Of a stretch of DNA of 64,000 bases, positions 1 through 64,000 are shown one piece after another. The notes under the pieces were generated by a model. It was given only the letters and a program-made list of their open reading frames with translations, did no database searches and was not told the DNA's origin. Source of the DNA: Gluconacetobacter aggeris (GTDB lineage Bacteria > Pseudomonadota > Alphaproteobacteria > Acetobacterales > Acetobacteraceae); contig NZ_JABEQD010000006.1 in NCBI RefSeq assembly GCF_014174395.1, forward strand, positions 1 through 64,000, written 5' to 3'. The translations under genes were made by a program, and so were the position numbers. Numbering within the stretch: the stretch's first letter is position 1; the number at the start of each line of letters is the position of its first letter.

Positions 1-111
1 AATGCCACCGGCTCCATCGCCAACACCCTGGCCGGCATCGCCATCACCGCCGATGCCGCCACGCCCGACCAGGGAACCTGGCGCTACTCCACCGATGGCG
101 GAAAAAGCTGG
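1..111 (+). repeat. 111-bp exact direct repeat (copy 2 at 1111-1221)
   Basis: Bases 1-111 are identical to 1111-1221, in the same reading frame, 1110 bases (370 codons) apart. A diverged middle copy starts near 547. Identity may extend left of the window edge. After base 111 the copies diverge at once, so this looks like recent gene conversion or duplication inside the repeat protein. Confidence 0.95.
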
Positions 112-2148
112 ACCACCCTGCCGTCCGACCTGTCCCCCACCAACGCCCTGGTGCTGCCGCAGAGCGCCCAGCTCCAGTTCGTCCCGGCCCCCAACTATAA
201 CGGCCAGCCCGGCGGCCTGACCGCCACCCTGATCGACAGTTCAACCGACGTCCCGGTCTACACCGACGCCACCGGCACGCCGGTGACCGGCGCCCAGATC
301 GCCACCGCCACCACCGCCCGGAGCGGCGTCGACGTCTCCCACCCCGGCGGCACCACCGCCCTCAGCGTCAATTCCGTACCGCTGACCACCATCGTCGCAC
401 CCGTCAACGATGCACCGACGATGACCGGCGCGCCGACCATGCCGTCCGAGCCGGAAGATACGACGTCGGCCGCACCGGGCAGCACGGTCGCTTCGCTGCT
501 GGGGCCCGTTTTCGCCGATACGGCCGACCAGCAGAAATCGGCCGGCAACGCCACGGGCTCGACCGCCAATACGCTGGCCGGCATGGCCATCACCGGCGAC
601 GCCGCCGATCCGGCGACCCAGGGCGCCTGGCGCTATTCCACCGACGGCGGCCAGACCTGGACCGCCCTGCCCGCCAACCTCTCCTCCACCAACGCCCTGG
701 TTCTGTCGGGCAACGCACAGCTCGACTTCGTGCCGGTGGCGAACTTCAACGGCCAGCCCGGCGGCCTGACAACCCAGGTCATCGACAGCAGCAATGCGGC
801 ACAGGGCGCGGCACCGCTCTATACCGATCCCACCACCGGCAACCCGGTCTATGGCGCCGACCTCGCCAACGCCACGAACCCGATCGCGCAGACGGGTGTC
901 GATGTCAGCCATGCCGGCGGCACATCCTCCATCAGCGCGACCACCGAGCCCCTGACCATCCAGGTCACCCCGGTCAACGACGCCCCCATCGCGTCCGGCT
1001 CCGCCACCCTGGCCGCCGGCACCGAGGACGCCACCGGCCCGGCGCGCACGGTCGGCAGCCTGTTCGGCGGCAATTTCTCCGACACCGCCGACCAGCAGAA
1101 ATCGGCCGGCAATGCCACCGGCTCCATCGCCAACACCCTGGCCGGCATCGCCATCACCGCCGATGCCGCCACGCCCGACCAGGGAACCTGGCGCTACTCC
1201 ACCGATGGCGGAAAAAGCTGGCAGCCCATTGATCCAGCAACGCTTTCACCGAATTCGGCCATCATATTGCCTGACAACGCCCAACTGAGCTTCCAGCCGG
1301 CGTCCAATTTCAATGGCAGCCCCGGAAAACTGACGGTAGCATTGATCGAAACCGGCTCGACGCTGATCAATGGAACGGACGCTTCGAGGGCAGATGTCAG
1401 CGCCCTGATGAACGATCCCACCAGCGCGGTTTCCAATGGAACCGTCACCTTGGGCACGACGGTCATCAACACCCGACCGCAGGGTTCCTCGAACCTGTCG
1501 AGCGCGACCGGTAGCGATGGGCTGAGCAGCGCGTCGATGGTGGTGTCATCGGTGGACGACGCGTTCAACACCGCCTTCGACCGTGGCATCGCAGCCGCAC
1601 ATCAAACCTGGATACGCGGCTCGGTCACGAATAGCTTCATCACCGTCGACCAGGCATCCAACATACCCGTGCCCATGGGCGCGTTCATGACCGAAAACGG
1701 GACCGAAGCCCAACTCCAGCTCACCGCGTCCCAGGCGGATGGCAGTCCGTTGCCTGACTGGCTGTCCTTCAACGCCCAGAGCCGTCTCTTCAACGGAACG
1801 GCTCCGGACAATGCCTTCGGTTCGCTCGACCTCAAGGTCGTTGGCCGCGATGCCTTCGGACATGAGGCCCAGGTCGATATTCATATCGTCATCGGTCATC
1901 AGCACCAGCTTATGGACATGATCGACCTGCAAGCGACCCCGCGTACCATCCAGCAGGCGTTCGACGTCATCCAGAATGATATCAACAGGCTGTTCCTCGA
2001 TTCGCACATCACCCCCATCGACCGTCAGCCCGCCGGGCATGGAAAACCGTCGCTCCGCAGCCAGTTGCGGCATCTGGGCGCCAAGGCGCACCAGCGTGAT
2101 GCCCGTGCACTGCTCGATAGGCGGGCACTCCACAATGCGGAACCGTGA
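1..2148 (+). CDS. Large cadherin-like/Ig-like repeat protein, 3' part (5' end outside window)
   Basis: The frame is open from the first base, so the gene starts upstream; about 715 C-terminal residues are visible. They consist of roughly 185-residue repeats. Each repeat has a WRYSTDGG-type motif, an asparagine/glycine-rich NFNGQPGGLT motif and a PVNDAP linker, as in large bacterial surface or secreted adhesins with VCBS/cadherin-like modules. Near nt 1660-1900 a different module resembles a putative Ig/dystroglycan-type cadherin domain (LPDWLSFN, FNGTAPDN). The last ~80 residues are basic, non-repetitive and unrecognised. I see no sortase signal and no clear RTX tail. A role in adhesion or biofilm is inferred from the family; the ligand and secretion route cannot be read here. 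A terminator-like hairpin follows the stop codon. Confidence 0.8.
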   Translation, partial: NATGSIANTLAGIAITADAATPDQGTWRYSTDGGKSWTTLPSDLSPTNALVLPQSAQLQFVPAPNYNGQPGGLTATLIDSSTDVPVYTDATGTPVTGAQIATATTARSGVDVSHPGGTTALSVNSVPLTTIVAPVNDAPTMTGAPTMPSEPEDTTSAAPGSTVASLLGPVFADTADQQKSAGNATGSTANTLAGMAITGDAADPATQGAWRYSTDGGQTWTALPANLSSTNALVLSGNAQLDFVPVANFNGQPGGLTTQVIDSSNAAQGAAPLYTDPTTGNPVYGADLANATNPIAQTGVDVSHAGGTSSISATTEPLTIQVTPVNDAPIASGSATLAAGTEDATGPARTVGSLFGGNFSDTADQQKSAGNATGSIANTLAGIAITADAATPDQGTWRYSTDGGKSWQPIDPATLSPNSAIILPDNAQLSFQPASNFNGSPGKLTVALIETGSTLINGTDASRADVSALMNDPTSAVSNGTVTLGTTVINTRPQGSSNLSSATGSDGLSSASMVVSSVDDAFNTAFDRGIAAAHQTWIRGSVTNSFITVDQASNIPVPMGAFMTENGTEAQLQLTASQADGSPLPDWLSFNAQSRLFNGTAPDNAFGSLDLKVVGRDAFGHEAQVDIHIVIGHQHQLMDMIDLQATPRTIQQAFDVIQNDINRLFLDSHITPIDRQPAGHGKPSLRSQLRHLGAKAHQRDARALLDRRALHNAEP

Positions 2149-2170
2149 GACACGAACAGAACATACGCTC

Positions 2171-2192
2171 AGGCGGCCCTTCGGGGCCGCCT
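2171..2192 (+). terminator. Hairpin terminator of the repeat-protein gene
   Basis: A perfect 9-bp stem (AGGCGGCCC / GGGCCGCCT) with a TTCG tetraloop lies 22 bases after the stop codon at 2148. There is no long T-run, as is common in GC-rich genomes. It may also serve the converging minus-strand gene ending at 2251. Confidence 0.75.
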
Positions 2193-2250
2193 TCCAGCCT
2201 ATCCGACGCCGGTCTCGGCACGCCTCGGACCGACGCCTGGGAACAGGTCC

Positions 2251-3219
2251 TCAGCCCAAATGCAGTTTCCGACGCATCGCTTCCGCCACCGCGATCGTGT
2301 CGTCCAGCGGCGTCACCGGCCACGCCTCCATCCGCCCTGCGAAGCGGCGGATGCGCCCGGCAGCAGCCAGTTCGCGCAGGAACAGCCCAATCCGCCGCGA
2401 ACGTCCCGGCAGATCCACCACCATCACAGGCGCCCTGCCCGCCACGGCCTCGGACACCATGGAGACACTGTCCTGCGTCACCACGACGGCGTCGGCACAG
2501 GCCAGCAATCCCAGATAGGGATTGTCACCCTGCATGTCCCACACCCACCCGCCCAGAGGCGATAGCGCCTCACGGACGATCCGGCACACATCGTCCCCCG
2601 TCCGCCGCGACGGCGTCACCGCCACCCCGACCCCATCCGCGCGCATCATGTCCGCCAGTTGCCTCGCCAGACGCGCCGCCACAGCCTCGTCCAGCCGGAA
2701 CCGGCCGTTCGACCCGCCCAGCAGCACGGCCACCAGCGGGCGCGGCAAATGCGCCAGACGCGGCTGCCATTCCGCCCGCGCCGCCGCCAGTCGCTCGGGC
2801 GAGATGCCATGCAGCGCGGTACGCGACAGCAACACATTGGGGCCGCTGATTTCATCATGCCGATTGGCGACTACCAGATCGAAGCGATCCAGCCGCATGC
2901 GCGGATTCTGAATCTGCACCACCCGCCGCGCGCGGTCCCGCAACGCAGCGCCCACCGCTCCTCCGGTTCCACCGACGCTGAAGACCAGCCCCGCCGCCCC
3001 GGCATCGAGCGGCTCAATGGCACGCAACGGCGCCGGCCACCACGCGGCGGGCACCCGGCCCCACAGCCCCCGCGCCCGCACCGGGCAGAAGAACGGGTCC
3101 AGCCCCGCACGTGCCGCCAGCCCGAAAGCCTGCGACCGCATCCCAGCCAGATCTTCCGCTACGACCGCCACCGCGCGATCTCCATGAGGTAGAACAGATG
3201 GGGTATCACGCATGCTCAT
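2251..3219 (-). CDS. Mitochondrial fission ELM1-like family protein
   Basis: This 322-residue protein resembles the ELM1/DUF1022 family of glycosyltransferase-like proteins, first named in plants and widespread in alphaproteobacteria. Visible family features are an N-terminal Rossmann-like stretch, VFSVGGTGGAVG, a central LLGGSNGRF glycine-rich motif, and a C-terminal TQDSVSMVSEA segment recalling the nucleotide-sugar site of GT-B enzymes. The start at 3219 (ATG, then a second in-frame ATG at 3213) was chosen because coding-like sequence begins there; the frame upstream is open but low in family similarity. The bacterial function is unknown. It converges on the repeat-protein gene and is divergent from the helicase starting at 3324. 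Confidence 0.72.
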   Translation of the reverse strand: MSMRDTPSVLPHGDRAVAVVAEDLAGMRSQAFGLAARAGLDPFFCPVRARGLWGRVPAAWWPAPLRAIEPLDAGAAGLVFSVGGTGGAVGAALRDRARRVVQIQNPRMRLDRFDLVVANRHDEISGPNVLLSRTALHGISPERLAAARAEWQPRLAHLPRPLVAVLLGGSNGRFRLDEAVAARLARQLADMMRADGVGVAVTPSRRTGDDVCRIVREALSPLGGWVWDMQGDNPYLGLLACADAVVVTQDSVSMVSEAVAGRAPVMVVDLPGRSRRIGLFLRELAAAGRIRRFAGRMEAWPVTPLDDTIAVAEAMRRKLHLG

Positions 3220-3323
3220 CGCGCCATCTGCCGTCCATCCCCGCCGACCGTCAATGCCACCGCCCGGCTGCCGAACATTCGCTTTCTTCCCCCAGGCCGC
3301 CACACACGGTATCCCTTCATACG

Positions 3324-4520
3324 ATGACCAACGTTGCCCCCCCTGCCGACACGCCCAGTCCTGACGCCCCCTCTTTCGCGCAGTTGGGTCTGCAGCCGCA
3401 TATCCTGGCCAATGTCGCCCGCGCCGGCTACGCCATCCCCTCGCCGATCCAGGTCCTGGCGATCCCGCCGATCCTGGCCGGAAAGGACGTAGAGGCCCTG
3501 TCCCGCACCGGCAGCGGCAAGACCGCCGCCTTCGCCCTGCCGCTGGTCCAGAGGCTGCTCGCTGCCCCCTGCCCCGCGACGGCCGACCAAAAGGCACCGC
3601 AGGAAGGGGTACCGGGCGTGGTGCGAACGCTGATCCTCTCGCCCACGCGCGAACTGGCCAGCCAGACTGCGAATGCCATCCGCATCTGCGCCCATGGCTG
3701 CCAGTTGATGATCGGGCTGGCAATCGGCGGCGTGCCCAAGGACCGTCAGACCCGTGCCCTGCGCGGAGGTGCCGACATTCTGGTCGCCACCCCCGGCCGC
3801 CTGCTGGATCACCTGGCCGACGGCACGATCGCCCTGGACGAAACCACCTGCCTGGTCCTGGACGAGGCGGACAGGATGCTGGAACTGGGCTTCGTCGAGG
3901 ATATCCAGGCCATCGCCGAGCGCCTGCCGATCCGGCACCAGACCCTGCTGTTTTCCGCCACCATGCCGCCCGCCGTCACCACCCTGGCCCGCCGGCTGCT
4001 GCACCGGCCGCTGCACGTCGCCCCGCCGGAGGCCACATCCCCGCCACCCCGCATCCGCCAGCAGGTCGCCTTCGTCGCGGCCGCACGCAAGAACGCCACC
4101 CTGATCGCGCTGCTGAAGCGCGACACGCCGGACAGGGTCATGGTATTCACCCGCACCAGACAGGCCAGCGACAGCGTGGCCCGCGCGCTGGAATCCGCCG
4201 GCCTGTCGGCGGCGGCCCTGCATGGCGACCACAGCCAGGCCCGGCGCGACCGCACGCTCGCCACCTTCCGGCGCGGCACGCTGCGGGTGCTGGTCGCGAC
4301 AGACGTGATGGCGCGCGGCATCGATATCGAAGATGTGACGCTGGTGGTGAATTTCGACATTCCCGAGCAACCCGAGACCTATATCCACCGGATCGGCCGC
4401 ACGGCCCGCGCCGGCCGGCGCGGCACCGCCCTGTCGCTGTGTGCGCCGGAGGAACGGCAGTTGCTGCGCGAAATCGAACGGCAGACCAGCGCCAGGATTA
4501 CGGCTATCGATCCCTCCTGA
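3324..4520 (+). CDS. DEAD-box ATP-dependent RNA helicase (RhlE-like)
   Basis: A 398-residue RNA helicase that unwinds structured RNA, with likely roles in ribosome assembly or RNA decay. All core motifs are visible: Q-motif from F18 to Q43, Walker A SRTGSGKT 60-67, PTREL 107-111, TPGR 156-159, DEAD 180-183, SAT 211-213 and HRIGRTARAG 355-364. There is almost no C-terminal extension after the second RecA domain, unlike the second DEAD-box protein at 52627. The ATG at 3324 gives the normal family length; the frame is open upstream but without family similarity. It is divergent from the ELM1-like gene, so the 104-base gap probably holds both promoters. The exact subfamily (RhlE versus SrmB/DbpA) is uncertain. 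Confidence 0.9.
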   Translation: MTNVAPPADTPSPDAPSFAQLGLQPHILANVARAGYAIPSPIQVLAIPPILAGKDVEALSRTGSGKTAAFALPLVQRLLAAPCPATADQKAPQEGVPGVVRTLILSPTRELASQTANAIRICAHGCQLMIGLAIGGVPKDRQTRALRGGADILVATPGRLLDHLADGTIALDETTCLVLDEADRMLELGFVEDIQAIAERLPIRHQTLLFSATMPPAVTTLARRLLHRPLHVAPPEATSPPPRIRQQVAFVAAARKNATLIALLKRDTPDRVMVFTRTRQASDSVARALESAGLSAAALHGDHSQARRDRTLATFRRGTLRVLVATDVMARGIDIEDVTLVVNFDIPEQPETYIHRIGRTARAGRRGTALSLCAPEERQLLREIERQTSARITAIDPS

Positions 4521-4668
4521 GCGCCCCACGGCATTGCAGGTCCGACGCGACGCTATAAAATCGCTTTCATGACCTGTCCGACCGCTCCCATGGTGCATGA
4601 CGATGGCCCGTCCGGCACTCTTACGCCGGAGGCGCGATGCGTGTCGGCGCCGCGCGGAGGCTGATGGG

Positions 4669-5703
4669 ATGAGCTGCGGCACAGGCTCCCGTCCGGGCTC
4701 TTCGCCCCGCGTGCGCGCGCGCCCGAAATTTCTCGAGACCCTGCCGCCGCCACCCCAGGCCCTGCCCACTTTCGCGCAGGAAATCGCCCCACCCGACCTG
4801 TCGCCATGGCTGACCGATCATTGCGGCATTCCCGGCGTGGTGCATCACGAGGCCACCCGCCCCGGCCCCCATGTCGTGCTGACGGCGCTGGTCCACGGCA
4901 ACGAGTTCGCGGGCGCCATCGTGCTGGACCGGCTGCTGCGCGAGCAGGTCCGGCCGGCATGCGGCCGCCTGTCCCTGGTCTTCGCGAACCTGGAAGCCTT
5001 CGCCCGCTTCACGCCCGACAACCCGGTCGCCTCGCGCTTCGTCGAGGAGGACATGAACCGGGTCTGGAACCGGCAGATCCTCTCCAGCCCGCGCCATTCG
5101 GTGGAACTGGACCGCGCACGCGCGATCCTGCCGGTGATCGAAACCGCCGATATCCTGATGGACCTGCATTCGATGCTCTGGCCCGGCGCACCGCTGATCC
5201 TGGCCGGCGCAACCGAAAGCGGCCGCCGCCTGTCGACAATGATCGGCGACCCGCCCCTGGTGGTCTCGGACCATGGCCACCAGGCCGGCCCGCGCCTGAT
5301 CGACTATGAACGTTTTTCCGACCCCGCCAGCCCGTACGCCGCCTGCCTGCTGGAAGCCGGCGCCCACTGGGCGACCCACACGGTCGAGACGACGGACAGC
5401 GCGGTGCGCGCGCTGCTGCGGCATTGCGGATTGCTGATCGCCGAGGCCGAACCGCCGGCCACCCCCAGCCACCAACTCGTCGTGACCGACATCGTGACGG
5501 CCCAGACACCTTGCTTCCGCTTCGTCAGGCCCTTCCAGGGGGGCGAGGTGATTCGTCGTCGGGGCACCCTGCTGGCCCAGGACGGCCCGGACGAGATCCG
5601 TACTCCCTACCCCGACTGCATGCTGGTCATGCCCAACCTGCGCCCCGGCCGCGGCCAAACCGCCGTCCGGCTGGCCCGCACGCTTCCCTCACGCTCCCCA
5701 TGA
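4669..5703 (+). CDS. Succinylglutamate desuccinylase/aspartoacylase family zinc hydrolase
   Basis: A 344-residue M14-like metallohydrolase of the AstE/AspA family, which cleaves N-acyl amino acids. The zinc site is visible as HGNE (H76, E79) and the later DLHS (H167); the family DMNR motif is at 128-131. The first ~40 residues are basic and proline-rich and not part of the domain. The ATG at 4669 was chosen because a GGAGG ribosome site sits about 8 bases upstream; a more upstream in-frame ATG at 4597 lacks this. The substrate is unknown: no other arginine succinyltransferase pathway genes are nearby, so calling it astE would be unsafe. It lies 148 bases after the helicase and may be transcribed alone. 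Confidence 0.85.
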   Translation: MSCGTGSRPGSSPRVRARPKFLETLPPPPQALPTFAQEIAPPDLSPWLTDHCGIPGVVHHEATRPGPHVVLTALVHGNEFAGAIVLDRLLREQVRPACGRLSLVFANLEAFARFTPDNPVASRFVEEDMNRVWNRQILSSPRHSVELDRARAILPVIETADILMDLHSMLWPGAPLILAGATESGRRLSTMIGDPPLVVSDHGHQAGPRLIDYERFSDPASPYAACLLEAGAHWATHTVETTDSAVRALLRHCGLLIAEAEPPATPSHQLVVTDIVTAQTPCFRFVRPFQGGEVIRRRGTLLAQDGPDEIRTPYPDCMLVMPNLRPGRGQTAVRLARTLPSRSP

Positions 5704-5879
5704 TGGACAGACCGCCACCAATTGTCCCGTCCCTGGCGGTGCGTCTGGGCTGCAGCCACATACCATCACAAGCAAGGGGCCGTGATGTCGGACCGAGGAC
5801 CGGTATTGCAAATGTATCATTTGCCACAAGGACCCGCCGAACCTGTATAGCGGCCGCATGACGCAGGCGACGCAGGACT

Positions 5880-7343
5880 ATGCTTAACGGGATCCCAAGG
5901 CTTTTTTTGCCGGCGGCGGGGGTGGGCACAATTGTCCTCGGCGCTGCCCTGCTGGGAATTTTTTCCCGCCCTTTCCAATCCTTTGCAGAAAGCTGGCCGG
6001 CCAACGCCATTCTTCTCGGGCTTCTGATCGTGTATCCATCCCTGAGCCGCGCCAGCGTCTGGGTGGCAGCATTCACGGCCTTCCTGCTGGCAGGTTATGT
6101 GACGGGCGACGACACGCTGACGAATGTCTGGTTGACTGCCGCCAACATGGCCGGCGTCGGGACGGGATATGTCCTCTACCAATGCGTGGATGCCGAGCAA
6201 CGGCGCATGGACCACCCGCTGGCCATTCTCTATCTGCTGGCGATCTGCGGCGGAGCGGCAATGGCGGCGGCGCTGGTCGGGTCAGGACTGTCGACGCTGT
6301 TTTTTGGCCGGTCGATATGGATCCGTTTCTGGGTCTGGTTCACATCCGAACTCAACCGCTATGTCATCCTCCTGCCGGTCTGCTTCGCCCTGCAGGATTG
6401 GGCGAAGGACCGACGGGCAGCGGCATGGTGGCGCTGGCCGTCGGCGCGGACCTGGCGCAAGCTGCCGCCGCTGGCCAGCCTGGGAGTATCCGTCATCCTG
6501 TCCATCCTGGTCGGGGGACCAGGGGCCATCGCCTTTCCGGTGCCGGCGCTGCTGTGGTGCGCCCTGACCTATTCGATCCTGCCGATGAGCCTGATGATCC
6601 TGTTGCTCAACCAGACGATGATCGGACTCATGATGAGCGGCCTGATCGTCATCCCATCGGCCTATAATTATATAGACAGCACAATGTCCTTCCGCCTGGG
6701 GCTGACGCTGCTGGTCCTGGGCCCGTTGACGGTGACGACGATCATGGCGCGGCAGCGATCCCTGATCGCTCAACTGAATCACGCATTGTCCCGGGACAGC
6801 CTGACCAATACCCTGGCGCGTCGAGCCTATCTGGATCAGACCGAAATCCTGCTACGCCGTTCGATGCCCGGACCGTTCGCCGGTGTTGCCCTCCTGATGC
6901 TTGATCTGGACCGGTTCAAGCAGATCAATGACCGATGCGGTCATTTTGCCGGGGATATGGCGCTGGTCGCGGCGGCGAAAGCCATTACAGGTACGTTGCG
7001 GGAGACGGACCTGATAGGTCGTTTGGGGGGTGAGGAGTTCGCCATAACCCTGTTCGACATCACGCCGCATGAAGCAGGGTTGCTGGCCGAACGCCTGCGG
7101 CTGGCGGTCGAGGAGTCGGAAATTGTCACGGACGAGGGAACCATCCTGCGGGCCACGATCAGCATCGGGCTGGTGCACGGATATGACCTGAAGGGGCAGG
7201 CACTGCGGCGGCTGTTGGCTGCGGCGGATGCCGCTCTATACATGGCGAAAGCCCAAGGCCGTAACCGCGTCGTCCGCTTCGATGCCACCATGGAAGGGGC
7301 CGGAGATGGGGCGGAGGCAACCGCCCGGCCCGGTCGGCTCTGA
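5880..7343 (+). CDS. Membrane-bound diguanylate cyclase (GGDEF) with MASE1-like sensor
   Basis: A 487-residue protein with an N-terminal block of about eight hydrophobic segments (residues ~5-285, MASE1-like integral membrane sensor) and a C-terminal GGDEF domain (~300-475). The active-site motif is GGEEF at about 383-387. The RxxD inhibitory site (RETD) lies five residues before it, so an active, product-inhibited cyclic-di-GMP synthase is expected. No EAL domain is present. The signal sensed is unknown. The gene stands alone, converging on glyA, with 176 bases upstream as promoter space. Cyclic-di-GMP often controls cellulose synthesis and motility in acetic acid bacteria, but nothing here links it to a target. 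Confidence 0.9.
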   Translation: MLNGIPRLFLPAAGVGTIVLGAALLGIFSRPFQSFAESWPANAILLGLLIVYPSLSRASVWVAAFTAFLLAGYVTGDDTLTNVWLTAANMAGVGTGYVLYQCVDAEQRRMDHPLAILYLLAICGGAAMAAALVGSGLSTLFFGRSIWIRFWVWFTSELNRYVILLPVCFALQDWAKDRRAAAWWRWPSARTWRKLPPLASLGVSVILSILVGGPGAIAFPVPALLWCALTYSILPMSLMILLLNQTMIGLMMSGLIVIPSAYNYIDSTMSFRLGLTLLVLGPLTVTTIMARQRSLIAQLNHALSRDSLTNTLARRAYLDQTEILLRRSMPGPFAGVALLMLDLDRFKQINDRCGHFAGDMALVAAAKAITGTLRETDLIGRLGGEEFAITLFDITPHEAGLLAERLRLAVEESEIVTDEGTILRATISIGLVHGYDLKGQALRRLLAAADAALYMAKAQGRNRVVRFDATMEGAGDGAEATARPGRL

Positions 7344-7367
7344 TGGCGCGGAGCACATCGCGCCATC
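7342..7367. terminator. Perfect 9-bp hairpin at the GGDEF gene end
   Basis: GATGGCGCG and CGCGCCATC form a perfect stem around an 8-base loop. It overlaps the last base of the diguanylate cyclase stop codon. There is no T-run. Confidence 0.55.
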
Positions 7368-7396
7368 GGATGCCCGGTCCCGGGTCGCAAGACGGC

Positions 7397-7427
7397 AACG
7401 CGCGCCGGATTGTCACCAGCGCGCGTT
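7397..7427. terminator. Perfect 9-bp hairpin downstream of glyA
   Basis: AACGCGCGC and GCGCGCGTT pair around a 13-base loop, 13 bases beyond the glyA stop codon (minus strand). With the hairpin at 7342 it isolates two converging genes. Confidence 0.55.
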
Positions 7428-7440
7428 TACGGCCACAAGC

Positions 7441-8739
7441 TCAGCGATAGATCGGGAAGCGGGCACAGAGTGCCTTCACCTTCTCATGCACCGCCTGCTC
7501 GGTCGCGGGGCATCCCTCCTCGCCCTTCTCGGCCACGGCGGTCAGAACCTCGTCGATCATCACGCCGATCGCGCGGAACTCCTCGACACCGAATCCGCGT
7601 GCGGTGGCGGCCGGGCTGCCGAGACGAATGCCAGACGTCACCGCCGGCTTCTCCGGGTCGAACGGCACCGCGTTCTTGTTCGCCGTGATCCCGGCGCGCT
7701 CCAGGGCGCGCTCGGCGGCGCGGCCGGTCACCTTCTTGGGACGCAGATCGACCAGCAGCAGATGGCTGTCGGTCCCACCGGTCACGATGTCGAAGCCGCG
7801 CGCCAGCAGCGTCTCGGCCAGCACGTTGGCATTCGCCGCCACCGCTTCCTGATAGGTGCGGAACTCCGGCTGCAGGGCCTCGCCGAACGCCACCGCCTTG
7901 GCCGCGATGACATGCATCAGCGGTCCGCCCTGCAGGCCGGGGAACACCGCCGAATTGATCTTCTTCGCCAGGTCGGCATCGTTGGTCAGGATCAGCCCGC
8001 CGCGCGGACCGCGCAGTGTCTTGTGCGTGGTGCTGGTCACGACATGGGCGTGCGGCACCGGCGACGGATACAGCCCGGCAGCCACCAGCCCCGCGAAATG
8101 GGCCATGTCGACCATCAGGAAGGCGCCGACCTCGTCCGCGATGGCACGGAAGCGCGCGAAATCGATCACACGCGGATAGGCCGACCCCCCCGCCACGATC
8201 AGCTTCGGCCGCTCGGCGCGGGCCAGGCGCTCCATTTCCTCATAATCCAGCAGGCCATCCTCCTGCCGGACGCCGTACTGCACGGCATTGAACCACTTGC
8301 CGGAATAGTTCGGCGCCGCCCCGTGCGTCAGATGGCCACCGGCCGCCAGGCTCATGCCCAGGATGGTGTCGCCGGGGCTGACCAGCGCCATGAAGGCGGC
8401 CTGGTTGGCATTGGCGCCGGAATGCGGCTGCACATTGGCGAATCCGGCCCCGAACAGCGTCTTCACCCGCTCGATCGCCAGGGACTCGACCTTGTCCACC
8501 TCGGCACAGCCGCCATAATAGCGGCGGCCCGGATAACCCTCGGCATATTTGTTGGTCAGGACGCTGCCCTGGGCGTCCAGCACAGCCTGCGAGACCATGT
8601 TCTCGCTGGCGATCAGCTCGATCCCGTCACGCTGCCGCTCCAGCTCACCCGTGATCATTCCGGCCACTGCCGGGTCGCGTTCGGAAAGGGGGGCACGGAA
8701 ATAGGACTGCAACCCGCTCTGGCTCATCTGGTCCGGCAT
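7441..8739 (-). CDS. glyA: Serine hydroxymethyltransferase
   Basis: A 432-residue PLP enzyme that converts serine and tetrahydrofolate to glycine and 5,10-methylene-tetrahydrofolate; it is the main source of one-carbon units. The PLP lysine is K240 in the [11 protein letters not shown] motif. The N-terminal ELIASEN motif (41-47) and [13 protein letters not shown] (65-77) are intact. The ATG at 8739 has GGAGA about 9 bases upstream; longer in-frame starts do not. Length is normal for the family. It is divergent from the permease at 8964. Confidence 0.97.
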
Positions 8740-8963
8740 CGTTATAATCTCCAAAACTTTCATGCAACGCGTCAGCCCGTCCCCCAGAAGAGTTCCAGTG
8801 GCCCCTGTCCGCACGTCCTTGATCCGCGCGTCATTGCAATTTTGCGCATTCTAGCGTCTCCACGCCGGAGAGGCCACACGCCGAATAGCCGATATCCGCC
8901 TGCCGGTCGCGCCGCGACCCGGTTTGTTCCCGTCCGACATTCCCTTATCAGGAGACGCCCTGC

Positions 8964-10424
8964 ATGGCGCAGCCGCCCGTCACCCGTTCCAGCTCGAGCC
9001 TGCTACGCCGCAAACGAATCGAAATCCCGTCCGATACGCAGGGCCTGCGGCGGGTCCTCGGCCCGGCCAGCCTGATCGCGCTGGGAATCGGCTGCACCAT
9101 CGGTGCCGGCCTGTTCTCGCTCACCGGCATCGCCGCGTCGGAGAATGCGGGCCCCGCCGTGGTGCTGTCCTATATCGTCGCCGCCATCGCCTGCGGCTTC
9201 GCCGGGCTGTGCTACAGCGAACTGGCCAGCATGATCCCCATCGCCGGCAGCGCCTACAGCTATGCCTACATGGCGCTGGGCGAGGTCGTGGCCTGGATCA
9301 TCGGCTGGGACCTGGTGCTGGAATATGCCGTCGGTGCCGCCGCCGTGTCGGTCAGTTGGTCACGCTACGTCGCGTCGTTGTTGGGCAGTTGGGGGATTTC
9401 GCTCCCCCCCAGGCTGCTCGCCTCCCCCTTCGAGACGGTCGCACTGCCCGACGGCAGCCATGTGGCGGGGCTGATGAACCTGCCGGCGGCCTTCATCATC
9501 TGCGTCGTCTCGGCGCTGCTGATCCGGGGCGTGTCCGAATCGGCGCGGGTCAATGCCGCCATGGTGGTGGTGAAGCTGGCGATCATCATCGCCGTCGTCG
9601 CCTTCGGCGTCCCCTATATCAAGACCGCGAACTACATCCCCTTCATTCCGGACAATACCGGCACGTTCGGCCATTTCGGCTTCTCGGGCATCATGCGCGC
9701 GGCCGGCACCATCTTCTTCGCCTATGTCGGCTTCGACGCCGTGTCCACCGCGGCGCAGGAAGCCCGCAATCCGGGGCGCGACATGCCGATCGGCATCCTG
9801 GGCAGCCTGCTGGTCTGCACCGTCGCCTATGTCCTGTTCTCGCTCGTGCTGACGGGCCTGGTGAACTACAAGGACATGCTGGGTGACGCCGCGCCGGTCG
9901 CCACCGCGATCGACCAGACCCCTTTCGCCTGGCTGAAGCTGGCGGTGAAGTTCGGCATCATCTGCGGCTTCACCTCGGTCCTGCTGGTCCTGCTGCTGGG
10001 ACAGAGCCGCGTCTTCTATGCCATGTCGCGTGACGGGCTGCTGCCGCGCCTGTTCGCCTCCATCCACCCCACATGGCGCACGCCGTGGTATTCCAACCTG
10101 CTGTTCATGGTCCTGACCGGCGCGCTGGCTGCGTTCCTGCCCATCGACCAGCTCGCCCACATGACCTCGATCGGCACCCTGCTGGCCTTCGTCATCGTCT
10201 GTATCGGCGTCATGTTCCTGCGCCACAGCGCCCCGGACATGGAGCGCCGCTTCCGTGTGCCCGGCGGCCCGACCATCCCCATCCTCGGCATCGTCTGCTG
10301 TATGGCGGTCATGCTGTCGCTGGACGGGCTGACCTGGGTCCGGCTGGCGGTCTGGCTGGTCATCGGCATGGTGATCTATTTCGGCTATAGCCGGCGCAAC
10401 AGCCACCTGGCCCAGGATAGCTGA
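8964..10424 (+). CDS. APC-superfamily amino-acid permease (cationic amino acid transporter type)
   Basis: A 486-residue inner-membrane transporter with about 12 hydrophobic segments. The N-terminal GIGCTIGAGLF motif (first helix) and the FAYVGFDAVST motif in the middle are typical of CAT-like APC permeases, which import amino acids by proton symport or exchange. The start codon is 8 bases after an AGGAGA site. The substrate cannot be told from sequence. It shares a 224-base divergent promoter region with glyA, and hemB follows about 100 bases later in the same direction. Confidence 0.85.
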   Translation: MAQPPVTRSSSSLLRRKRIEIPSDTQGLRRVLGPASLIALGIGCTIGAGLFSLTGIAASENAGPAVVLSYIVAAIACGFAGLCYSELASMIPIAGSAYSYAYMALGEVVAWIIGWDLVLEYAVGAAAVSVSWSRYVASLLGSWGISLPPRLLASPFETVALPDGSHVAGLMNLPAAFIICVVSALLIRGVSESARVNAAMVVVKLAIIIAVVAFGVPYIKTANYIPFIPDNTGTFGHFGFSGIMRAAGTIFFAYVGFDAVSTAAQEARNPGRDMPIGILGSLLVCTVAYVLFSLVLTGLVNYKDMLGDAAPVATAIDQTPFAWLKLAVKFGIICGFTSVLLVLLLGQSRVFYAMSRDGLLPRLFASIHPTWRTPWYSNLLFMVLTGALAAFLPIDQLAHMTSIGTLLAFVIVCIGVMFLRHSAPDMERRFRVPGGPTIPILGIVCCMAVMLSLDGLTWVRLAVWLVIGMVIYFGYSRRNSHLAQDS

Positions 10425-11519
<1,095 letters not shown>

Positions 11520-11524
11520 TCCGC

Positions 11525-11545
11525 CGGGGCCGCCAGCAGGCCCCG
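11525..11545 (+). terminator. hemB terminator-like hairpin
   Basis: CGGGGCC and GGCCCCG form a 7-bp stem around a 7-base loop, 5 bases after the hemB stop codon. No T-run. Confidence 0.5.
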
Positions 11546-11712
11546 TCATGCCCACGTCACAAATCGTCATCCTCATGGCGGTTTGTGATGCAAGCCGGTT
11601 CCTTTGCCGTTACCATCGGTCCGGACCGCTGCCTCGCGACGCTTCAGGTTATGTACGGGGCGCGTTGTCATCCCCGGCCCGTATGGGGCGCTGAAGCCAG
11701 TCGAGGAGGCGT

Positions 11713-12492
11713 ATGACCTATACATCGCCGCGTCGTCCGCAGCTTTTCTACACGACCGCTCCCATGCCATGCCCCTATGTTTCCGGTCGCATGGAACGCA
11801 AGGTCGTGACCGATATCGGCGGCCCGGACGCCGAACGGCTGCACAACCGCCTGTCCCGCGCCGGGTTCCGGCGCAGCCACACCATCGCCTATGCCCCGGT
11901 CTGCCCGTCGTGCAATGCCTGCGTACCCATCCGGGTCCCGGTCGCCACGTTCAGCCCCGACCGGACGCAACGCCGCACCCTGCGCCGCAACGCGACGATC
12001 GAAGGGTTCGAAGTCCCGGCCCATGCTACGACCGAGCAGTTCGTGCTGTTCCAGCGCTACCAGTTCGCCCGCCATGCGGAAGGCGACATGGCGGCGATGA
12101 ATTTCTACGATTACCGCGCGATGATCGAGGACACGCCCGTCGATACGGCGATGGTCGAATTCCGCACCCCGGAAGACCAGCTCGTCTGCGTCAGCCTGAT
12201 CGACCGGCTGGATGACGGGCTGTCGGCGGTCTACAGTTTCTACGACCCCGGCATGGAAGAGCATTCACTGGGATCATACGCCATCATGCACCTGATCACG
12301 CATGCCGGGCGCCTGGGCCTGCCCTATCTCTATCTGGGCTACTGGATTCGCGACAGCGCCAAGATGGCCTATAAATCCCGCTTCCGCCCGGCGGAAATCC
12401 TGCATCACGGCAGTTGGACGGCGCTCGACCCCGCCAACCTGCCCGCCAATGGCGGCAGCACGACCCGCTTCCCGATCGGCCTGCCGGAATAG
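11713..12492 (+). CDS. bpt: Aspartate/glutamate leucyltransferase (N-end rule aminoacyl-tRNA-protein transferase)
   Basis: A 259-residue member of the Bpt/Ate1 family. It transfers an amino acid from aminoacyl-tRNA to proteins with N-terminal Asp or Glu, marking them for ClpS/ClpAP. The conserved N-terminal cysteines are present: C20 and CPSCNAC (C64, C67, C70). The C-terminal catalytic GNAT-like part includes YSFYDPG, GSYAIMHLI and YLGYWI. The start has GAGGAGG 5 bases upstream. Bacterial members with this pattern usually transfer leucine, hence bpt rather than ate. It converges on parC with only 23 bases between stop codons. Confidence 0.92.
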   Translation: MTYTSPRRPQLFYTTAPMPCPYVSGRMERKVVTDIGGPDAERLHNRLSRAGFRRSHTIAYAPVCPSCNACVPIRVPVATFSPDRTQRRTLRRNATIEGFEVPAHATTEQFVLFQRYQFARHAEGDMAAMNFYDYRAMIEDTPVDTAMVEFRTPEDQLVCVSLIDRLDDGLSAVYSFYDPGMEEHSLGSYAIMHLITHAGRLGLPYLYLGYWIRDSAKMAYKSRFRPAEILHHGSWTALDPANLPANGGSTTRFPIGLPE

Positions 12493-12515
12493 CGGGACGC
12501 CTCCCCCCCCCGACC

Positions 12516-14735
12516 CTATGACTTCGGACGGGGCTTACGCGTCGCCCAGGCGGGCGCCGCGCGCCCGACATCGGCCCGCTTGCCCAGATAATCGCGGAAA
12601 TCGGCAAAGGCCCGCACCCGTGCCGGATCGGGCCACGCCACGCCATCGGTCGATGACAGGATGCACGCATCCTGCAGCCCGCCATCCTTGTATTTCTGCA
12701 GCGCCACGCCCAGGCCGCGCGCCATTTCCGGCAATTGCGCCACCGGGAAGACCAGCATGCGGTGATTCTGGCCCAGCACCACCACATGGTCGCCCTCGAC
12801 CGGCAGGCAGATGCGCGCGCTCTCGTCGTCCTTCAGGTTCAACACCTGCCGCCCGGTGCGCTTTTCCGCCACCATGTCCTCGTCGCGGACCACAAGGCCG
12901 CGCCCGGCGCTGGACGCCAGCAGATGCCGCCCGCCCTCGCGCACCGGGAACACCGCGATCACGTCCTCGTCGTTCGACAGATCGGCCAGCAGGCGGATCG
13001 GCTGGCCGTCGCCCCGCCCACGCGGCAGGTCGGCGGCCCGCACCGTAAAGGCCCGGCCATCGGTGGCGAAGAAGCACAACCGGTCGGTGGACTGGCACTC
13101 CACCGCCAGGCGGAACTTGTCCCCCTCCTTGAATTTCTGCGCTGCCGGATCGACTGCATGGCCCTTGACGGTCTTGACCCATCCGTTGGCCGACATGATC
13201 AGGGTCAGCGGCTCGCGCTCCACGGCTTCGACCACCGACACGTCGATGGCGCGCGGCGGGGCCGCCAGCTCGGTGCGCCGCACGCCCAGCTTGCCACTGC
13301 CGAACGCCTTGCGGATCTCCTTGATTTCCCCGGCAATCGTCTTCCAGCGCAGGGTCTCGCTCTCCAGCAGGGCATTCAGGCCCGCACGCTCGGCAGTCAG
13401 GTCGGCATGTTCCTTGCGGATCTCGATCTCTTCCAGCCGGCGCAGGCTGCGCAGCCGCATGTTCAGGATCGAATCCGCCTGCAATTCGGTCAGCGAAAAC
13501 GTCGCCATCAGCCCGGCCTTCGCGTCATCCTCCTCGCGGATGATGCGAATTACCTCGTCGAGGTTCAGATAGACCGCCAGGAACCCGTCCAGGATCTCCA
13601 GCCGGCGATCCACCGCCTGCAACCGGTGGCGGCTGCGCCGCTGCAACACTTCGTGCCGATGGTCCAGCCACGCCTGCAGCACCTCGCGCAGATCGCGCAC
13701 GCCCGGTACCCGGTCGGCCCCCAGCACGTTCATGTTCAGGCCGAACCGGCTTTCCAGCGGCGTGGCGCGGAACAGCGTCTCCATCAGCACTTCGGGTTCG
13801 ACGCCGCGCGATTTCGGCTCCAGCACCAGGCGGATGTCGGTAGTGCTCTCGTCGCGGATATCGCCCAGAAGCGGTAGTTTCTTCTGTTCCATCAGGTCGG
13901 CGATCAGCTCGATCAGGCGCGATTTCTGCACCTGGTACGGAATTTCCGTCACCACGATCTGCCAGGTGCCGAACCGCCCCTGCTCCACCGCCCAGCGGGC
14001 ACGGATGCGGATGCTGCCGCGCCCGGTCTCATAGGCCTGCAACAGCGTCGCCCGATCCTCGACGATGACACCGCCGGTCGGGAAATCGGGGCCCGGCATC
14101 AATTCCATCAGGTCGGCCACGCTGGAATCGGGCTTGCGGACCAGCAGCATCGCCGCGTCGCAGATCTCGCCGACATTATGGGGCGGAATATTGGTGGCCA
14201 TGCCCACCGCGATTCCCGCCGCGCCATTGGCCAGCAGGTTCGGAAAGGCCGCCGGCATGACGACCGGTTCCTCTTCCTCACCATCATAGGTCGGGCGGAA
14301 ATCGACCGAATCCTCGTCGATTCCCTGCAGCAGCGCGCGGGCGACCTCGGTCATCCGGGCCTCGGTGTACCGCATGGCCGCCGCGTTATCGCCGTCGATC
14401 GAGCCGAAATTCCCCTGCCCTTCGACCAGCGGGTAGCGCACGGCAAAATCCTGCGCCAGCCGCACCAGCGCCTCATAGACCGAGGCATCGCCATGCGGAT
14501 GGTATTTACCGATCACGTCGCCGACGACGCGGGCGCATTTCTTGAACCCGGCGGTCGGGTCCAGCCGCAATTGCCGCATCGCGTAGATCATCCGCCGATG
14601 CACCGGCTTCAGCCCGTCGCGCACGTCGGGCAGCGACCGCGACATGATGGTGGACATCGCATAGGCCAGGTAGCGCTCGCTCAACGCTTCCGCGAGGGGG
14701 GTTTCCTCGATATGGCCACTGGTTTCCACTGACAT
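12516..14735 (-). CDS. parC: DNA topoisomerase IV subunit A
   Basis: A 739-residue type IIA topoisomerase subunit that cuts and rejoins DNA to decatenate daughter chromosomes together with ParE. The catalytic tyrosine is Y123 ([10 protein letters not shown]). The quinolone-resistance region HGDASVYEA (81-89) has the sensitive-type Ser85 and Glu89. The GyrA box (QRRGGKG type) is absent from the C-terminal beta-propeller and the protein is shorter than GyrA, supporting ParC. The ATG at 14735 follows AGGAGGAG; a GTG six bases upstream is also possible. recO lies 79 bases upstream in the same direction. Confidence 0.93.
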
Positions 14736-14814
14736 GCGCACTCCTCCTGTCCGGAGGAACAGATAGAGAAAACGCAGGATTTGTCCATCGCGCGGATGGA
14801 CGGCAAATGGACGC

Positions 14815-15564
14815 TCAGCCCGGCGTCGCCATCGCCCCGATCATGTCCGCCAGCCGCAGCCGCGCGGCAGGCAGCGGCCGGTGATGCTGGCCGAAGGCAT
14901 CGCGCGCCAGGAAATGCCCCGTCAGCCGCAGCCCATCCTGCCAGTCGGTGCTGGTGCCGGGATCGGCCTCGTCCAGAAACAGAGGCGGCAGGCGCAGCAG
15001 CCGTGGCCGCCACGTCCCGGCGCCCGCGTCGCTGACGGCCCGCCCGGTGCGGGGCGACACCCAGGCCAGCCCCTCCGTCGCCCCCGTCACCGCGCAGGCC
15101 GACAGATCGAGCCCATAGCCCAGATCGCCCAGCAGGCAGGCCTCCCACCGCAGCAGCGCGGCCATGCCGTTCCACCCCGCCATCTCGGCATCCAGGCTGA
15201 TCAGGGCGAAGAAACGGGTCAGCAGATGGAAGATGCGCGGATGCGGCTCGCGCTCCGGCAGGCTGCCATCGGCCACCGCGCAGACCGAGGCCAGCATGGC
15301 CAGCGCCAGCGGGTCGGACATCACCCGGGCCGCCGACCCATGCACCAGTTCGCCGGAGAGATTGCCCAACTGCTCGGGCAGACGGCCGCGCCACACGGCC
15401 CGGACCAGATTGCCGGGCTGCCACAAGGCCCGCCCGGCGCGCGCGGCACCGCCGCGCGACAGACCGTGGAACAGTCCATGCTCCTCGGTCAGCAGATGAA
15501 CGATGGCGCTGCTCTCGCCATAAGGGGCGGCAGACAGCACAAGGGCGGGCGCCTCCCATTCCAT
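14815..15564 (-). CDS. recO: DNA repair protein RecO
   Basis: A 249-residue recombination mediator that, with RecR and RecF, loads RecA on SSB-coated single-stranded DNA. The N-terminal OB-fold start (APALVLSAAPYGESS) and the helical middle part (DLGYGLDLSACAVTG) match the family. The four-cysteine zinc motif of some RecO proteins is not seen; only isolated cysteines remain. It lies between tsf and parC, all on the minus strand, with 42 bases from the tsf stop to its own start. Confidence 0.93.
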   Translation of the reverse strand: MEWEAPALVLSAAPYGESSAIVHLLTEEHGLFHGLSRGGAARAGRALWQPGNLVRAVWRGRLPEQLGNLSGELVHGSAARVMSDPLALAMLASVCAVADGSLPEREPHPRIFHLLTRFFALISLDAEMAGWNGMAALLRWEACLLGDLGYGLDLSACAVTGATEGLAWVSPRTGRAVSDAGAGTWRPRLLRLPPLFLDEADPGTSTDWQDGLRLTGHFLARDAFGQHHRPLPAARLRLADMIGAMATPG

Positions 15565-15606
15565 CAGGAAGGCCCCGCCCCGTTCATGCCGTCAGCCGGG
15601 CGCCGA

Positions 15607-16512
15607 TCAGGCGCCGGCGGCCTTCGCGACTTCGGCCGCGAAGTCGTTCTCTTCCTTCTCGATGCCCTCGCCGAGTTGGAAGCGCTCGAAGCCGTTCAGC
15701 TTCGCCCCGGCCTTCTCGACGACCTTGCGCACGCGGCTTTCGCCGTCATGCACCCACACCTGCTCCAGAAGAACGACTTCCTCATAGAACTTGCGGATAC
15801 GGCCATCGACCATCTTCTCGATGATCGCCTCGGGCTTGCCCGACGCACGCGCCTGCTCGACCAGCACCGCACGCTCGCGCTCCAGCGACGCCGGATCGAC
15901 ACTGTCGATATCCAGCGCGGCCGGACGGGTCGCGGCCACATGCATGCCGATCTGACGGCCCAGAATCTCCAGCGCCTCGCTCTCCGACGGCGCCTCGATG
16001 GCGGCCAGGACGCCGATCTTGCCCAGGCCCGGACGAACGGCCGAGTGGATGTAGCTGGCCACGACGCCCGACGGCACGCTCAGCACGCGGGCGCGGCGGA
16101 TCGACATGTTCTCGCCGATGGTCGCGATCAGGTGCGTCAGTTCCTCGGCAACCGTGCGGCCGCTCTCGAGCACGACTTCCTTGATCTTCTCCAGATCCTC
16201 GCCAGCCGTCAGCGCGGCCTTGGCCACGGCCTCGGCAAAGCCCTGGAAGCTCTCGTTGCGGGCAACGAAATCGGTCTCGGCATTCACTTCGACGATGGCG
16301 GCACGGTTCGGGGCCGAGGCCACGGCAACCAGGCCCTCGGCCGTAACGCGGCCGGACTTCTTCGCCGCGGCGGCCAGACCCTTCTTGCGCAGCCAGTCGA
16401 TGGCCGCTTCGATCTCGCCAGCGGCCTCGTTCAGGGCCTTCTTGCAATCCATCATGCCGGCGCCGGTCTTCTCACGAAGTTCCTTCACCAGGGCCGCGGT
16501 AATCTCCGCCAT
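15607..16512 (-). CDS. tsf: Translation elongation factor Ts
   Basis: A 301-residue guanine-nucleotide exchange factor for EF-Tu. The N-terminal UBA-like domain carries the [12 protein letters not shown] motif (17-28). The EF-Tu-contacting core has [10 protein letters not shown]. Length is typical for alphaproteobacteria. The start has an AGGAGAG site upstream. It follows rpsB by 121 bases as usual, but downstream lies recO instead of the common pyrH-frr. Confidence 0.97.
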
Positions 16513-16633
16513 ATCCGTCTCTCCTCAAGGCAGGGGCGCGTCCTGCCTTCCGGCCGGACGCGCCCGCGCTTTCATCATCATCAAGACCCCGTCCCGTGAA
16601 TGGGCCAGGGTCCCTTCAACCGGTCCGCCGGGA

Positions 16634-17422
16634 TCAGACCGCCGGGGCGGTCTCGGCTTCCGCTGCCGCCACTTCGGCGGCGGTGTCGATCGGCAGTTCC
16701 TCGGCGGCGCCGAAATCCTCGCCCGACGCGCCCAGTTCGGCGGAAATGCCGTCCAGCACCGCGCCCGACACCAGCTCGCAATACAGCGCGATGGCGCGGA
16801 TGGCGTCGTCATTGCCCGGGATCGGGAAGGTCACGCCGCGCGGGTCGGAATTGCTGTCCAGGATCGCCACGACCGGAATGCCCAGCTTGTTGGCTTCCTC
16901 GACCGCCAGCTTTTCCTTGTTCGTGTCGATCACGAACAGGATGTCCGGCAGGCCGCCCATTTCCTTGATGCCACCCAGCGAACGCTCCAGCTTCTCGCGG
17001 TTGCGGGTGATGTCCAGGATTTCCTTCTTCGTCAGGCCGTGCGTGTCGCCGGCCAGCATGTCGTCGATCTGGCGCAGGCGCTTGATCGAACCGGTGATGG
17101 TCTTCCAGTTCGTCAGCATGCCGCCCAGCCAGCGATGGTTGACGTAATACTGGCCCGAGCGCTTCGCGGCTTCGGCGATCTGGTCGGCGGCGGCGCGCTT
17201 GGTGCCGACGAACAGGACGCGGCCGCCACCGGCGACGGTGTCACGGATCGCCTTCAGGGCGCGGTCCAGCATCGGAACCGTCTGCTGCAGGTCGATGATA
17301 TGGACCTGGTTGCGCACGCCGAACAGGAACGGCGCCATGCGCGGGTTCCAGCGACGGGTATGGTGTCCGAAATGGACGCCGGCTTCCAGCAGTTGGCGCA
17401 TGGTGAAATCGGGCATAGCCAT
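16634..17422 (-). CDS. rpsB: 30S ribosomal protein S2
   Basis: A 262-residue small-subunit protein. The [22 protein letters not shown] start, the WLGGMLTNW motif and the [12 protein letters not shown] motif are intact. The last ~25 residues form an alanine/glutamate-rich tail, common in alphaproteobacteria. The first ATG (17422) gives MAMPDF; a second at 17416 is nearly as good. It is in tandem with tsf. The 197-base stretch before it, after dnaE, should hold its promoter and leader. Confidence 0.97.
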
Positions 17423-17619
17423 GGCGGCTGAATCCTTGATCTTCTGGTTGTTCCTCCGCGAGGCCCCGGTCCCACGGGGGGACACCAGAGGAATTGCCTC
17501 GCGTGCGAATTGCCGGTGTTGCCACCGACGGCCGTCCTATGGCCATTTTTGCCGCGGAATGCAAGCCGCGCGTGGCGGAGAGCCGCCGTCAGGCCGCCAG
17601 CAGCGGCCTTTTGAAACCC

Positions 17620-20600
17620 TTAGCCCTGCTCCACGCGCGCGACCCCCGCCACCGCCCGGATCGCCTGGGCCATGCGCGGCGTCACGCGATAGGCGCCCCG
17701 CAACGTCACCTCGACATCCCGCGTCTCGGCCACCGACGGCAGCAGCACCACCTTGCCGCGCCCGCCCCTGCTGTCGGACAGGATGTCATGGATCGGCGGT
17801 ACCGCCTCCTCGCGGTCGAACCAGATGCGCAATTCCGCCGCCGCATCGGCCGCCGCCTGTTCCAGCGAGACCACATCGCTGGCGGTGATTCGCAGCGCCT
17901 CGCCATCCAGCCGCAGATCCGCCGTCACCAGGATGGCGCTGCCGGCGGTCAGGATCTCGCGCGTGCGCGACAGAACCTCGGAAAACAGCGTGACCTCGCA
18001 TCCGCCGCTGGAATCGGACAGGCGGACCCACGCCATCTTGCTGCCGGTGCGCGTCGGCCGCTCCTTGCGGTCGACCACGCACCCCGCGATCTTCACGCGG
18101 GCCAGCCCGGCCTGGGCAGCCGCCTCCAGCCCCGTGGCCCGCACCGCCCCCAGCCGGCGCAGCAACGGCCCGTAGGAATCCAGCGGATGCGCCGTCAGAT
18201 GAAAGCCGATGGCCTCCGCCTCCATCCCCAGCCGCTCGAATTCCGGCCAGTCGGTCACATCGGGCAGGCGCAGCGGCTCGGGCGCCGCCGCAGCCCCCCC
18301 GCCGCCGAACAGGCCGATCTGCCCGCTGGCCGCTTCCTCCGCCTGCGCGTTCGCGCGGCGCAGCACGGTTTCCGCCGCCGCCGCGACCAGATGCCGGTTA
18401 GGGGTGATGGTATCGAAGGCCCCGGCCTTGGCCAGGTTTTCGATCTGCATCTTGTTCAACTGCCGCGGATCGACCCGCGCCGCCATGTCGGCCAGATCGG
18501 CGAACGGGCGCCCGCCACGCGACGCCACCAGCGCCTCCATCGCCGAAAACCCGACCTTCTTCACCGCCGCCAGGGCATAGCGAATGCCCAGCCGCCCATC
18601 GGCCAGGCGCTCGACGGTAAAATCCGGGCCCGAGGCGTTGATGTCGGGCGGCAGTACCGGAATGCCCAGCCGCTCGGCCTCCTGGCGCAGGGCCGCCAGC
18701 TTGTCGGTCTTTTCCCGCGCCAGCGACATGCAGGCCGCCAGGAAGGGCACCGGATGGTTCGCCTTCATCCACGCCGTCTGGTACGACACCAGGGCATAGG
18801 CGGCGGCATGGGATTTGTTGAATCCGTAATCCGCGAACTTGGCCATCAGGTCGAAGACCTCGACCGCCTTGTCATGGTCGATGCCGCGCCCCACCGCGCC
18901 CTCGGTGAAGATCTCGCGCTGCGTGTCCATCTCGGCGCGGATCTTCTTGCCCATCGCGCGGCGCAGCAGGTCGGCGCCGCCCAGGCTGTAGCCCGCCATC
19001 TTCTGGGCGATCTGCATCACCTGTTCCTGGTAGACCATGATGCCGTAGGTCTCTTCCAGGATCGAGCGGATCTCCTCGTGCGGCGGCTCCCACGCCTCTC
19101 CGTGCTTGCGGCGGCAATAGTCCGGGATATTGGCCATCGGCCCCGGCCGATACAGCGCCACCGCCGCGATCAGATCCTCCAGCCGCGTCGGGCGCATCTG
19201 CTTCAGGACGTCGCGCATGCCGGCACCTTCGAACTGGAATACGCCGCCGGTATCGCCGCGTGCCAGCATCTCGTAGGTCAGCGCATCGTCCAGCGGCAGG
19301 GCGGACAGTTCCACCGTCTCCCCCAGCCCCTTGAGGAACTGCACGGCGCGCTGAAGAATCGTCAGCGTGGTCAGGCCCAGGAAGTCGAACTTCACCAGCC
19401 CCGCCTGCTCGACGAACTTCATGTTGTACTGCGTCACCAGCATGTCGCTCTTCGGATCGCGATAGAGCGGCACCAGTTCGACAAGCTGGCGGTCGCCGAT
19501 CACCACGCCGGCGGCATGGGTGCTGGCATGACGATACAGGCCCTCAAGTTGCTGGCCGATCTCCAGCAGTCGACGGATCGCCTCGTCGTCGTCGCGCATT
19601 TCCTGCAACCGGGGCTCGCCCTCGATCGCCTGTTTCAGGGTCACGGGCTTGGCCGGATTGTTCGGAATCAGCTCCGCAACCTTGTTGACCATGCCGAACG
19701 GCAGGCCCAGCACGCGACCCACATCGCGCACCGCCGCCCGCGCCTGCAATTTTCCGAAGGTGATGATCTGCGCCACCCGGTCGGGACCATATTCCCCCCG
19801 CACGTAACGGATCACCTCGTCCCGCCGATCCTGGCAGAAATCGATATCGAAATCGGGCATCGACACGCGTTCCGGGTTCAGGAACCGCTCGAACAGCAGG
19901 TTGAAGGGAATCGGATCGATATCCGTGATCGTCAGTGCCCAGGCGGCCAGCGACCCCGCGCCCGATCCACGCCCCGGCCCCACCGGAATGTCATGCGCCT
20001 TCGCCCACTGGATGAAGTCGGCAACGATCATGAAATAGCCGGGGAATCCCATCTTCGCGATGATGTCGAGTTCGAAGGTCAGCCGGTCGCGATAAACCTG
20101 CCTGGTCTCGTCATCCAGACTCATGCGCGCCAGACGGTTTTCCAGCCCTTCCGCCGCCATCGCCCGCAGCGTCTCCTCCTCGGTCGATCCGGGCTGTACC
20201 TTGGGACAGATCGGCAGCAGCGGCTTGCGCGTTTCCACCCGCACCGCACAGCGCCGGGCGATGGCCAGCGTATTGTCGCAGGCTTCCGGCAGGTCGGCGA
20301 ACAGTTCGCGCATCATCTCGGGCGGCTTGAACCAATGTTCCGGCGTCACCCGCCAGCGGTCGCGCTCGGCCATCGTGCGCCCCTGTGCGATGCACAGCAG
20401 CGCATCATGCGCCTCGTACATCCCCGGATTGGGGAAAAAACACTCGTTGGTCGCCACCAGCGGCAGGCCCAGCCGGTCGGCCAGCGCGATCATGCCCGGC
20501 TCCACCGCCTGCTCGACCGGCAATCCATGGCGATGCAACTCCACCGCCAGCCGATCGCCGAACGCCTCGCGCAGCGTCTCCAGCAACCGGGCCGCCTCGT

Positions 20601-21048
20601 CCTGCTGCCCATCGGCCAGCAGGCGGAACAGCGGCCCCCGGGTGCCCCCGGTCAGCAGGATCAACCCTTCGGCACGCGCGCACAGCGTGTCCAGCTTCAC
20701 GGTCGGCTCGGCCGTATCGCCCTGCAGAAACCCCTGCGAGGACAGATATTGCAGGTTCATCAGCCCGACATCGTCCTGCGCCAGCAGCACCACCGGCTCC
20801 GCCGGCAGGCCCGGCTTGTCCCCGCGCGGCGGCAGGCCGATCTGGCAGCCGATGATCGGCTGCACGCCCTTCCCCGAGCAATATTGCGAGAACTCAAGCG
20901 CCCCGAACAGATTGCCCGTATCGGTGATCGCCACCGCCGGCATCCGCATCTCCTGCGCCAGCCCGGCGATATCCGGCACCCGGATCGCCCCCTGGCTGAG
21001 CGAATAGGCGGAATGAACACGAAGATGGACGAAATCGGCGTAGGACAT
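17620..21048 (-). CDS. dnaE: DNA polymerase III alpha subunit
   Basis: The 1142-residue replicative polymerase. An N-terminal PHP domain starts at HLRVHSAYSL. The polymerase core has the VGPGRGSGAGS motif near 357 and the catalytic aspartates PDFDIDF near 397-403. The helix-hairpin-helix and OB-fold (tRNA_anti-like) regions follow, ending in a tau-binding C-terminus. Length fits DnaE1 of alphaproteobacteria. It lies downstream of proS-lolC-lolD in the usual alphaproteobacterial order, separated from lolD by an unusual palindromic element. A long antisense frame covering it is a codon-bias shadow. Confidence 0.97.
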   Translation of the reverse strand: MSYADFVHLRVHSAYSLSQGAIRVPDIAGLAQEMRMPAVAITDTGNLFGALEFSQYCSGKGVQPIIGCQIGLPPRGDKPGLPAEPVVLLAQDDVGLMNLQYLSSQGFLQGDTAEPTVKLDTLCARAEGLILLTGGTRGPLFRLLADGQQDEAARLLETLREAFGDRLAVELHRHGLPVEQAVEPGMIALADRLGLPLVATNECFFPNPGMYEAHDALLCIAQGRTMAERDRWRVTPEHWFKPPEMMRELFADLPEACDNTLAIARRCAVRVETRKPLLPICPKVQPGSTEEETLRAMAAEGLENRLARMSLDDETRQVYRDRLTFELDIIAKMGFPGYFMIVADFIQWAKAHDIPVGPGRGSGAGSLAAWALTITDIDPIPFNLLFERFLNPERVSMPDFDIDFCQDRRDEVIRYVRGEYGPDRVAQIITFGKLQARAAVRDVGRVLGLPFGMVNKVAELIPNNPAKPVTLKQAIEGEPRLQEMRDDDEAIRRLLEIGQQLEGLYRHASTHAAGVVIGDRQLVELVPLYRDPKSDMLVTQYNMKFVEQAGLVKFDFLGLTTLTILQRAVQFLKGLGETVELSALPLDDALTYEMLARGDTGGVFQFEGAGMRDVLKQMRPTRLEDLIAAVALYRPGPMANIPDYCRRKHGEAWEPPHEEIRSILEETYGIMVYQEQVMQIAQKMAGYSLGGADLLRRAMGKKIRAEMDTQREIFTEGAVGRGIDHDKAVEVFDLMAKFADYGFNKSHAAAYALVSYQTAWMKANHPVPFLAACMSLAREKTDKLAALRQEAERLGIPVLPPDINASGPDFTVERLADGRLGIRYALAAVKKVGFSAMEALVASRGGRPFADLADMAARVDPRQLNKMQIENLAKAGAFDTITPNRHLVAAAAETVLRRANAQAEEAASGQIGLFGGGGAAAAPEPLRLPDVTDWPEFERLGMEAEAIGFHLTAHPLDSYGPLLRRLGAVRATGLEAAAQAGLARVKIAGCVVDRKERPTRTGSKMAWVRLSDSSGGCEVTLFSEVLSRTREILTAGSAILVTADLRLDGEALRITASDVVSLEQAAADAAAELRIWFDREEAVPPIHDILSDSRGGRGKVVLLPSVAETRDVEVTLRGAYRVTPRMAQAIRAVAGVARVEQG

Positions 21049-21075
21049 GCCCGGAATTCTATCACAGGGTCCTTC

Positions 21076-21197
21076 GTTCTTTTTTGAAAAAAAGAACCAA
21101 AAAACGTCTGATCCGTTCAGCAGCTTTGCGCCTGCACGTTACGGTGACCTGAACGAATCAAACGTCTTTTTGCTTCTTTTTCTTCAGAAAAAGAAGC
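21076..21197. repeat. Nested palindromic element between dnaE and lolD (bidirectional terminator-like)
   Basis: Two hairpins sit at the ends. The left one is 21076-21097 (GTTCTTTTTT/AAAAAAGAAC, one-base loop region). The right one is 21172-21197 (GCTTCTTTTTCT/AGAAAAAGAAGC, a perfect 12-bp stem with a 2-base loop). The whole arms, 21076-21120 and about 21150-21197, are also inverted copies of each other with a few mismatches (shared core GATCCGTTCAG / CTGAACGAATC) around a ~29-base centre. The A/T runs beside the stems would stop transcription in either direction. The structure suggests a dispersed intergenic repeat, not a single terminator. Confidence 0.75.
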
Positions 21198-21206
21198 TTT
21201 TCCCAC

Positions 21207-21896
21207 CTACAGGCTCACCAGTTGCCCGTCGCGCAAAGTGACAACGCGATCCATCCGCGCCGCCAGTTCCTCGTTATGCGTGGCAATCAACGCCGCCACC
21301 CCCTGCCCCCGGACCATGTGCAGCAATTCATCGAACACGGCCTCGGACGTCTTCACGTCCAGATTCCCCGTCGGCTCATCGGCCAGCAGGATTCCCGGCT
21401 GATTGGCCAGGGCCCGGGCAATCGCCACACGCTGCTTTTCCCCCCCCGACAGGCGCCCGGGCAGATGGTCCAGCCGATGCGCCAGCCCGAACGAGCCGAG
21501 CAGCGCATCCGCGCGTGCCCGCGCATCGGCCCGGCTCACGCCCGCGATCAGTTGCGGCAGCACCACATTCTCACGCGCCGTGAATTCCGGCAGCAGATGA
21601 TGCGCCTGATAGACAAAGCCGATCATCCGGCGGCGGATCGCCGTCCGTTCCAGGTCCCCCAGCCGCCCGGCATCCTGCCCACCGACGATGACCTCGCCCG
21701 CATCGGGCGATTCCAGCAGCCCCGCCAGATGCAGCAGCGTCGATTTGCCCGTGCCGGATGGCGCAACCAGCGCCACGATCTCGCCCGCCCGCAGGCTCAG
21801 ATCCACACCCCGCAGCACGTCCAGCCGTTCGTCGCCACTGCGAAAGGTACGGCGCACATCGCGCAGCACCAGCGGCATATCGGATACATCATTCAT
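21207..21896 (-). CDS. lolD: Lipoprotein-releasing ABC transporter, ATP-binding subunit
   Basis: A 229-residue ATPase that powers release of outer-membrane lipoproteins from the inner membrane to LolA. Motifs: Walker A APSGTGKS 45-52, signature LSGGEKQ 149-155, Walker B with DEPTGNLD 173-180. The [13 protein letters not shown]-loop region matches LolD/MacB-type ATPases. It overlaps lolC by 8 bases, so the two are translationally coupled. Confidence 0.93.
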
Positions 21897-23139
21897 GGCG
21901 CAGGGCCTCCACCGGATCGGTCCGCGCCGCCCGCCAGGACGGATAGAGCGTCGCCAGCAGCGACAGCACCAGCGCCATGCCGATCACCTCGAACACCTGC
22001 GGCCAGACCAGCTTCGCCGGCAGGCGCTCCAGATAGTAGATTTCCGGATTGAACAGGTTAGTCCCGGTCAGCGATTGCAGGAACTGGCGGATACGCTCGA
22101 TATTCAGGCAGAACACGATCCCGATCACCGTGCCGATCGCCGTCCCCGTCACGCCGACCGAGGCCCCGCACATCAGGAAGATGCGCATGATCGCCCCGCG
22201 CGTGGCGCCGATGGTGCGCAGTACCGCAATGTCCCCGGTCTTGTCCTTCACCATCATGATCAGCGACGAGATCACGTTGAACGCCGCCACCAGCACGATC
22301 AGCGTCAGGATCAGGAACAGCACATTCTGTTCCACCTGCACGGCGCCGAAGAACGCATTGTTGCTCTGCGTCCAATCCAGCACCCGCACGCGCGGATCGG
22401 CAACCACCGCCTGCTCGATCGCCTGACGTACGGGCCGCACATTCGTCGGGTCCCGCGTCATCACCTGGATCTGCGTCACCTGCGCGGGCATCTCGAAATA
22501 GACCTGCGCCGCCGCCAGCGGCAGGAACACATAGCCGGCATTATAATCGTTCATGCCGGCATCGAAGATGCCCACTACATGATAGGCGCGGATGCGCGGC
22601 ATGGTGCCGAACGGCGTCGCCGCCCCGTTGGGCGAGATCAGCGTGATCTTCGACCCTACCGACAGGCCCGCCCGCTCCGCCAGCGTCACGCCGATGATGA
22701 TCGCGTCATTGCCGACGAACTTGTCCAGCGACCCGGCCACCAGCGAATCGCTGACCTCATGCAGGTCCCGCAACCCCTGCATGGTCATGCCCCGCACCAT
22801 GCCGCCTGCATTGTACGAGCCCGAGTTGAGCAGCGCCTGCCCCTCGATCAGCGGCGTCGCGTTCACCACGCCGGGTACCTGGCGCACGGTCGCCGCCAGA
22901 TCGTCGTAATCACTGATGGTCCGGCTCACCCCGAACAGGCTCAGATCACCGTTCAGGCCCAGGATACGCCCCATCAGGTCGGCCTTGAACCCGTTCATCA
23001 CCGACATGACGATGATCAGCGTGGCCACGCCCAGCGCGATGCCGACCAGCGAGAAGATGGCGATGACCGATACGAACCGCTCGCCCTTGCGGGCGCGCAG
23101 GTACCGGCCAGCAACCGCCCGTTCGAACGGACCGAACAT
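21889..23139 (-). CDS. lolC: Lipoprotein-releasing system transmembrane protein (LolC/LolE family)
   Basis: A 416-residue inner-membrane subunit. One transmembrane segment lies near the N-terminus ([15 protein letters not shown]), followed by a large periplasmic domain and three C-terminal helices (from ~270). The [19 protein letters not shown] start is typical. Only one such gene is present, so LolC and LolE functions are probably combined as a homodimer, as in many alphaproteobacteria. It starts 3 bases after the proS stop codon. Confidence 0.93.
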
Positions 23140-23142
23140 GGG

Positions 23143-24459
23143 TCAGCCCCCGAGGATACGCGTCAGGGCTTCGTCCACCGGCAGCTCGGCGCGCGTGCCG
23201 TCGGCGCGGCGCTTCAGTTCCACCACGCCGTCCTTGGCGCCGCGCGGGCCGACGATGACCTGCCAGGGATGGCCCATCAGGTCGGCATCGGCAAACTTCA
23301 CGCCCGCGCGCTCGCCCCGGTCGTCGTAGAGGAAATTCTCCGGCGAGGCCGCATAGATCTTCTCGCAGATCGCATCGCAGGTCGCGTCGCCCGATTTCAG
23401 GTTCAGGATCGCGGCGCGGAACGGCGCCACGCTGTCGGGCCAGATGATGCCGTTCTCGTCATGGCTGGCCTCGATGATCGCGGCCACCAGGCGCGAGACG
23501 CCGATCCCGTACGACCCCATTTCCGGATAGAGCGGCGCCCCGTCCGGCCCGCTGACGGTGATCCCCATCGATTCGGTATATTTGCGGCCGAAATGGAAGA
23601 TATGACCGACCTCGATGCCCCGCCCCTCGCGCCGGCGCTCGTCGGGCACGCCCGCCCAGGCAGCCTCGTCATGCTTCTCGTCCGTCGCGGCATAGAACGA
23701 GGTCATGCGGGTGAAGAACGCGTCCAGCGACTCCCGATCGTCGATATCCACCGGCTCCGACAGCCAGTCCTGCGCCTCGAACGCACTGTCGAAGAAGACA
23801 CCGCTTTCGCCGGTCGGCGCCAGGATCAGAAATTCATGGCTCAGCTCGCCGCCGATCGGCCCGGTATCGGCCACCATCGGAATCGCCTTGACGCCCAGCC
23901 GTTGGAAGGTGCGCAGATAAGCCAGCATCATCCGCCGGTAGGAATCGACCGCCGAGGCATAATCGACGTCGAAACTGTAGGCATCCTTCATCAGGAACTC
24001 GCGTCCGCGCATCACGCCGAAGCGGGGCCGCACCTCGTCGCGGAACTTCCACTGGATATGGTACAGCGCCTGCGGCAGTTCGCGGTACGATTTGACCACC
24101 TGCCCGAACAGGTCGGTGATCATCTCCTCGTTGGTCGGCCCGTACAGCAGCTCGCGCTCATGCCGGTCCTGGATACGCAGCATTTCCGGTCCGTAGGCGT
24201 CGTAGCGGCCCGACCGCTTCCACAATTCGGCGGACTGGACGGTCGGCATCAGCAGTTCCTGTGCCCCGATCGCATCCTGCTCCTCGCGCACGATGCGTGA
24301 AATGTTCTGCAGCACGCGCCAACCCGCCGGCAACCAGGCATAGATCCCCGCCGCCGTCTGGCGGATCAACCCGGCCCGCAACATCAGCCGGTGGGAAATG
24401 ACCTGCGCCTCGGCAGGATTCTCCTTGAGAGTGGGCAGGAAGCCGCGCGACAGACGCAT
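23143..24459 (-). CDS. proS: Prolyl-tRNA synthetase (short alphaproteobacterial form)
   Basis: A 438-residue class II synthetase that charges tRNA-Pro. The class II motifs are seen as [16 protein letters not shown], the motif-2 [17 protein letters not shown] and the motif-3 [13 protein letters not shown]. The editing insertion of the 570-residue bacterial type is absent, giving the short form typical of alphaproteobacteria. The C-terminal anticodon-binding domain is present. It is the first gene of a proS-lolC-lolD operon. Its promoter should be in the 316 bases before the start. Confidence 0.96.
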
Positions 24460-24775
24460 ACCGTTATCAACCTCGAAAGACCGGCGCAGCGCCGGATGGT
24501 TCGTAATTCAGGACAAGACGAATACGCCAGAATCCGCGCCGCCGCCATGTCCGGCAGCACGGCCCGCGTCAGGATGGACAACACCCAACTGTGAAGGGCC
24601 GGAGCCGCCCCAATCCGTGACATGCCGGGTCAGGGCTCATAAAGTGCGGCCACCCAATCCGGAGAGACGCCGGGTTTAGGGAAAAAACGTCCGGGGCCGG
24701 CAGGAAGGACGACGCACCTTTCTGCCGCAACCCTCCCCCGGTCTCCCCTCCTGGGGGCGCCTCTTCCGAAGAGGC
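24460..24775. other. Intergenic region between rnj and proS
   Basis: There is no credible gene in these 316 bases. The proS-proximal part should carry the proS promoter; no clear -35/-10 pair could be picked. The other side holds the probable rnj terminator (24682-24711) and a GCCTCTTC/GAAGAGGC hairpin just after the rnj stop codon. Confidence 0.6.
24682..24711 (-). terminator. Probable rnj terminator
   Basis: On the minus strand, CGTCC and GGACG pair (24688-24711), followed by a run of six T (24682-24687), about 65 bases after the rnj stop codon. Confidence 0.5.
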
Positions 24776-26422
24776 CTAGACCCGCAGCAGATGGACATCG
24801 ACCAGCGGCCGCTTCTGCAGTTTCCGCCCCAGCGCACGACGCAGCGCCGTCTTCGCCGCCTCGCGGAACGTATTGTCGTCCCGGCGCAGTTCGTCGGGGA
24901 TCTCATCCAGCGCATTGCCGAATTCTTCGGTCAGGCGGGAGGTCTCGGGGTCTTCGGGGTCCAGCAGTCCGGGCGCGCTCACCTTCGGATCGCCGATCAG
25001 ATAGCCCTCGTCATCCACCGCGAAGCTACCCATCACGATGCCGTTGAACAGCATGCGCCGGCGCGCCGCGAGCACACCGCCATTCATCGGCAGCAGCCGT
25101 CCCCCATCCAGCACCAGCCGGCCGGTCGGGGCGGTATCCACCACCTCGACCGCGCCCGGCGCCAGGTTCAGGATATCGCCATCCTCCAGCAGGATCGGCA
25201 GCACGCCCTTTTCGCGCGCGATGGCGGCATTGGCCGTCAGGTGGCGCCATTCGCCATGCACCGGCACCGCAAAGCGCGGCCGCACCAGGTCGAACAGCCG
25301 CCGCACATCGCCGCCCGTGGCATGGCCGGACACATGCACCAGATGGTCACGATCGGTCAGCACCCGCACGCCACGCCGGGTCAGATTGTCCTGCACCTGC
25401 ATGACCGCCTGCTCGTTGCCCGGGATCATGCGGCTGCTGTAGATGACCGTATCCCCCTCGCCCAGCGAAATGTTGGGGTGGCTGTCGCTGGCAATGCGCG
25501 ACAGGGCCGAACGCGGCTCGCCCTGGCTGCCGGTGATGATCATCACCACCTCGTCGTCGGGCAGCGAATTGGCTTCCTGCTCGGACAAAAAGGGCGGCAC
25601 ATCGGCCAGATAGCCGCATTCCCGCGCCGACACGTCCAGATTGCGCAGCGAACGGCCGACGATCACCACCGACCGGCCGGCCGCCTGCGCCGCCTTGGCG
25701 ATGGTCTCGATGCGGGCCACGTTGCTGGCAAAGCAGGTCACGGCAATGCGCCCGCTCAGCGAACCGATCAGGTCGGTCATGCTCCGCCGCACGTCGAATT
25801 CCGACGCCGACGGCCCCTGGGTCATCACATTGGTGCTGTCGCAGACCATGGCCAGCACACCCTCGTCGCCCAGGGCTTCGAACGCCGCGACATCGGTGGG
25901 CGGCCCCACCATCGGCTGCGGGTCGAACTTCCAGTCGCCGGTATGCACGATAATGCCGTGGGGCGTGCGCAGCACCACCGCCTGCGCCTCGGGCACCGAA
26001 TGCGTTACCGGGATGAAGCGCAGGTCGAACGGCCCGACATTGAAGGCGCCGCCGGGCGCGATGACATGGATCTTCACCTGCTGGGTCAGATGCGCCTCGC
26101 CCAGCTTGCGACGCAGCACCGAGGCCGCGAAAGGCGTGGCATAGATCGGGCAGCCCAGGCGCGGCCACAGATGGGCGACCGCGCCCAGATGGTCTTCATG
26201 CGCATGGGTGATGACCAGCCCTGCCAGATCGGCCTTGCGCTCGACGATGAAGACCGGGTCCGGCATCAGGATCTCGGCTTCCGGCGTGTCGTTGCCGGAA
26301 AACCCGATACCGCAATCAATGGCCAGCCAGGTGGACCCCAACCGGTAGAGATTCAGATTCATGCCGATCTCGCCCGTTCCGCCCAGGGGCAGAAAGGCCA
26401 GACCATCATTGGTGTCGCTCAT
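24776..26422 (-). CDS. rnj: Ribonuclease J
   Basis: A 548-residue metallo-beta-lactamase/beta-CASP ribonuclease with 5'-3' exonuclease and endonuclease activity in mRNA decay and rRNA maturation. The zinc motif HAHEDH is at 73-78, after LPLGGTGEIGMNL (11-23). The beta-CASP motifs ITGSQGEPRSAL and HVSGHATGGD are visible, with VHGEWRHL nearer the C-terminus. Length is normal. It lies 267 bases downstream of birA and may be partly co-transcribed with nuo-birA. Confidence 0.94.
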   Translation of the reverse strand: MSDTNDGLAFLPLGGTGEIGMNLNLYRLGSTWLAIDCGIGFSGNDTPEAEILMPDPVFIVERKADLAGLVITHAHEDHLGAVAHLWPRLGCPIYATPFAASVLRRKLGEAHLTQQVKIHVIAPGGAFNVGPFDLRFIPVTHSVPEAQAVVLRTPHGIIVHTGDWKFDPQPMVGPPTDVAAFEALGDEGVLAMVCDSTNVMTQGPSASEFDVRRSMTDLIGSLSGRIAVTCFASNVARIETIAKAAQAAGRSVVIVGRSLRNLDVSARECGYLADVPPFLSEQEANSLPDDEVVMIITGSQGEPRSALSRIASDSHPNISLGEGDTVIYSSRMIPGNEQAVMQVQDNLTRRGVRVLTDRDHLVHVSGHATGGDVRRLFDLVRPRFAVPVHGEWRHLTANAAIAREKGVLPILLEDGDILNLAPGAVEVVDTAPTGRLVLDGGRLLPMNGGVLAARRRMLFNGIVMGSFAVDDEGYLIGDPKVSAPGLLDPEDPETSRLTEEFGNALDEIPDELRRDDNTFREAAKTALRRALGRKLQKRPLVDVHLLRV

Positions 26423-26689
26423 AACCTATCCTTTTGTACCAACACGAATCATGACGGGAAAACAGTCCCTTCATGGGAATATGCATATCGGGATGGTCCG
26501 CATGGCCTGCGATGGGCCTGCCGACATCTCTCCCTTTGCGGACAGCAATCCTGTCCATCTGACTCCAACGCCCCACCTGGGGGCAATCCCGCCGCATCCG
26601 GCCGCGCGGTCCCGTGGGATCGGAGCCGGGAACAAGCCTCCCGCTCGACGATCATCGGACCCGTGCGACCCTAAAACCCAGACCGGCTG

Positions 26690-27475
26690 TCAGGTTCCCG
26701 TGCCGCCCGACGCCCCGGCGGCGTCGCGGTCCAGCAGCAGGATCTCGCCGGTCGAAATCCGTTTCAGCCCGTCGGCGCAGTGCAGCAGGAGCATCCCCTG
26801 CTCGTCCAAGCCGACGAACGAACCTTCTACCTGCCCGCTTTCGCCGCGCACCACAAGTCTGGTGCCCGGCGGATGGGCGCGTTCCAGCCATGCCGCACGC
26901 AGCGAAGCGAAGCCCTCGGCGCGCCACACCGCCTGCCAGCGGTCCAGCTCGGCGCAGATCGCACGGGCCACGATCTCGGGGTCCGGAGCCGTTCCATAGG
27001 CGGCGACGCAGGCCAGGCTCCGTCCGGTAATCGACGGCACGGCCCGCAGATTGGCCCCGAACCCGATGACCAGCCAGCGTCCCGTGGCATCGCTCCCACG
27101 CTCGATCAGGATGCCGGCGGTCTTGCAGCCCGCCAGCAGCAGGTCGTTGGGCCATTTCAGCCGCAACTGCGCCGGATCGTGAATCCACGGCAGGATCGCC
27201 CCGTAAAAGGCCAGACTGGCCACGAACGGCCACAGCCCCACCGCGCCATCCGCCTCCGCGGGGCGCAGCAGGACCGAGAATGCCAGATTGCCACCCGGGT
27301 CCTGCCAGTCGCGGCCCCGGCTGCCCCGGCCACGGGTCTGGCGACGGGCCATGACCGCCAGTCCCGCCTCCACCCCCTCGCCCGCCCGCGCGATACAATG
27401 ATCGGAGGTCGAGCCCAGCTCGTCATGGACCTCGAGGCGCCAGGCGGTCGCCCCCGGCGCCAACGCCACCGTCAC
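26690..27475 (-). CDS. birA: Biotin-[acetyl-CoA-carboxylase] ligase (monofunctional)
   Basis: A 261-residue enzyme that attaches biotin to acetyl-CoA carboxylase carrier protein through biotinyl-AMP. Motifs: GRGSRGRDW 49-57 (AMP/biotin loop), KWPND 107-111 and the catalytic lysine K118 in CKTAGILIE. There is no N-terminal winged-helix domain, so it is not a repressor. The start is a GTG at 27475 that overlaps the nuoN stop codon (GTGA). This makes it the last gene of the nuo operon, by translational coupling; no ATG is available near. Confidence 0.92.
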   Translation of the reverse strand: MTVALAPGATAWRLEVHDELGSTSDHCIARAGEGVEAGLAVMARRQTRGRGSRGRDWQDPGGNLAFSVLLRPAEADGAVGLWPFVASLAFYGAILPWIHDPAQLRLKWPNDLLLAGCKTAGILIERGSDATGRWLVIGFGANLRAVPSITGRSLACVAAYGTAPDPEIVARAICAELDRWQAVWRAEGFASLRAAWLERAHPPGTRLVVRGESGQVEGSFVGLDEQGMLLLHCADGLKRISTGEILLLDRDAAGASGGTGT

Positions 27476-28896
27476 CTGAACAGGGCCTGTGCCGCAGCCT
27501 GGGCCGCGGTCGAAACCGGACCCAGCACGACCAGGAACCCGGCCGTCGCAACTCCCATCCCGATCGAGACGAAGGACAGCGACAGCGGCCGCCGGTCGAG
27601 AGGCGCCGCCGCCCCATCGAAGAACATCACCTTGATGATACGCACATAATAATAGGCACCGATCACGCTGCTGATGACACCAACCGCCGCCAGCCCGAAC
27701 AGATGAGCATTGATCGCGGCATAGAACACCATCAGCTTGCCGAAGAACCCGGCCAGCGGCGGCGCTCCCGCCATGCTGAACATGAAGATCGCCATCGCGG
27801 TGGCCAGCCCCGGATCGGTACGGCCCAGCCCGGCCAGGTCGGCGATCCCGGTCACCGCGCGCCCCTTGCGGCGCATGGCGATGATCACGGCAAAAGCCCC
27901 GACATTCATCAGCAGATAGGTGGTCAGATAGACCAGCGTGCCGCGCATGCCCTCTACGGTCCCCGCCGACAGGCCCATCAGCGCATAGCCCATATGGCCG
28001 ATCGAGGAATAGGCCATCAGCCGCTTGATATCGGTCTGCGGAATGGCGGCCAGCGACCCGAACAGCATCGAGACGATCGCAATGGCCTCGACCAGGATCT
28101 GCCATTGCGGCGCGACGTGGCCGAACGGCCCCGCCATCACCCGCAGCAGCAGCGCGAAGGCCGCGATCTTCGGCGCACCGGCCATGAAGGCCGTCACTGG
28201 GGTCGGCGCGCCCTGGTACACATCAGGCGTCCACATATGGAACGGCACCGCCGACAGCTTGAAGGTCAGCCCCGCCAGCATGAACACGATGCCGATCATC
28301 AGCCCCATCGGCACGGCGGAGGTGGCGCTGAGCGCCGTCTGGATGGCGCCATATTCCATTGTGCCGGCAAAGCCATAGACCAGCGCCGAACCATAGAGCA
28401 GCAGGCCCGAGGCCAGCGACCCGAGCACGAAATATTTCAGCCCCGCCTCGGCCCCCCGCACATCGTCCCGCGCAAAGGCGCAGAGGATGTAGATGGCCAG
28501 CGACGACAGTTCCAGCCCGATGAACAGCGTCATCAGATTACCCGACGACGCCATCATCATGGTACCCAGCGTCGAGAACAGCAGCAGGACCGGGAATTCG
28601 AACCGCTCCACCTTCAGGTCCCGCGCGTAGCCCACGGTCAGCATCGTCGCCAGCGCCCCGCCTGCCAGGCTGAGCAGCTTCATGAAGCGGGCAAAGCTGT
28701 CATTGATGAAGATATGGTTGTAGCCGGTCCCGTCCGGCGACATCACGACCAGGAACGCGGTCAGGACGAAGGCGCCGATCGTCAGCATGGAGCAGGCGAG
28801 GAACGGCTGCCCCTTCTTCTGCACCACCCCGAAGACGAGGATCGCGAGGCCGCACAGTGCCAGGACGATTTCCGGCAGAGCAAGTGTCCAGTTCAT
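27472..28896 (-). CDS. nuoN: NADH-quinone oxidoreductase subunit N
   Basis: A 474-residue antiporter-like membrane subunit of complex I with about 14 hydrophobic segments. The diagnostic motif FKLSAVPFHMWTPDVYQGAPT (split here as the FKLS...PFHMW and TPDVYQGAPT parts) identifies NuoN and excludes NuoM, which has a different HTWLPDAH pattern. The family start NWTLALPEIVLALCGL fits the ATG at 28896. It is separated from the nuoL stop codon by only 23 bases: nuoM, which normally lies between, is missing. Its stop codon overlaps the birA GTG. Confidence 0.95.
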   Translation of the reverse strand: MNWTLALPEIVLALCGLAILVFGVVQKKGQPFLACSMLTIGAFVLTAFLVVMSPDGTGYNHIFINDSFARFMKLLSLAGGALATMLTVGYARDLKVERFEFPVLLLFSTLGTMMMASSGNLMTLFIGLELSSLAIYILCAFARDDVRGAEAGLKYFVLGSLASGLLLYGSALVYGFAGTMEYGAIQTALSATSAVPMGLMIGIVFMLAGLTFKLSAVPFHMWTPDVYQGAPTPVTAFMAGAPKIAAFALLLRVMAGPFGHVAPQWQILVEAIAIVSMLFGSLAAIPQTDIKRLMAYSSIGHMGYALMGLSAGTVEGMRGTLVYLTTYLLMNVGAFAVIIAMRRKGRAVTGIADLAGLGRTDPGLATAMAIFMFSMAGAPPLAGFFGKLMVFYAAINAHLFGLAAVGVISSVIGAYYYVRIIKVMFFDGAAAPLDRRPLSLSFVSIGMGVATAGFLVVLGPVSTAAQAAAQALFR

Positions 28897-28919
28897 CGGT
28901 TCAAACCCGTTCCCGGAGA

Positions 28920-30860
28920 TCAACGGAAGACCAGCAGGGTGGAGACGAGCACCACCAGGCCGATCAGCATCGTGAAGGCATAGATCGCGATCGAACCGGT
29001 CTGGGTCCGCACCGCCTGGGCGGCGGTACCCGCCGTCATCCGGGCCAGACCGTGGGGAATCCCCTCGATCACCTCTTCGTCCACGCCTTTCCACAGCAGG
29101 TTGGCAAGCGCCCGATACGGCCGGACGAACAGATGGTCATACAGCTCGTCGAAATACCATTTGTTCAGCAGGAACAGGTAGATCGGCCGCAGGCTGGTCG
29201 CCAGCGACACCGGAATGGCAGGGCTGGCCACGTAACACAGATAAGCGACCAGAATACCCAGCACACCCGCAAAGGTCGGCACCAGCGCGATCAGTTCCGG
29301 CGTCTGTTCCAGCGTCGCGATGATGGTATTGCCCGGCGCATTCACGATCGCCCCGTTCCAGAAGGCGGCCTGGCCCGCGCCGACATAGTACGGCGCCAGC
29401 AGCAGCCCGGCCAGCACCGCGCCCATCCCCAGCAGGACCAGCGGCAGCGTCATCCAGGCCGGGCTTTCATGCGCGCCCTCATGCAGGTGCGCATCGCGCG
29501 GCGCGCCGTGGAAGACCAGGAAGATCAGGCGCCAGCTATAGAGCGCGGTGATGAAGGCGGTAACGCAGCCCAGCGTCCAGCCATAGAAGCCGAGGCTGCT
29601 ATGGGCCATCCACGTCGCTTCGAGGATCGCGTCCTTCGACCAGTAGCCGGCGAAGGGGAAGATGCCGGCCAGGGCCAGGCTGCCCACCCACATCGCGCCG
29701 TACGTCAGCGGGATCTTCTTCCACAGTCCGCCCATGCGGAACATGTTCTGCTCGTCATGCACGGCATGGATCACCGAGCCCGCGCCCAGGAACAGCAGCG
29801 CCTTGAAGAAGGCATGCGTCGTCAGATGGAACATCGACGCCTGATAGGCCCCGGCCCCGACGGCCATGAACATGTAGCCAAGCTGCGAACAGGTCGAATA
29901 GGCGATCGTGCGCTTGATATCCGGCTGCACCAGCCCGACCGTGGCGGCAAAGAAGCAGGTCGTCGCCCCGATGAAGAGGATGAAGCCCTTGGTGTCGGGC
30001 GCGAATTCCACCAGCGGCGACATACGCGCCATCAGGAACACGCCGGCGGTCACCATGGTCGCGGCATGGATCAGGGCCGAAACCGGCGTCGGGCCTTCCA
30101 TCGCATCCGGCAGCCAGGTGTGCAGGAAAAGCTGCGCCGACTTGCCCATCGCACCGATGAACAGCAGCAGGCAGATCGTCTCGTAGATCCGGTGCGTGCC
30201 GAACAGCGTATAGGTGTCGTCGCCATGCGCCGGTACCAGCGCGAAGATATTGTCATAGGTGACCGAGCCGAACTCGACGAACAGCAGCGCGATACCGACC
30301 ATGAAGAACAGGTCGGCCACACGATTGACCACAAAGGCCTTGATCGCGGCGGCACAGGCGCTCGGGCGGTCGTACCAGTAGCCGATCAGCAGATAGCTCG
30401 CGAGGCCCACGCCCTCCCACCCGAAGAAGAGCTGGATCAGGTCGTTCGACGTCACCAGCATCAGCATGGCGAAGGTGAAGAGCGAGAGATACGAGAAGAA
30501 CCGATAGGTCGGGGTCGTCTCATGCCCCATGTAACCGATGCTGTAGATATGCACGAGGGCCGAAACCGCGGTCACCATGGCGACCATCGACAGCGACAGC
30601 GTATCCAGCCGCAGCGTCCAGGCGGCATGGAAGCTGCCGGCGCGGATCCAGTCCGCCAGTTGCACCACGACCGGCATGCCGCCGGCATGCATCGCGGTGA
30701 GCAGCGCCCCGCTGCCGCACAGGGCCGCGATCACCATGACGGACGTGGTCAGCGCCTTGGCCGGCCCGTCGCCCATCATCCGCCCGAACAGGCCCGCCAC
30801 CATGCAGGCGAACAGGGGTCCGAGGACCGCGATCTCGAAAAGGGTAGATGCCGTTTGCAT
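28920..30860 (-). CDS. nuoL: NADH-quinone oxidoreductase subunit L
   Basis: A 646-residue distal antiporter-like subunit of complex I. The core motif LFLHTWLPDAMEGPTPVSAL and the preceding FFGWEGVGLASYLLIGYWY are diagnostic for NuoL. The C-terminal part includes the lateral-helix and last membrane segment (ending in a hydrophobic stretch and LLVFR). Length is normal for NuoL alone, so nuoM has not been fused to it. The stop codon is 23 bases before the nuoN start. Confidence 0.97.
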   Translation of the reverse strand: MQTASTLFEIAVLGPLFACMVAGLFGRMMGDGPAKALTTSVMVIAALCGSGALLTAMHAGGMPVVVQLADWIRAGSFHAAWTLRLDTLSLSMVAMVTAVSALVHIYSIGYMGHETTPTYRFFSYLSLFTFAMLMLVTSNDLIQLFFGWEGVGLASYLLIGYWYDRPSACAAAIKAFVVNRVADLFFMVGIALLFVEFGSVTYDNIFALVPAHGDDTYTLFGTHRIYETICLLLFIGAMGKSAQLFLHTWLPDAMEGPTPVSALIHAATMVTAGVFLMARMSPLVEFAPDTKGFILFIGATTCFFAATVGLVQPDIKRTIAYSTCSQLGYMFMAVGAGAYQASMFHLTTHAFFKALLFLGAGSVIHAVHDEQNMFRMGGLWKKIPLTYGAMWVGSLALAGIFPFAGYWSKDAILEATWMAHSSLGFYGWTLGCVTAFITALYSWRLIFLVFHGAPRDAHLHEGAHESPAWMTLPLVLLGMGAVLAGLLLAPYYVGAGQAAFWNGAIVNAPGNTIIATLEQTPELIALVPTFAGVLGILVAYLCYVASPAIPVSLATSLRPIYLFLLNKWYFDELYDHLFVRPYRALANLLWKGVDEEVIEGIPHGLARMTAGTAAQAVRTQTGSIAIYAFTMLIGLVVLVSTLLVFR

Positions 30861-30867
30861 GGCCCGC

Positions 30868-31191
30868 TCAGCCCTTCATCATGGTGATGTCTTCGACCTC
30901 GATCGAACCGCGATTGCGGAAATAGACCGTCACGATCGCCAGCCCGATGGCGGATTCAGCCGCCGCGATGGTCAGGACGAACAGGGTAAAGACCTGCCCG
31001 GACAGATCGCCGAGCGCGGAAGAAAACGCGACGAAATTCAAATTCGCCGACAGCAGGATCAGTTCGATCGACATCAGGATGATGATGACGTTCTTGCGGT
31101 TCAGGAAAATGCCGAACACACCCAGAACCAGCAGGATGGCACTGACCGTCAGATAGGGTCCGATGCCGATGCTTCCCAATCCGCCGGTCAT
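30868..31191 (-). CDS. nuoK: NADH-quinone oxidoreductase subunit K
   Basis: A 107-residue three-helix membrane subunit. The two buried glutamates of the proton path are present as E43 ([14 protein letters not shown]) and E79 ([10 protein letters not shown]). The start overlaps the nuoJ stop codon by 4 bases, and the nuoL start is 7 bases after its stop codon. Confidence 0.97.
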
Positions 31192-31952
31192 TGCGCCAGC
31201 CCTCCATGATTCTCGGTGCCGTGCCCGCCCCGCCGGGTCTCATCGACCGGTCTGCCCTGGGGCACGGGCTCTTCCGTCACCCCGTACGACCCCGGAACCG
31301 ACGCGATGTAGTAGGAATGTTCCGGCCGGCGGAAACCGCCATTGGCCGCCACGCCCTGCCCCAGGGGCACGGTCATCATGGCCAGCGTATCCGCCGCCGT
31401 GCGTTCGTGCTGCCGGTCGATATTCTGCCGCCGCCCCATCGGCCGTTCGCGCAGCGTCAGCACGATGGCGCCGATCATCGCAACCAGCAGCACCAGGCCG
31501 CACGCCTCGAACAGGAAGACGTAATGCGTGTACAGCACGTCACCCAGCGCCGCGGTATTGGTCCGCCCCGGCGCCGCCACCACATGCGGCACGGACCCGA
31601 TATCCTCCGCCACCTGCCAGTGGCTGAAGGCCAGCGCCAGTTCGGCCAGCAGCACCAGCCCCACCGCCGCCCCGAAGGGCGCGTAACGCTGCAATCCTTC
31701 CCGCATCTGCGCGAAGCGGACATCGAGCATCATCACGACGAACAGGAACAGCACCGCAACGGCGCCGACATAGACGATGACCAGGATCATCGCGAGGAAT
31801 TCGGCCCCCGCGACCAGGAACAGGCCCGCGGCGTTGAAAAAGGCCAGGATCAGGAACAGCACGGAGTGAACGGGATTGCGCGCGCTGACCACCATTCCGG
31901 CCGACAGGACCAGTACCGTCGCGAACACGTAGAAGACGATTTGGGTCATCAT
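31188..31952 (-). CDS. nuoJ: NADH-quinone oxidoreductase subunit J, with long C-terminal tail
   Basis: A 254-residue membrane subunit with five hydrophobic segments in the first ~165 residues, including the [17 protein letters not shown] helix of the family. NuoJ is usually about 170-210 residues. Here a hydrophilic tail of about 80 residues rich in Gly, Arg and Pro follows. The first ATG at 31952 is followed directly by a second at 31949. It overlaps nuoK by 4 bases. The gap to nuoI is 60 bases. Confidence 0.93.
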
Positions 31953-32012
31953 CGGTGACCTTCCTGCCGCATGGCTCTTTTCTCCCGCTGCCGCACTGTC
32001 CCGGCCTCTCCC

Positions 32013-32501
32013 TCAACGATAGGGCGCATCGAGTTCCAGCCGCCGTGCCAGGACACTTTCCCAGCGGTCGCCGTTGGCGAGCAGCTTGTCCTTGTTGTAC
32101 ATGAGTTCCTCGCGCGTCTCGGTCGCGAACTCGTAGTTCGGCCCCTCGACGATCGCATCGACCGGGCAGGCTTCCTCGCACAGGCCGCAATAGATGCACT
32201 TCGTCATGTCGATGTCGTAGCGCGTGGTGCGCCGCGACCCGTCGTCGCGCGGTTCGGATTCGATCGTGATCGCCTCGGCCGGGCAGGTCGCCTCGCACAG
32301 CTTGCAGGCAATGCAGCGTTCCTCGCCGTTCGGATAGCGGCGCAGCGCATGTTCGCCACGGAAGCGCGGCGAGAGCGGCCCCTTTTCGTATGGATAGTTG
32401 ATCGTCACCTTGGGTTTGAAGAAGGCCCGCAGCGTCGCTCCCATGCCGGCCACCAGTTCGGCCAGCAGGAAGGAACGGACCGTCCGGTCAAGATACCCCA
32501 T
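32013..32501 (-). CDS. nuoI: NADH-quinone oxidoreductase subunit I (two 4Fe-4S clusters)
   Basis: A 162-residue ferredoxin-like subunit carrying clusters N6a and N6b. Both CxxCxxCxxxCP motifs are intact: C63/C66/C69/C73 and C102/C105/C108/C112. The ATG at 32501 overlaps the nuoH stop codon as TGATG and has a GGAGGAG site upstream. The frame is open further upstream but that part is nuoH read in another frame. Confidence 0.97.
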
Positions 32502-33526
32502 CAGCTCGCTCCTCCCTGGGGCAGCAGCCCGGTGGCCAGCAGGAAGCCCGCCGTCAGCACCATCCACACCAGCGAGAGCGGGAGGAACACTTTCCATCCC
32601 AGCCGCATCAACTGGTCGTATCGGTAGCGCGGGAATGTCGCGCGCACCCAGATGAAGACGAACAGGCAGAACAGGATTTTGGCGATCAGCCACAGCGGCC
32701 CCGGTATCCAGGTAAAGGGCGCGATCCCGATCGGCGGCAGCCAGCCACCGAGGAACAGGATGCTGACCATCCCCGACATCAGGAACATGTTGGCATATTC
32801 GCCAAGGAAGAAGAGGCCGAAGGCCAGCGCCGAATATTCGACGAAAAAGCCGGCCACCAGTTCACTCTCGCCCTCGGGCAGGTCGAACGGCGCGCGGTTG
32901 GTTTCCGCCAGCGCCGAGATGAAGAAGATGATGAACATCGGAAACATCGGCAGGCAGAACCAGACATGGCGCTGCGCCAGCACGATATCGTTCAGGTTCA
33001 GGCTGCCCACCGCCAGCAGCACCGACACGATCACCAGGCCGATCGACACCTCATACGACACCATCTGCGCCGCCGCGCGGAGGCCGCCGAGGAAGGCATA
33101 TTTCGAATTCGACGCCCACCCCGCGATCAGCACGCCGTAGACACCCAGCGAGGAGATGGCGAGCAGGTAGAGAACCCCGACATTGATATTGGCCACCGCC
33201 CAGCCGTCATTGGTGGGAATGACCGCCCAGGCGGTCATGGCCAGCGAAAAGGTTAGGAACGGCGCGAACAGGAACAGGAACCGGTTGGCCCCGGACGGAA
33301 TCACGGTTTCCTTGGTGATCATCTTGATCGCGTCGGCGAAGGCCTGCAGCACGCCGAATGGGCCGTTGACGTTCGGCCCCTTGCGCAGTTGCATCGCCGC
33401 CATGACCTTGCGTTCGGCCAGCGTCAGGTAGGCCACGCCCAGCAGAAGCGGCACCAGAACGGCCAGCGCCTCGAGAACCGTCAGGATCACCTGGCCGATC
33501 AGTGTGTGCAGAAAGAAATGCGCCAC
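32501..33526 (-). CDS. nuoH: NADH-quinone oxidoreductase subunit H
   Basis: A 341-residue eight-helix membrane subunit that forms the quinone site with NuoB and NuoD. The motifs [42 protein letters not shown] and the [15 protein letters not shown] loop (given here as recognisable parts) are intact. The start is a GTG at 33526, 7 bases after the nuoG stop codon, and its stop overlaps the nuoI start. Confidence 0.97.
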
Positions 33527-33532
33527 GTCGCC

Positions 33533-35599
33533 TTACTCCGCCGCCACGGTCCGGGGATGGACATAGATCCGCGAACACTCACCCATCGTCGGGCTGGCCC
33601 GGCAGATCGGGTCCGTCTGATAATAATCGTCGAAGACCGGGCGAAACGGCGCCGACGACACCGCACCGCCACCCGTCGGCCCCGGCAGCGCCGACGCGTC
33701 CACCGCATCCAGCCCGCCAATCACCCGGAAGACCGGATTGACCGTCGCCAGCCGCTCCCGCAGCATCTCCACCGTGTCATAGGGCAGCGTGTGGCCCACG
33801 ACCTCGGAAAACGCGCGCAGGATGCGCCAGTCCTCGCGCGCCTCGCCAGGCGGCATGACCGCCCGGAACGACCGCTGGACCCGCCCCTCGGTATTCACAT
33901 AGGTGCCGGACTTCTCGGCATAGGTCGCACCGGGCAGGATCACATCCGCCCGCGCCGCCGCCGCATCGCCATGATGGCCCTGATAGATGACGAACGTGTC
34001 CGGCCCGATCTGCGCGGTATGGAACTCGTCCGCCCCCAGCAGCCACAGCACGTCGACGCCGCCGCTCATCATTCCGGCGGCGCTGCGCCCGCCCTTGCCC
34101 GGCACCAGCCCCATATCCAGCCCGGCGACGCGGCTGGCCGCGCGATGCAGGACATTGAAGCCGTTCCACCCAGCCCCGATCGCCCCCGTCTCGGCCGCCA
34201 GCGCCCAGGCCGAAGCCAGGATCGCCCGCGCATCCGGCCGCGTCAGCGCGCCATGCCCGACGATGATCATCGGCTTCTTCGCCGCCTTCAACACCTCGGC
34301 GAAAGGATGCATGCCATCCCGCAGGGCTGCCAGCACCTCAGGCCCCTCGCCCAGCAATTCCGCCTTGTAGGTCGGGTCCGCCGTCGGCGCGCCGATCAGC
34401 CCGATCGGGAACCCACCCCGGCCCGCCGCAAGGAAACGCTTGCGGATACGCGCATTCAGCACCGGCGCCTCCTGGCGCGGGATCGACCCCACGATCAGCA
34501 GCGCATCGGCATCCTCGATCCCGGCAATGGTGGTGCCGAACGTGTAATAGGCCCGGTGCGACAAATCGTAATCCGCGCCATCCTGGCGGCAGTCGATATT
34601 GGGCGAACCCAGCGCCGTCATCAGGTCCTTCAGCGCCAGCATGCTCTCGGCATCGCACAGATCGCCGGCAATGGCGCCGATCCGATCCCCCGGCACGCCG
34701 TCCAGCCGGCGACCGATGGCCACGAACGCGTCCTGCCACGAAACCGCCTGCAACTTGCCGTGGACCCGCACCCAGGGCCGGTCCAGCCGGCGATGCTTCA
34801 GCCCATCGACCGAGAACCGCCCCTTGTCCGCCAGCCATTCCTCGTTCACCGCGTCATTGACGCGGGGCACGGCCCGCAACACGGCGCTGCCGCGCACATG
34901 CAGGCTGATATTGGTGCCCACCGCATCGCTGACATCGATCGAGTCCGTCCGCTTCAGCTCCCACGGCCGGGCGGTGAAGGCATAGGGCTTGGAGGTCAGG
35001 GCTCCCACCGGGCAGATGTCGATCAGATTGCCCGACAGTTCGGAGGTCAGCGCCTTCTCGACGTAATTGGTGACTTCCATGTTCTCGCCGCGCGAGACCG
35101 CGCCCAGCTCGGGCACGCCCGCGATCTCGGTCGCGAAACGGATGCAGCGCGTGCACTGGATGCAGCGCGTCATCACGGTCTTGACCAGCGGGCCGAGATA
35201 TTTGTCCTTCACCGCGCGCTTGGCTTCCTGATAGCGCGAGTGATCGGCGCCATAGCCGAACGCCTGGTCCTGCAGATCGCATTCGCCACCCTGATCGCAG
35301 ATCGGGCAATCCAGCGGATGGTTGATCAGCAGGAATTCCATCACCGCCCGCCGCGCCTTGCGCACGATCTCGGTGTCGGTCAGGATTTCCATCCCTTCCG
35401 CCACCGGAAAGCCGCAGGACGCCACCGGCTTGGGCGCCCGCACCACCTGCACCAGGCACATGCGGCAATTGCCCGCGACCGACAGACGTTCATGGAAACA
35501 GAAGCGCGGAATTTCCTTGCCGGCCGCCTCGCACGCCTGCAGCGCGCTGGACCCGTTGGGAACGTCGACCACGATCCCGTCGACGGTTACCTTCACCAT
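33533..35599 (-). CDS. nuoG: NADH-quinone oxidoreductase subunit G
   Basis: A 688-residue peripheral subunit. The N-terminal 2Fe-2S part has the cysteines of FCFHERLSVAGNCRMCLVQV. Next come the His/Cys 4Fe-4S motif (HPLDCPICDQGGECDLQD) and the TRCIQCTRCIRF plus LIDICPVGAL ligands. The C-terminal molybdopterin-oxidoreductase-like domain is catalytically silent in this family. The ATG at 35599 starts the canonical KVTVDG sequence; the long open frame before it belongs to nuoF read out of frame. It lies 5 bases after the nuoF stop codon. Confidence 0.97.
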   Translation of the reverse strand: MVKVTVDGIVVDVPNGSSALQACEAAGKEIPRFCFHERLSVAGNCRMCLVQVVRAPKPVASCGFPVAEGMEILTDTEIVRKARRAVMEFLLINHPLDCPICDQGGECDLQDQAFGYGADHSRYQEAKRAVKDKYLGPLVKTVMTRCIQCTRCIRFATEIAGVPELGAVSRGENMEVTNYVEKALTSELSGNLIDICPVGALTSKPYAFTARPWELKRTDSIDVSDAVGTNISLHVRGSAVLRAVPRVNDAVNEEWLADKGRFSVDGLKHRRLDRPWVRVHGKLQAVSWQDAFVAIGRRLDGVPGDRIGAIAGDLCDAESMLALKDLMTALGSPNIDCRQDGADYDLSHRAYYTFGTTIAGIEDADALLIVGSIPRQEAPVLNARIRKRFLAAGRGGFPIGLIGAPTADPTYKAELLGEGPEVLAALRDGMHPFAEVLKAAKKPMIIVGHGALTRPDARAILASAWALAAETGAIGAGWNGFNVLHRAASRVAGLDMGLVPGKGGRSAAGMMSGGVDVLWLLGADEFHTAQIGPDTFVIYQGHHGDAAAARADVILPGATYAEKSGTYVNTEGRVQRSFRAVMPPGEAREDWRILRAFSEVVGHTLPYDTVEMLRERLATVNPVFRVIGGLDAVDASALPGPTGGGAVSSAPFRPVFDDYYQTDPICRASPTMGECSRIYVHPRTVAAE

Positions 35600-35604
35600 C
35601 GCCC

Positions 35605-36930
35605 TTACTCCGCCGCCACAGGAATACCGAGCGGCACCTGCGTGATCCGCCCACCGCCATGGGCCGCCTTGTAGGCCATGATCCGCTCTTCCATCACCGG
35701 GCGGAAATGCCGGATCAGCCCCTGGATCGGCCACGCGGCCGCGTCACCCAGGGCGCAGATCGTGTGCCCCTCGACCTGGCGCGTCACCTGTTCGAGCATG
35801 TCGATTTCCTCGATCTCCGCCCGCCCCTCGACCATCCGGTTCATCACCCGCATCATCCAGCCGGTGCCTTCGCGGCACGGCGTGCACTGGCCGCAGCTCT
35901 CATGCTTGAAGAATTGCGAAAACCGGGCGATCGCCTTGATGATGTCGGTGGATTTGTCCATCACGATCATGCAGGCGGTGCCCAGGCCCGACCGCTCGGC
36001 GCGCAGGCTGTCGTAATCCATCAGCACCGTCTCGCAGACCGACGCCGGCAGTACCGGCACCGAACACCCGCCGGGGATCACCGCCAGCAGATTGTCCCAG
36101 CCGCCGCGCACCCCGCCGCCATGCTTCTCGATGATCTCCTTCAGCGGCACGCCCAGCTCTTCCTCGAACACGCAGGGCGTGTTCACATGGCCCGAAATGG
36201 CCATCAGCTTGGTGCCCGCATTGTTCGGCCGCCCCAGCGCCGAGAACCACGACGCCCCGCGCCGCAGGATGGTGGACGACACCGCAATGCTCTCGACATT
36301 GTTGACCGTCGTCGGGCAGCCATACAGGCCCATCGCCGCCGGAAAGGGCGGCTTCATGCGCGGCTGCCCCTTCTTGCCTTCCAGGCTTTCCAGCAGCGCG
36401 GTCTCCTCGCCGCAGATATAGGCGCCGGCACCGCGATGAATGTAGAAATCGAAATCCCAGCCCGACCCGGCGGCATTCCTGCCGATCAGCCCGGCCGCAT
36501 AGGCCTCGTCGATCGCGATCTGCAGATGGCGCGCCTCATTGAAGAACTCGCCGCGGATATAGATATAAGCCGCATGCGCCCCCATCGCGAACGACGCGAT
36601 CAGTGCGCTCTCGATCAGCTTGTGCGGCTCATGCCGCAGGATCTCGCGATCCTTGCAGGTCCCCGGCTCGGACTCGTCGCCATTGATGACCAGGTAATGT
36701 GGGCGTCCGTCCGAATTCTTCGGCATGAACGACCATTTGACACCCGTCGGAAAGCCCGCCCCGCCCCGGCCACGCAGGCCGGAGCCCTTCATCTCGTTGA
36801 CGATGGCGTCCCGGCCACGCGCCAGGATCTCGGCGGTGCCATCCCAGTCGCCGCGCTGGCGCGCGCCAGCCAGTCGCCAGTCATCCTGACCGTACAGGTT
36901 GGTGAAGATCCGGTCCTTATCCTGCAACAT
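35605..36930 (-). CDS. nuoF: NADH-quinone oxidoreductase subunit F (NADH/FMN-binding)
   Basis: A 441-residue subunit that oxidises NADH with FMN and passes electrons to cluster N3. Visible: [13 protein letters not shown] (51-63, flavin/NADH binding), the [14 protein letters not shown] loop, and the 4Fe-4S motif [12 protein letters not shown] near 345-356 with a distant fourth cysteine in [12 protein letters not shown]. It starts 14 bases after nuoE. Confidence 0.98.
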
Positions 36931-36944
36931 GCCGTCTCTCCCCC

Positions 36945-37583
36945 TCAGCCCTGCTTCGCCGGACTGTCCGTCAGCGTCCTGCGCCCACCTTCCGGTGCCG
37001 AATTCATCCGGTCGATCGTCGGCCCGGGCGTCGGGCGCTCGCCACGACGCAACGCCTCGATCAGCTCGATCGTGCGCGGCCCGTCCAGATCCTCGTAGAA
37101 ATCATCATCAACCTGCAGGATCGGCGCGTTGGCGCAGGCGCCCAGGCACTCCACCTCGGTCAGGGTAAACAGCCCGTCGGCGCTCGACTGGCCGAACCCC
37201 GAAATCCCGGTCGCCTTCTTGCAGGCCGCGACCACATCGTCAGAGCCACGCAGCCAGCACGAAGTCGTGGTGCAGACCTGAAGATGATACCGCCCGATCG
37301 GCCTGGTATTGAACATCAGGTAGAAGGTCGCCACCTCATAGACACGGATCGGCGCAACCTCCAGCCGGCGCGCGATCTCGTCCATCGCCACGCGCGGCAC
37401 CCAGGCGCTGCCCGTCTGCCGGCTCATCTGCTTCTGTACGACATACAGAAGCGGGAGCGTGCCGCTGGCCTTACGCTCGGGCGGATATTTGGCCAGGATC
37501 GCCGCAATCTGCTCTTCGCTCTCGGCATCGAAAGCAAAGCTGGCGGGTTGTTCGATCTGATCGATGGGGGAATGAGCGGACAT
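36945..37583 (-). CDS. nuoE: NADH-quinone oxidoreductase subunit E (2Fe-2S)
   Basis: A 212-residue thioredoxin-fold subunit carrying cluster N1a. The four ligands are C104, C109, C146 and C150 (CTTTSC and CLGAC). The C-terminus extends about 40 residues past the E. coli form, as is common in alphaproteobacteria. The ATG at 37583 is 5 bases after the nuoD stop codon; the longer open frame upstream is nuoD read out of frame. Confidence 0.97.
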
Positions 37584-37588
37584 CTCTG

Positions 37589-38839
37589 TCACCTGTCTAT
37601 CTCGCCGAACACCAGGTCCAGCGACCCGATGATCGCGACCGCGTCGGCCAGCATGTGGCGGCGCGACATCTCGTCGATCGCCTGCAGATGGGCAAAGCCC
37701 GTGGGCCGGATCTTGCACCGGTAGGGCCGGTTGCTGCCGTCCGCGACCAGATAGACCCCGAATTCGCCCTTGGGGCTTTCGACCGCAGTATAGGTCGCGC
37801 CCGGCGGCACGTGGTACCCTTCGGTGAACAGCTTGAAATGATGGATCAAAGCTTCCATCGACCGCTTCATCTCCCGGCGCGGCGGCGGGGTGATCTTGTG
37901 GTCCTGGATCTTGACCGGCCCCGGCCTGATCTGCGCCAGGCACTGTTCGACGATCTTCACGCTCTCGCGCATCTCCGCCACGCGCACCAGATAGCGGTCG
38001 TAACAGTCGCCCTGGCGCGTGACGGGGATGTTGAACGTCACCTTGTCGTAATTGTCATACGGCTGCGCACGGCGCAGATCCCACGGCACGCCCGATGCGC
38101 GCAGGCAGGGGCCGCTGAACCCCCAGGCCAGCGCCTGCTCGGTGGTGAACACGCCGATCCCGACCGTCCGCTGCTTCCAGATCCGGTTGTTGGTCAGCAG
38201 CGTTTCCAGATCGTCGATCCAGCGCGGGAACTGCCGCGCCCATTCCGCGATCCGCTCTTCCAGCCCCGCCGGCAGGTCGCGTGCCACGCCGCCCGGACGG
38301 AAATAATTGGCATGGAAGCGCGCACCCGACGCCGCCTCGTAGAACTCGATCAGCTTCTCGCGCTCTTCATACCCCCACAGCGCCGGGGTCAGCGCGCCGC
38401 AATCGAGCCCGAACGAGGTCAGGTTCAGGATATGGTTCAGGATGCGCGTCATTTCGGCGAACATCACGCGAATCCATTTCGCGCGGTCGGGGATCTCGAT
38501 CCCCAGCAGCTTCTCCGTCGCCAGCGCGAAAGCCTGCTCCTCGCACATCGGCGAGACGTAATCGAGCCGGTCGAAATACGGCAGCGCCTTGGGATAGGTC
38601 TTGTATTCGATCAGCTTCTCGGTGCCGCGATGCAGCAGGCCGATATGCGGAATGGCGCGGGCGACGACTTCGCCTTCCATCTCCAGCACCAGCCGCAGCA
38701 CACCATGGGCCGACGGATGCTGCGGGCCGAAATTCAGGGCGTGGGAATCGATCTCCACGGTCCGGATTTCCGCCTTGGCGGCCGCGTCAGCCGACAGCAG
38801 CTCTTCCGGAATATCCTCGTGAAGGACAATGTCGCTCAT
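37589..38839 (-). CDS. nuoD: NADH-quinone oxidoreductase subunit D
   Basis: A 416-residue 49-kDa-type subunit that lines the quinone pocket. The family motifs [15 protein letters not shown] (quinone-contacting histidine loop), [11 protein letters not shown] and the C-terminal DPVFGEID-like end ([11 protein letters not shown]) are present. nuoC and nuoD are separate genes, 52 bases apart, unlike the fused nuoCD of enterobacteria. Confidence 0.98.
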
Positions 38840-38891
38840 CGTCCGCTCTCCCTCACCTTGCGCGCCCTCGCCATATGCCTGGATGGTCCCG

Positions 38892-39557
38892 TCATCGCGG
38901 CAACTTCAGTCCCTGGCGGGATTCATGCGCCTTCTCGTCGCCCGGCAGGGTCAGGATGCCCTCCCACGGCGATTCGAAATCGAAATTGCGGAAATCCTGC
39001 GTCAGCTTCACCGGCTCGTAGACCACCTGACGGCGATCCTCGTCGTACCGCATCTCGACATAGCCGGTCAGCGGGAAGTCCTTGCGCAGCGGATGCCCCT
39101 CGAACCCGTAATCGGTCAGGATGCGGCGCAGATCCGGCTGGCCCGAGAACAGGACCCCGAACAAATCGTAGCACTCGCGCTCCCACCACGTGGCACAGGG
39201 CCACAAATGATGCACCGACGGCACCGGATTCGTCTCATCCGTGGTCACGATGACGCGAATCCGGTGGTTACGCGTCACCGACAGCAGGTTGTAGACAACC
39301 TCGAATCGCTCCGCCCGCGCCGGATAATCGACACCGCACAGATCCATCATCTGTTCGCAGGCATAGCGCGGATCGTCGCGCAGCAACCCCATCAATGCCA
39401 GCAACCGGTCGCGGCTGGTCCGCACGACCAGTTCGCCATCCTCGATCGCGGCGGAATGGATGCCCGGCACGCTCGTCGACAGCGCGAAGGCCAGGGACCC
39501 CAGCGCGCCACGTGACTGGGCCTGCTGGGTCGTCAGTTCGGTGCCCGGTTCAGCCAC
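38892..39557 (-). CDS. nuoC: NADH-quinone oxidoreductase subunit C
   Basis: A 221-residue 30-kDa-type subunit. The family motif [20 protein letters not shown] with the following [13 protein letters not shown] is intact. The start is a GTG at 39557 overlapping the nuoB 3' end by 8 bases. It ends with the usual [13 protein letters not shown] tail plus about 20 residues. Confidence 0.97.
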
Positions 39558-40125
39558 GGAGAATCGTCCCTGTCCTGCGGATTTTCTTCTGCAATTGCAG
39601 GATACCGTAGATCAGCGCCTCGGCCGTCGGCGGGCAGCCGGGAACGTACACGTCCACCGGCACGATCCGGTCGCATCCGCGCACCACGGAATAGGAATAA
39701 TGGTAATAGCCGCCGCCATTGGCGCAGGACCCCATCGAGATCACCCAGCGCGGTTCGGCCATCTGGTCATAGACGCGGCGCAGGGCCGGTGCCATCTTGT
39801 TGGTCAGGGTCCCGGCCACGATCATCACGTCCGACTGGCGCGGCGACCCGCGCGGAATGATGCCCATCCGGTCCAGGTCATAGCGCGGCATGTAGGCGTG
39901 GATCATTTCCACCGCACAGCAGGCCAGCCCGAAGGACATCGGCCACAGGCTGCCGGTGCGGCCCCAATTGACCAGCTTGTCGAGGTTGGCGACGACGAAC
40001 CCCTTCTCGGTGATCTCGCCGGTAATCCCCTTGATGACGGCATCCTGCTCCGGCCCCGGGGGCAGCATGTCCCGGTTCCAGGCGATCGCGCCCTGTCCGT
40101 CACCTGTCGCATCAGCGATACTCAT
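39550..40125 (-). CDS. nuoB: NADH-quinone oxidoreductase subunit B
   Basis: A 191-residue subunit carrying the terminal cluster N2 next to the quinone site. Its ligands are the tandem cysteines C69-C70 (GLACCAVEM), C134 (MGSCANGGG) and C164 (VPGCPPTAE). It lies 36 bases after nuoA. Confidence 0.98.
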
Positions 40126-40161
40126 GCCTCGTCTCCTCCCCTTGCGCGATCCCAGCGCCGC

Positions 40162-40527
40162 TCAATCCCAGTCCAGGGCGCCCTTGCACCATTCATAGAT
40201 GAACCCCACCGTCAGAATGCCCAGGAACCCCATCATCGACAGAAAGCCGAACAGGCCGATCCGCGACAGGCTGACCGCCCAGGGGAAAAGAAAGGCGACT
40301 TCGAGGTCGAAGATGATGAACAGGATCGCCACCAGATAGAACCGGACATCGAAACGATGCCGCGCATCGTCGAACGCCTCGAACCCGCATTCATAGGCCG
40401 AGACCTTCTCGGCATAGGGCTTCTGATGACCGAAGAGCAGGGAGCTTCCCAGCATCGCGCCGGCGATCACCACCGCCAGAACACCGAAAACCAGAACTGG
40501 AAAATAATCCGCAAGAACGGAATTCAT
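40162..40527 (-). CDS. nuoA: NADH-quinone oxidoreductase subunit A (first gene of the nuo operon)
   Basis: A 121-residue three-helix membrane subunit. The motifs [20 protein letters not shown] and [10 protein letters not shown] are canonical. It is the first gene of a ~13-kb minus-strand operon (nuoA-L, N, birA). The 286 bases between its start and tRNA-Asp must hold the operon promoter. I could not single out a convincing -35/-10 pair there. Confidence 0.97.
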
Positions 40528-40813
40528 GGCGCATCTCCCTGACTGATGGCCCGCTTGCCGCGGGCGTCATGACGAACAGGGCGTCGTCATGGTCAGGAGG
40601 TTAGACCCATCGTCCGGATGCGACCAGACCGCGACGCGCCATCGGGGGATGAACATTCCCGTGATGATGAATATGCTACGCGGATATGCGCGTTAGGGAC
40701 GACCTGTCTTTTCCCGGGCTAAAATATTGGAAGCCGGGCCAGCCCCGATTATTGGGAAGATGCACCTTTAACAGGTGCCATGCGGTCGATCATTACTAAT
40801 GATGAAACGACCA

Positions 40814-40890
<77 letters not shown>

Positions 40891-41003
40891 GAAGGCGTGA
40901 GGCGGTGTTTAACCATGCAGCCGGGACGCGTCAACCAGACGATTGTCATTTTGTCCGGTATCCCGACGAAGCAGGACAGTCATCCGGCACCGGGCCGGCA
41001 TCA

Positions 41004-41078
41004 TGGTGGGCGATGACGGGATCGAACCGCCGACCCTCTCGGTGTAAACGAGACGCTCTACCGCTGAGCTAATCGCCC
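41004..41078 (-). tRNA. tRNA-Val (TAC)
   Basis: A 75-base cloverleaf with encoded CCA. The acceptor stem is GGGCGAT/ATCGCCC, and the anticodon stem TCTCG/CGAGA has loop TTTACAC (anticodon TAC). The T-arm contains GGTTCGAT. It is 113 bases upstream of tRNA-Asp in the same direction and may share its transcript. Confidence 0.97.
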
Positions 41079-41155
41079 CAAGACAAGGCTGGCCCGCCAG
41101 GGCCAGCCGGGGAACAGGCGGACAAGCCCCCCGCTCCGATCATATCAGCGCGTGA

Positions 41156-41440
41156 TCAGCTCACGGCTTCCTTCAGGTTCTTGCCCGGCTTGAAGCGAAC
41201 CGAGGTCGAAGCCGGAATGTCGATTTCCTCGCCGGTGCGGGGATTGCGGCCCTTGGCTGCCTTGCGGGTCGCCGTCACGAAGGTCCCGAAGCCCACCAGA
41301 CGGACTTCCTGCTTCTTCGACAGGGCCTTCTCGATCGCGCTGAACACGGCGTCGACCACTTCGCCGGCCTTCGCCTTGGGCAGATCGGCATCATCGGCCA
41401 CAGCGGCGACGAGTTCCTGCTTGTTAAGTGGCTTCTCCAT
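41156..41440 (-). CDS. hup: Nucleoid-associated DNA-binding protein HU
   Basis: A 94-residue HU/IHF-family protein that bends and packages DNA. It has the NKQELVAAVAD N-terminus, the GFGTF turn and the DNA-arm GRNPRTGEEIDIPAS motif. The ATG at 41440 gives the usual length; an in-frame upstream start is not preceded by family sequence. It follows lon, as in many proteobacteria (lon-hupB order). Confidence 0.96.
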   Translation of the reverse strand: MEKPLNKQELVAAVADDADLPKAKAGEVVDAVFSAIEKALSKKQEVRLVGFGTFVTATRKAAKGRNPRTGEEIDIPASTSVRFKPGKNLKEAVS

Positions 41441-41611
41441 TTTACGCCTTTCTTTCTCTGTGCACGCGCCGGAACCGAGCTCCCGCCAACGCCGCATTGG
41501 CCCGCACTATGCAGCCGTTTTTTGCCGCGTCAACCGAGCACACCGCCCGGATCAGCCGAAAATCCGGCCAAACCGGGGGGTTGGTGCCATTTTGACACAA
41601 TCAATGCGGTG

Positions 41612-44125
41612 TCAATGCGGCAGGGACGCAGCAGCCATTCCCGTTGCAGGGGCCGGGCTGGCCACCGCATCTTCCGACTCCTGGCTCCATTCGATCGGCT
41701 CGGGGCGCCGGGCCAGGGCCTGGCCGATGACGTCGTCGACATGGGAGACGGGAATGACGCGCAGCCCCTTCTTCACCGTGTCGGGAATATCGACCAGGTC
41801 CTTCTCGTTGTCCTTGGGGATGAAGACCGTCTTGATGCCCGCCCGGTGGGCGGCCAGCAGCTTCTCCTTCAGCCCGCCGATGGCCAGCACGCGGCCGCGC
41901 AGCGTGATCTCACCCGTCATCGCCACGTCGCGCCGCACCGGAATGCCGGTCAGCACGCTGACCAGCGACGTCGCCATCGCAATGCCGGCCGACGGCCCGT
42001 CCTTCGGAGTCGCCCCCTCGGGCACATGCACATGCAGGTCCCGCTTCTCGAACAGGGTCGGCTTGATGCCGAAGGTCACGGCCCGGCTACGGACATAGGA
42101 CAGGGCCGCCGCAACGCTCTCCTGCATCACGTCGCCCAGCTTGCCCGTCTGCTTGATCGCCCCCTTGCCCGGCACCATCACGCTCTCGATGGTCAGGATC
42201 TCGCCCCCGACCTCGGTCCAGGCCAGGCCGGTCACGACGCCGACCATGTCCTCGGCCTCGGTCTCGCCGTAGCGGAACCGCTTCACGCCCGCGTATTTTT
42301 CCAGGTTCTTGCGGGTGATCGCCACCTTCTTGGCCTTGCCGGTCACGATCTCGCGCACCGCCTTGCGGGCCAGGGTCGCGATCTCGCGCTCCAGGTTCCG
42401 CACGCCGGCCTCACGCGTGTAGCTCCGCACCAGCTCGCGCAGCGCATCATCGCTCACCGACCATTCGTCCGCCTTCAGGCTGTGGGCCTCGCCCTGCTTG
42501 CCCAGCAGGTGACGCTTGGCGATCTCGACCTTCTCGTCCTCGGTGTAGCCGGACAGGCGGATGATCTCCATGCGGTCCAGCAGCGGCTGGGGCATGTTCA
42601 GGCTGTTGGCGGTGGTGACGAACATCACATCCGACAGGTCGTAATCGACCTCGAGATAATGGTCCGCGAAGGTCCCGTTCTGCTCCGGGTCCAGCACCTC
42701 CAGCAGCGCCGAAGACGGATCACCGCGCCAGTCGGCCCCCAGCTTGTCGATCTCGTCCAGCAGGAAGAGCGGGTTGGAGGCCTTCGCCTTCTTCATCCCC
42801 TGGATGATCTTGCCGGGCATCGAGCCGATATAGGTCCGCCGATGGCCGCGAATCTCGGCCTCGTCACGCACGCCACCCAGCGACATGCGCACATAATGGC
42901 GCCCCGTCGCCTTGGCGATCGACCGCGCGAGCGAGGTCTTGCCCACGCCAGGCGGCCCCACCAGGCACAGAATCGGCCCCTTGACCTTCTGCGCCCGGCT
43001 CTGGACCGCCAGATATTCCAGGATACGCTCCTTGACCTTCTCCAACCCGTAATGGTCCGTATCGAGCACCTTCTCGGCCTCGGTCAGGTCGCGGCGCACC
43101 TTGGACCGCTTCTTCCACGGCAGGCTCAGGATCCAGTCCAGATAGTTGCGCACCACCGTCGACTCGGCCGACATCGGGCTCATGGCGCGCAGCTTCTTCA
43201 GCTCCCCCATCGCCTTGTCGCGGGCTTCCTTGGGCAGGCGGGCCTTGGCGATCTTTTCCTCAAGCTCGGCGGTCTCGTCCCGACCTTCCTCGCCCTCACC
43301 CAGTTCCTTCTGGATCGCCTTCAACTGCTCGTTCAGATAGTACTCGCGCTGCGTCTTCTCCATCTGCCGCTTGACGCGGTTGCGGATGCGCTTTTCCACC
43401 TGCAGGACGCCGATCTCGGCCTCCATATGCGCGAACACACGCTCCAGCCGGGCATTGACGCCCGGGATCTCCAGGATCTCCTGCTTTTCGGCGATCTTCA
43501 GGTTCAGATGGCTGGCGATCGTGTCCGCCAGCTTCGACAGATCCTCGATCTGGTTCAGCGAAACCAGGACCTCGGGCGCGATCTTCTTGTTCAGCTTGAT
43601 ATATTGCTCGAACTGCGAGACCACGGTGCGCCCCAGCGCCTCGCCCTCGTTATCGGCCGCGGGCTCCTCGGTCACCGGCGTGATCTCGGCCTCGAAATGC
43701 CCGTCGATATCGTGCAGCGCGGTAATCCGCGCCCGGCGCACCCCCTCGACCAGCACCTTCACCGTGCCGTCGGGCAGCTTGAGCAACTGCAGGATCGTCG
43801 AAACCGTGCCGTAGCGATAGATATCGTCCGCCGCCGGATCGTCCTGCGACGCGTTCTTCTGCGCGACCAGCAGGATCTGCTTGTCATGCTTGGTCACCGC
43901 CTCCAGCGCCCGGACCGATTTCTCGCGCCCGACGAACAGCGGCACGATCATGTGCGGAAAGACGACGATATCGCGCAGCGGCAGCACCGCCATCGTCTCG
44001 GAATCGGCAATCCCCACCCCTTCCACATCGGAGTCGGCGGCGGTCAGGGGCAGATCCTGGTTCTCGTCCGCGGCGGAGGGGCCGCTCTCGGGACGATCAG
44101 AATCGGGTCGGATGGATTTGGGCAT
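41612..44125 (-). CDS. lon: ATP-dependent Lon protease
   Basis: An 837-residue AAA+ serine protease that degrades misfolded and regulatory proteins. The N-terminal LON domain starts at [20 protein letters not shown]. The Walker A GPPGVGKT is near 389-396. The catalytic serine near 712 lies in PKDGPSAG, with the catalytic lysine about 43 residues later. The C-terminus is alanine-rich. The ATG at 44125 has AGGAGGT about 8 bases upstream. It is followed by hup and preceded by clpX (213 bases). Confidence 0.97.
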
Positions 44126-44328
44126 ATCGTGTGACCTCCTGAAGGACGATCGCGGGCGGGCGCCCATTCGCGGCACGCCCCGCCCAGTGTGTCGCTGACG
44201 CGATCACGGACAACATCATGTCGTCATTCGGGGCCGCCACGGCAAGCCCCCGGACGATGGAGACGCGTCGCCCGCACGGGGCCACCGCCCCCGATGCGGG
44301 ACGGCAGTCCCGGAGAAAAGGCCAGGGC

Positions 44329-44353
44329 GAACAGTCGGTCAGGCCGACTGTTC
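44329..44353 (-). terminator. Perfect 10-bp hairpin spanning the clpX stop codon
   Basis: GAACAGTCGG and CCGACTGTTC pair around a 5-base loop. The clpX stop codon (44339-44341) sits at the stem-loop junction. No T-run follows on either side. Confidence 0.5.
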
Positions 44354-45598
44354 AGCGGGCTTTTCCTTGCCATAGACATAGACCGGGCTGGTCTTGTTCT
44401 CGGCGACCTCCTTGTTGATCACCACTTCCTCCACATTCTCCAGCCCGGGCAGGTCGAACATGGTGGATAGCAGGATACTCTCCATGATCGCGCGCAGGCC
44501 GCGCGCGCCGGTGCGCCGGGCGATCGCCCGCAACGCCACCTGCTTCAGCGCATCCTCGGTGAAGGTCAGCTTGACCCCTTCCATCTGGAACAGGCGGGCA
44601 TACTGCTTCACCAGCGCGTTCTTCGGCTTGGTCAGGATCTCGATCAGCGCCGCCTCGTCCAGATCCTCCAGCGTCGCCACCACCGGCAGACGGCCGATGA
44701 ACTCCGGGATCAGGCCGAATTTCAGCAGATCCTCAGGCTCGACATCGCGCAGGATCGCACCCGTGCGCCGCTCGTCGGGCGACTGGACATCCGCGCCGAA
44801 GCCGATGCCCGAGCCCTTGCCGCGCGCACCGATGATCTTGTCCAGCCCGGCAAAGGCACCACCGCAGATGAACAGCATGTTGGTGGTGTCCACCTGCAGG
44901 AATTCCTGCTGCGGATGCTTGCGCCCGCCCTGCGGCGGGACGGAAGCCACCGTCCCTTCCATGATCTTCAGCAGCGCCTGCTGCACGCCCTCGCCGCTGA
45001 CGTCGCGCGTGATCGACGGATTGTCGGACTTGCGCGAGATCTTGTCGATTTCGTCGATATAGACGATGCCCCGCTGCGCCCGCTCGACATTATAGTCGGC
45101 AGCCTGGAGCAGCTTGAGGATGATGTTCTCGACATCCTCGCCGACATAGCCCGCCTCGGTCAGCGTGGTCGCATCGGCCATGGTGAAGGGCACGTCGAGA
45201 ATCCGCGCCAGCGTCTGCGCCAGCAGCGTCTTGCCCGATCCGGTCGGCCCGACCAGCAGGATGTTCGACTTCGCGATCTCGACGTCGTTGTTCTTCTGGC
45301 TGTGGGCCAGGCGCTTGTAATGGTTATGGACCGCGACCGACAGCACCTTCTTCGCGTGGAACTGCCCGATCACGTAATCGTCCAGAACCTTGCAGATCTC
45401 CTTGGGAGTCGGCACGCCATCGCGCGACTTCACCAGATGCGTCTTGTGCTCCTCACGGATGATATCCATGCAGAGTTCGACGCATTCGTCACAGATGAAG
45501 ACAGTCGGACCAGCGATCAGCTTCCGGACCTCATGCTGCGACTTGCCGCAGAACGAGCAATACAAGGTGTTCTTGGAATCGCTGGACTTGTTATTCAT
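44339..45598 (-). CDS. clpX: ATP-dependent Clp protease ATP-binding subunit ClpX
   Basis: A 419-residue AAA+ unfoldase that feeds substrates to ClpP. The N-terminal zinc finger has C14/C17 and C36/C39. Walker A GPTGSGKT is at 117-124, Walker B with DEIDKI follows, and the ClpP-contacting loop [14 protein letters not shown] is intact. It is encoded 208 bases after clpP; an AT-rich stretch at 45770-45800 may hold a clpX promoter. Confidence 0.98.
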
Positions 45599-45806
45599 AA
45601 CCGCTCCTACCCCCGGAATGCCAGGCCGCGTGCCGCCCGAACCGGGGTCGAAAATCTTGACTCAGGACAGGCCTTCCATCAAGCCCGCCCAAGCCGGCGG
45701 GTTGCGCCGAACAGAAAAAAGCGCCCCCACCCCTCATGCCCCCGATCTGAAGCCCGAAGATTTCAGGTCAAAAACATTAAATAAATCAATATATCGCCGT
45801 CCGGTC

Positions 45807-46445
45807 TCAGCTTTTGGCCGCAACCGTCGTCGCATGATTGCGCACCACCTCGTCCACGATGCCAAAGGCCAGGGCCTCGTCAGCCGACATGTAGCTGTCG
45901 CGCTCCAGCTTGCGTTCGATCTCCTCGAGCGTCTGGCCGGTATGGGTTTCGTAGATCTCGTTCAGCCGCTGGCGGATCGTCAGGATCTCCCGCGCCTGGA
46001 TCTCGATGTCGCTGGCCTGCCCCTGTGCCCCGCCCGAAGGCTGATGCACCATGACCCGCGCGTTCGGCAGGGCGAAGCGCCGCCCTTTCTCGCCACCCGC
46101 CAGCAGCAGCGACCCCATCGAGGCCGCCTGGCCGATGCACACCGTGCTCACCGGGCTGCGGATGTACTGCATGGTGTCATAGATGGCCAGGCCGGCCGAC
46201 ACCACGCCACCCGGGCTGTTGATGTAGAACGAGATCTCCTTGGTCGGATTCACGCTCTCCAGATACAGGAGCTGCGCCGACACCAGGGCAGCCACCTGAT
46301 CGTAGACCGGTCCGGTCAGGAAGATGATCCGTTCCTGCAACAGGCGGGAATAGATATCGAAAGCCCGCTCCCCGCGCGAGGTCTGCTCGACCACCATGGG
46401 TACTAGGGCGTTGCTGAAGATCTCCACGGGATCCCGATCCCTCAT
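45807..46445 (-). CDS. clpP: ATP-dependent Clp protease proteolytic subunit
   Basis: A 212-residue serine protease that forms the barrel of ClpXP. The catalytic triad is visible as S109 (GQAASMGS), H134 (MVHQPSGG) and D183 ([11 protein letters not shown]). The Gly-rich INSPGG at 76-80 is intact. The order tig-clpP-clpX-lon is conserved in proteobacteria. Confidence 0.98.
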
Positions 46446-46653
46446 AGTCTCATTCCCGTTCCTGAAAACGCGAAGACCCGACTCACCATCCCCGGCGGCG
46501 CCTGAGCGTCCATCGGGGAAGGTGGCCGGGTCGTTCCCCGGTTACCTCACACAAGATAGAGATAAACCGGGCGGATACCACCCCACCGCCATCATTTCGC
46601 GGCGATAGCGGCGATAAAAGCGATGGGGTACCGATGGCGGGATGCCGGACCGA

Positions 46654-47991
46654 TCAGAGATCGGCGGGCGGAATCTCGGCCAGTTCCTCGGGCGTCACGT
46701 CCTTGTCGGTCACGGTGGCCAGCTCGATCACATAATCGACGACCTTGTTTTCAAAGATCGGGCCACGCAGGCTTTCGGCCGCCTGCGGGTTCTTGCGGAA
46801 GAAGTCGAACACCGCCTGTTCCTGGCCCTGATAGCGCATGGCCTCGGCCCGGATCGCCTGCAGCATCTCGTCCTGCGAGACCGTGATGGCGTTCGCACGA
46901 CCGATCTCGGCCAGCAGCAGGCCCAGCTTCACCCGGCGCTCGGCGATCTTGCGATAGTCGGCCCGCAGGGTTTCCTCGTCCTTGCCCTCGTCTTCCTCGT
47001 CGAGCTGCCCTTCCTTGCGGTCGGCCTCGACGCGCTGCCAGATCTGGCCGAACTCGGCATCGACCATGCCCTGCGGCGCCTCGAAATCGGTCTTCCCGGC
47101 CAGGGCATCCAGCAGTTCGCGCTTGATGCGCAGGCGCGACAGCTGCTCGTATTCCTGCTCGACCTGCTTCGTGATCAGCTCGCGGACCTTCTCCAGCCCC
47201 TCGAAGCCCATCTTCTTGGCCAGCTCGTCGTCGATCTCGACATCGACCGGGCGCTTCAGCCCCTTGGCCTTGATGTCGAAGGTCGCTTCCTTGCCCGCCA
47301 GGTTCTCAGCCGAATAATCGGCCGGGAAGGTGACGGTGATCACCTTCTCCTCGCCCGGCGACATGCCCTCGATCTGCTCGGCGAAACCGGGGATGAAGCC
47401 CGCGCCGCCGATCTCGACATTCACGTCGTCGGCGGTGCCGCCTTCGAACGGCACGCCGTCCAGCTTGCCCACGAAATCGACGACCACGATATCGCCCTGC
47501 GCGGCCGGACGGATCTCTTCGACCGTCTCGAAATTGCGCTGGCGGCTCGCAATGTCCTTCAGGGCCTTGTCGACCGTCTCGGCATCCGCCGTCGCCTTCA
47601 GGCGCGTCAGCGTCAGGTCCGACAGGTCGGGCTGCGCGATCTCGGGCAGCACTTCCATCTCGACCTTGAATTCCAGGTCCGTCTTCCCGTCCGGCTCGGC
47701 GCCGGAAACCAGATCGACTCGCGGCTGCAGCGCCGGGCGCAGGTTGCGTTCCTCCAGCAGCGCACGGGTGGCGTCGCTGACGGCCTGCTCCAGCACTTCA
47801 CCCTGCACGGCGGCGCCATAGCGCTGCTTGATCAGGCTCATGGGCACCTTGCCGGGACGGAAACCCGGCAGATTCATGGACTGCCCCACTTCCTTCAGGC
47901 GGGCAGTCCGCTTGCTCTCCAGTTCGCCGGCGGGCACCGTGACGGTGAAGCCGCGCTTCAGGCCGTCGGAAAGCGTTTCAGTAACCTGCAT
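46654..47991 (-). CDS. tig: Trigger factor
   Basis: A 445-residue ribosome-associated chaperone and peptidyl-prolyl isomerase. The ribosome-binding signature GFRPGKVP lies in the N-terminal domain. The FKBP-type domain contains VVVDFVGKLDGVPFEGG. The C-terminal chaperone arms are acidic and include a run of Glu/Asp near the tip. The start at 47991 gives the family N-terminus MQVTETLSDGLKR; an ATG four codons upstream (48003) is an alternative. tRNA-Leu lies 199 bases upstream. Confidence 0.95.
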   Translation of the reverse strand: MQVTETLSDGLKRGFTVTVPAGELESKRTARLKEVGQSMNLPGFRPGKVPMSLIKQRYGAAVQGEVLEQAVSDATRALLEERNLRPALQPRVDLVSGAEPDGKTDLEFKVEMEVLPEIAQPDLSDLTLTRLKATADAETVDKALKDIASRQRNFETVEEIRPAAQGDIVVVDFVGKLDGVPFEGGTADDVNVEIGGAGFIPGFAEQIEGMSPGEEKVITVTFPADYSAENLAGKEATFDIKAKGLKRPVDVEIDDELAKKMGFEGLEKVRELITKQVEQEYEQLSRLRIKRELLDALAGKTDFEAPQGMVDAEFGQIWQRVEADRKEGQLDEEDEGKDEETLRADYRKIAERRVKLGLLLAEIGRANAITVSQDEMLQAIRAEAMRYQGQEQAVFDFFRKNPQAAESLRGPIFENKVVDYVIELATVTDKDVTPEELAEIPPADL

Positions 47992-48190
47992 CTGCCAGGC
48001 CATCCTCTCGGTCAGAACTTCCAAAGAACGCACGAGTCCACCCGGGACGGCGACATCCGCACGCAAAAAGCAGCCGGCGCGGGCGGCAGCCGCACGCGCG
48101 CCACCCCCGCACCGAATTCAATCAGTGCCTCGTACCCCGCTGATCCGAAAAATTCCCGCAAGAACCTCTCGGGCAGGACACAGGCCGGGC

Positions 48191-48275
<85 letters not shown>

Positions 48276-48304
48276 ATCGGCACCCGGCCTCCAAGCGCGC
48301 GGCT

Positions 48305-49804
48305 TTAGCGCACGGCGCCTGATCCGGCAAGCCGACAATGGCGCGTGTCCGCGCTCCGGAGCGCCCGCGCGCCCAAAGCTGCGGCCTCGGCCCGTGCCGC
48401 GCCCAGATGCCGGTCGAATTGTTCGGCCACCGGCCAGGGTCCCGCCCGCATTCCGGCCTCGCCGTGGATCCACACGCCGGCGCAAGCCGCATGCCACGGC
48501 TCCATCCCCGCCGCCAGCAGGGCGGCAATGATCCCAGTCAGCGTATCGCCCGAACCGGCGGTGGCCAGCGCCGGCGTGGCATGGGCGTTGATGGCCGCCC
48601 GCCCGTCGGGCGACGCGATCACGGTATCCGGCCCCTTCAGCACCACCACGGCCCCGATCCGGCGCGCGGCGGCCCGGGCCGCATCCAGCCGCCCGGCCAC
48701 GGGCACGCCGAAGACCCGGGCGAACTCCCCCTCATGCGGCGTGATGACGCCCACCCCGGCCAGACGCTCCGGCTGCCCGGCGGCCCAGGCGAACGCGCCG
48801 GCATCGGCCAGCACCGTCCGCCCCGCCCCCGGCAGTGCGGGCAGCACCCGGCCCACCTCCTCTTCCGTCAATCCCGGCCCGCACACCCACACCGTCCGGC
48901 GCCGATCCTCCAGCAGGCTGGACAGATCGCCGCCATCCACCACCAGCCCAGGCTCGGCCATTCTGTAAAGGCCCGCCGCCGAACCGGCCGCCAGCCGTAC
49001 CAGCCCCGCCCCCGCCGCGCGCGCCGCCCCGGCGGCCAGCCGCGCCGCGCCCGGCATCGTGCCGCCCCCGCAGATGCTGACCACGCCGCGCGCATATTTG
49101 TGACTGTCCACCGCCTGGTCCGGCACCTGCCACAATCCCGGCTCGTTGCGCCACGTGCGAACCGGCACCGCATCCCACACCGTCTCGGGCATGCCGATAT
49201 CGGCCACGACAAGCCGCCCCAGCTTCTCGCGCCCCGGCAGCAGCAGATGGCCGGGCTTGGCCCGCACGAAGGTCACGGTCATTTCCGCCGAAGGCGCATA
49301 GCCAAGGACCAGCCCGGTCGCGCCGTCGATGCCGCTGGGCATATCCACCGCCACCACCCGCCGGGCCGCCGCCAGCACCGATGCCAGTTCCGGGTCGATC
49401 GCCCGGCTCAGCCCCGCACCGAACACCGCATCGATCACCAGATCGGCCCGCGCAACCTCTTCCGCCGTAAAAGCCACGCGCGGCCCACACCACTCGGCTG
49501 CCGCACGCGCCGCATCGCCACCCGCCCGAGGCGGCGCCAGGCGCGCCACGGCAACCGGCCAGCCGGCCTGCGCCAGGCGCCGCGCCGCGACATAGCCATC
49601 CCCGCCATTATTCCCCGGCCCGCACAGCACCAGTACCCGGCATGGCGCGACATGGCGCATCACGGCACGCGCCACCGCCCGGCCGGCATGCTCCATCAGG
49701 TCGCGCACCGGCACCGTCCGGCTGCCCGCCTTGTCGATCAGGGCCATCTCGGCCGGGTCCGGCAACAGCAGCGCGTTCGACGCCTGAAGCTGGGGCTGGT
49801 CCAT
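48305..49804 (-). CDS. nnr: Bifunctional NAD(P)H-hydrate repair enzyme (epimerase/dehydratase)
   Basis: A 499-residue enzyme that repairs hydrated NADH and NADPH. The N-terminal epimerase (YjeF_N) half has LCGPGNNGGDGYVAAR and VDMPSGIDGATG. The C-terminal ADP/ATP-dependent dehydratase half (carbohydrate-kinase fold) has VITPHEGEFARVFG, LKGPDTVI and the catalytic GSGDTLTG. The ATG at 49804 has an AGGAG site about 9 bases upstream; the N-terminal extension from 49825 is unsupported. It is divergent from the CopD-like gene at 49956. Confidence 0.95.
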   Translation of the reverse strand: MDQPQLQASNALLLPDPAEMALIDKAGSRTVPVRDLMEHAGRAVARAVMRHVAPCRVLVLCGPGNNGGDGYVAARRLAQAGWPVAVARLAPPRAGGDAARAAAEWCGPRVAFTAEEVARADLVIDAVFGAGLSRAIDPELASVLAAARRVVAVDMPSGIDGATGLVLGYAPSAEMTVTFVRAKPGHLLLPGREKLGRLVVADIGMPETVWDAVPVRTWRNEPGLWQVPDQAVDSHKYARGVVSICGGGTMPGAARLAAGAARAAGAGLVRLAAGSAAGLYRMAEPGLVVDGGDLSSLLEDRRRTVWVCGPGLTEEEVGRVLPALPGAGRTVLADAGAFAWAAGQPERLAGVGVITPHEGEFARVFGVPVAGRLDAARAAARRIGAVVVLKGPDTVIASPDGRAAINAHATPALATAGSGDTLTGIIAALLAAGMEPWHAACAGVWIHGEAGMRAGPWPVAEQFDRHLGAARAEAAALGARALRSADTRHCRLAGSGAVR

Positions 49805-49955
49805 CGGACAATCTCCTCCGGTCAAGGGCGGCCTCTCGCGGGCGCGGCCCGCGCACCGCCGTCTTGCGCGCCGGGGCGGAATTGGCGATCAAGCATACCA
49901 TCGACGTCCGCGTCCCGTCACGCGGGCCATCCTTTACCCCTGGCCGGGAGCTGAC

Positions 49956-50408
49956 ATGACCTCCTCGATCCTCTGGAGCCTCGTGCTCGCGATCCACCTG
50001 CTCGGCATGACCGCCTGGGTCGGCGGCATGGTCTACGCCGTGTTCGTCCTGCGCCCCAGCCTGGGACTGCTGGATGCCACCCAGCGCGCGTCGGTCCACC
50101 TGCAGACCCTCACCCGCTTCTTCCGCCTCGTCTGGCACACGATGCCCACCGTCCTGGTCACCGGCTGGCTGATGATCCTGCACGAAGGCGGCTTCGCGGC
50201 CATTCCCTGGCAGGTGAACGCGATGCAACTCCTGGGCCTGGCCATGGCGGCCGTCTTCGCCCGCATCTATTTCGGCCCGTTCCAGAAGGCCCGCCGCGCC
50301 ATCCGCCCGCAGCCCGCGCTGTTCGACACTATCCGCTCGCTGGTGACGATCAATATCGGCCTGGGCATCCTCACCATTCTATCCGCCGCCATGGCCCGCG
50401 GCCTGTAG
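49956..50408 (+). CDS. Small CopD-like integral membrane protein
   Basis: A 150-residue protein with four hydrophobic segments (about 5-30, 50-75, 85-105 and 125-147). The histidine in the first helix (AIHLLGMTAWVGGMVY), the HLQTLTRFFRLVWH motif and the TGWLMI segment recall the CopD/HemJ-like group of small membrane proteins whose histidines can bind metal or heme. The exact function is not known. It has a CGGGAG ribosome site and stands alone between divergent and convergent neighbours. Confidence 0.7.
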   Translation: MTSSILWSLVLAIHLLGMTAWVGGMVYAVFVLRPSLGLLDATQRASVHLQTLTRFFRLVWHTMPTVLVTGWLMILHEGGFAAIPWQVNAMQLLGLAMAAVFARIYFGPFQKARRAIRPQPALFDTIRSLVTINIGLGILTILSAAMARGL

Positions 50409-50410
50409 GC

Positions 50411-50426
50411 CGGCGCGGCAGCGCCG
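50411..50426 (+). terminator. Terminator-like hairpin after the CopD-like gene
   Basis: CGGCGC and GCGCCG pair around GGCA, 2 bases after the stop codon, followed by CTTCT. Confidence 0.45.
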
Positions 50427-50443
50427 CTTCTGGCGATCCGATC

Positions 50444-50466
50444 CGACGCGCGCTTCCTGCGCGTCG
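50444..50466. terminator. Second hairpin in the convergent gap
   Basis: CGACGCGC and GCGCGTCG form an 8-bp stem around a 7-base loop. Lying about 70 bases beyond the stop codon of the minus-strand GH15 gene, it may terminate either direction. Confidence 0.45.
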
Positions 50467-50537
50467 GGGCTCACTTCCATCAGGGCCGCTCTCGCTCAGG
50501 ATCGACGCCGCCGCACCAGCCTATTTCTCAGGCACTC

Positions 50538-52370
50538 CTACAAGACAGGCAACGGCGCCGCGCCCATGGTGGTGATGCGCCCTGCGTTGAGGATCGCGGC
50601 CGAGTTGATCAGCGACAGGTGCGAGAACGCCTGCGGGAAATTCCCCACCTGCCGCCCTGTGGTGGCGTCATATTCCTCCGCCAGCAGCCCCAGATCGCTG
50701 CACAGCGCCAGCAGCCGGTTGAACAGGGCATGGGCTTCTTCCATCCGCCCCTGGGCAACATAAGCATTCACCAGCCAGAACGAGCAGGCAATGAACGCCC
50801 CCTCGTCCCCGGCCACCCCCTCGATCACCAGATCAGGCAGATAGCGGCGGACGAATCCATGCTCGTCCAGCAATTCGCGCTCGATCGCCGCAATGGTGCC
50901 ACTCACGCGCGGATCATCGGCAGGCAGAAAGCCCACGACCGGGATCAGCAGCAATCCCGCATCCAGTCCCGTGCCGCCGAAATACTGGACGAAGCAGTTC
51001 TTGTCCGCGTTGAACCCCTCACGGCACACCGTGTCATGGATGTCCTGCCGCAGGGCCTTCCACTCCTCCAGCGGCGCCTCCAGCCCGTATTTCTCGACAT
51101 CGCGAATCGCCCGGTCGAATGCCAGCCAGCACGAGATCTTGGACACCGTGAACTGGCGCCGTCCTCCCCGAACCTCCCACATGCCCTCGTCCGGCTCCTT
51201 CCAGATCGTCGCCAGATGCTCAAGCAGCCCCACCTGCAGCCGCCAACCGTCGGTAATCGCGCACAGGCGCGTCTGGCGGGCCACATGCAGCGCCGCAATG
51301 GCCTCGCCATACACGTCGAGCTGAAGCTGACCGGCCGCCGCATTGCCCACCCGCACCGGCTTCGACGCCTCATAGCCCGGCAGCCAACCGGCCTCCCATT
51401 CGTTCAGCAGCCGCTCGCCGGCGATCCCGTACATGATCTGCACCTGGTCGGGGCTGCCGGCGACGGCCGCCTGCAGCCAGTCACGCCAGGCCATCGCCTC
51501 ATCGTAATAACCACCGGCCATGATCGCGATCAGCGTCAGCGAGGCATCACGCAGCCAGCAATAGCGATAATCCCAGTTGCGCCCGCCTCCCAGTTCCTCG
51601 GGCAGCGAGGTGGTCGGCGCCGCGACGATTCCCCCCGTGGGCTGGTAGATCAGCGCCTTGAGCGTCAGCAGCGAACGCCGCACCATGGCCGCATGCTCCC
51701 CCTGATAGGTGCAGCGCCCGATCCAGTCCGACCAGAACTGCTCCGTCCGGTGCAACGCCGCCAGCGCGTCGATCGGCTGGGACAGCGCGCCGTGCGAATC
51801 CATATAGGTCAGCACGAAGGGCACCTGATCGCCCTCGGACACGATGAAGCGCGATACGGTATGGCGATCTTCGCCATGCAGCGCGACCGGGCAGCGCAGC
51901 ACGCAGCGCGACGGCCCGGCGATGGCGCTGATGCCCATATTGTCCGGCAGGCGCGTGACCCACGGCACCGACAGCCCGTAATCGAAGCGCATCACCAGCC
52001 AGTTGAGGATCGGGACGGCCCCGCGCCGCCCCTCGACGATCCGGATCAGGGTCGGCTCGGCAGCGCCGATGGCCATGAAATCGAGGATCGCGACCACACC
52101 GGTATGGGTCTCGAACACCGTTTCCAGCACCATGCCATGGTTGCGATACGACCGCGTCACCGTAATCGGCGCACCGCCCCGCTCCTCGTCCGGCGCCAAC
52201 TGCCAATGTCCGTTCTCGCCGTCGCCCAGCAAGGCGGCAAAACAGGCCGGACTGTCGAAGCGCGGCCAACAGAGCCAGTCGATCGACCCGTTCCGCCCCA
52301 CCAGGGCGCAGCTGCGCCCGTCGCCGATCAGGCCATAATCCTCGATTTTCAACGGCGTGACTTTGACCAC
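50538..52370 (-). CDS. Glycoside hydrolase family 15 protein (glucoamylase/trehalase-like)
   Basis: A 610-residue cytoplasmic protein, no signal peptide, with the two-part GH15 layout: an N-terminal beta-sandwich (IEDYGLIGDGRSCALVGRNGSIDWLCWPRFDS region) and a C-terminal (alpha/alpha)6 barrel. The barrel motifs NWDYRYCWLRDASLTL and the catalytic-base region GDEGAFIACSFWLVN are intact. Members hydrolyse trehalose or alpha-1,4-glucans; which applies here is undecided. No ATG fits: the GTG at 52370 has a GGAGGAACC site just upstream. It is divergent from the helicase gene, with 256 bases between. Confidence 0.88.
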   Translation of the reverse strand: MVKVTPLKIEDYGLIGDGRSCALVGRNGSIDWLCWPRFDSPACFAALLGDGENGHWQLAPDEERGGAPITVTRSYRNHGMVLETVFETHTGVVAILDFMAIGAAEPTLIRIVEGRRGAVPILNWLVMRFDYGLSVPWVTRLPDNMGISAIAGPSRCVLRCPVALHGEDRHTVSRFIVSEGDQVPFVLTYMDSHGALSQPIDALAALHRTEQFWSDWIGRCTYQGEHAAMVRRSLLTLKALIYQPTGGIVAAPTTSLPEELGGGRNWDYRYCWLRDASLTLIAIMAGGYYDEAMAWRDWLQAAVAGSPDQVQIMYGIAGERLLNEWEAGWLPGYEASKPVRVGNAAAGQLQLDVYGEAIAALHVARQTRLCAITDGWRLQVGLLEHLATIWKEPDEGMWEVRGGRRQFTVSKISCWLAFDRAIRDVEKYGLEAPLEEWKALRQDIHDTVCREGFNADKNCFVQYFGGTGLDAGLLLIPVVGFLPADDPRVSGTIAAIERELLDEHGFVRRYLPDLVIEGVAGDEGAFIACSFWLVNAYVAQGRMEEAHALFNRLLALCSDLGLLAEEYDATTGRQVGNFPQAFSHLSLINSAAILNAGRITTMGAAPLPVL

Positions 52371-52626
52371 GGTTCCTCCAGAGACAAGACGCCAGAGACA
52401 TGACACCCAACACAACACGGCGCCGGAAAGCGGCCCCGCCCTCCCCGATGCTCCGCGCTTGATTTTCGTCCCATTTCTCGATACGGACAGTCACGCGGAA
52501 TCGGAGGATTCGCCTTCATTTTCGCAAGGCCCTGCTTCGTCGCAGGAAAACAGGCCGAAAAAAGCCTGCCGAACCACATCGTGGCGGAATGGACGGGACC
52601 ACACCACTGACACGTTCGAGAGAATT

Positions 52627-54270
<1,644 letters not shown>

Positions 54271-54409
54271 CAGCCTGGCCGGGCATGCGCGTCGATGACG
54301 ATCCGACATGCGTGCCCGGCCGCTCCCGCCCGCCAGCCCACAATCAGGCTCCAGGCCCTCGGCGTCCTGGCGGGCGCACGCCGGTCGGGACCGCGTGGAT
54401 AGAACACCG

Positions 54410-55690
54410 ATGAACACCGAAATCGATATCAGCGCGCTCGGCGTGGACGGGGATGGCATTGCCCGCATGCCGGACGGCGAGCGCCTGTTCGTCCCCGGCG
54501 CCCTGGCCGGCGAGCACGTCAGCGTCCAGCCGGTCGATGCCCGCTCGGCCCATCTCCTGTCCGTGCTGCGCCCCAGCCCTGACCGGGTTGCACCGCCCTG
54601 CCCCCTGTTCGGCCAATGCGGCGGCTGTGCCATCCAGCATTTGTCCCTCCCCGCCGCCCTGGACTGGAAGACCGAAACGGTCGTCCATGCCCTGGAGCGC
54701 GCTGGCTTTGCCGACCCAATCGTCACCGCACGGTTCCAGAGCCCGCCCGCCTCGCGCCGGCGCGTCGATCTGGCGATCCGCCGCCGTCCAGATGGCGTGG
54801 CGATCGGCCTGCACGCAAGGCGTGGCGATGTGGTCGACCTGACGACCTGTCCGGTTCTCGCCCCCGCATTGTTCGCCCTGCTGCCCGCGCTGCGTGAGGT
54901 CACGCGCTCGCTGGGCGCGCTGCGGCAGAACGGCGATGTGCTGATCAACCAGCTCGATTCGGGACCGGACCTGCTGCTGGCAACCGACGGACCGCTGGAG
55001 CCGAGCGACCGCGCCAAGCTGGCGGAATTCGCGCGCAGCCAGCGCATTCCCCGCATCGCCTGGCGCCGCGCCGGCACCACCGACACGCCGGAAACCGCCG
55101 CCCAGACCGGCCCGGTGCGCCACCTCTTCTCGGGCATCGCCGTCGCCCCGCCGCCCGGCGCCTTCCTCCAGCCCAGCAGCGCGGGCGAAGCCGCGATCAT
55201 CGCGGCCGTCCTGGCCGCACTGCCGCGCAAGCTGAACCGCCGCGACGCGATCATCGAACTCTATGCGGGCTGCGGCACCCTCTCCTTCGCACTCAGCGAG
55301 AAGGCCCGGGTCCTGGCCTTCGAAGGCCACCCCGACGCCGTCGCGTCCCTGCGCCGCGCCACCAGCGGCACCCGTGTCGTGGCCGAGCAACGCGACCTGA
55401 ACCGCCAGCCGGTCATGGCCCGCCAGATCGCCGAGGCCGGCGCCATCGTCCTCGACCCGCCCTACATGGGCGCCGGCGCCCAGATGGCGCAGATCGTCGA
55501 AGGCCGGCCGCAGCGGGTCGTCTATGTCAGTTGCAACCCGCAGGCCCTGAGCCGCGACGCCGCCGGGCTGAAGGCTGCAGGATACACGCTGGACGGCGTG
55601 ACGATCATCGACCAGTTCCTGTGGTCGACCGAGGTCGAGGCCGTCTGTGTCTTCAGCACCCCACCTGCGCCGCGCCGCCGGATGCGCTAA
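54410..55690 (+). CDS. Class I SAM-dependent RNA m5U methyltransferase (RlmD/TrmA family)
   Basis: A 426-residue methyltransferase that places 5-methyluridine in RNA, probably 23S rRNA. An N-terminal TRAM-like RNA-binding region (1-60) is followed by a 4Fe-4S site (C64, C70, C73, and C147), and the C-terminal Rossmann domain has IIELYAGCGTLSFAL (SAM binding), LDPPYMGAG and the catalytic cysteine C375 in YVSCNPQAL. The ATG at 54410 fits; the frame is open upstream but unrelated. The exact target uridine cannot be set from sequence. It follows the helicase gene by 139 bases in the same direction, both acting on RNA. Confidence 0.88.
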   Translation: MNTEIDISALGVDGDGIARMPDGERLFVPGALAGEHVSVQPVDARSAHLLSVLRPSPDRVAPPCPLFGQCGGCAIQHLSLPAALDWKTETVVHALERAGFADPIVTARFQSPPASRRRVDLAIRRRPDGVAIGLHARRGDVVDLTTCPVLAPALFALLPALREVTRSLGALRQNGDVLINQLDSGPDLLLATDGPLEPSDRAKLAEFARSQRIPRIAWRRAGTTDTPETAAQTGPVRHLFSGIAVAPPPGAFLQPSSAGEAAIIAAVLAALPRKLNRRDAIIELYAGCGTLSFALSEKARVLAFEGHPDAVASLRRATSGTRVVAEQRDLNRQPVMARQIAEAGAIVLDPPYMGAGAQMAQIVEGRPQRVVYVSCNPQALSRDAAGLKAAGYTLDGVTIIDQFLWSTEVEAVCVFSTPPAPRRRMR

Positions 55691-55744
55691 ATCCGCGCCC
55701 TGATAATCCGAAGAAGCCGCTAAAAAAACCGCCCCAACCGACGA

Positions 55745-55765
55745 ATTTCCGAGGTGCTCGGAAAT
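55745..55765. terminator. Perfect 9-bp hairpin after the rRNA methyltransferase
   Basis: ATTTCCGAG and CTCGGAAAT pair around GTG, about 55 bases past the methyltransferase stop codon. On the minus strand it is followed, 13 bases later, by GGGGCGG and seven T, so it could stop leftward transcription. Confidence 0.4.
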
Positions 55766-55954
55766 GCCGAACCCGTCGGGGGCGGAACGAACCCAGTCAG
55801 GGGGATGACCGATTCCAGAAGCATGTATCCATGCACACGCTGGAACGCGTCCCCACCCGCGCGGCGGCACAATAGGCCGTCAACAGAACGATACCGAAGA
55901 ACAATACCGATAGCCGGCATTGTCGTCAGGACGAAATCCAGGGCGAGGGCGGGT

Positions 55955-55982
55955 CCCGTTCAAACGAGATCGTTTGAACGGG
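55955..55982. repeat. 28-bp perfect palindrome near the M13 peptidase gene end
   Basis: CCCGTTCAAACGA and TCGTTTGAACGGG are perfect 13-bp inverted repeats with a 2-base spacer (GA), about 70 bases beyond the peptidase stop codon. There is no T-run. It may be an operon terminator or a dimer-binding site. Confidence 0.7.
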
Positions 55983-56051
55983 TGAAGAAATCCCATACGG
56001 CCGGCCTGGCGGCGAGGTTTCGGCCGCTCCTGTCCCCGGCCGGCCACCCCG

Positions 56052-58166
56052 TCACCAGATCTTCACGCGGTCTTCCGGCTTCAGATACAGCCTCTCTCCC
56101 GCCACGACACCCCATGCGTCGTACCATGCATCGATATTATGCATCGGCATGTTGACGCGCGCGACCGGCGGCGAATGCGGATCGACCACGATCTGCTGGC
56201 GCAGGGCGTCGTCGCGCACCTTCTCGCGCCACACCTGCGCCCAGCCCAGGAACACGCGCTGGTCGCCCGTCAGCCCGTCGATCACCGGGGCCGGCTTGCC
56301 GTGCAGCGAGGCATGATAAGCGTCCAGCGCCAGCGTCAGCCCGCCCAGATCGGCGATGTTCTCGCCCATCGTCAGCTTCCCGTTCACATGCACGCCCGGC
56401 AGAACGACGAATGCGTTGAACTGCGCCCCCAGCCGGTCGGCAAGTTTCTGGAACCGCGCCGCGTCCGCCTTGGTCCACCAGTCGCGCAGCCGCCCATGCT
56501 CGTCGAACTTGCGCCCTTCATCGTCGAAGGAATGGGTCATCTCATGCCCGATCACGCCGCCGATCGCGCCGTAATTGATCGCCGGGTCCGCCGTGGGGTT
56601 GAAGAAGGGCGGCTGAAGGATCGCGGCAGGAAACACGACCTCGTCGAATACGGGCATATTGTAGGCATTCACGGTCTGCGGCGTCATGTCCCACTCGTCG
56701 CGATCGACCGGCTTGCCCAGATGCCCCAGCCAGTACCGCCATTCGAAGGCGACGGCGCGCGTGGCATTGCCATACACGTCGCCCTTGCGGATCGTCAGCG
56801 CGCCATAATCGCGCCACTTGGTGGGATAGCCGATCTGGATGGTGAAACTCTCCAGCTTGCGCAACGCGGCGGCACGGGTCGCCGGCTCCATCCAGCTATT
56901 ATGCTGGAGACGGACATGAAAGGCGGCCTTCAACGCATCCGTCAGATGCCCCATCTCCACCTTGCTGTCCGGCGGGAAATAGCGCGCAACATAAACCCGG
57001 CCGATCGCCCATCCCATCGCGGAACTCGTCGCACCCACCGCGCGCTTCCAGCGCACGGGCAGTTGCGGTTGGCCGGACAGCGTCTTGCCGTTGAACGCGA
57101 ACCAGGCATCGACGAATGCCTTCGACATGTTGGGCGCCGCATTGTCCGCCAGATGGAAGGCCAGCCACGCGCGCAGCGTCGCGATATCCGTCGCGCCGAG
57201 GATCTTCGCCTCCCCCGCGATCGCACCGGGTTCGCCAGCGATCACGACACGCTGCGCGAGACCCGTCGCCGGAATGCCCGCCGCCTGCAACCAGCGCGTC
57301 CAGTCGAAGCCGGGCATGTCCTTCCCAAGCTGCTCGACGGTGCGGGGATTGTAGCTCTTTTCCGGATCGCGCATCTCGTCGCGCGCCCAGTGGACCTTCG
57401 CGATGGCCGTTTCCAGTGCGACGATGTCGGACGCCGCCTGCTTCGCGTCCGGCCACCCGATCAGGCCGAGCATCGTCTCGACATAGGTCCGATACGCGGT
57501 CTTCTTCGCGGCAAAGGATGGTTTGGCGTAATAATCCCGATCCGGCATTCCCAGCCCCGCCTGGTCCAGGTCGAGCGCATATCGCGTAGGGTCCTTCGCA
57601 TCGGGCTGGATCATGAGCGAGAATGGCGAGGCCTGAAACGTTTCCTGCGCCGCCCCGGCAAGCGCGGCGAAGGACGCGGCATCATGGACGGCACGGATCG
57701 CGGCCAGGTCGGCCGCCAGCGGCGCCACACCCGATGCCTCGACGGCCGCCTCGTCCATGAACGCGGCATAGAACGTGCCGAGCTTGCCTTCGATCGTCGT
57801 CGGGTTCTCCTGCGCCTGCGACGCCACGTCGTTCAGGATCGCCTGCACCCGCGTACGCGACAGTTCGGCAAGTTCGTTGAACGGCCCCCAGCTCGTCCGA
57901 TCCGGCGGAATGGCCAGATGGTCGACATAAGTGCCGTTGGCATAGCCAAAGAAATCATTGCCCGGCTTCACCGAGAGGTTGCGTCCGGACAGGTCGAATC
58001 CCCAGGCCCCCTGGGGCGCGACCGGCGCGTCCGGCGTCGCGGGAACCGCCACGGTGGCGGCCGCCGCACCGCCGACGGCCAGCATCCCGGCCAGGCAGGC
58101 CGTGCCCAGCAGCAGCGCGATCCCGCCACGATGCTGTGCGAGGCTACATTTTTTCGTAAGGATCAA
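56052..58166 (-). CDS. Exported M13-family metallopeptidase (neprilysin/PepO-like)
   Basis: A 704-residue zinc endopeptidase of the neprilysin family, which cuts short peptides. The N-terminus has a basic stretch and hydrophobic core ending in AAA near residue 37, so it should be exported. The zinc motif GHEMTHSFDDEG (HExxH near 539-543) and the third-ligand motif GENIADLGG (~600) are intact, and the C-terminus keeps the family RVNMPMHNIDAWYDAW region. The start is a TTG at 58166 with AGGAGG 8 bases upstream; no suitable ATG exists. It lies 79 bases after the TonB-dependent receptor in the same direction, pointing to co-expression and to peptides as possible receptor cargo. Confidence 0.92.
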   Translation of the reverse strand: MILTKKCSLAQHRGGIALLLGTACLAGMLAVGGAAAATVAVPATPDAPVAPQGAWGFDLSGRNLSVKPGNDFFGYANGTYVDHLAIPPDRTSWGPFNELAELSRTRVQAILNDVASQAQENPTTIEGKLGTFYAAFMDEAAVEASGVAPLAADLAAIRAVHDAASFAALAGAAQETFQASPFSLMIQPDAKDPTRYALDLDQAGLGMPDRDYYAKPSFAAKKTAYRTYVETMLGLIGWPDAKQAASDIVALETAIAKVHWARDEMRDPEKSYNPRTVEQLGKDMPGFDWTRWLQAAGIPATGLAQRVVIAGEPGAIAGEAKILGATDIATLRAWLAFHLADNAAPNMSKAFVDAWFAFNGKTLSGQPQLPVRWKRAVGATSSAMGWAIGRVYVARYFPPDSKVEMGHLTDALKAAFHVRLQHNSWMEPATRAAALRKLESFTIQIGYPTKWRDYGALTIRKGDVYGNATRAVAFEWRYWLGHLGKPVDRDEWDMTPQTVNAYNMPVFDEVVFPAAILQPPFFNPTADPAINYGAIGGVIGHEMTHSFDDEGRKFDEHGRLRDWWTKADAARFQKLADRLGAQFNAFVVLPGVHVNGKLTMGENIADLGGLTLALDAYHASLHGKPAPVIDGLTGDQRVFLGWAQVWREKVRDDALRQQIVVDPHSPPVARVNMPMHNIDAWYDAWGVVAGERLYLKPEDRVKIW

Positions 58167-58245
58167 ATCGATTTCCTCCTGGCGCGCCGCGACGCGCCGA
58201 ATTGTATGGAATGGTCGTTCCGACGCGGGACGCGTATGCCCGCGC

Positions 58246-61200
58246 TCAGAAATTCGCCTGGACCGTCAGCATGAACGAGCGCCCGATGATGCCGTCGAAA
58301 TAGCGCGAGGTCGAACCGGTATAGGGATATTGCGGCTTCGCATCGAACACATTGTTGATATTCAGGTTCGTCACATAATGCTTGAGAAACGTATAGCCGA
58401 TGGTCGTGTTGAACGTGAAATATTGCTTGAAATCGTTGATGGAGTAGGTGTTCGGGGCGACGTTCAGCTTGTAGCGGCTCTTGCCGTAATAGATCATCTG
58501 CCATTGCAGCATGAGCGGACCGCGGAAATAATTGATATTGGTCGTGAAGCTGTCCCGCGGGTTGGCAGTGTCGCCGACCTGCGCATAGGTCTGGCTCAGC
58601 AGCGTCTGGTTGTTGAAGACGTAATGCATGTAATTGACGGTCATCTCGACCGCGCCGGATTTCGGACCCAGCCCGATATCGTCCAGCGTCAGGAAGTAAT
58701 CCAGCTTGGACTGCACGCCGCGCACGTGCTGGTTCGCGATATTGTAATATCCCTCGTGGAAATTCGTGATCTGTCCGGACGAATCCCGCGTGAAGGCCGA
58801 GCAGTAGGCATTCGGAAAGTTCGGTGAATCGTAGCACGCGTCCATGATCTGGGTGATATCGAGCGACTGGATCTCGTTGTGCAGATTGATGTCGATGAAA
58901 TCGGAATTGATGGTCAACCCGCGCACCCAGCGCGGCCGCAGGGTGACGCCGCCGGTAAAGCTGTCCGCCGTTTCGTTTTGCAGATGGCGGTTGCCGCCCG
59001 AACTGCCGAGTACGGTATAATTGTTGATGTTCGAAGAAAAGTTGCTCGGCACGCCCGCCCTGGCGCAATTCGCGTGCCGGACACCCGGATTCGGCCCGGA
59101 CGTGATGAACTGGGGCGAGCACGGATCGTTCCCGCTGCCGTAGACCGAGCCATCGGGCGCGAACAGTTCCGTAATCGACGGCGCGCGGAGCGACCGGGTA
59201 TAATTGCCGTGGAACACCACATCGCGCGTCGGCGCATAGGTCCCCCCGGCGGTCCAGGTCCAGAAGCCTCCGGTTATGGAATTGTTGACATAACGCGCCG
59301 CCGCATCGCCCGAGAATTCATAGACGCCGGGGACATGCATCTTCGGCGAAACCAGCGGAACCTCCAGTTCCGCGAAGGCTTCATGCGTATGATAGCTGCC
59401 CGCAACAGGCGAGACCGGAATAAACGCGCCATATTGCTGATAGGTGCCGTCCGGCATGGGCTCCCCGCGGAAGAAGGCTCCCGGATTGAAGCTCGTAGCC
59501 TCGCGCCGGTGCTCGTAGCCCAGGTCCCAGCGCACGTCGCCCGCCGGCAGCTTGACGACGGTGCTCTTCACTTCGGCCACGATGTCGAACTGGCTGTTGG
59601 TCTGCGAGGTCTTGCTCATGGCGGTAACATAATCGATCGCCGCCTGGCTCGCGGTGCCCACGCCGAAAGGGTTGAGCGCCGCGCAGGTCGCACTCTCGGT
59701 GGGCAGAGGCGAACTGACATAGCCCGGCGCGCAGCCGATCGACCCGTCAGGCAGCCCCACGGCATTCAGCGCGTTGACGAAGTTCTGCGCCACGATCATG
59801 GGCTGATAGGTCTGCGACATCGAGCGTCCATAGGTGCCGGTAATGTCCCAGTCGAAATGACGGCCGGCGAATTCGAAATCCCCGTTCAGACCACCGACGA
59901 ACCGAAATGTCTGCGTGTTCGTGGTAAAGGCGCCGGTCCCATAATCGGTATTGGCACGCGCCAGATAGAACTGGTCGGTCGGCACTCCCTGGGCGGCAAG
60001 GTTCGAGACGATGGTGGCGCGTTCCGCTTGCGTCAGGAACGGATTACCGGTGCTCAGCACCAGGTTGCCGCTCTGCGTCCCGTCGGCGGCGCCCGTCATC
60101 GCGCTGGCGAACAGGGCGGTATTGTAGTTCGGCTGGGCAGACGTGTTGAAGGCGCTCGCATCCTGGTACCAGCCTTCGAACTTCGCCTTCAGATGGTCGG
60201 TGATGTCGTAATGGGCCAGCGTGGTCAGGTTCAGCCGCGTCTGGCCGACGATCAGGTTATTGTAGTTGCCGATATTGAAGCCATTCCCGCCTGAGCCCGA
60301 AATCTGGTCGCCATTGACCGAATTGTAGGTCAGCGGCACCAGCGCGGTGCCCGTAGGGTTGAAGATCAGCGTCTGTCCCGCGGCATTCGTCACACCCCCC
60401 AGATTCTGGCCCGAGAGCGTGGGATAGGTATCGGAGGTGACGGGAATGCCCGAATTGGTGAACTCCAGATAGCGCTGCCCGTGTTGCAGCACATATTTGT
60501 ACGGGCTGCTCGGATCGTTGCTCTGTCCGAAATAATTGCTGTCTCCGCCGCCAAATTGCGGCCGCGCCGCGCGGGTCAGCGGAAGCTGGTCGTTATATTC
60601 CACATCGAAGACGACGCCGCCCCGATCATGGTCGAAATGCCGGCCGGCCAGAAACGCGATCTTGGCCGACCCGTCATCGAGCTTCTGGGAAAAGCCGCCC
60701 TGCGCGGTAAACTCCACGCCCTGGAAATCATTTTTTAGGATGAAGTTCTGCACGCCGGCGATCGCGTCCGACCCATAGGCGGGCGCGCCACCGACGCTCA
60801 CCGTCTCGACTTTCTTGATCAGCGACGAGGGAATGATGGACAGATCGACCGGCGACCCCGCAACCGCGCCGAAGATCGAGGAAGACGCGTCGGAGACGAA
60901 GCGCATGCCGTTCACCAGCGTCAGCGTGCGTTGCGAGCCGAGGTTGAACATGTTGGCGAAGAACTGGCCGGCACCGTATGAGCCCTGGGCCCCCATGTTG
61001 GAATTGTCCGGTGCGCCATAGGCCGGGTTTTCGCGCAACAGCGCGGTACCGACATTGGTATAGCCGCGCCGCGCCAGTTGCTCGGCATCCAGCGTCGTGG
61101 TCGGCATGATGTCGGTCAGCGCGGAATGGGCGAGGCGCGATCCCGTAACGACGATGGCTTCCACGTTAGACGCCGCGTCCGTCCGATCCGGAGCGGCGGG

Positions 61201-61602
61201 GACGGCGGCATTCGTGGCCTTGATGGCGCCCCCATGCGGCGTGGAGGAAGGCGCGGGCGGCAAGGTCGTGACGATCTTCAGCCCGCCGGAAGGCGTCGCG
61301 ACCACGGCCAGCGCGGTCCCGCGCAAGGCAAGGCCGACCGCCGCCATCCCGGTCATCTGGCCGCCGATCGCAACCACCTGCCTGCCCGCCACCTGATCGG
61401 GAGAAAATGCGATGGGGGTCCCGGTCTGGGCCGATATGCGCAACAGGGTTCGTGCCAGCGGCGCCGGCGGCAGGGCGAAGGCGAAGGATTTCGCCTGACT
61501 GACGGAGGCATCGGCGGCTCGGCCTGACGAGACTCCCGCAAGGCACGAGCCCGCGAGCAGAAAAAAGGTGGATATACCGAGTAGCCGCTGTTTTCTCTTC
61601 AT
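58246..61602 (-). CDS. TonB-dependent outer-membrane receptor with STN signalling domain
   Basis: An 1118-residue outer-membrane transporter. Signal peptide ~1-30. An STN (secretin/TonB short N-terminal) domain spans 38-113 (FALPPAPLARTLLRISAQTG), the part that contacts a FecR-type protein in cell-surface signalling. A TonB-box-like VEAIVVTGS is at 148-156. The plug domain (to about 300) and a 22-strand-type barrel follow, ending in phenylalanine as outer-membrane barrels do. The loops are rich in Asn/Gly/Tyr as in receptors for oligopeptides, glycans or iron complexes; the cargo is unknown. The ATG at 61602 has a GAGGAAGAG site upstream. It follows fecR by 105 bases. Confidence 0.93.
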   Translation of the reverse strand: MKRKQRLLGISTFFLLAGSCLAGVSSGRAADASVSQAKSFAFALPPAPLARTLLRISAQTGTPIAFSPDQVAGRQVVAIGGQMTGMAAVGLALRGTALAVVATPSGGLKIVTTLPPAPSSTPHGGAIKATNAAVPAAPDRTDAASNVEAIVVTGSRLAHSALTDIMPTTTLDAEQLARRGYTNVGTALLRENPAYGAPDNSNMGAQGSYGAGQFFANMFNLGSQRTLTLVNGMRFVSDASSSIFGAVAGSPVDLSIIPSSLIKKVETVSVGGAPAYGSDAIAGVQNFILKNDFQGVEFTAQGGFSQKLDDGSAKIAFLAGRHFDHDRGGVVFDVEYNDQLPLTRAARPQFGGGDSNYFGQSNDPSSPYKYVLQHGQRYLEFTNSGIPVTSDTYPTLSGQNLGGVTNAAGQTLIFNPTGTALVPLTYNSVNGDQISGSGGNGFNIGNYNNLIVGQTRLNLTTLAHYDITDHLKAKFEGWYQDASAFNTSAQPNYNTALFASAMTGAADGTQSGNLVLSTGNPFLTQAERATIVSNLAAQGVPTDQFYLARANTDYGTGAFTTNTQTFRFVGGLNGDFEFAGRHFDWDITGTYGRSMSQTYQPMIVAQNFVNALNAVGLPDGSIGCAPGYVSSPLPTESATCAALNPFGVGTASQAAIDYVTAMSKTSQTNSQFDIVAEVKSTVVKLPAGDVRWDLGYEHRREATSFNPGAFFRGEPMPDGTYQQYGAFIPVSPVAGSYHTHEAFAELEVPLVSPKMHVPGVYEFSGDAAARYVNNSITGGFWTWTAGGTYAPTRDVVFHGNYTRSLRAPSITELFAPDGSVYGSGNDPCSPQFITSGPNPGVRHANCARAGVPSNFSSNINNYTVLGSSGGNRHLQNETADSFTGGVTLRPRWVRGLTINSDFIDINLHNEIQSLDITQIMDACYDSPNFPNAYCSAFTRDSSGQITNFHEGYYNIANQHVRGVQSKLDYFLTLDDIGLGPKSGAVEMTVNYMHYVFNNQTLLSQTYAQVGDTANPRDSFTTNINYFRGPLMLQWQMIYYGKSRYKLNVAPNTYSINDFKQYFTFNTTIGYTFLKHYVTNLNINNVFDAKPQYPYTGSTSRYFDGIIGRSFMLTVQANF

Positions 61603-61613
61603 CTCTTCCTCAT

Positions 61614-61643
61614 CGTTACGGACCGTTACGGTATGGTCGTTAC
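61614..61643 (-). promoter_or_regulatory. Three GTAACG repeats upstream of the receptor gene (candidate operator/promoter)
   Basis: On the minus strand GTAACG occurs three times (61638-61643, 61624-61629, 61614-61619), at 14- and 10-base steps. The middle copy lies in a near-palindrome (ACCGT-T-ACGGT). It is immediately before the receptor ribosome site, in the gap between fecR and the receptor gene. Confidence 0.4.
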
Positions 61644-61707
61644 AAAGGATGAGGATCGAGCCGGCCAAAGTGATACCGACGGAGAAACTTTTTTTACACG
61701 ATGATCG

Positions 61708-62574
61708 TCACGATATGGAATTGATCGCCACGACCCCGAAAGGCAGATGCCGGATGGAGACCGGAAAGGTCTCTTCAAGCTGCGTGAGCGAACGGCCGGT
61801 ATCGTTCAGCGAAAATACGCCGCTCGCCCGGATGCGCGCCGCGCGCGGCGTGATGTAAAGCGACCCTCGCCAATAGGGCGCCAACCCCGCGATCACATCG
61901 CCAAGCGTCCCGTTTTCCACGATCAGCATGCCATTGCGCCAGGAGGTCGCAAGTCCCCAGTCTATGGCCCGTTCGTCCGGCCCACCCGGCTCCAGATCCA
62001 TGGCATGGCCGGCCGCCAGGGTCAGGCGCGGCCCACGCGCGGGCAGAATGGCCAGCATGTCGTCATGGGCGGTCACGATGGTCCGGCCATCATCGCGACG
62101 GACCATGAAATCGCCGGCCGACGCACGGACCAGGCCCGCGCGGGTGGCAACCTGGATAAACGGCGATGCCGCGTCGGGACGGCTTTCCACAAGAACCATT
62201 CCATGCAGGAGCGTGAATGCGTTCCGCGCACCGCCGGTGGCGAACGCGATGGCGCTGCACGGCGCAAGCGTCGCGGTGGATCGTGCACCAAGGGCCAGTT
62301 GCTGCGTCTCGCCATGGCGGGTGCGGATATCGGCGCGCAGATCGCCCGACAGCAATGCCGGTCCGGCCAGCAGCCCCGCGACGCATGTCGCGCCGGCGGC
62401 AGCTCCCAGCCCTCGGCGCAGCAGTGCGCGGCGTTTCACCCGACGTAGATAGATGTCGCCCAGAGACTGGCCACCCAGCGCCGCGCTCAGCCGCGCAAGC
62501 TGCATGTCCACGGGGTTGGACCGCCCGTTTTCGCCCTGCGGCGCATCCGTGGACCGTGTTGGATCGGAAGCCAT
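61708..62574 (-). CDS. FecR-family anti-sigma/sigma-regulator protein
   Basis: A 288-residue inner-membrane regulator. A short cytoplasmic N-terminus is followed by a basic segment and one transmembrane helix (about 52-75). The periplasmic FecR domain then carries TRHGETQQLALGARSTATL and ending with a C-terminal STN-like secretin-fold part (GVFSLNDTGRSLTQLEETF). In the FecI-FecR model it senses the ligand-loaded receptor STN domain and controls the sigma factor. The N-terminal sigma-binding DUF4880 motif is short or degenerate. It starts 33 bases after the sigma factor stop codon. Confidence 0.88.
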   Translation of the reverse strand: MASDPTRSTDAPQGENGRSNPVDMQLARLSAALGGQSLGDIYLRRVKRRALLRRGLGAAAGATCVAGLLAGPALLSGDLRADIRTRHGETQQLALGARSTATLAPCSAIAFATGGARNAFTLLHGMVLVESRPDAASPFIQVATRAGLVRASAGDFMVRRDDGRTIVTAHDDMLAILPARGPRLTLAAGHAMDLEPGGPDERAIDWGLATSWRNGMLIVENGTLGDVIAGLAPYWRGSLYITPRAARIRASGVFSLNDTGRSLTQLEETFPVSIRHLPFGVVAINSIS

Positions 62575-62607
62575 GATGCTTTCTATTACGAACAGGAATT
62601 CAGGAAC

Positions 62608-63129
62608 TCAAGGCCGATCCAGCACACCCGCGCAGGCACGCTCGGCGGTGTCGATATATTTCCGCACCATGCTGACCGATACGTTGAGCCGTTCGGCGAT
62701 ATCCTGGTGGCGCAGATGGTCGATCCGGTAGAAGAAGAACGCCGCACGTGCCTTGGGCGACACGCCGTGCAGCGCATGGTCCATGCGTTGGAGCAATTGC
62801 AGGAACGCGTTATGTTCCTCGGGGCTCGGCGCCGTCTCCGCCGAAACGGCCCGTAGCGCATCCAGATAGCTTGCCTCCAGCACGCTGCGCCTTCTCAGTT
62901 CGGCGATCAGGCGCCGTGCCACGACCAGCAGAAAGGCGCGCGGTTCCCGCAGGTTCTCCGCCTGCCGGGACGCGGCAAGACGGACAAACACCTCGGAGGC
63001 GATTTCCTCCCCCTTGCTGCGGGAGCCGAGTTGACGTGCCATGCGGCTGACCAACCAGCCGAAATGAGACTGGAACAATCCCGTTAATGGGTCGGGAAAC
63101 CGCGAATGCGTCAAGGGCTGTTTGGTCAT
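62608..63129 (-). CDS. ECF sigma factor (FecI-like)
   Basis: A 173-residue extracytoplasmic-function sigma-70 factor with region 2 (LFQSHFGWLVSRMARQLGS ... EEIASEVFVRLAA) and region 4 (HLRHQDIAERLNVSVSMVRKYI). It should direct RNA polymerase to the receptor/peptidase promoter. The start ATG at 63129 gives a normal length. The frame is open upstream to 63312, but that part is transposase-like (see the pseudogene). Only a weak ribosome site is visible. Order sigma-fecR-receptor matches a cell-surface signalling module. Confidence 0.9.
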   Translation of the reverse strand: MTKQPLTHSRFPDPLTGLFQSHFGWLVSRMARQLGSRSKGEEIASEVFVRLAASRQAENLREPRAFLLVVARRLIAELRRRSVLEASYLDALRAVSAETAPSPEEHNAFLQLLQRMDHALHGVSPKARAAFFFYRIDHLRHQDIAERLNVSVSMVRKYIDTAERACAGVLDRP

Positions 63130-63312
63130 CTCATACCCACTCGCCCGAAGACCGGCACACGTCCGGCTTCGTGAGTCGATTTTGATGATCCGTTCCGGAT
63201 CGTCGATGACCCTGTTCCATGCGATCCTGTAAACATCGACGATATCGTCGTAGCTGCCCCCGAGGGTTGCGTAGAGCTTGTTCCGGCGCAGAAAGCCCCA
63301 AAAACTCCCCAT
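63130..63312 (-). pseudogene. IS630-family transposase remnant (C-terminal end)
   Basis: The frame upstream of and continuous with the sigma factor encodes FWGFLRRNKLYATLGGSYDD, then DDIVDVYRIAWNRVIDDPER and IIKIDSRS. This matches the C-terminal pattern of IS630-type transposases (W..LR..., YDDI.....AWN.L...P.RI.SIG.R). Only the last ~55 residues remain; no catalytic DDE residues or N-terminal part are seen. Sequence further upstream does not continue it clearly. It joins the sigma factor's frame without a stop codon, so a fused product is possible in principle. Confidence 0.65.
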
Positions 63313-63914
63313 CCGATAGGGAATTCCAAACAGAGTCGCTCTCTTCCCGGATTGGTATTGCGATCACGAGGCAATGGCCGGCGCCACAATCACCAAACCC
63401 GTTCGTTCGAATTCTGAATTACGTACATAAAACGTATAATAATCAAACCTGTCCGATATATTGACGATTCTCAAGGGGTTTCTTATTCACGTATCATTGA
63501 TATCGCTTATGCATCTCATTAACAGATTGTCATATACCGCGTTTCCCATTGAACATCATGCACCGACCTCTACTGAAAATCATAACGGGAGTGCAATAGG
63601 GAACCGAATCTGCTGATGGCGACCAACGGGCCAAAACACGGCCGGCCAGGTCGCCCCCACACGTCACCCATGCCGCCAGATGCGATCAATCCGTGGAAGC
63701 GGGCGGAATAAACGCCCATCCAGCCCCCCGGAACGGCGCGAACGGGGCGTATGCGCCACTCGACCTGGCCAGCCGGCCGCACGCGGGCACGATGCTGACG
63801 GTCATGGCGGTGACGATGCGGACCTGCGGGCATCTGGCAGGCCGGTTGAAGTCCGGGCAGATCTGACGATCGGGGGCCCGCTCCCCCGATCGCCGCGATC
63901 CCCTCCGCAGGATT
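63313..63914. other. Gap with an AT-rich patch (63400-63590) and no firm gene
   Basis: There is no recognisable gene here. 63400-63590 is clearly AT-richer than the rest of the window and includes TATAAT (63435-63440) and a TTGACG-17-TATTCA pair (63461-63489), both plus strand. A short plus-strand open frame ending at 63865 has no start or recognisable product. Confidence 0.5.
63868..63891. terminator. Perfect 9-bp hairpin near the right edge
   Basis: GATCGGGGG and CCCCCGATC pair around a 6-base loop, 23 bases beyond the stop codon of the minus-strand frame at 63915. It has no T-run. Confidence 0.5.
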
Positions 63915-64000
63915 TTACGGCGCGAGAAGCCTCCGCACCGCCGGCTCGACCGCGATCATCAGCCCGGCAGGCGGCAGGGCCGCGCCGGCGGACGTGCCGG
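63915..64000 (-). CDS. Possible C-terminal end of a gene entering from the right
   Basis: A minus-strand frame open to the window edge ends with 27 residues (GTSAGAALPPAGLMIAVEPA then VRRLLAP) and a TAA at 63915-63917, followed by a hairpin. The residue make-up is protein-like, but the piece is too short to identify. Confidence 0.3.
   Translation of the reverse strand, partial: GTSAGAALPPAGLMIAVEPAVRRLLAP

Follow-up and report, generated by a model that had tools for sequence, protein, structure and literature searches.

The nuo row in the 64,000-nucleotide window (C6:1-64000, from a genome of 4.32 Mb in 61 contigs) encodes 13 of the 14 subunits of complex I, and the gene for the remaining one, nuoM, stands alone at another locus, downstream of mutL. 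We consider it very likely (probability about 0.93) that an ordinary proton-pumping complex I is assembled from the 13 subunits of this row and the NuoM of the lone gene. Because the genome has an intact nuoM at another place, an arrangement shared with relatives among the acetic acid bacteria, the enzyme most likely has all its subunits and what is unusual is the order of the genes; a subunit that is absent from the operon is not thereby absent from the enzyme.

The row lies on the minus strand, from nuoA (40527) to nuoN (27472), and is preceded by clpX, lon, an HU gene, tRNA-Val and tRNA-Asp (Table 1). NCBIfam matches place nuoA to nuoL and nuoN in it in the usual order, as a sequence-only reading of this DNA had stated, and the first gene is probably nuoA, judging from its position and from a best match that falls below the cut-off. 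The NuoE match covers residues 128-329 of its open frame, and the real start is probably further in. The canonical nuoA-N order is broken at one place, where nuoM would be expected and only a 23-bp spacer is found; this close spacing of nuoL and nuoN, read directly from the sequence, is as the earlier reading had described it. Since NuoL and NuoN each span their own profile nearly end to end, neither hides a NuoM, which that reading had also held. A birA label for the frame after nuoN was rejected, as the frame has no family match.

Table 1. Genes and intervals of the nuo row, with the match or observation on which each assignment is based (positions in the window).
Feature	Position	Strand	Basis
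Presumed promoter region of the nuo row, tRNA-Asp to nuoA (function inferred)	40528..40813	-	sequence, tRNA genes
nuoA (probable), first in row	40162..40527	-	best NCBIfam match is a NuoA model, 104.8 bits, below the cut-off of 155
nuoB	39550..40125	-	NF005012, 266.5 bits
nuoC	38892..39557	-	NF004733, 285.7 bits
nuoD	37589..38839	-	NF004739, 608.2 bits
nuoE (open frame)	36945..37943	-	TIGR01958, 155.9 bits, cut-off 142.4
nuoF	35605..36930	-	NF010120, 826.4 bits
nuoG	33533..35734	-	TIGR01973, 728.6 bits
nuoH	32501..33526	-	NF004745, 514.6 bits
nuoI (open frame; NuoI match at residues 68-226)	32013..32693	-	NF004539, 306.7 bits
nuoJ	31188..31952	-	NF005164, 265.5 bits
nuoK	30868..31191	-	NF004323, 161.1 bits
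nuoL, 646 aa, full length to the profile end	28920..30860	-	NF005141, 784.5 bits, cut-off 556, profile 4-611 of 615
nuoL-nuoN spacer, 23 bp; site of nuoM in most other sampled genomes	28897..28919	-	sequence
nuoN, 474 aa	27472..28896	-	NF004440, 604.2 bits, cut-off 519, profile 8-477 of 477

A full-length nuoM is found at C9:40012-41454 (502 amino acids, GTG start). A search of the whole genome for Proton_antipo_M identified six places, namely nuoL and nuoN of the window, the L-M-N genes on C3 and the lone gene on C9, and the NuoM model gives two matches over its cut-off, at C9:40012-41454 (544 bits) and at C3:299006-300454 (510 bits). The C9 protein scores 544.7 bits with TIGR01972 (cut-off 263.8; residues 5-486 of 502) and passes the NuoM equivalog cut-off of NF004499 (590.5 vs. 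585 bits), as against 133.6 bits for NuoN and 169.8 bits for the best Mrp-type model; no NuoL-only model is among the best 25 of its 73 matches. In trees built without NuoL, NuoN or Mrp rows it is nested among Acetobacteraceae NuoM and, by this nesting and the model scores, it is closer to NuoM than to NuoL, NuoN or Mrp proteins. It is 99% identical to the proteins of G. asukensis and G. tumulicola, and its closest named relatives are Gluconacetobacter species. mutL lies upstream on the same strand, and a LysR-type gene follows nuoM on the opposite strand. Among the explanations that the sequence-only reading had offered for the missing gene was a nuoM elsewhere in the genome, and the NuoM profile search found exactly this; as the C9 copy is full length and over the NuoM cut-offs, the case becomes one of gene relocation. 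At the level of the genome the 14-subunit set is present, with nuoA to nuoL and nuoN in the window and nuoM on C9.

The genes on C3 belong to another complex I, of the E. coli type, which has an L-M-N set for itself and a fused NuoCD (NF008728, 1010 bits). The presence of this further complex I and its nuoM was counted against our best explanation. The second nuo operon of G. diazotrophicus has already been published as possibly gained by transfer, and the tree in the available part of that paper was built from nuoHIJKLN, without nuoM (PMC4596401). The excerpt of another study that lists a predicted Fur site before a nuo set of G. diazotrophicus names nuoCD and nuoM (PMC9368920); because nuoCD is fused in this set, we take it for the second operon.

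The split is rare in the class and concentrated in one group. Forty relatives were searched in a first survey, and among the 13 of the window's genus NuoM lies away from the window-type nuoN in 12; in the thirteenth (1310 contigs, 87% complete) nothing passes the NuoM cut-off. A family survey covered 110 genomes at least 90% complete, 103 with a NuoM over the cut-off and seven without a match. NuoM and NuoN were paired using every row that passed the cut-off together with the weaker matches that followed, as far as the fragments of G045 and G107, which gave 78 genomes with every NuoM beside a NuoN, 16 splits, seven with an extra free NuoM and two that are undecidable. One of the 16 (G076) was discarded as a contig break, since a 260-bit NuoM fragment adjoins its nuoN, leaving true splits in 15 of 103. 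Across the class, 115 genomes were sampled; a NuoM passes the cut-off in 103 of them and is linked to NuoN throughout in 98 of these. The few exceptions, two of them in this family (G000 and G066), mark the split as a rare feature of one group; the other three are a genome with NuoM and NuoN on separate contigs (G028), an extra NuoM with three in-frame TGA codons (G162) and a NuoM fragment (G230). A gene for a proton-pumping subunit can thus leave an operon that is otherwise very stable in the class (98/103) and stay intact through the history of a clade.

We used the C9 NuoM to find 80 named loci. In ten of them nuoL and/or nuoN adjoin nuoM (53-56% identity to the C9 protein), and in the other 70 neither gene is beside it (62-99% identity). 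mutL is upstream of nuoM in 57 of these 70, at a distance, measured for 56, of 116-198 bp in 51 and of about 2.0-3.4 kb in five. No mutL was found within the stretch examined at the remaining 13 loci, one of which (L121) has just 213 upstream bases; these 13 were counted against the explanation that we prefer. An MlaC-type gene like that upstream of nuoM in L120 occurs in 11 of 81 loci compared, ten of them among the 13 without mutL and the other in genome G132. It appears that in some Acetobacter either nuoM has been relocated again or mutL has.

Phylogenetic analysis was based on 14 genomes with the split, comprising 13 of the 15 family genomes and G. diazotrophicus PA1 5 (G004), with G001 and G002 of the window's genus left out. 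The RpoB tree was built from match coordinates; two of 30 genomes, without an RpoB match (G065 and G040), are absent from it. The 14 form one clade in the trees of RpoB (100/99), RpoB+RpoC (100/100) and NuoL+NuoN (100/100). Since the split is common to one clade of relatives, it would most simply have arisen once in the ancestor of the clade, with later changes of place in some members. Free NuoM also form one group, with a support of 89 (20 rows) and 88/84 (14 rows), values that are modest because the free NuoM of one further genome, G118, joins the group at 100/100. Import of the free NuoM from outside the family was rejected, as it nests within Acetobacteraceae NuoM. Its sister varies, with the NuoM and NuoL+NuoN trees pointing to G077 and G092/G051/G114 and the RpoB+RpoC tree disagreeing, and the branches are long.

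The move of nuoM seems to have been accompanied by a burst of change confined to NuoM. Rates were compared across 34 genomes on a single topology from NuoL+NuoN, which may favor NuoL and NuoN. Relative to the rest of the tree, the stem of the clade is 0.086 for NuoM (95% of 100 column resamples, 0.069-0.111), compared with 0.027 for NuoL (0.019-0.034) and 0.015 for NuoN (0.009-0.022). After the stem, NuoM evolved somewhat faster than NuoL and NuoN, with rates within relative to outside the clade of 0.72 (0.64-0.79), 0.56 (0.52-0.62) and 0.58 (0.55-0.65), respectively, and the ranges of NuoM and NuoN just overlapping; this, too, was entered on the debit side of the main reading. Columns conserved in at least 19 of 20 outside genomes and kept in at most one of the 14 inside were called switched, and they number 19 of 157 in NuoM, two of 217 in NuoL and five of 133 in NuoN. 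In a wider NuoM set with other thresholds (40 free rows from 36 genomes, four entered twice, and 59 others, from which three divergent rows were left out), 15 columns switch.

All 40 free NuoM rows retain the residues E144, K234, H241, K265, H322, H348 and E407 (numbered as in E. coli); in the part of a published account available, E407, E144, K234 and K265 have roles in the proton path, E407 being the distal glutamate (PMC9271201). Free NuoM is under purifying selection like NuoL and NuoN: in all five pairs compared, from the genus and its surroundings, dN is well below dS for nuoM just as it is for the other two genes, with dN/dS for nuoM (by division) of about 0.05-0.22. The lysine at E. 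coli K173 is conserved in the rows compared (49/49 operon rows and 13/13 other alphaproteobacterial rows) and is no curated NuoM criterion; free NuoM have Q in 29 rows, including that of the window's genome, R in four and K in seven. We counted the loss of this lysine from most free NuoM against the favored explanation. In E. coli K173 is at the cytoplasmic surface, and its change to arginine had the mildest effect among the changes tried, according to the portion of the mutant study at hand (PMC3046159).

The alternatives to a complete enzyme with a relocated gene fare poorly. The source genome is in 61 contigs, and an error of assembly or sampling could have deleted nuoM from the gap, as the sequence-only reading had allowed; this is already refuted by the relatives. 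nuoL and nuoN adjoin without nuoM between them in all 17 loci at which the junction was compared (the window and L178-L193; spacers of -1 to 76 bp from the projected nuoN start), some of them in genomes of one to three contigs (G041, G004, G012 and G136), and the spacer is identical letter for letter in a second genome of the genus (L193). The 16 genomes other than the window's all carry a NuoM above the cut-off at a different site, and the nuoM at the junction of related strains that would have marked an assembly error was found in none. In G. diazotrophicus PA1 5, moreover, a single replicon carries nuoM at 1.57 Mb and the other nuo genes at 3.65 Mb, and because this closed replicon has the split, it is not an assembly error.

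The adjacency of nuoL and nuoN, as though the row were complete, would also fit a complex that dispenses with NuoM and in which NuoL binds straight to NuoN in a shorter arm, but this is highly improbable given the intact NuoM under purifying selection, with proton-path residues kept, in the same genomes. Four clade members (G014, G022, G041 and G066) have just three TIGR01972 matches, those of nuoL and nuoN in the row and the free nuoM, and as they keep the free gene, its sole complex is this one. A shortened membrane arm with lower proton yield, the earlier reading's other suggestion, is thus unlikely, the free NuoM being full length with its seven proton-path residues in 40 of 40 rows. NuoM also varies with other Nuo subunits in the excerpted proteome data of A. 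pasteurianus, where ratios are 0.62, 0.33, 2.16 and 1.78 for NuoM and 0.93, 0.31, 2.22 and 2.12 for NuoN, and NuoB to NuoI shift in the same direction as both; this NuoM is numbered far from the other Nuo proteins and may not be the gene beside mutL (PMC10742644). It is equally hard to credit that the C3 NuoM, whose cluster carries its own L-M-N, also serves the window's complex and that the free NuoM does something else: the C3 protein falls in a separate group (five rows, 99*) far from the free NuoM, and several clade members without the second set retain free nuoM. With an ordinary complex I as the preferred reading, we infer that the free NuoM is incorporated into the window's complex, where the product of the C9 gene would slot between NuoN and NuoL and complete the membrane arm.

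How nuoM moved is suggested by G118, a genome near the clade in which a complete L-M-N row exists alongside a free NuoM that is of the diverged type. Tentatively, a duplicate of nuoM at a second locus would have changed fast while the operon copy worked and then displaced it; the free copy may, with less confidence, be taken to have diverged before the operon copy was lost. RpoB+RpoC places G118 in a polytomy together with the clade, G111 and G019/G061, and a tree that holds it as sister to the clade is not rejected (p 0.61) and scores slightly higher. If it is the true sister, the free copy would have diverged beside the operon copy, which was then lost in the clade. In the NuoM tree the free copy of G118 falls outside the 14 (88/84) and shares their long stem, so that either most of the change predates the separation of G118 and the clade, or the gene was transferred to G118. 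The latter belongs to a possible alternative in which nuoM moved in a single step and a later transfer brought G118 the additional free NuoM or the entire nuo row. In keeping with this, only the copy of G118, among the seven genomes with an extra free NuoM, groups with free NuoM (that of G050 is outside the tree), and it is in another neighborhood, without mutL alongside. The NuoL+NuoN tree sets the row of G118 away from the clade, so G118 may have exchanged its nuo row or acquired free nuoM. The unrejected sister position and the common long stem, on the other hand, speak against a single step. A tree that joins all free NuoM to the operon NuoM of G118 is rejected (p 1.2e-5), whereas on NuoL+NuoN data the matching group, with the row of G118 beside the clade, is not (p 0.127). 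If displacement did occur, the complex I of these acetic acid bacteria works with a proton-pumping subunit in a version specific to the clade, and G118 retains both versions.

Compared with the alphaproteobacterial nuoA-N operon of 14 subunits, the set described here has 13 genes in the usual order and a full-length NuoM over curated cut-offs, and differs in the other locus of nuoM and in the switch of 19 of 157 NuoM columns conserved in 20 outside genomes. In cyanobacterial NDH-1 the NuoM-like subunit is likewise encoded apart from the rest, by dispersed ndhD genes; there, several ndhD variants serve different complexes, whereas here one free nuoM would serve one complex. Gene order is reportedly non-essential for the assembly of E. 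coli complex I, going by the title of Oppermann et al., which would explain why a moved gene is tolerated and is not a case of natural relocation. For A. pasteurianus, nuoM was given apart from the operon in 2016, in one sentence without comment (PMC5158111); the split is the same, and the passage is silent on its age, its spread and the neighbors of nuoM. In the available portion of a study with a complex I tree, most clades mix split and single-cluster gene sets, a split of the same general kind; Komagataeibacter has one mention there, for plasmid-borne Nuo genes, and the nuoM of acetic acid bacteria is not singled out (PMC12361115). As far as excerpts of the open-licence full-text literature go, we found no account of the extent of the split, of a single origin or of a NuoM-only burst. 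The split itself has been mentioned in passing before, and nuo sets divided between loci are familiar in general; what we describe is an ordinary relocation with an evolutionary tail; the NuoM-only burst and the two-copy genome G118 are possibly new. The burst, if true, would offer naturally occurring variants of a proton channel that is otherwise nearly fixed.

Among 14 nuoM rows and nine nuoA rows, no convincing upstream motif is shared by the two genes; CTCKGNNNAAYGTGA precedes nuoM in 14 of 14 rows, and a TCAC..AATGTTC block precedes nuoA in six of nine. For G120 and G040, the extra free NuoM were set aside as a separate affair, since in the trees they fall next to the operon NuoM of G120 and each carries N at K265. 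In G073, G050 and G053 the extra NuoM adjoins a nuoL, and the copies from G073 and G053 belong to the E. coli-type group. G067 encodes its extra NuoM on a contig of 8 kb, and this protein groups with an operon NuoM of G111.

A conserved block, CTCKGNNNAAYGTGA, precedes the GTG start codon of nuoM in all 14 rows in which this gap was compared (L098-L100, L102, L103, L106-L108, L112, L113, L115, L119, L162, and L218). This block may be a promoter or activator site. Some nuoM neighborhoods are of a different kind, with an MlaC-type gene occupying the place of mutL upstream of nuoM (loci L208, L120, L122, L123, L130, L135, L142, L143, L155, L156, and L158); in nine of these 11 loci a TerB-DnaJ gene is also found upstream.

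Two genomes, G120 (locus L211) and G040 (locus L212), each encode an additional lone NuoM of a type other than that found beside mutL. In both of these proteins asparagine replaces the central lysine of the proton path (K265 in E. coli NuoM numbering), a substitution also present in one of 49 operon-encoded NuoM sequences, and in the G040 protein H348 is replaced by tyrosine. Pumping by these extra subunits is perhaps altered or lost.

Alongside the nuo genes of the window, G. aggeris encodes a second complex I of the E. coli type, with fused NuoCD and NuoL, NuoM, and NuoN of its own. For Gluconacetobacter diazotrophicus, a second nuo operon has already been published (PMC4596401). In G028, a small alphaproteobacterial genome from a family other than Acetobacteraceae, nuoL and nuoM share one contig and nuoN lies on another.

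The open frame that follows nuoN in the window had no matches in NCBIfam and Pfam searches. Related frames follow nuoN in loci L190-L193.

Coordinates of the additional features
Feature	Genome	Contig or locus	Positions
Open frame after nuoN	G. aggeris	window	26652-27398
Second complex I	G. aggeris	locus L219 (on contig C3)	5438-18854 of L219
nuo genes on two contigs	G028	C11; C43	25783-27219; 121-1542
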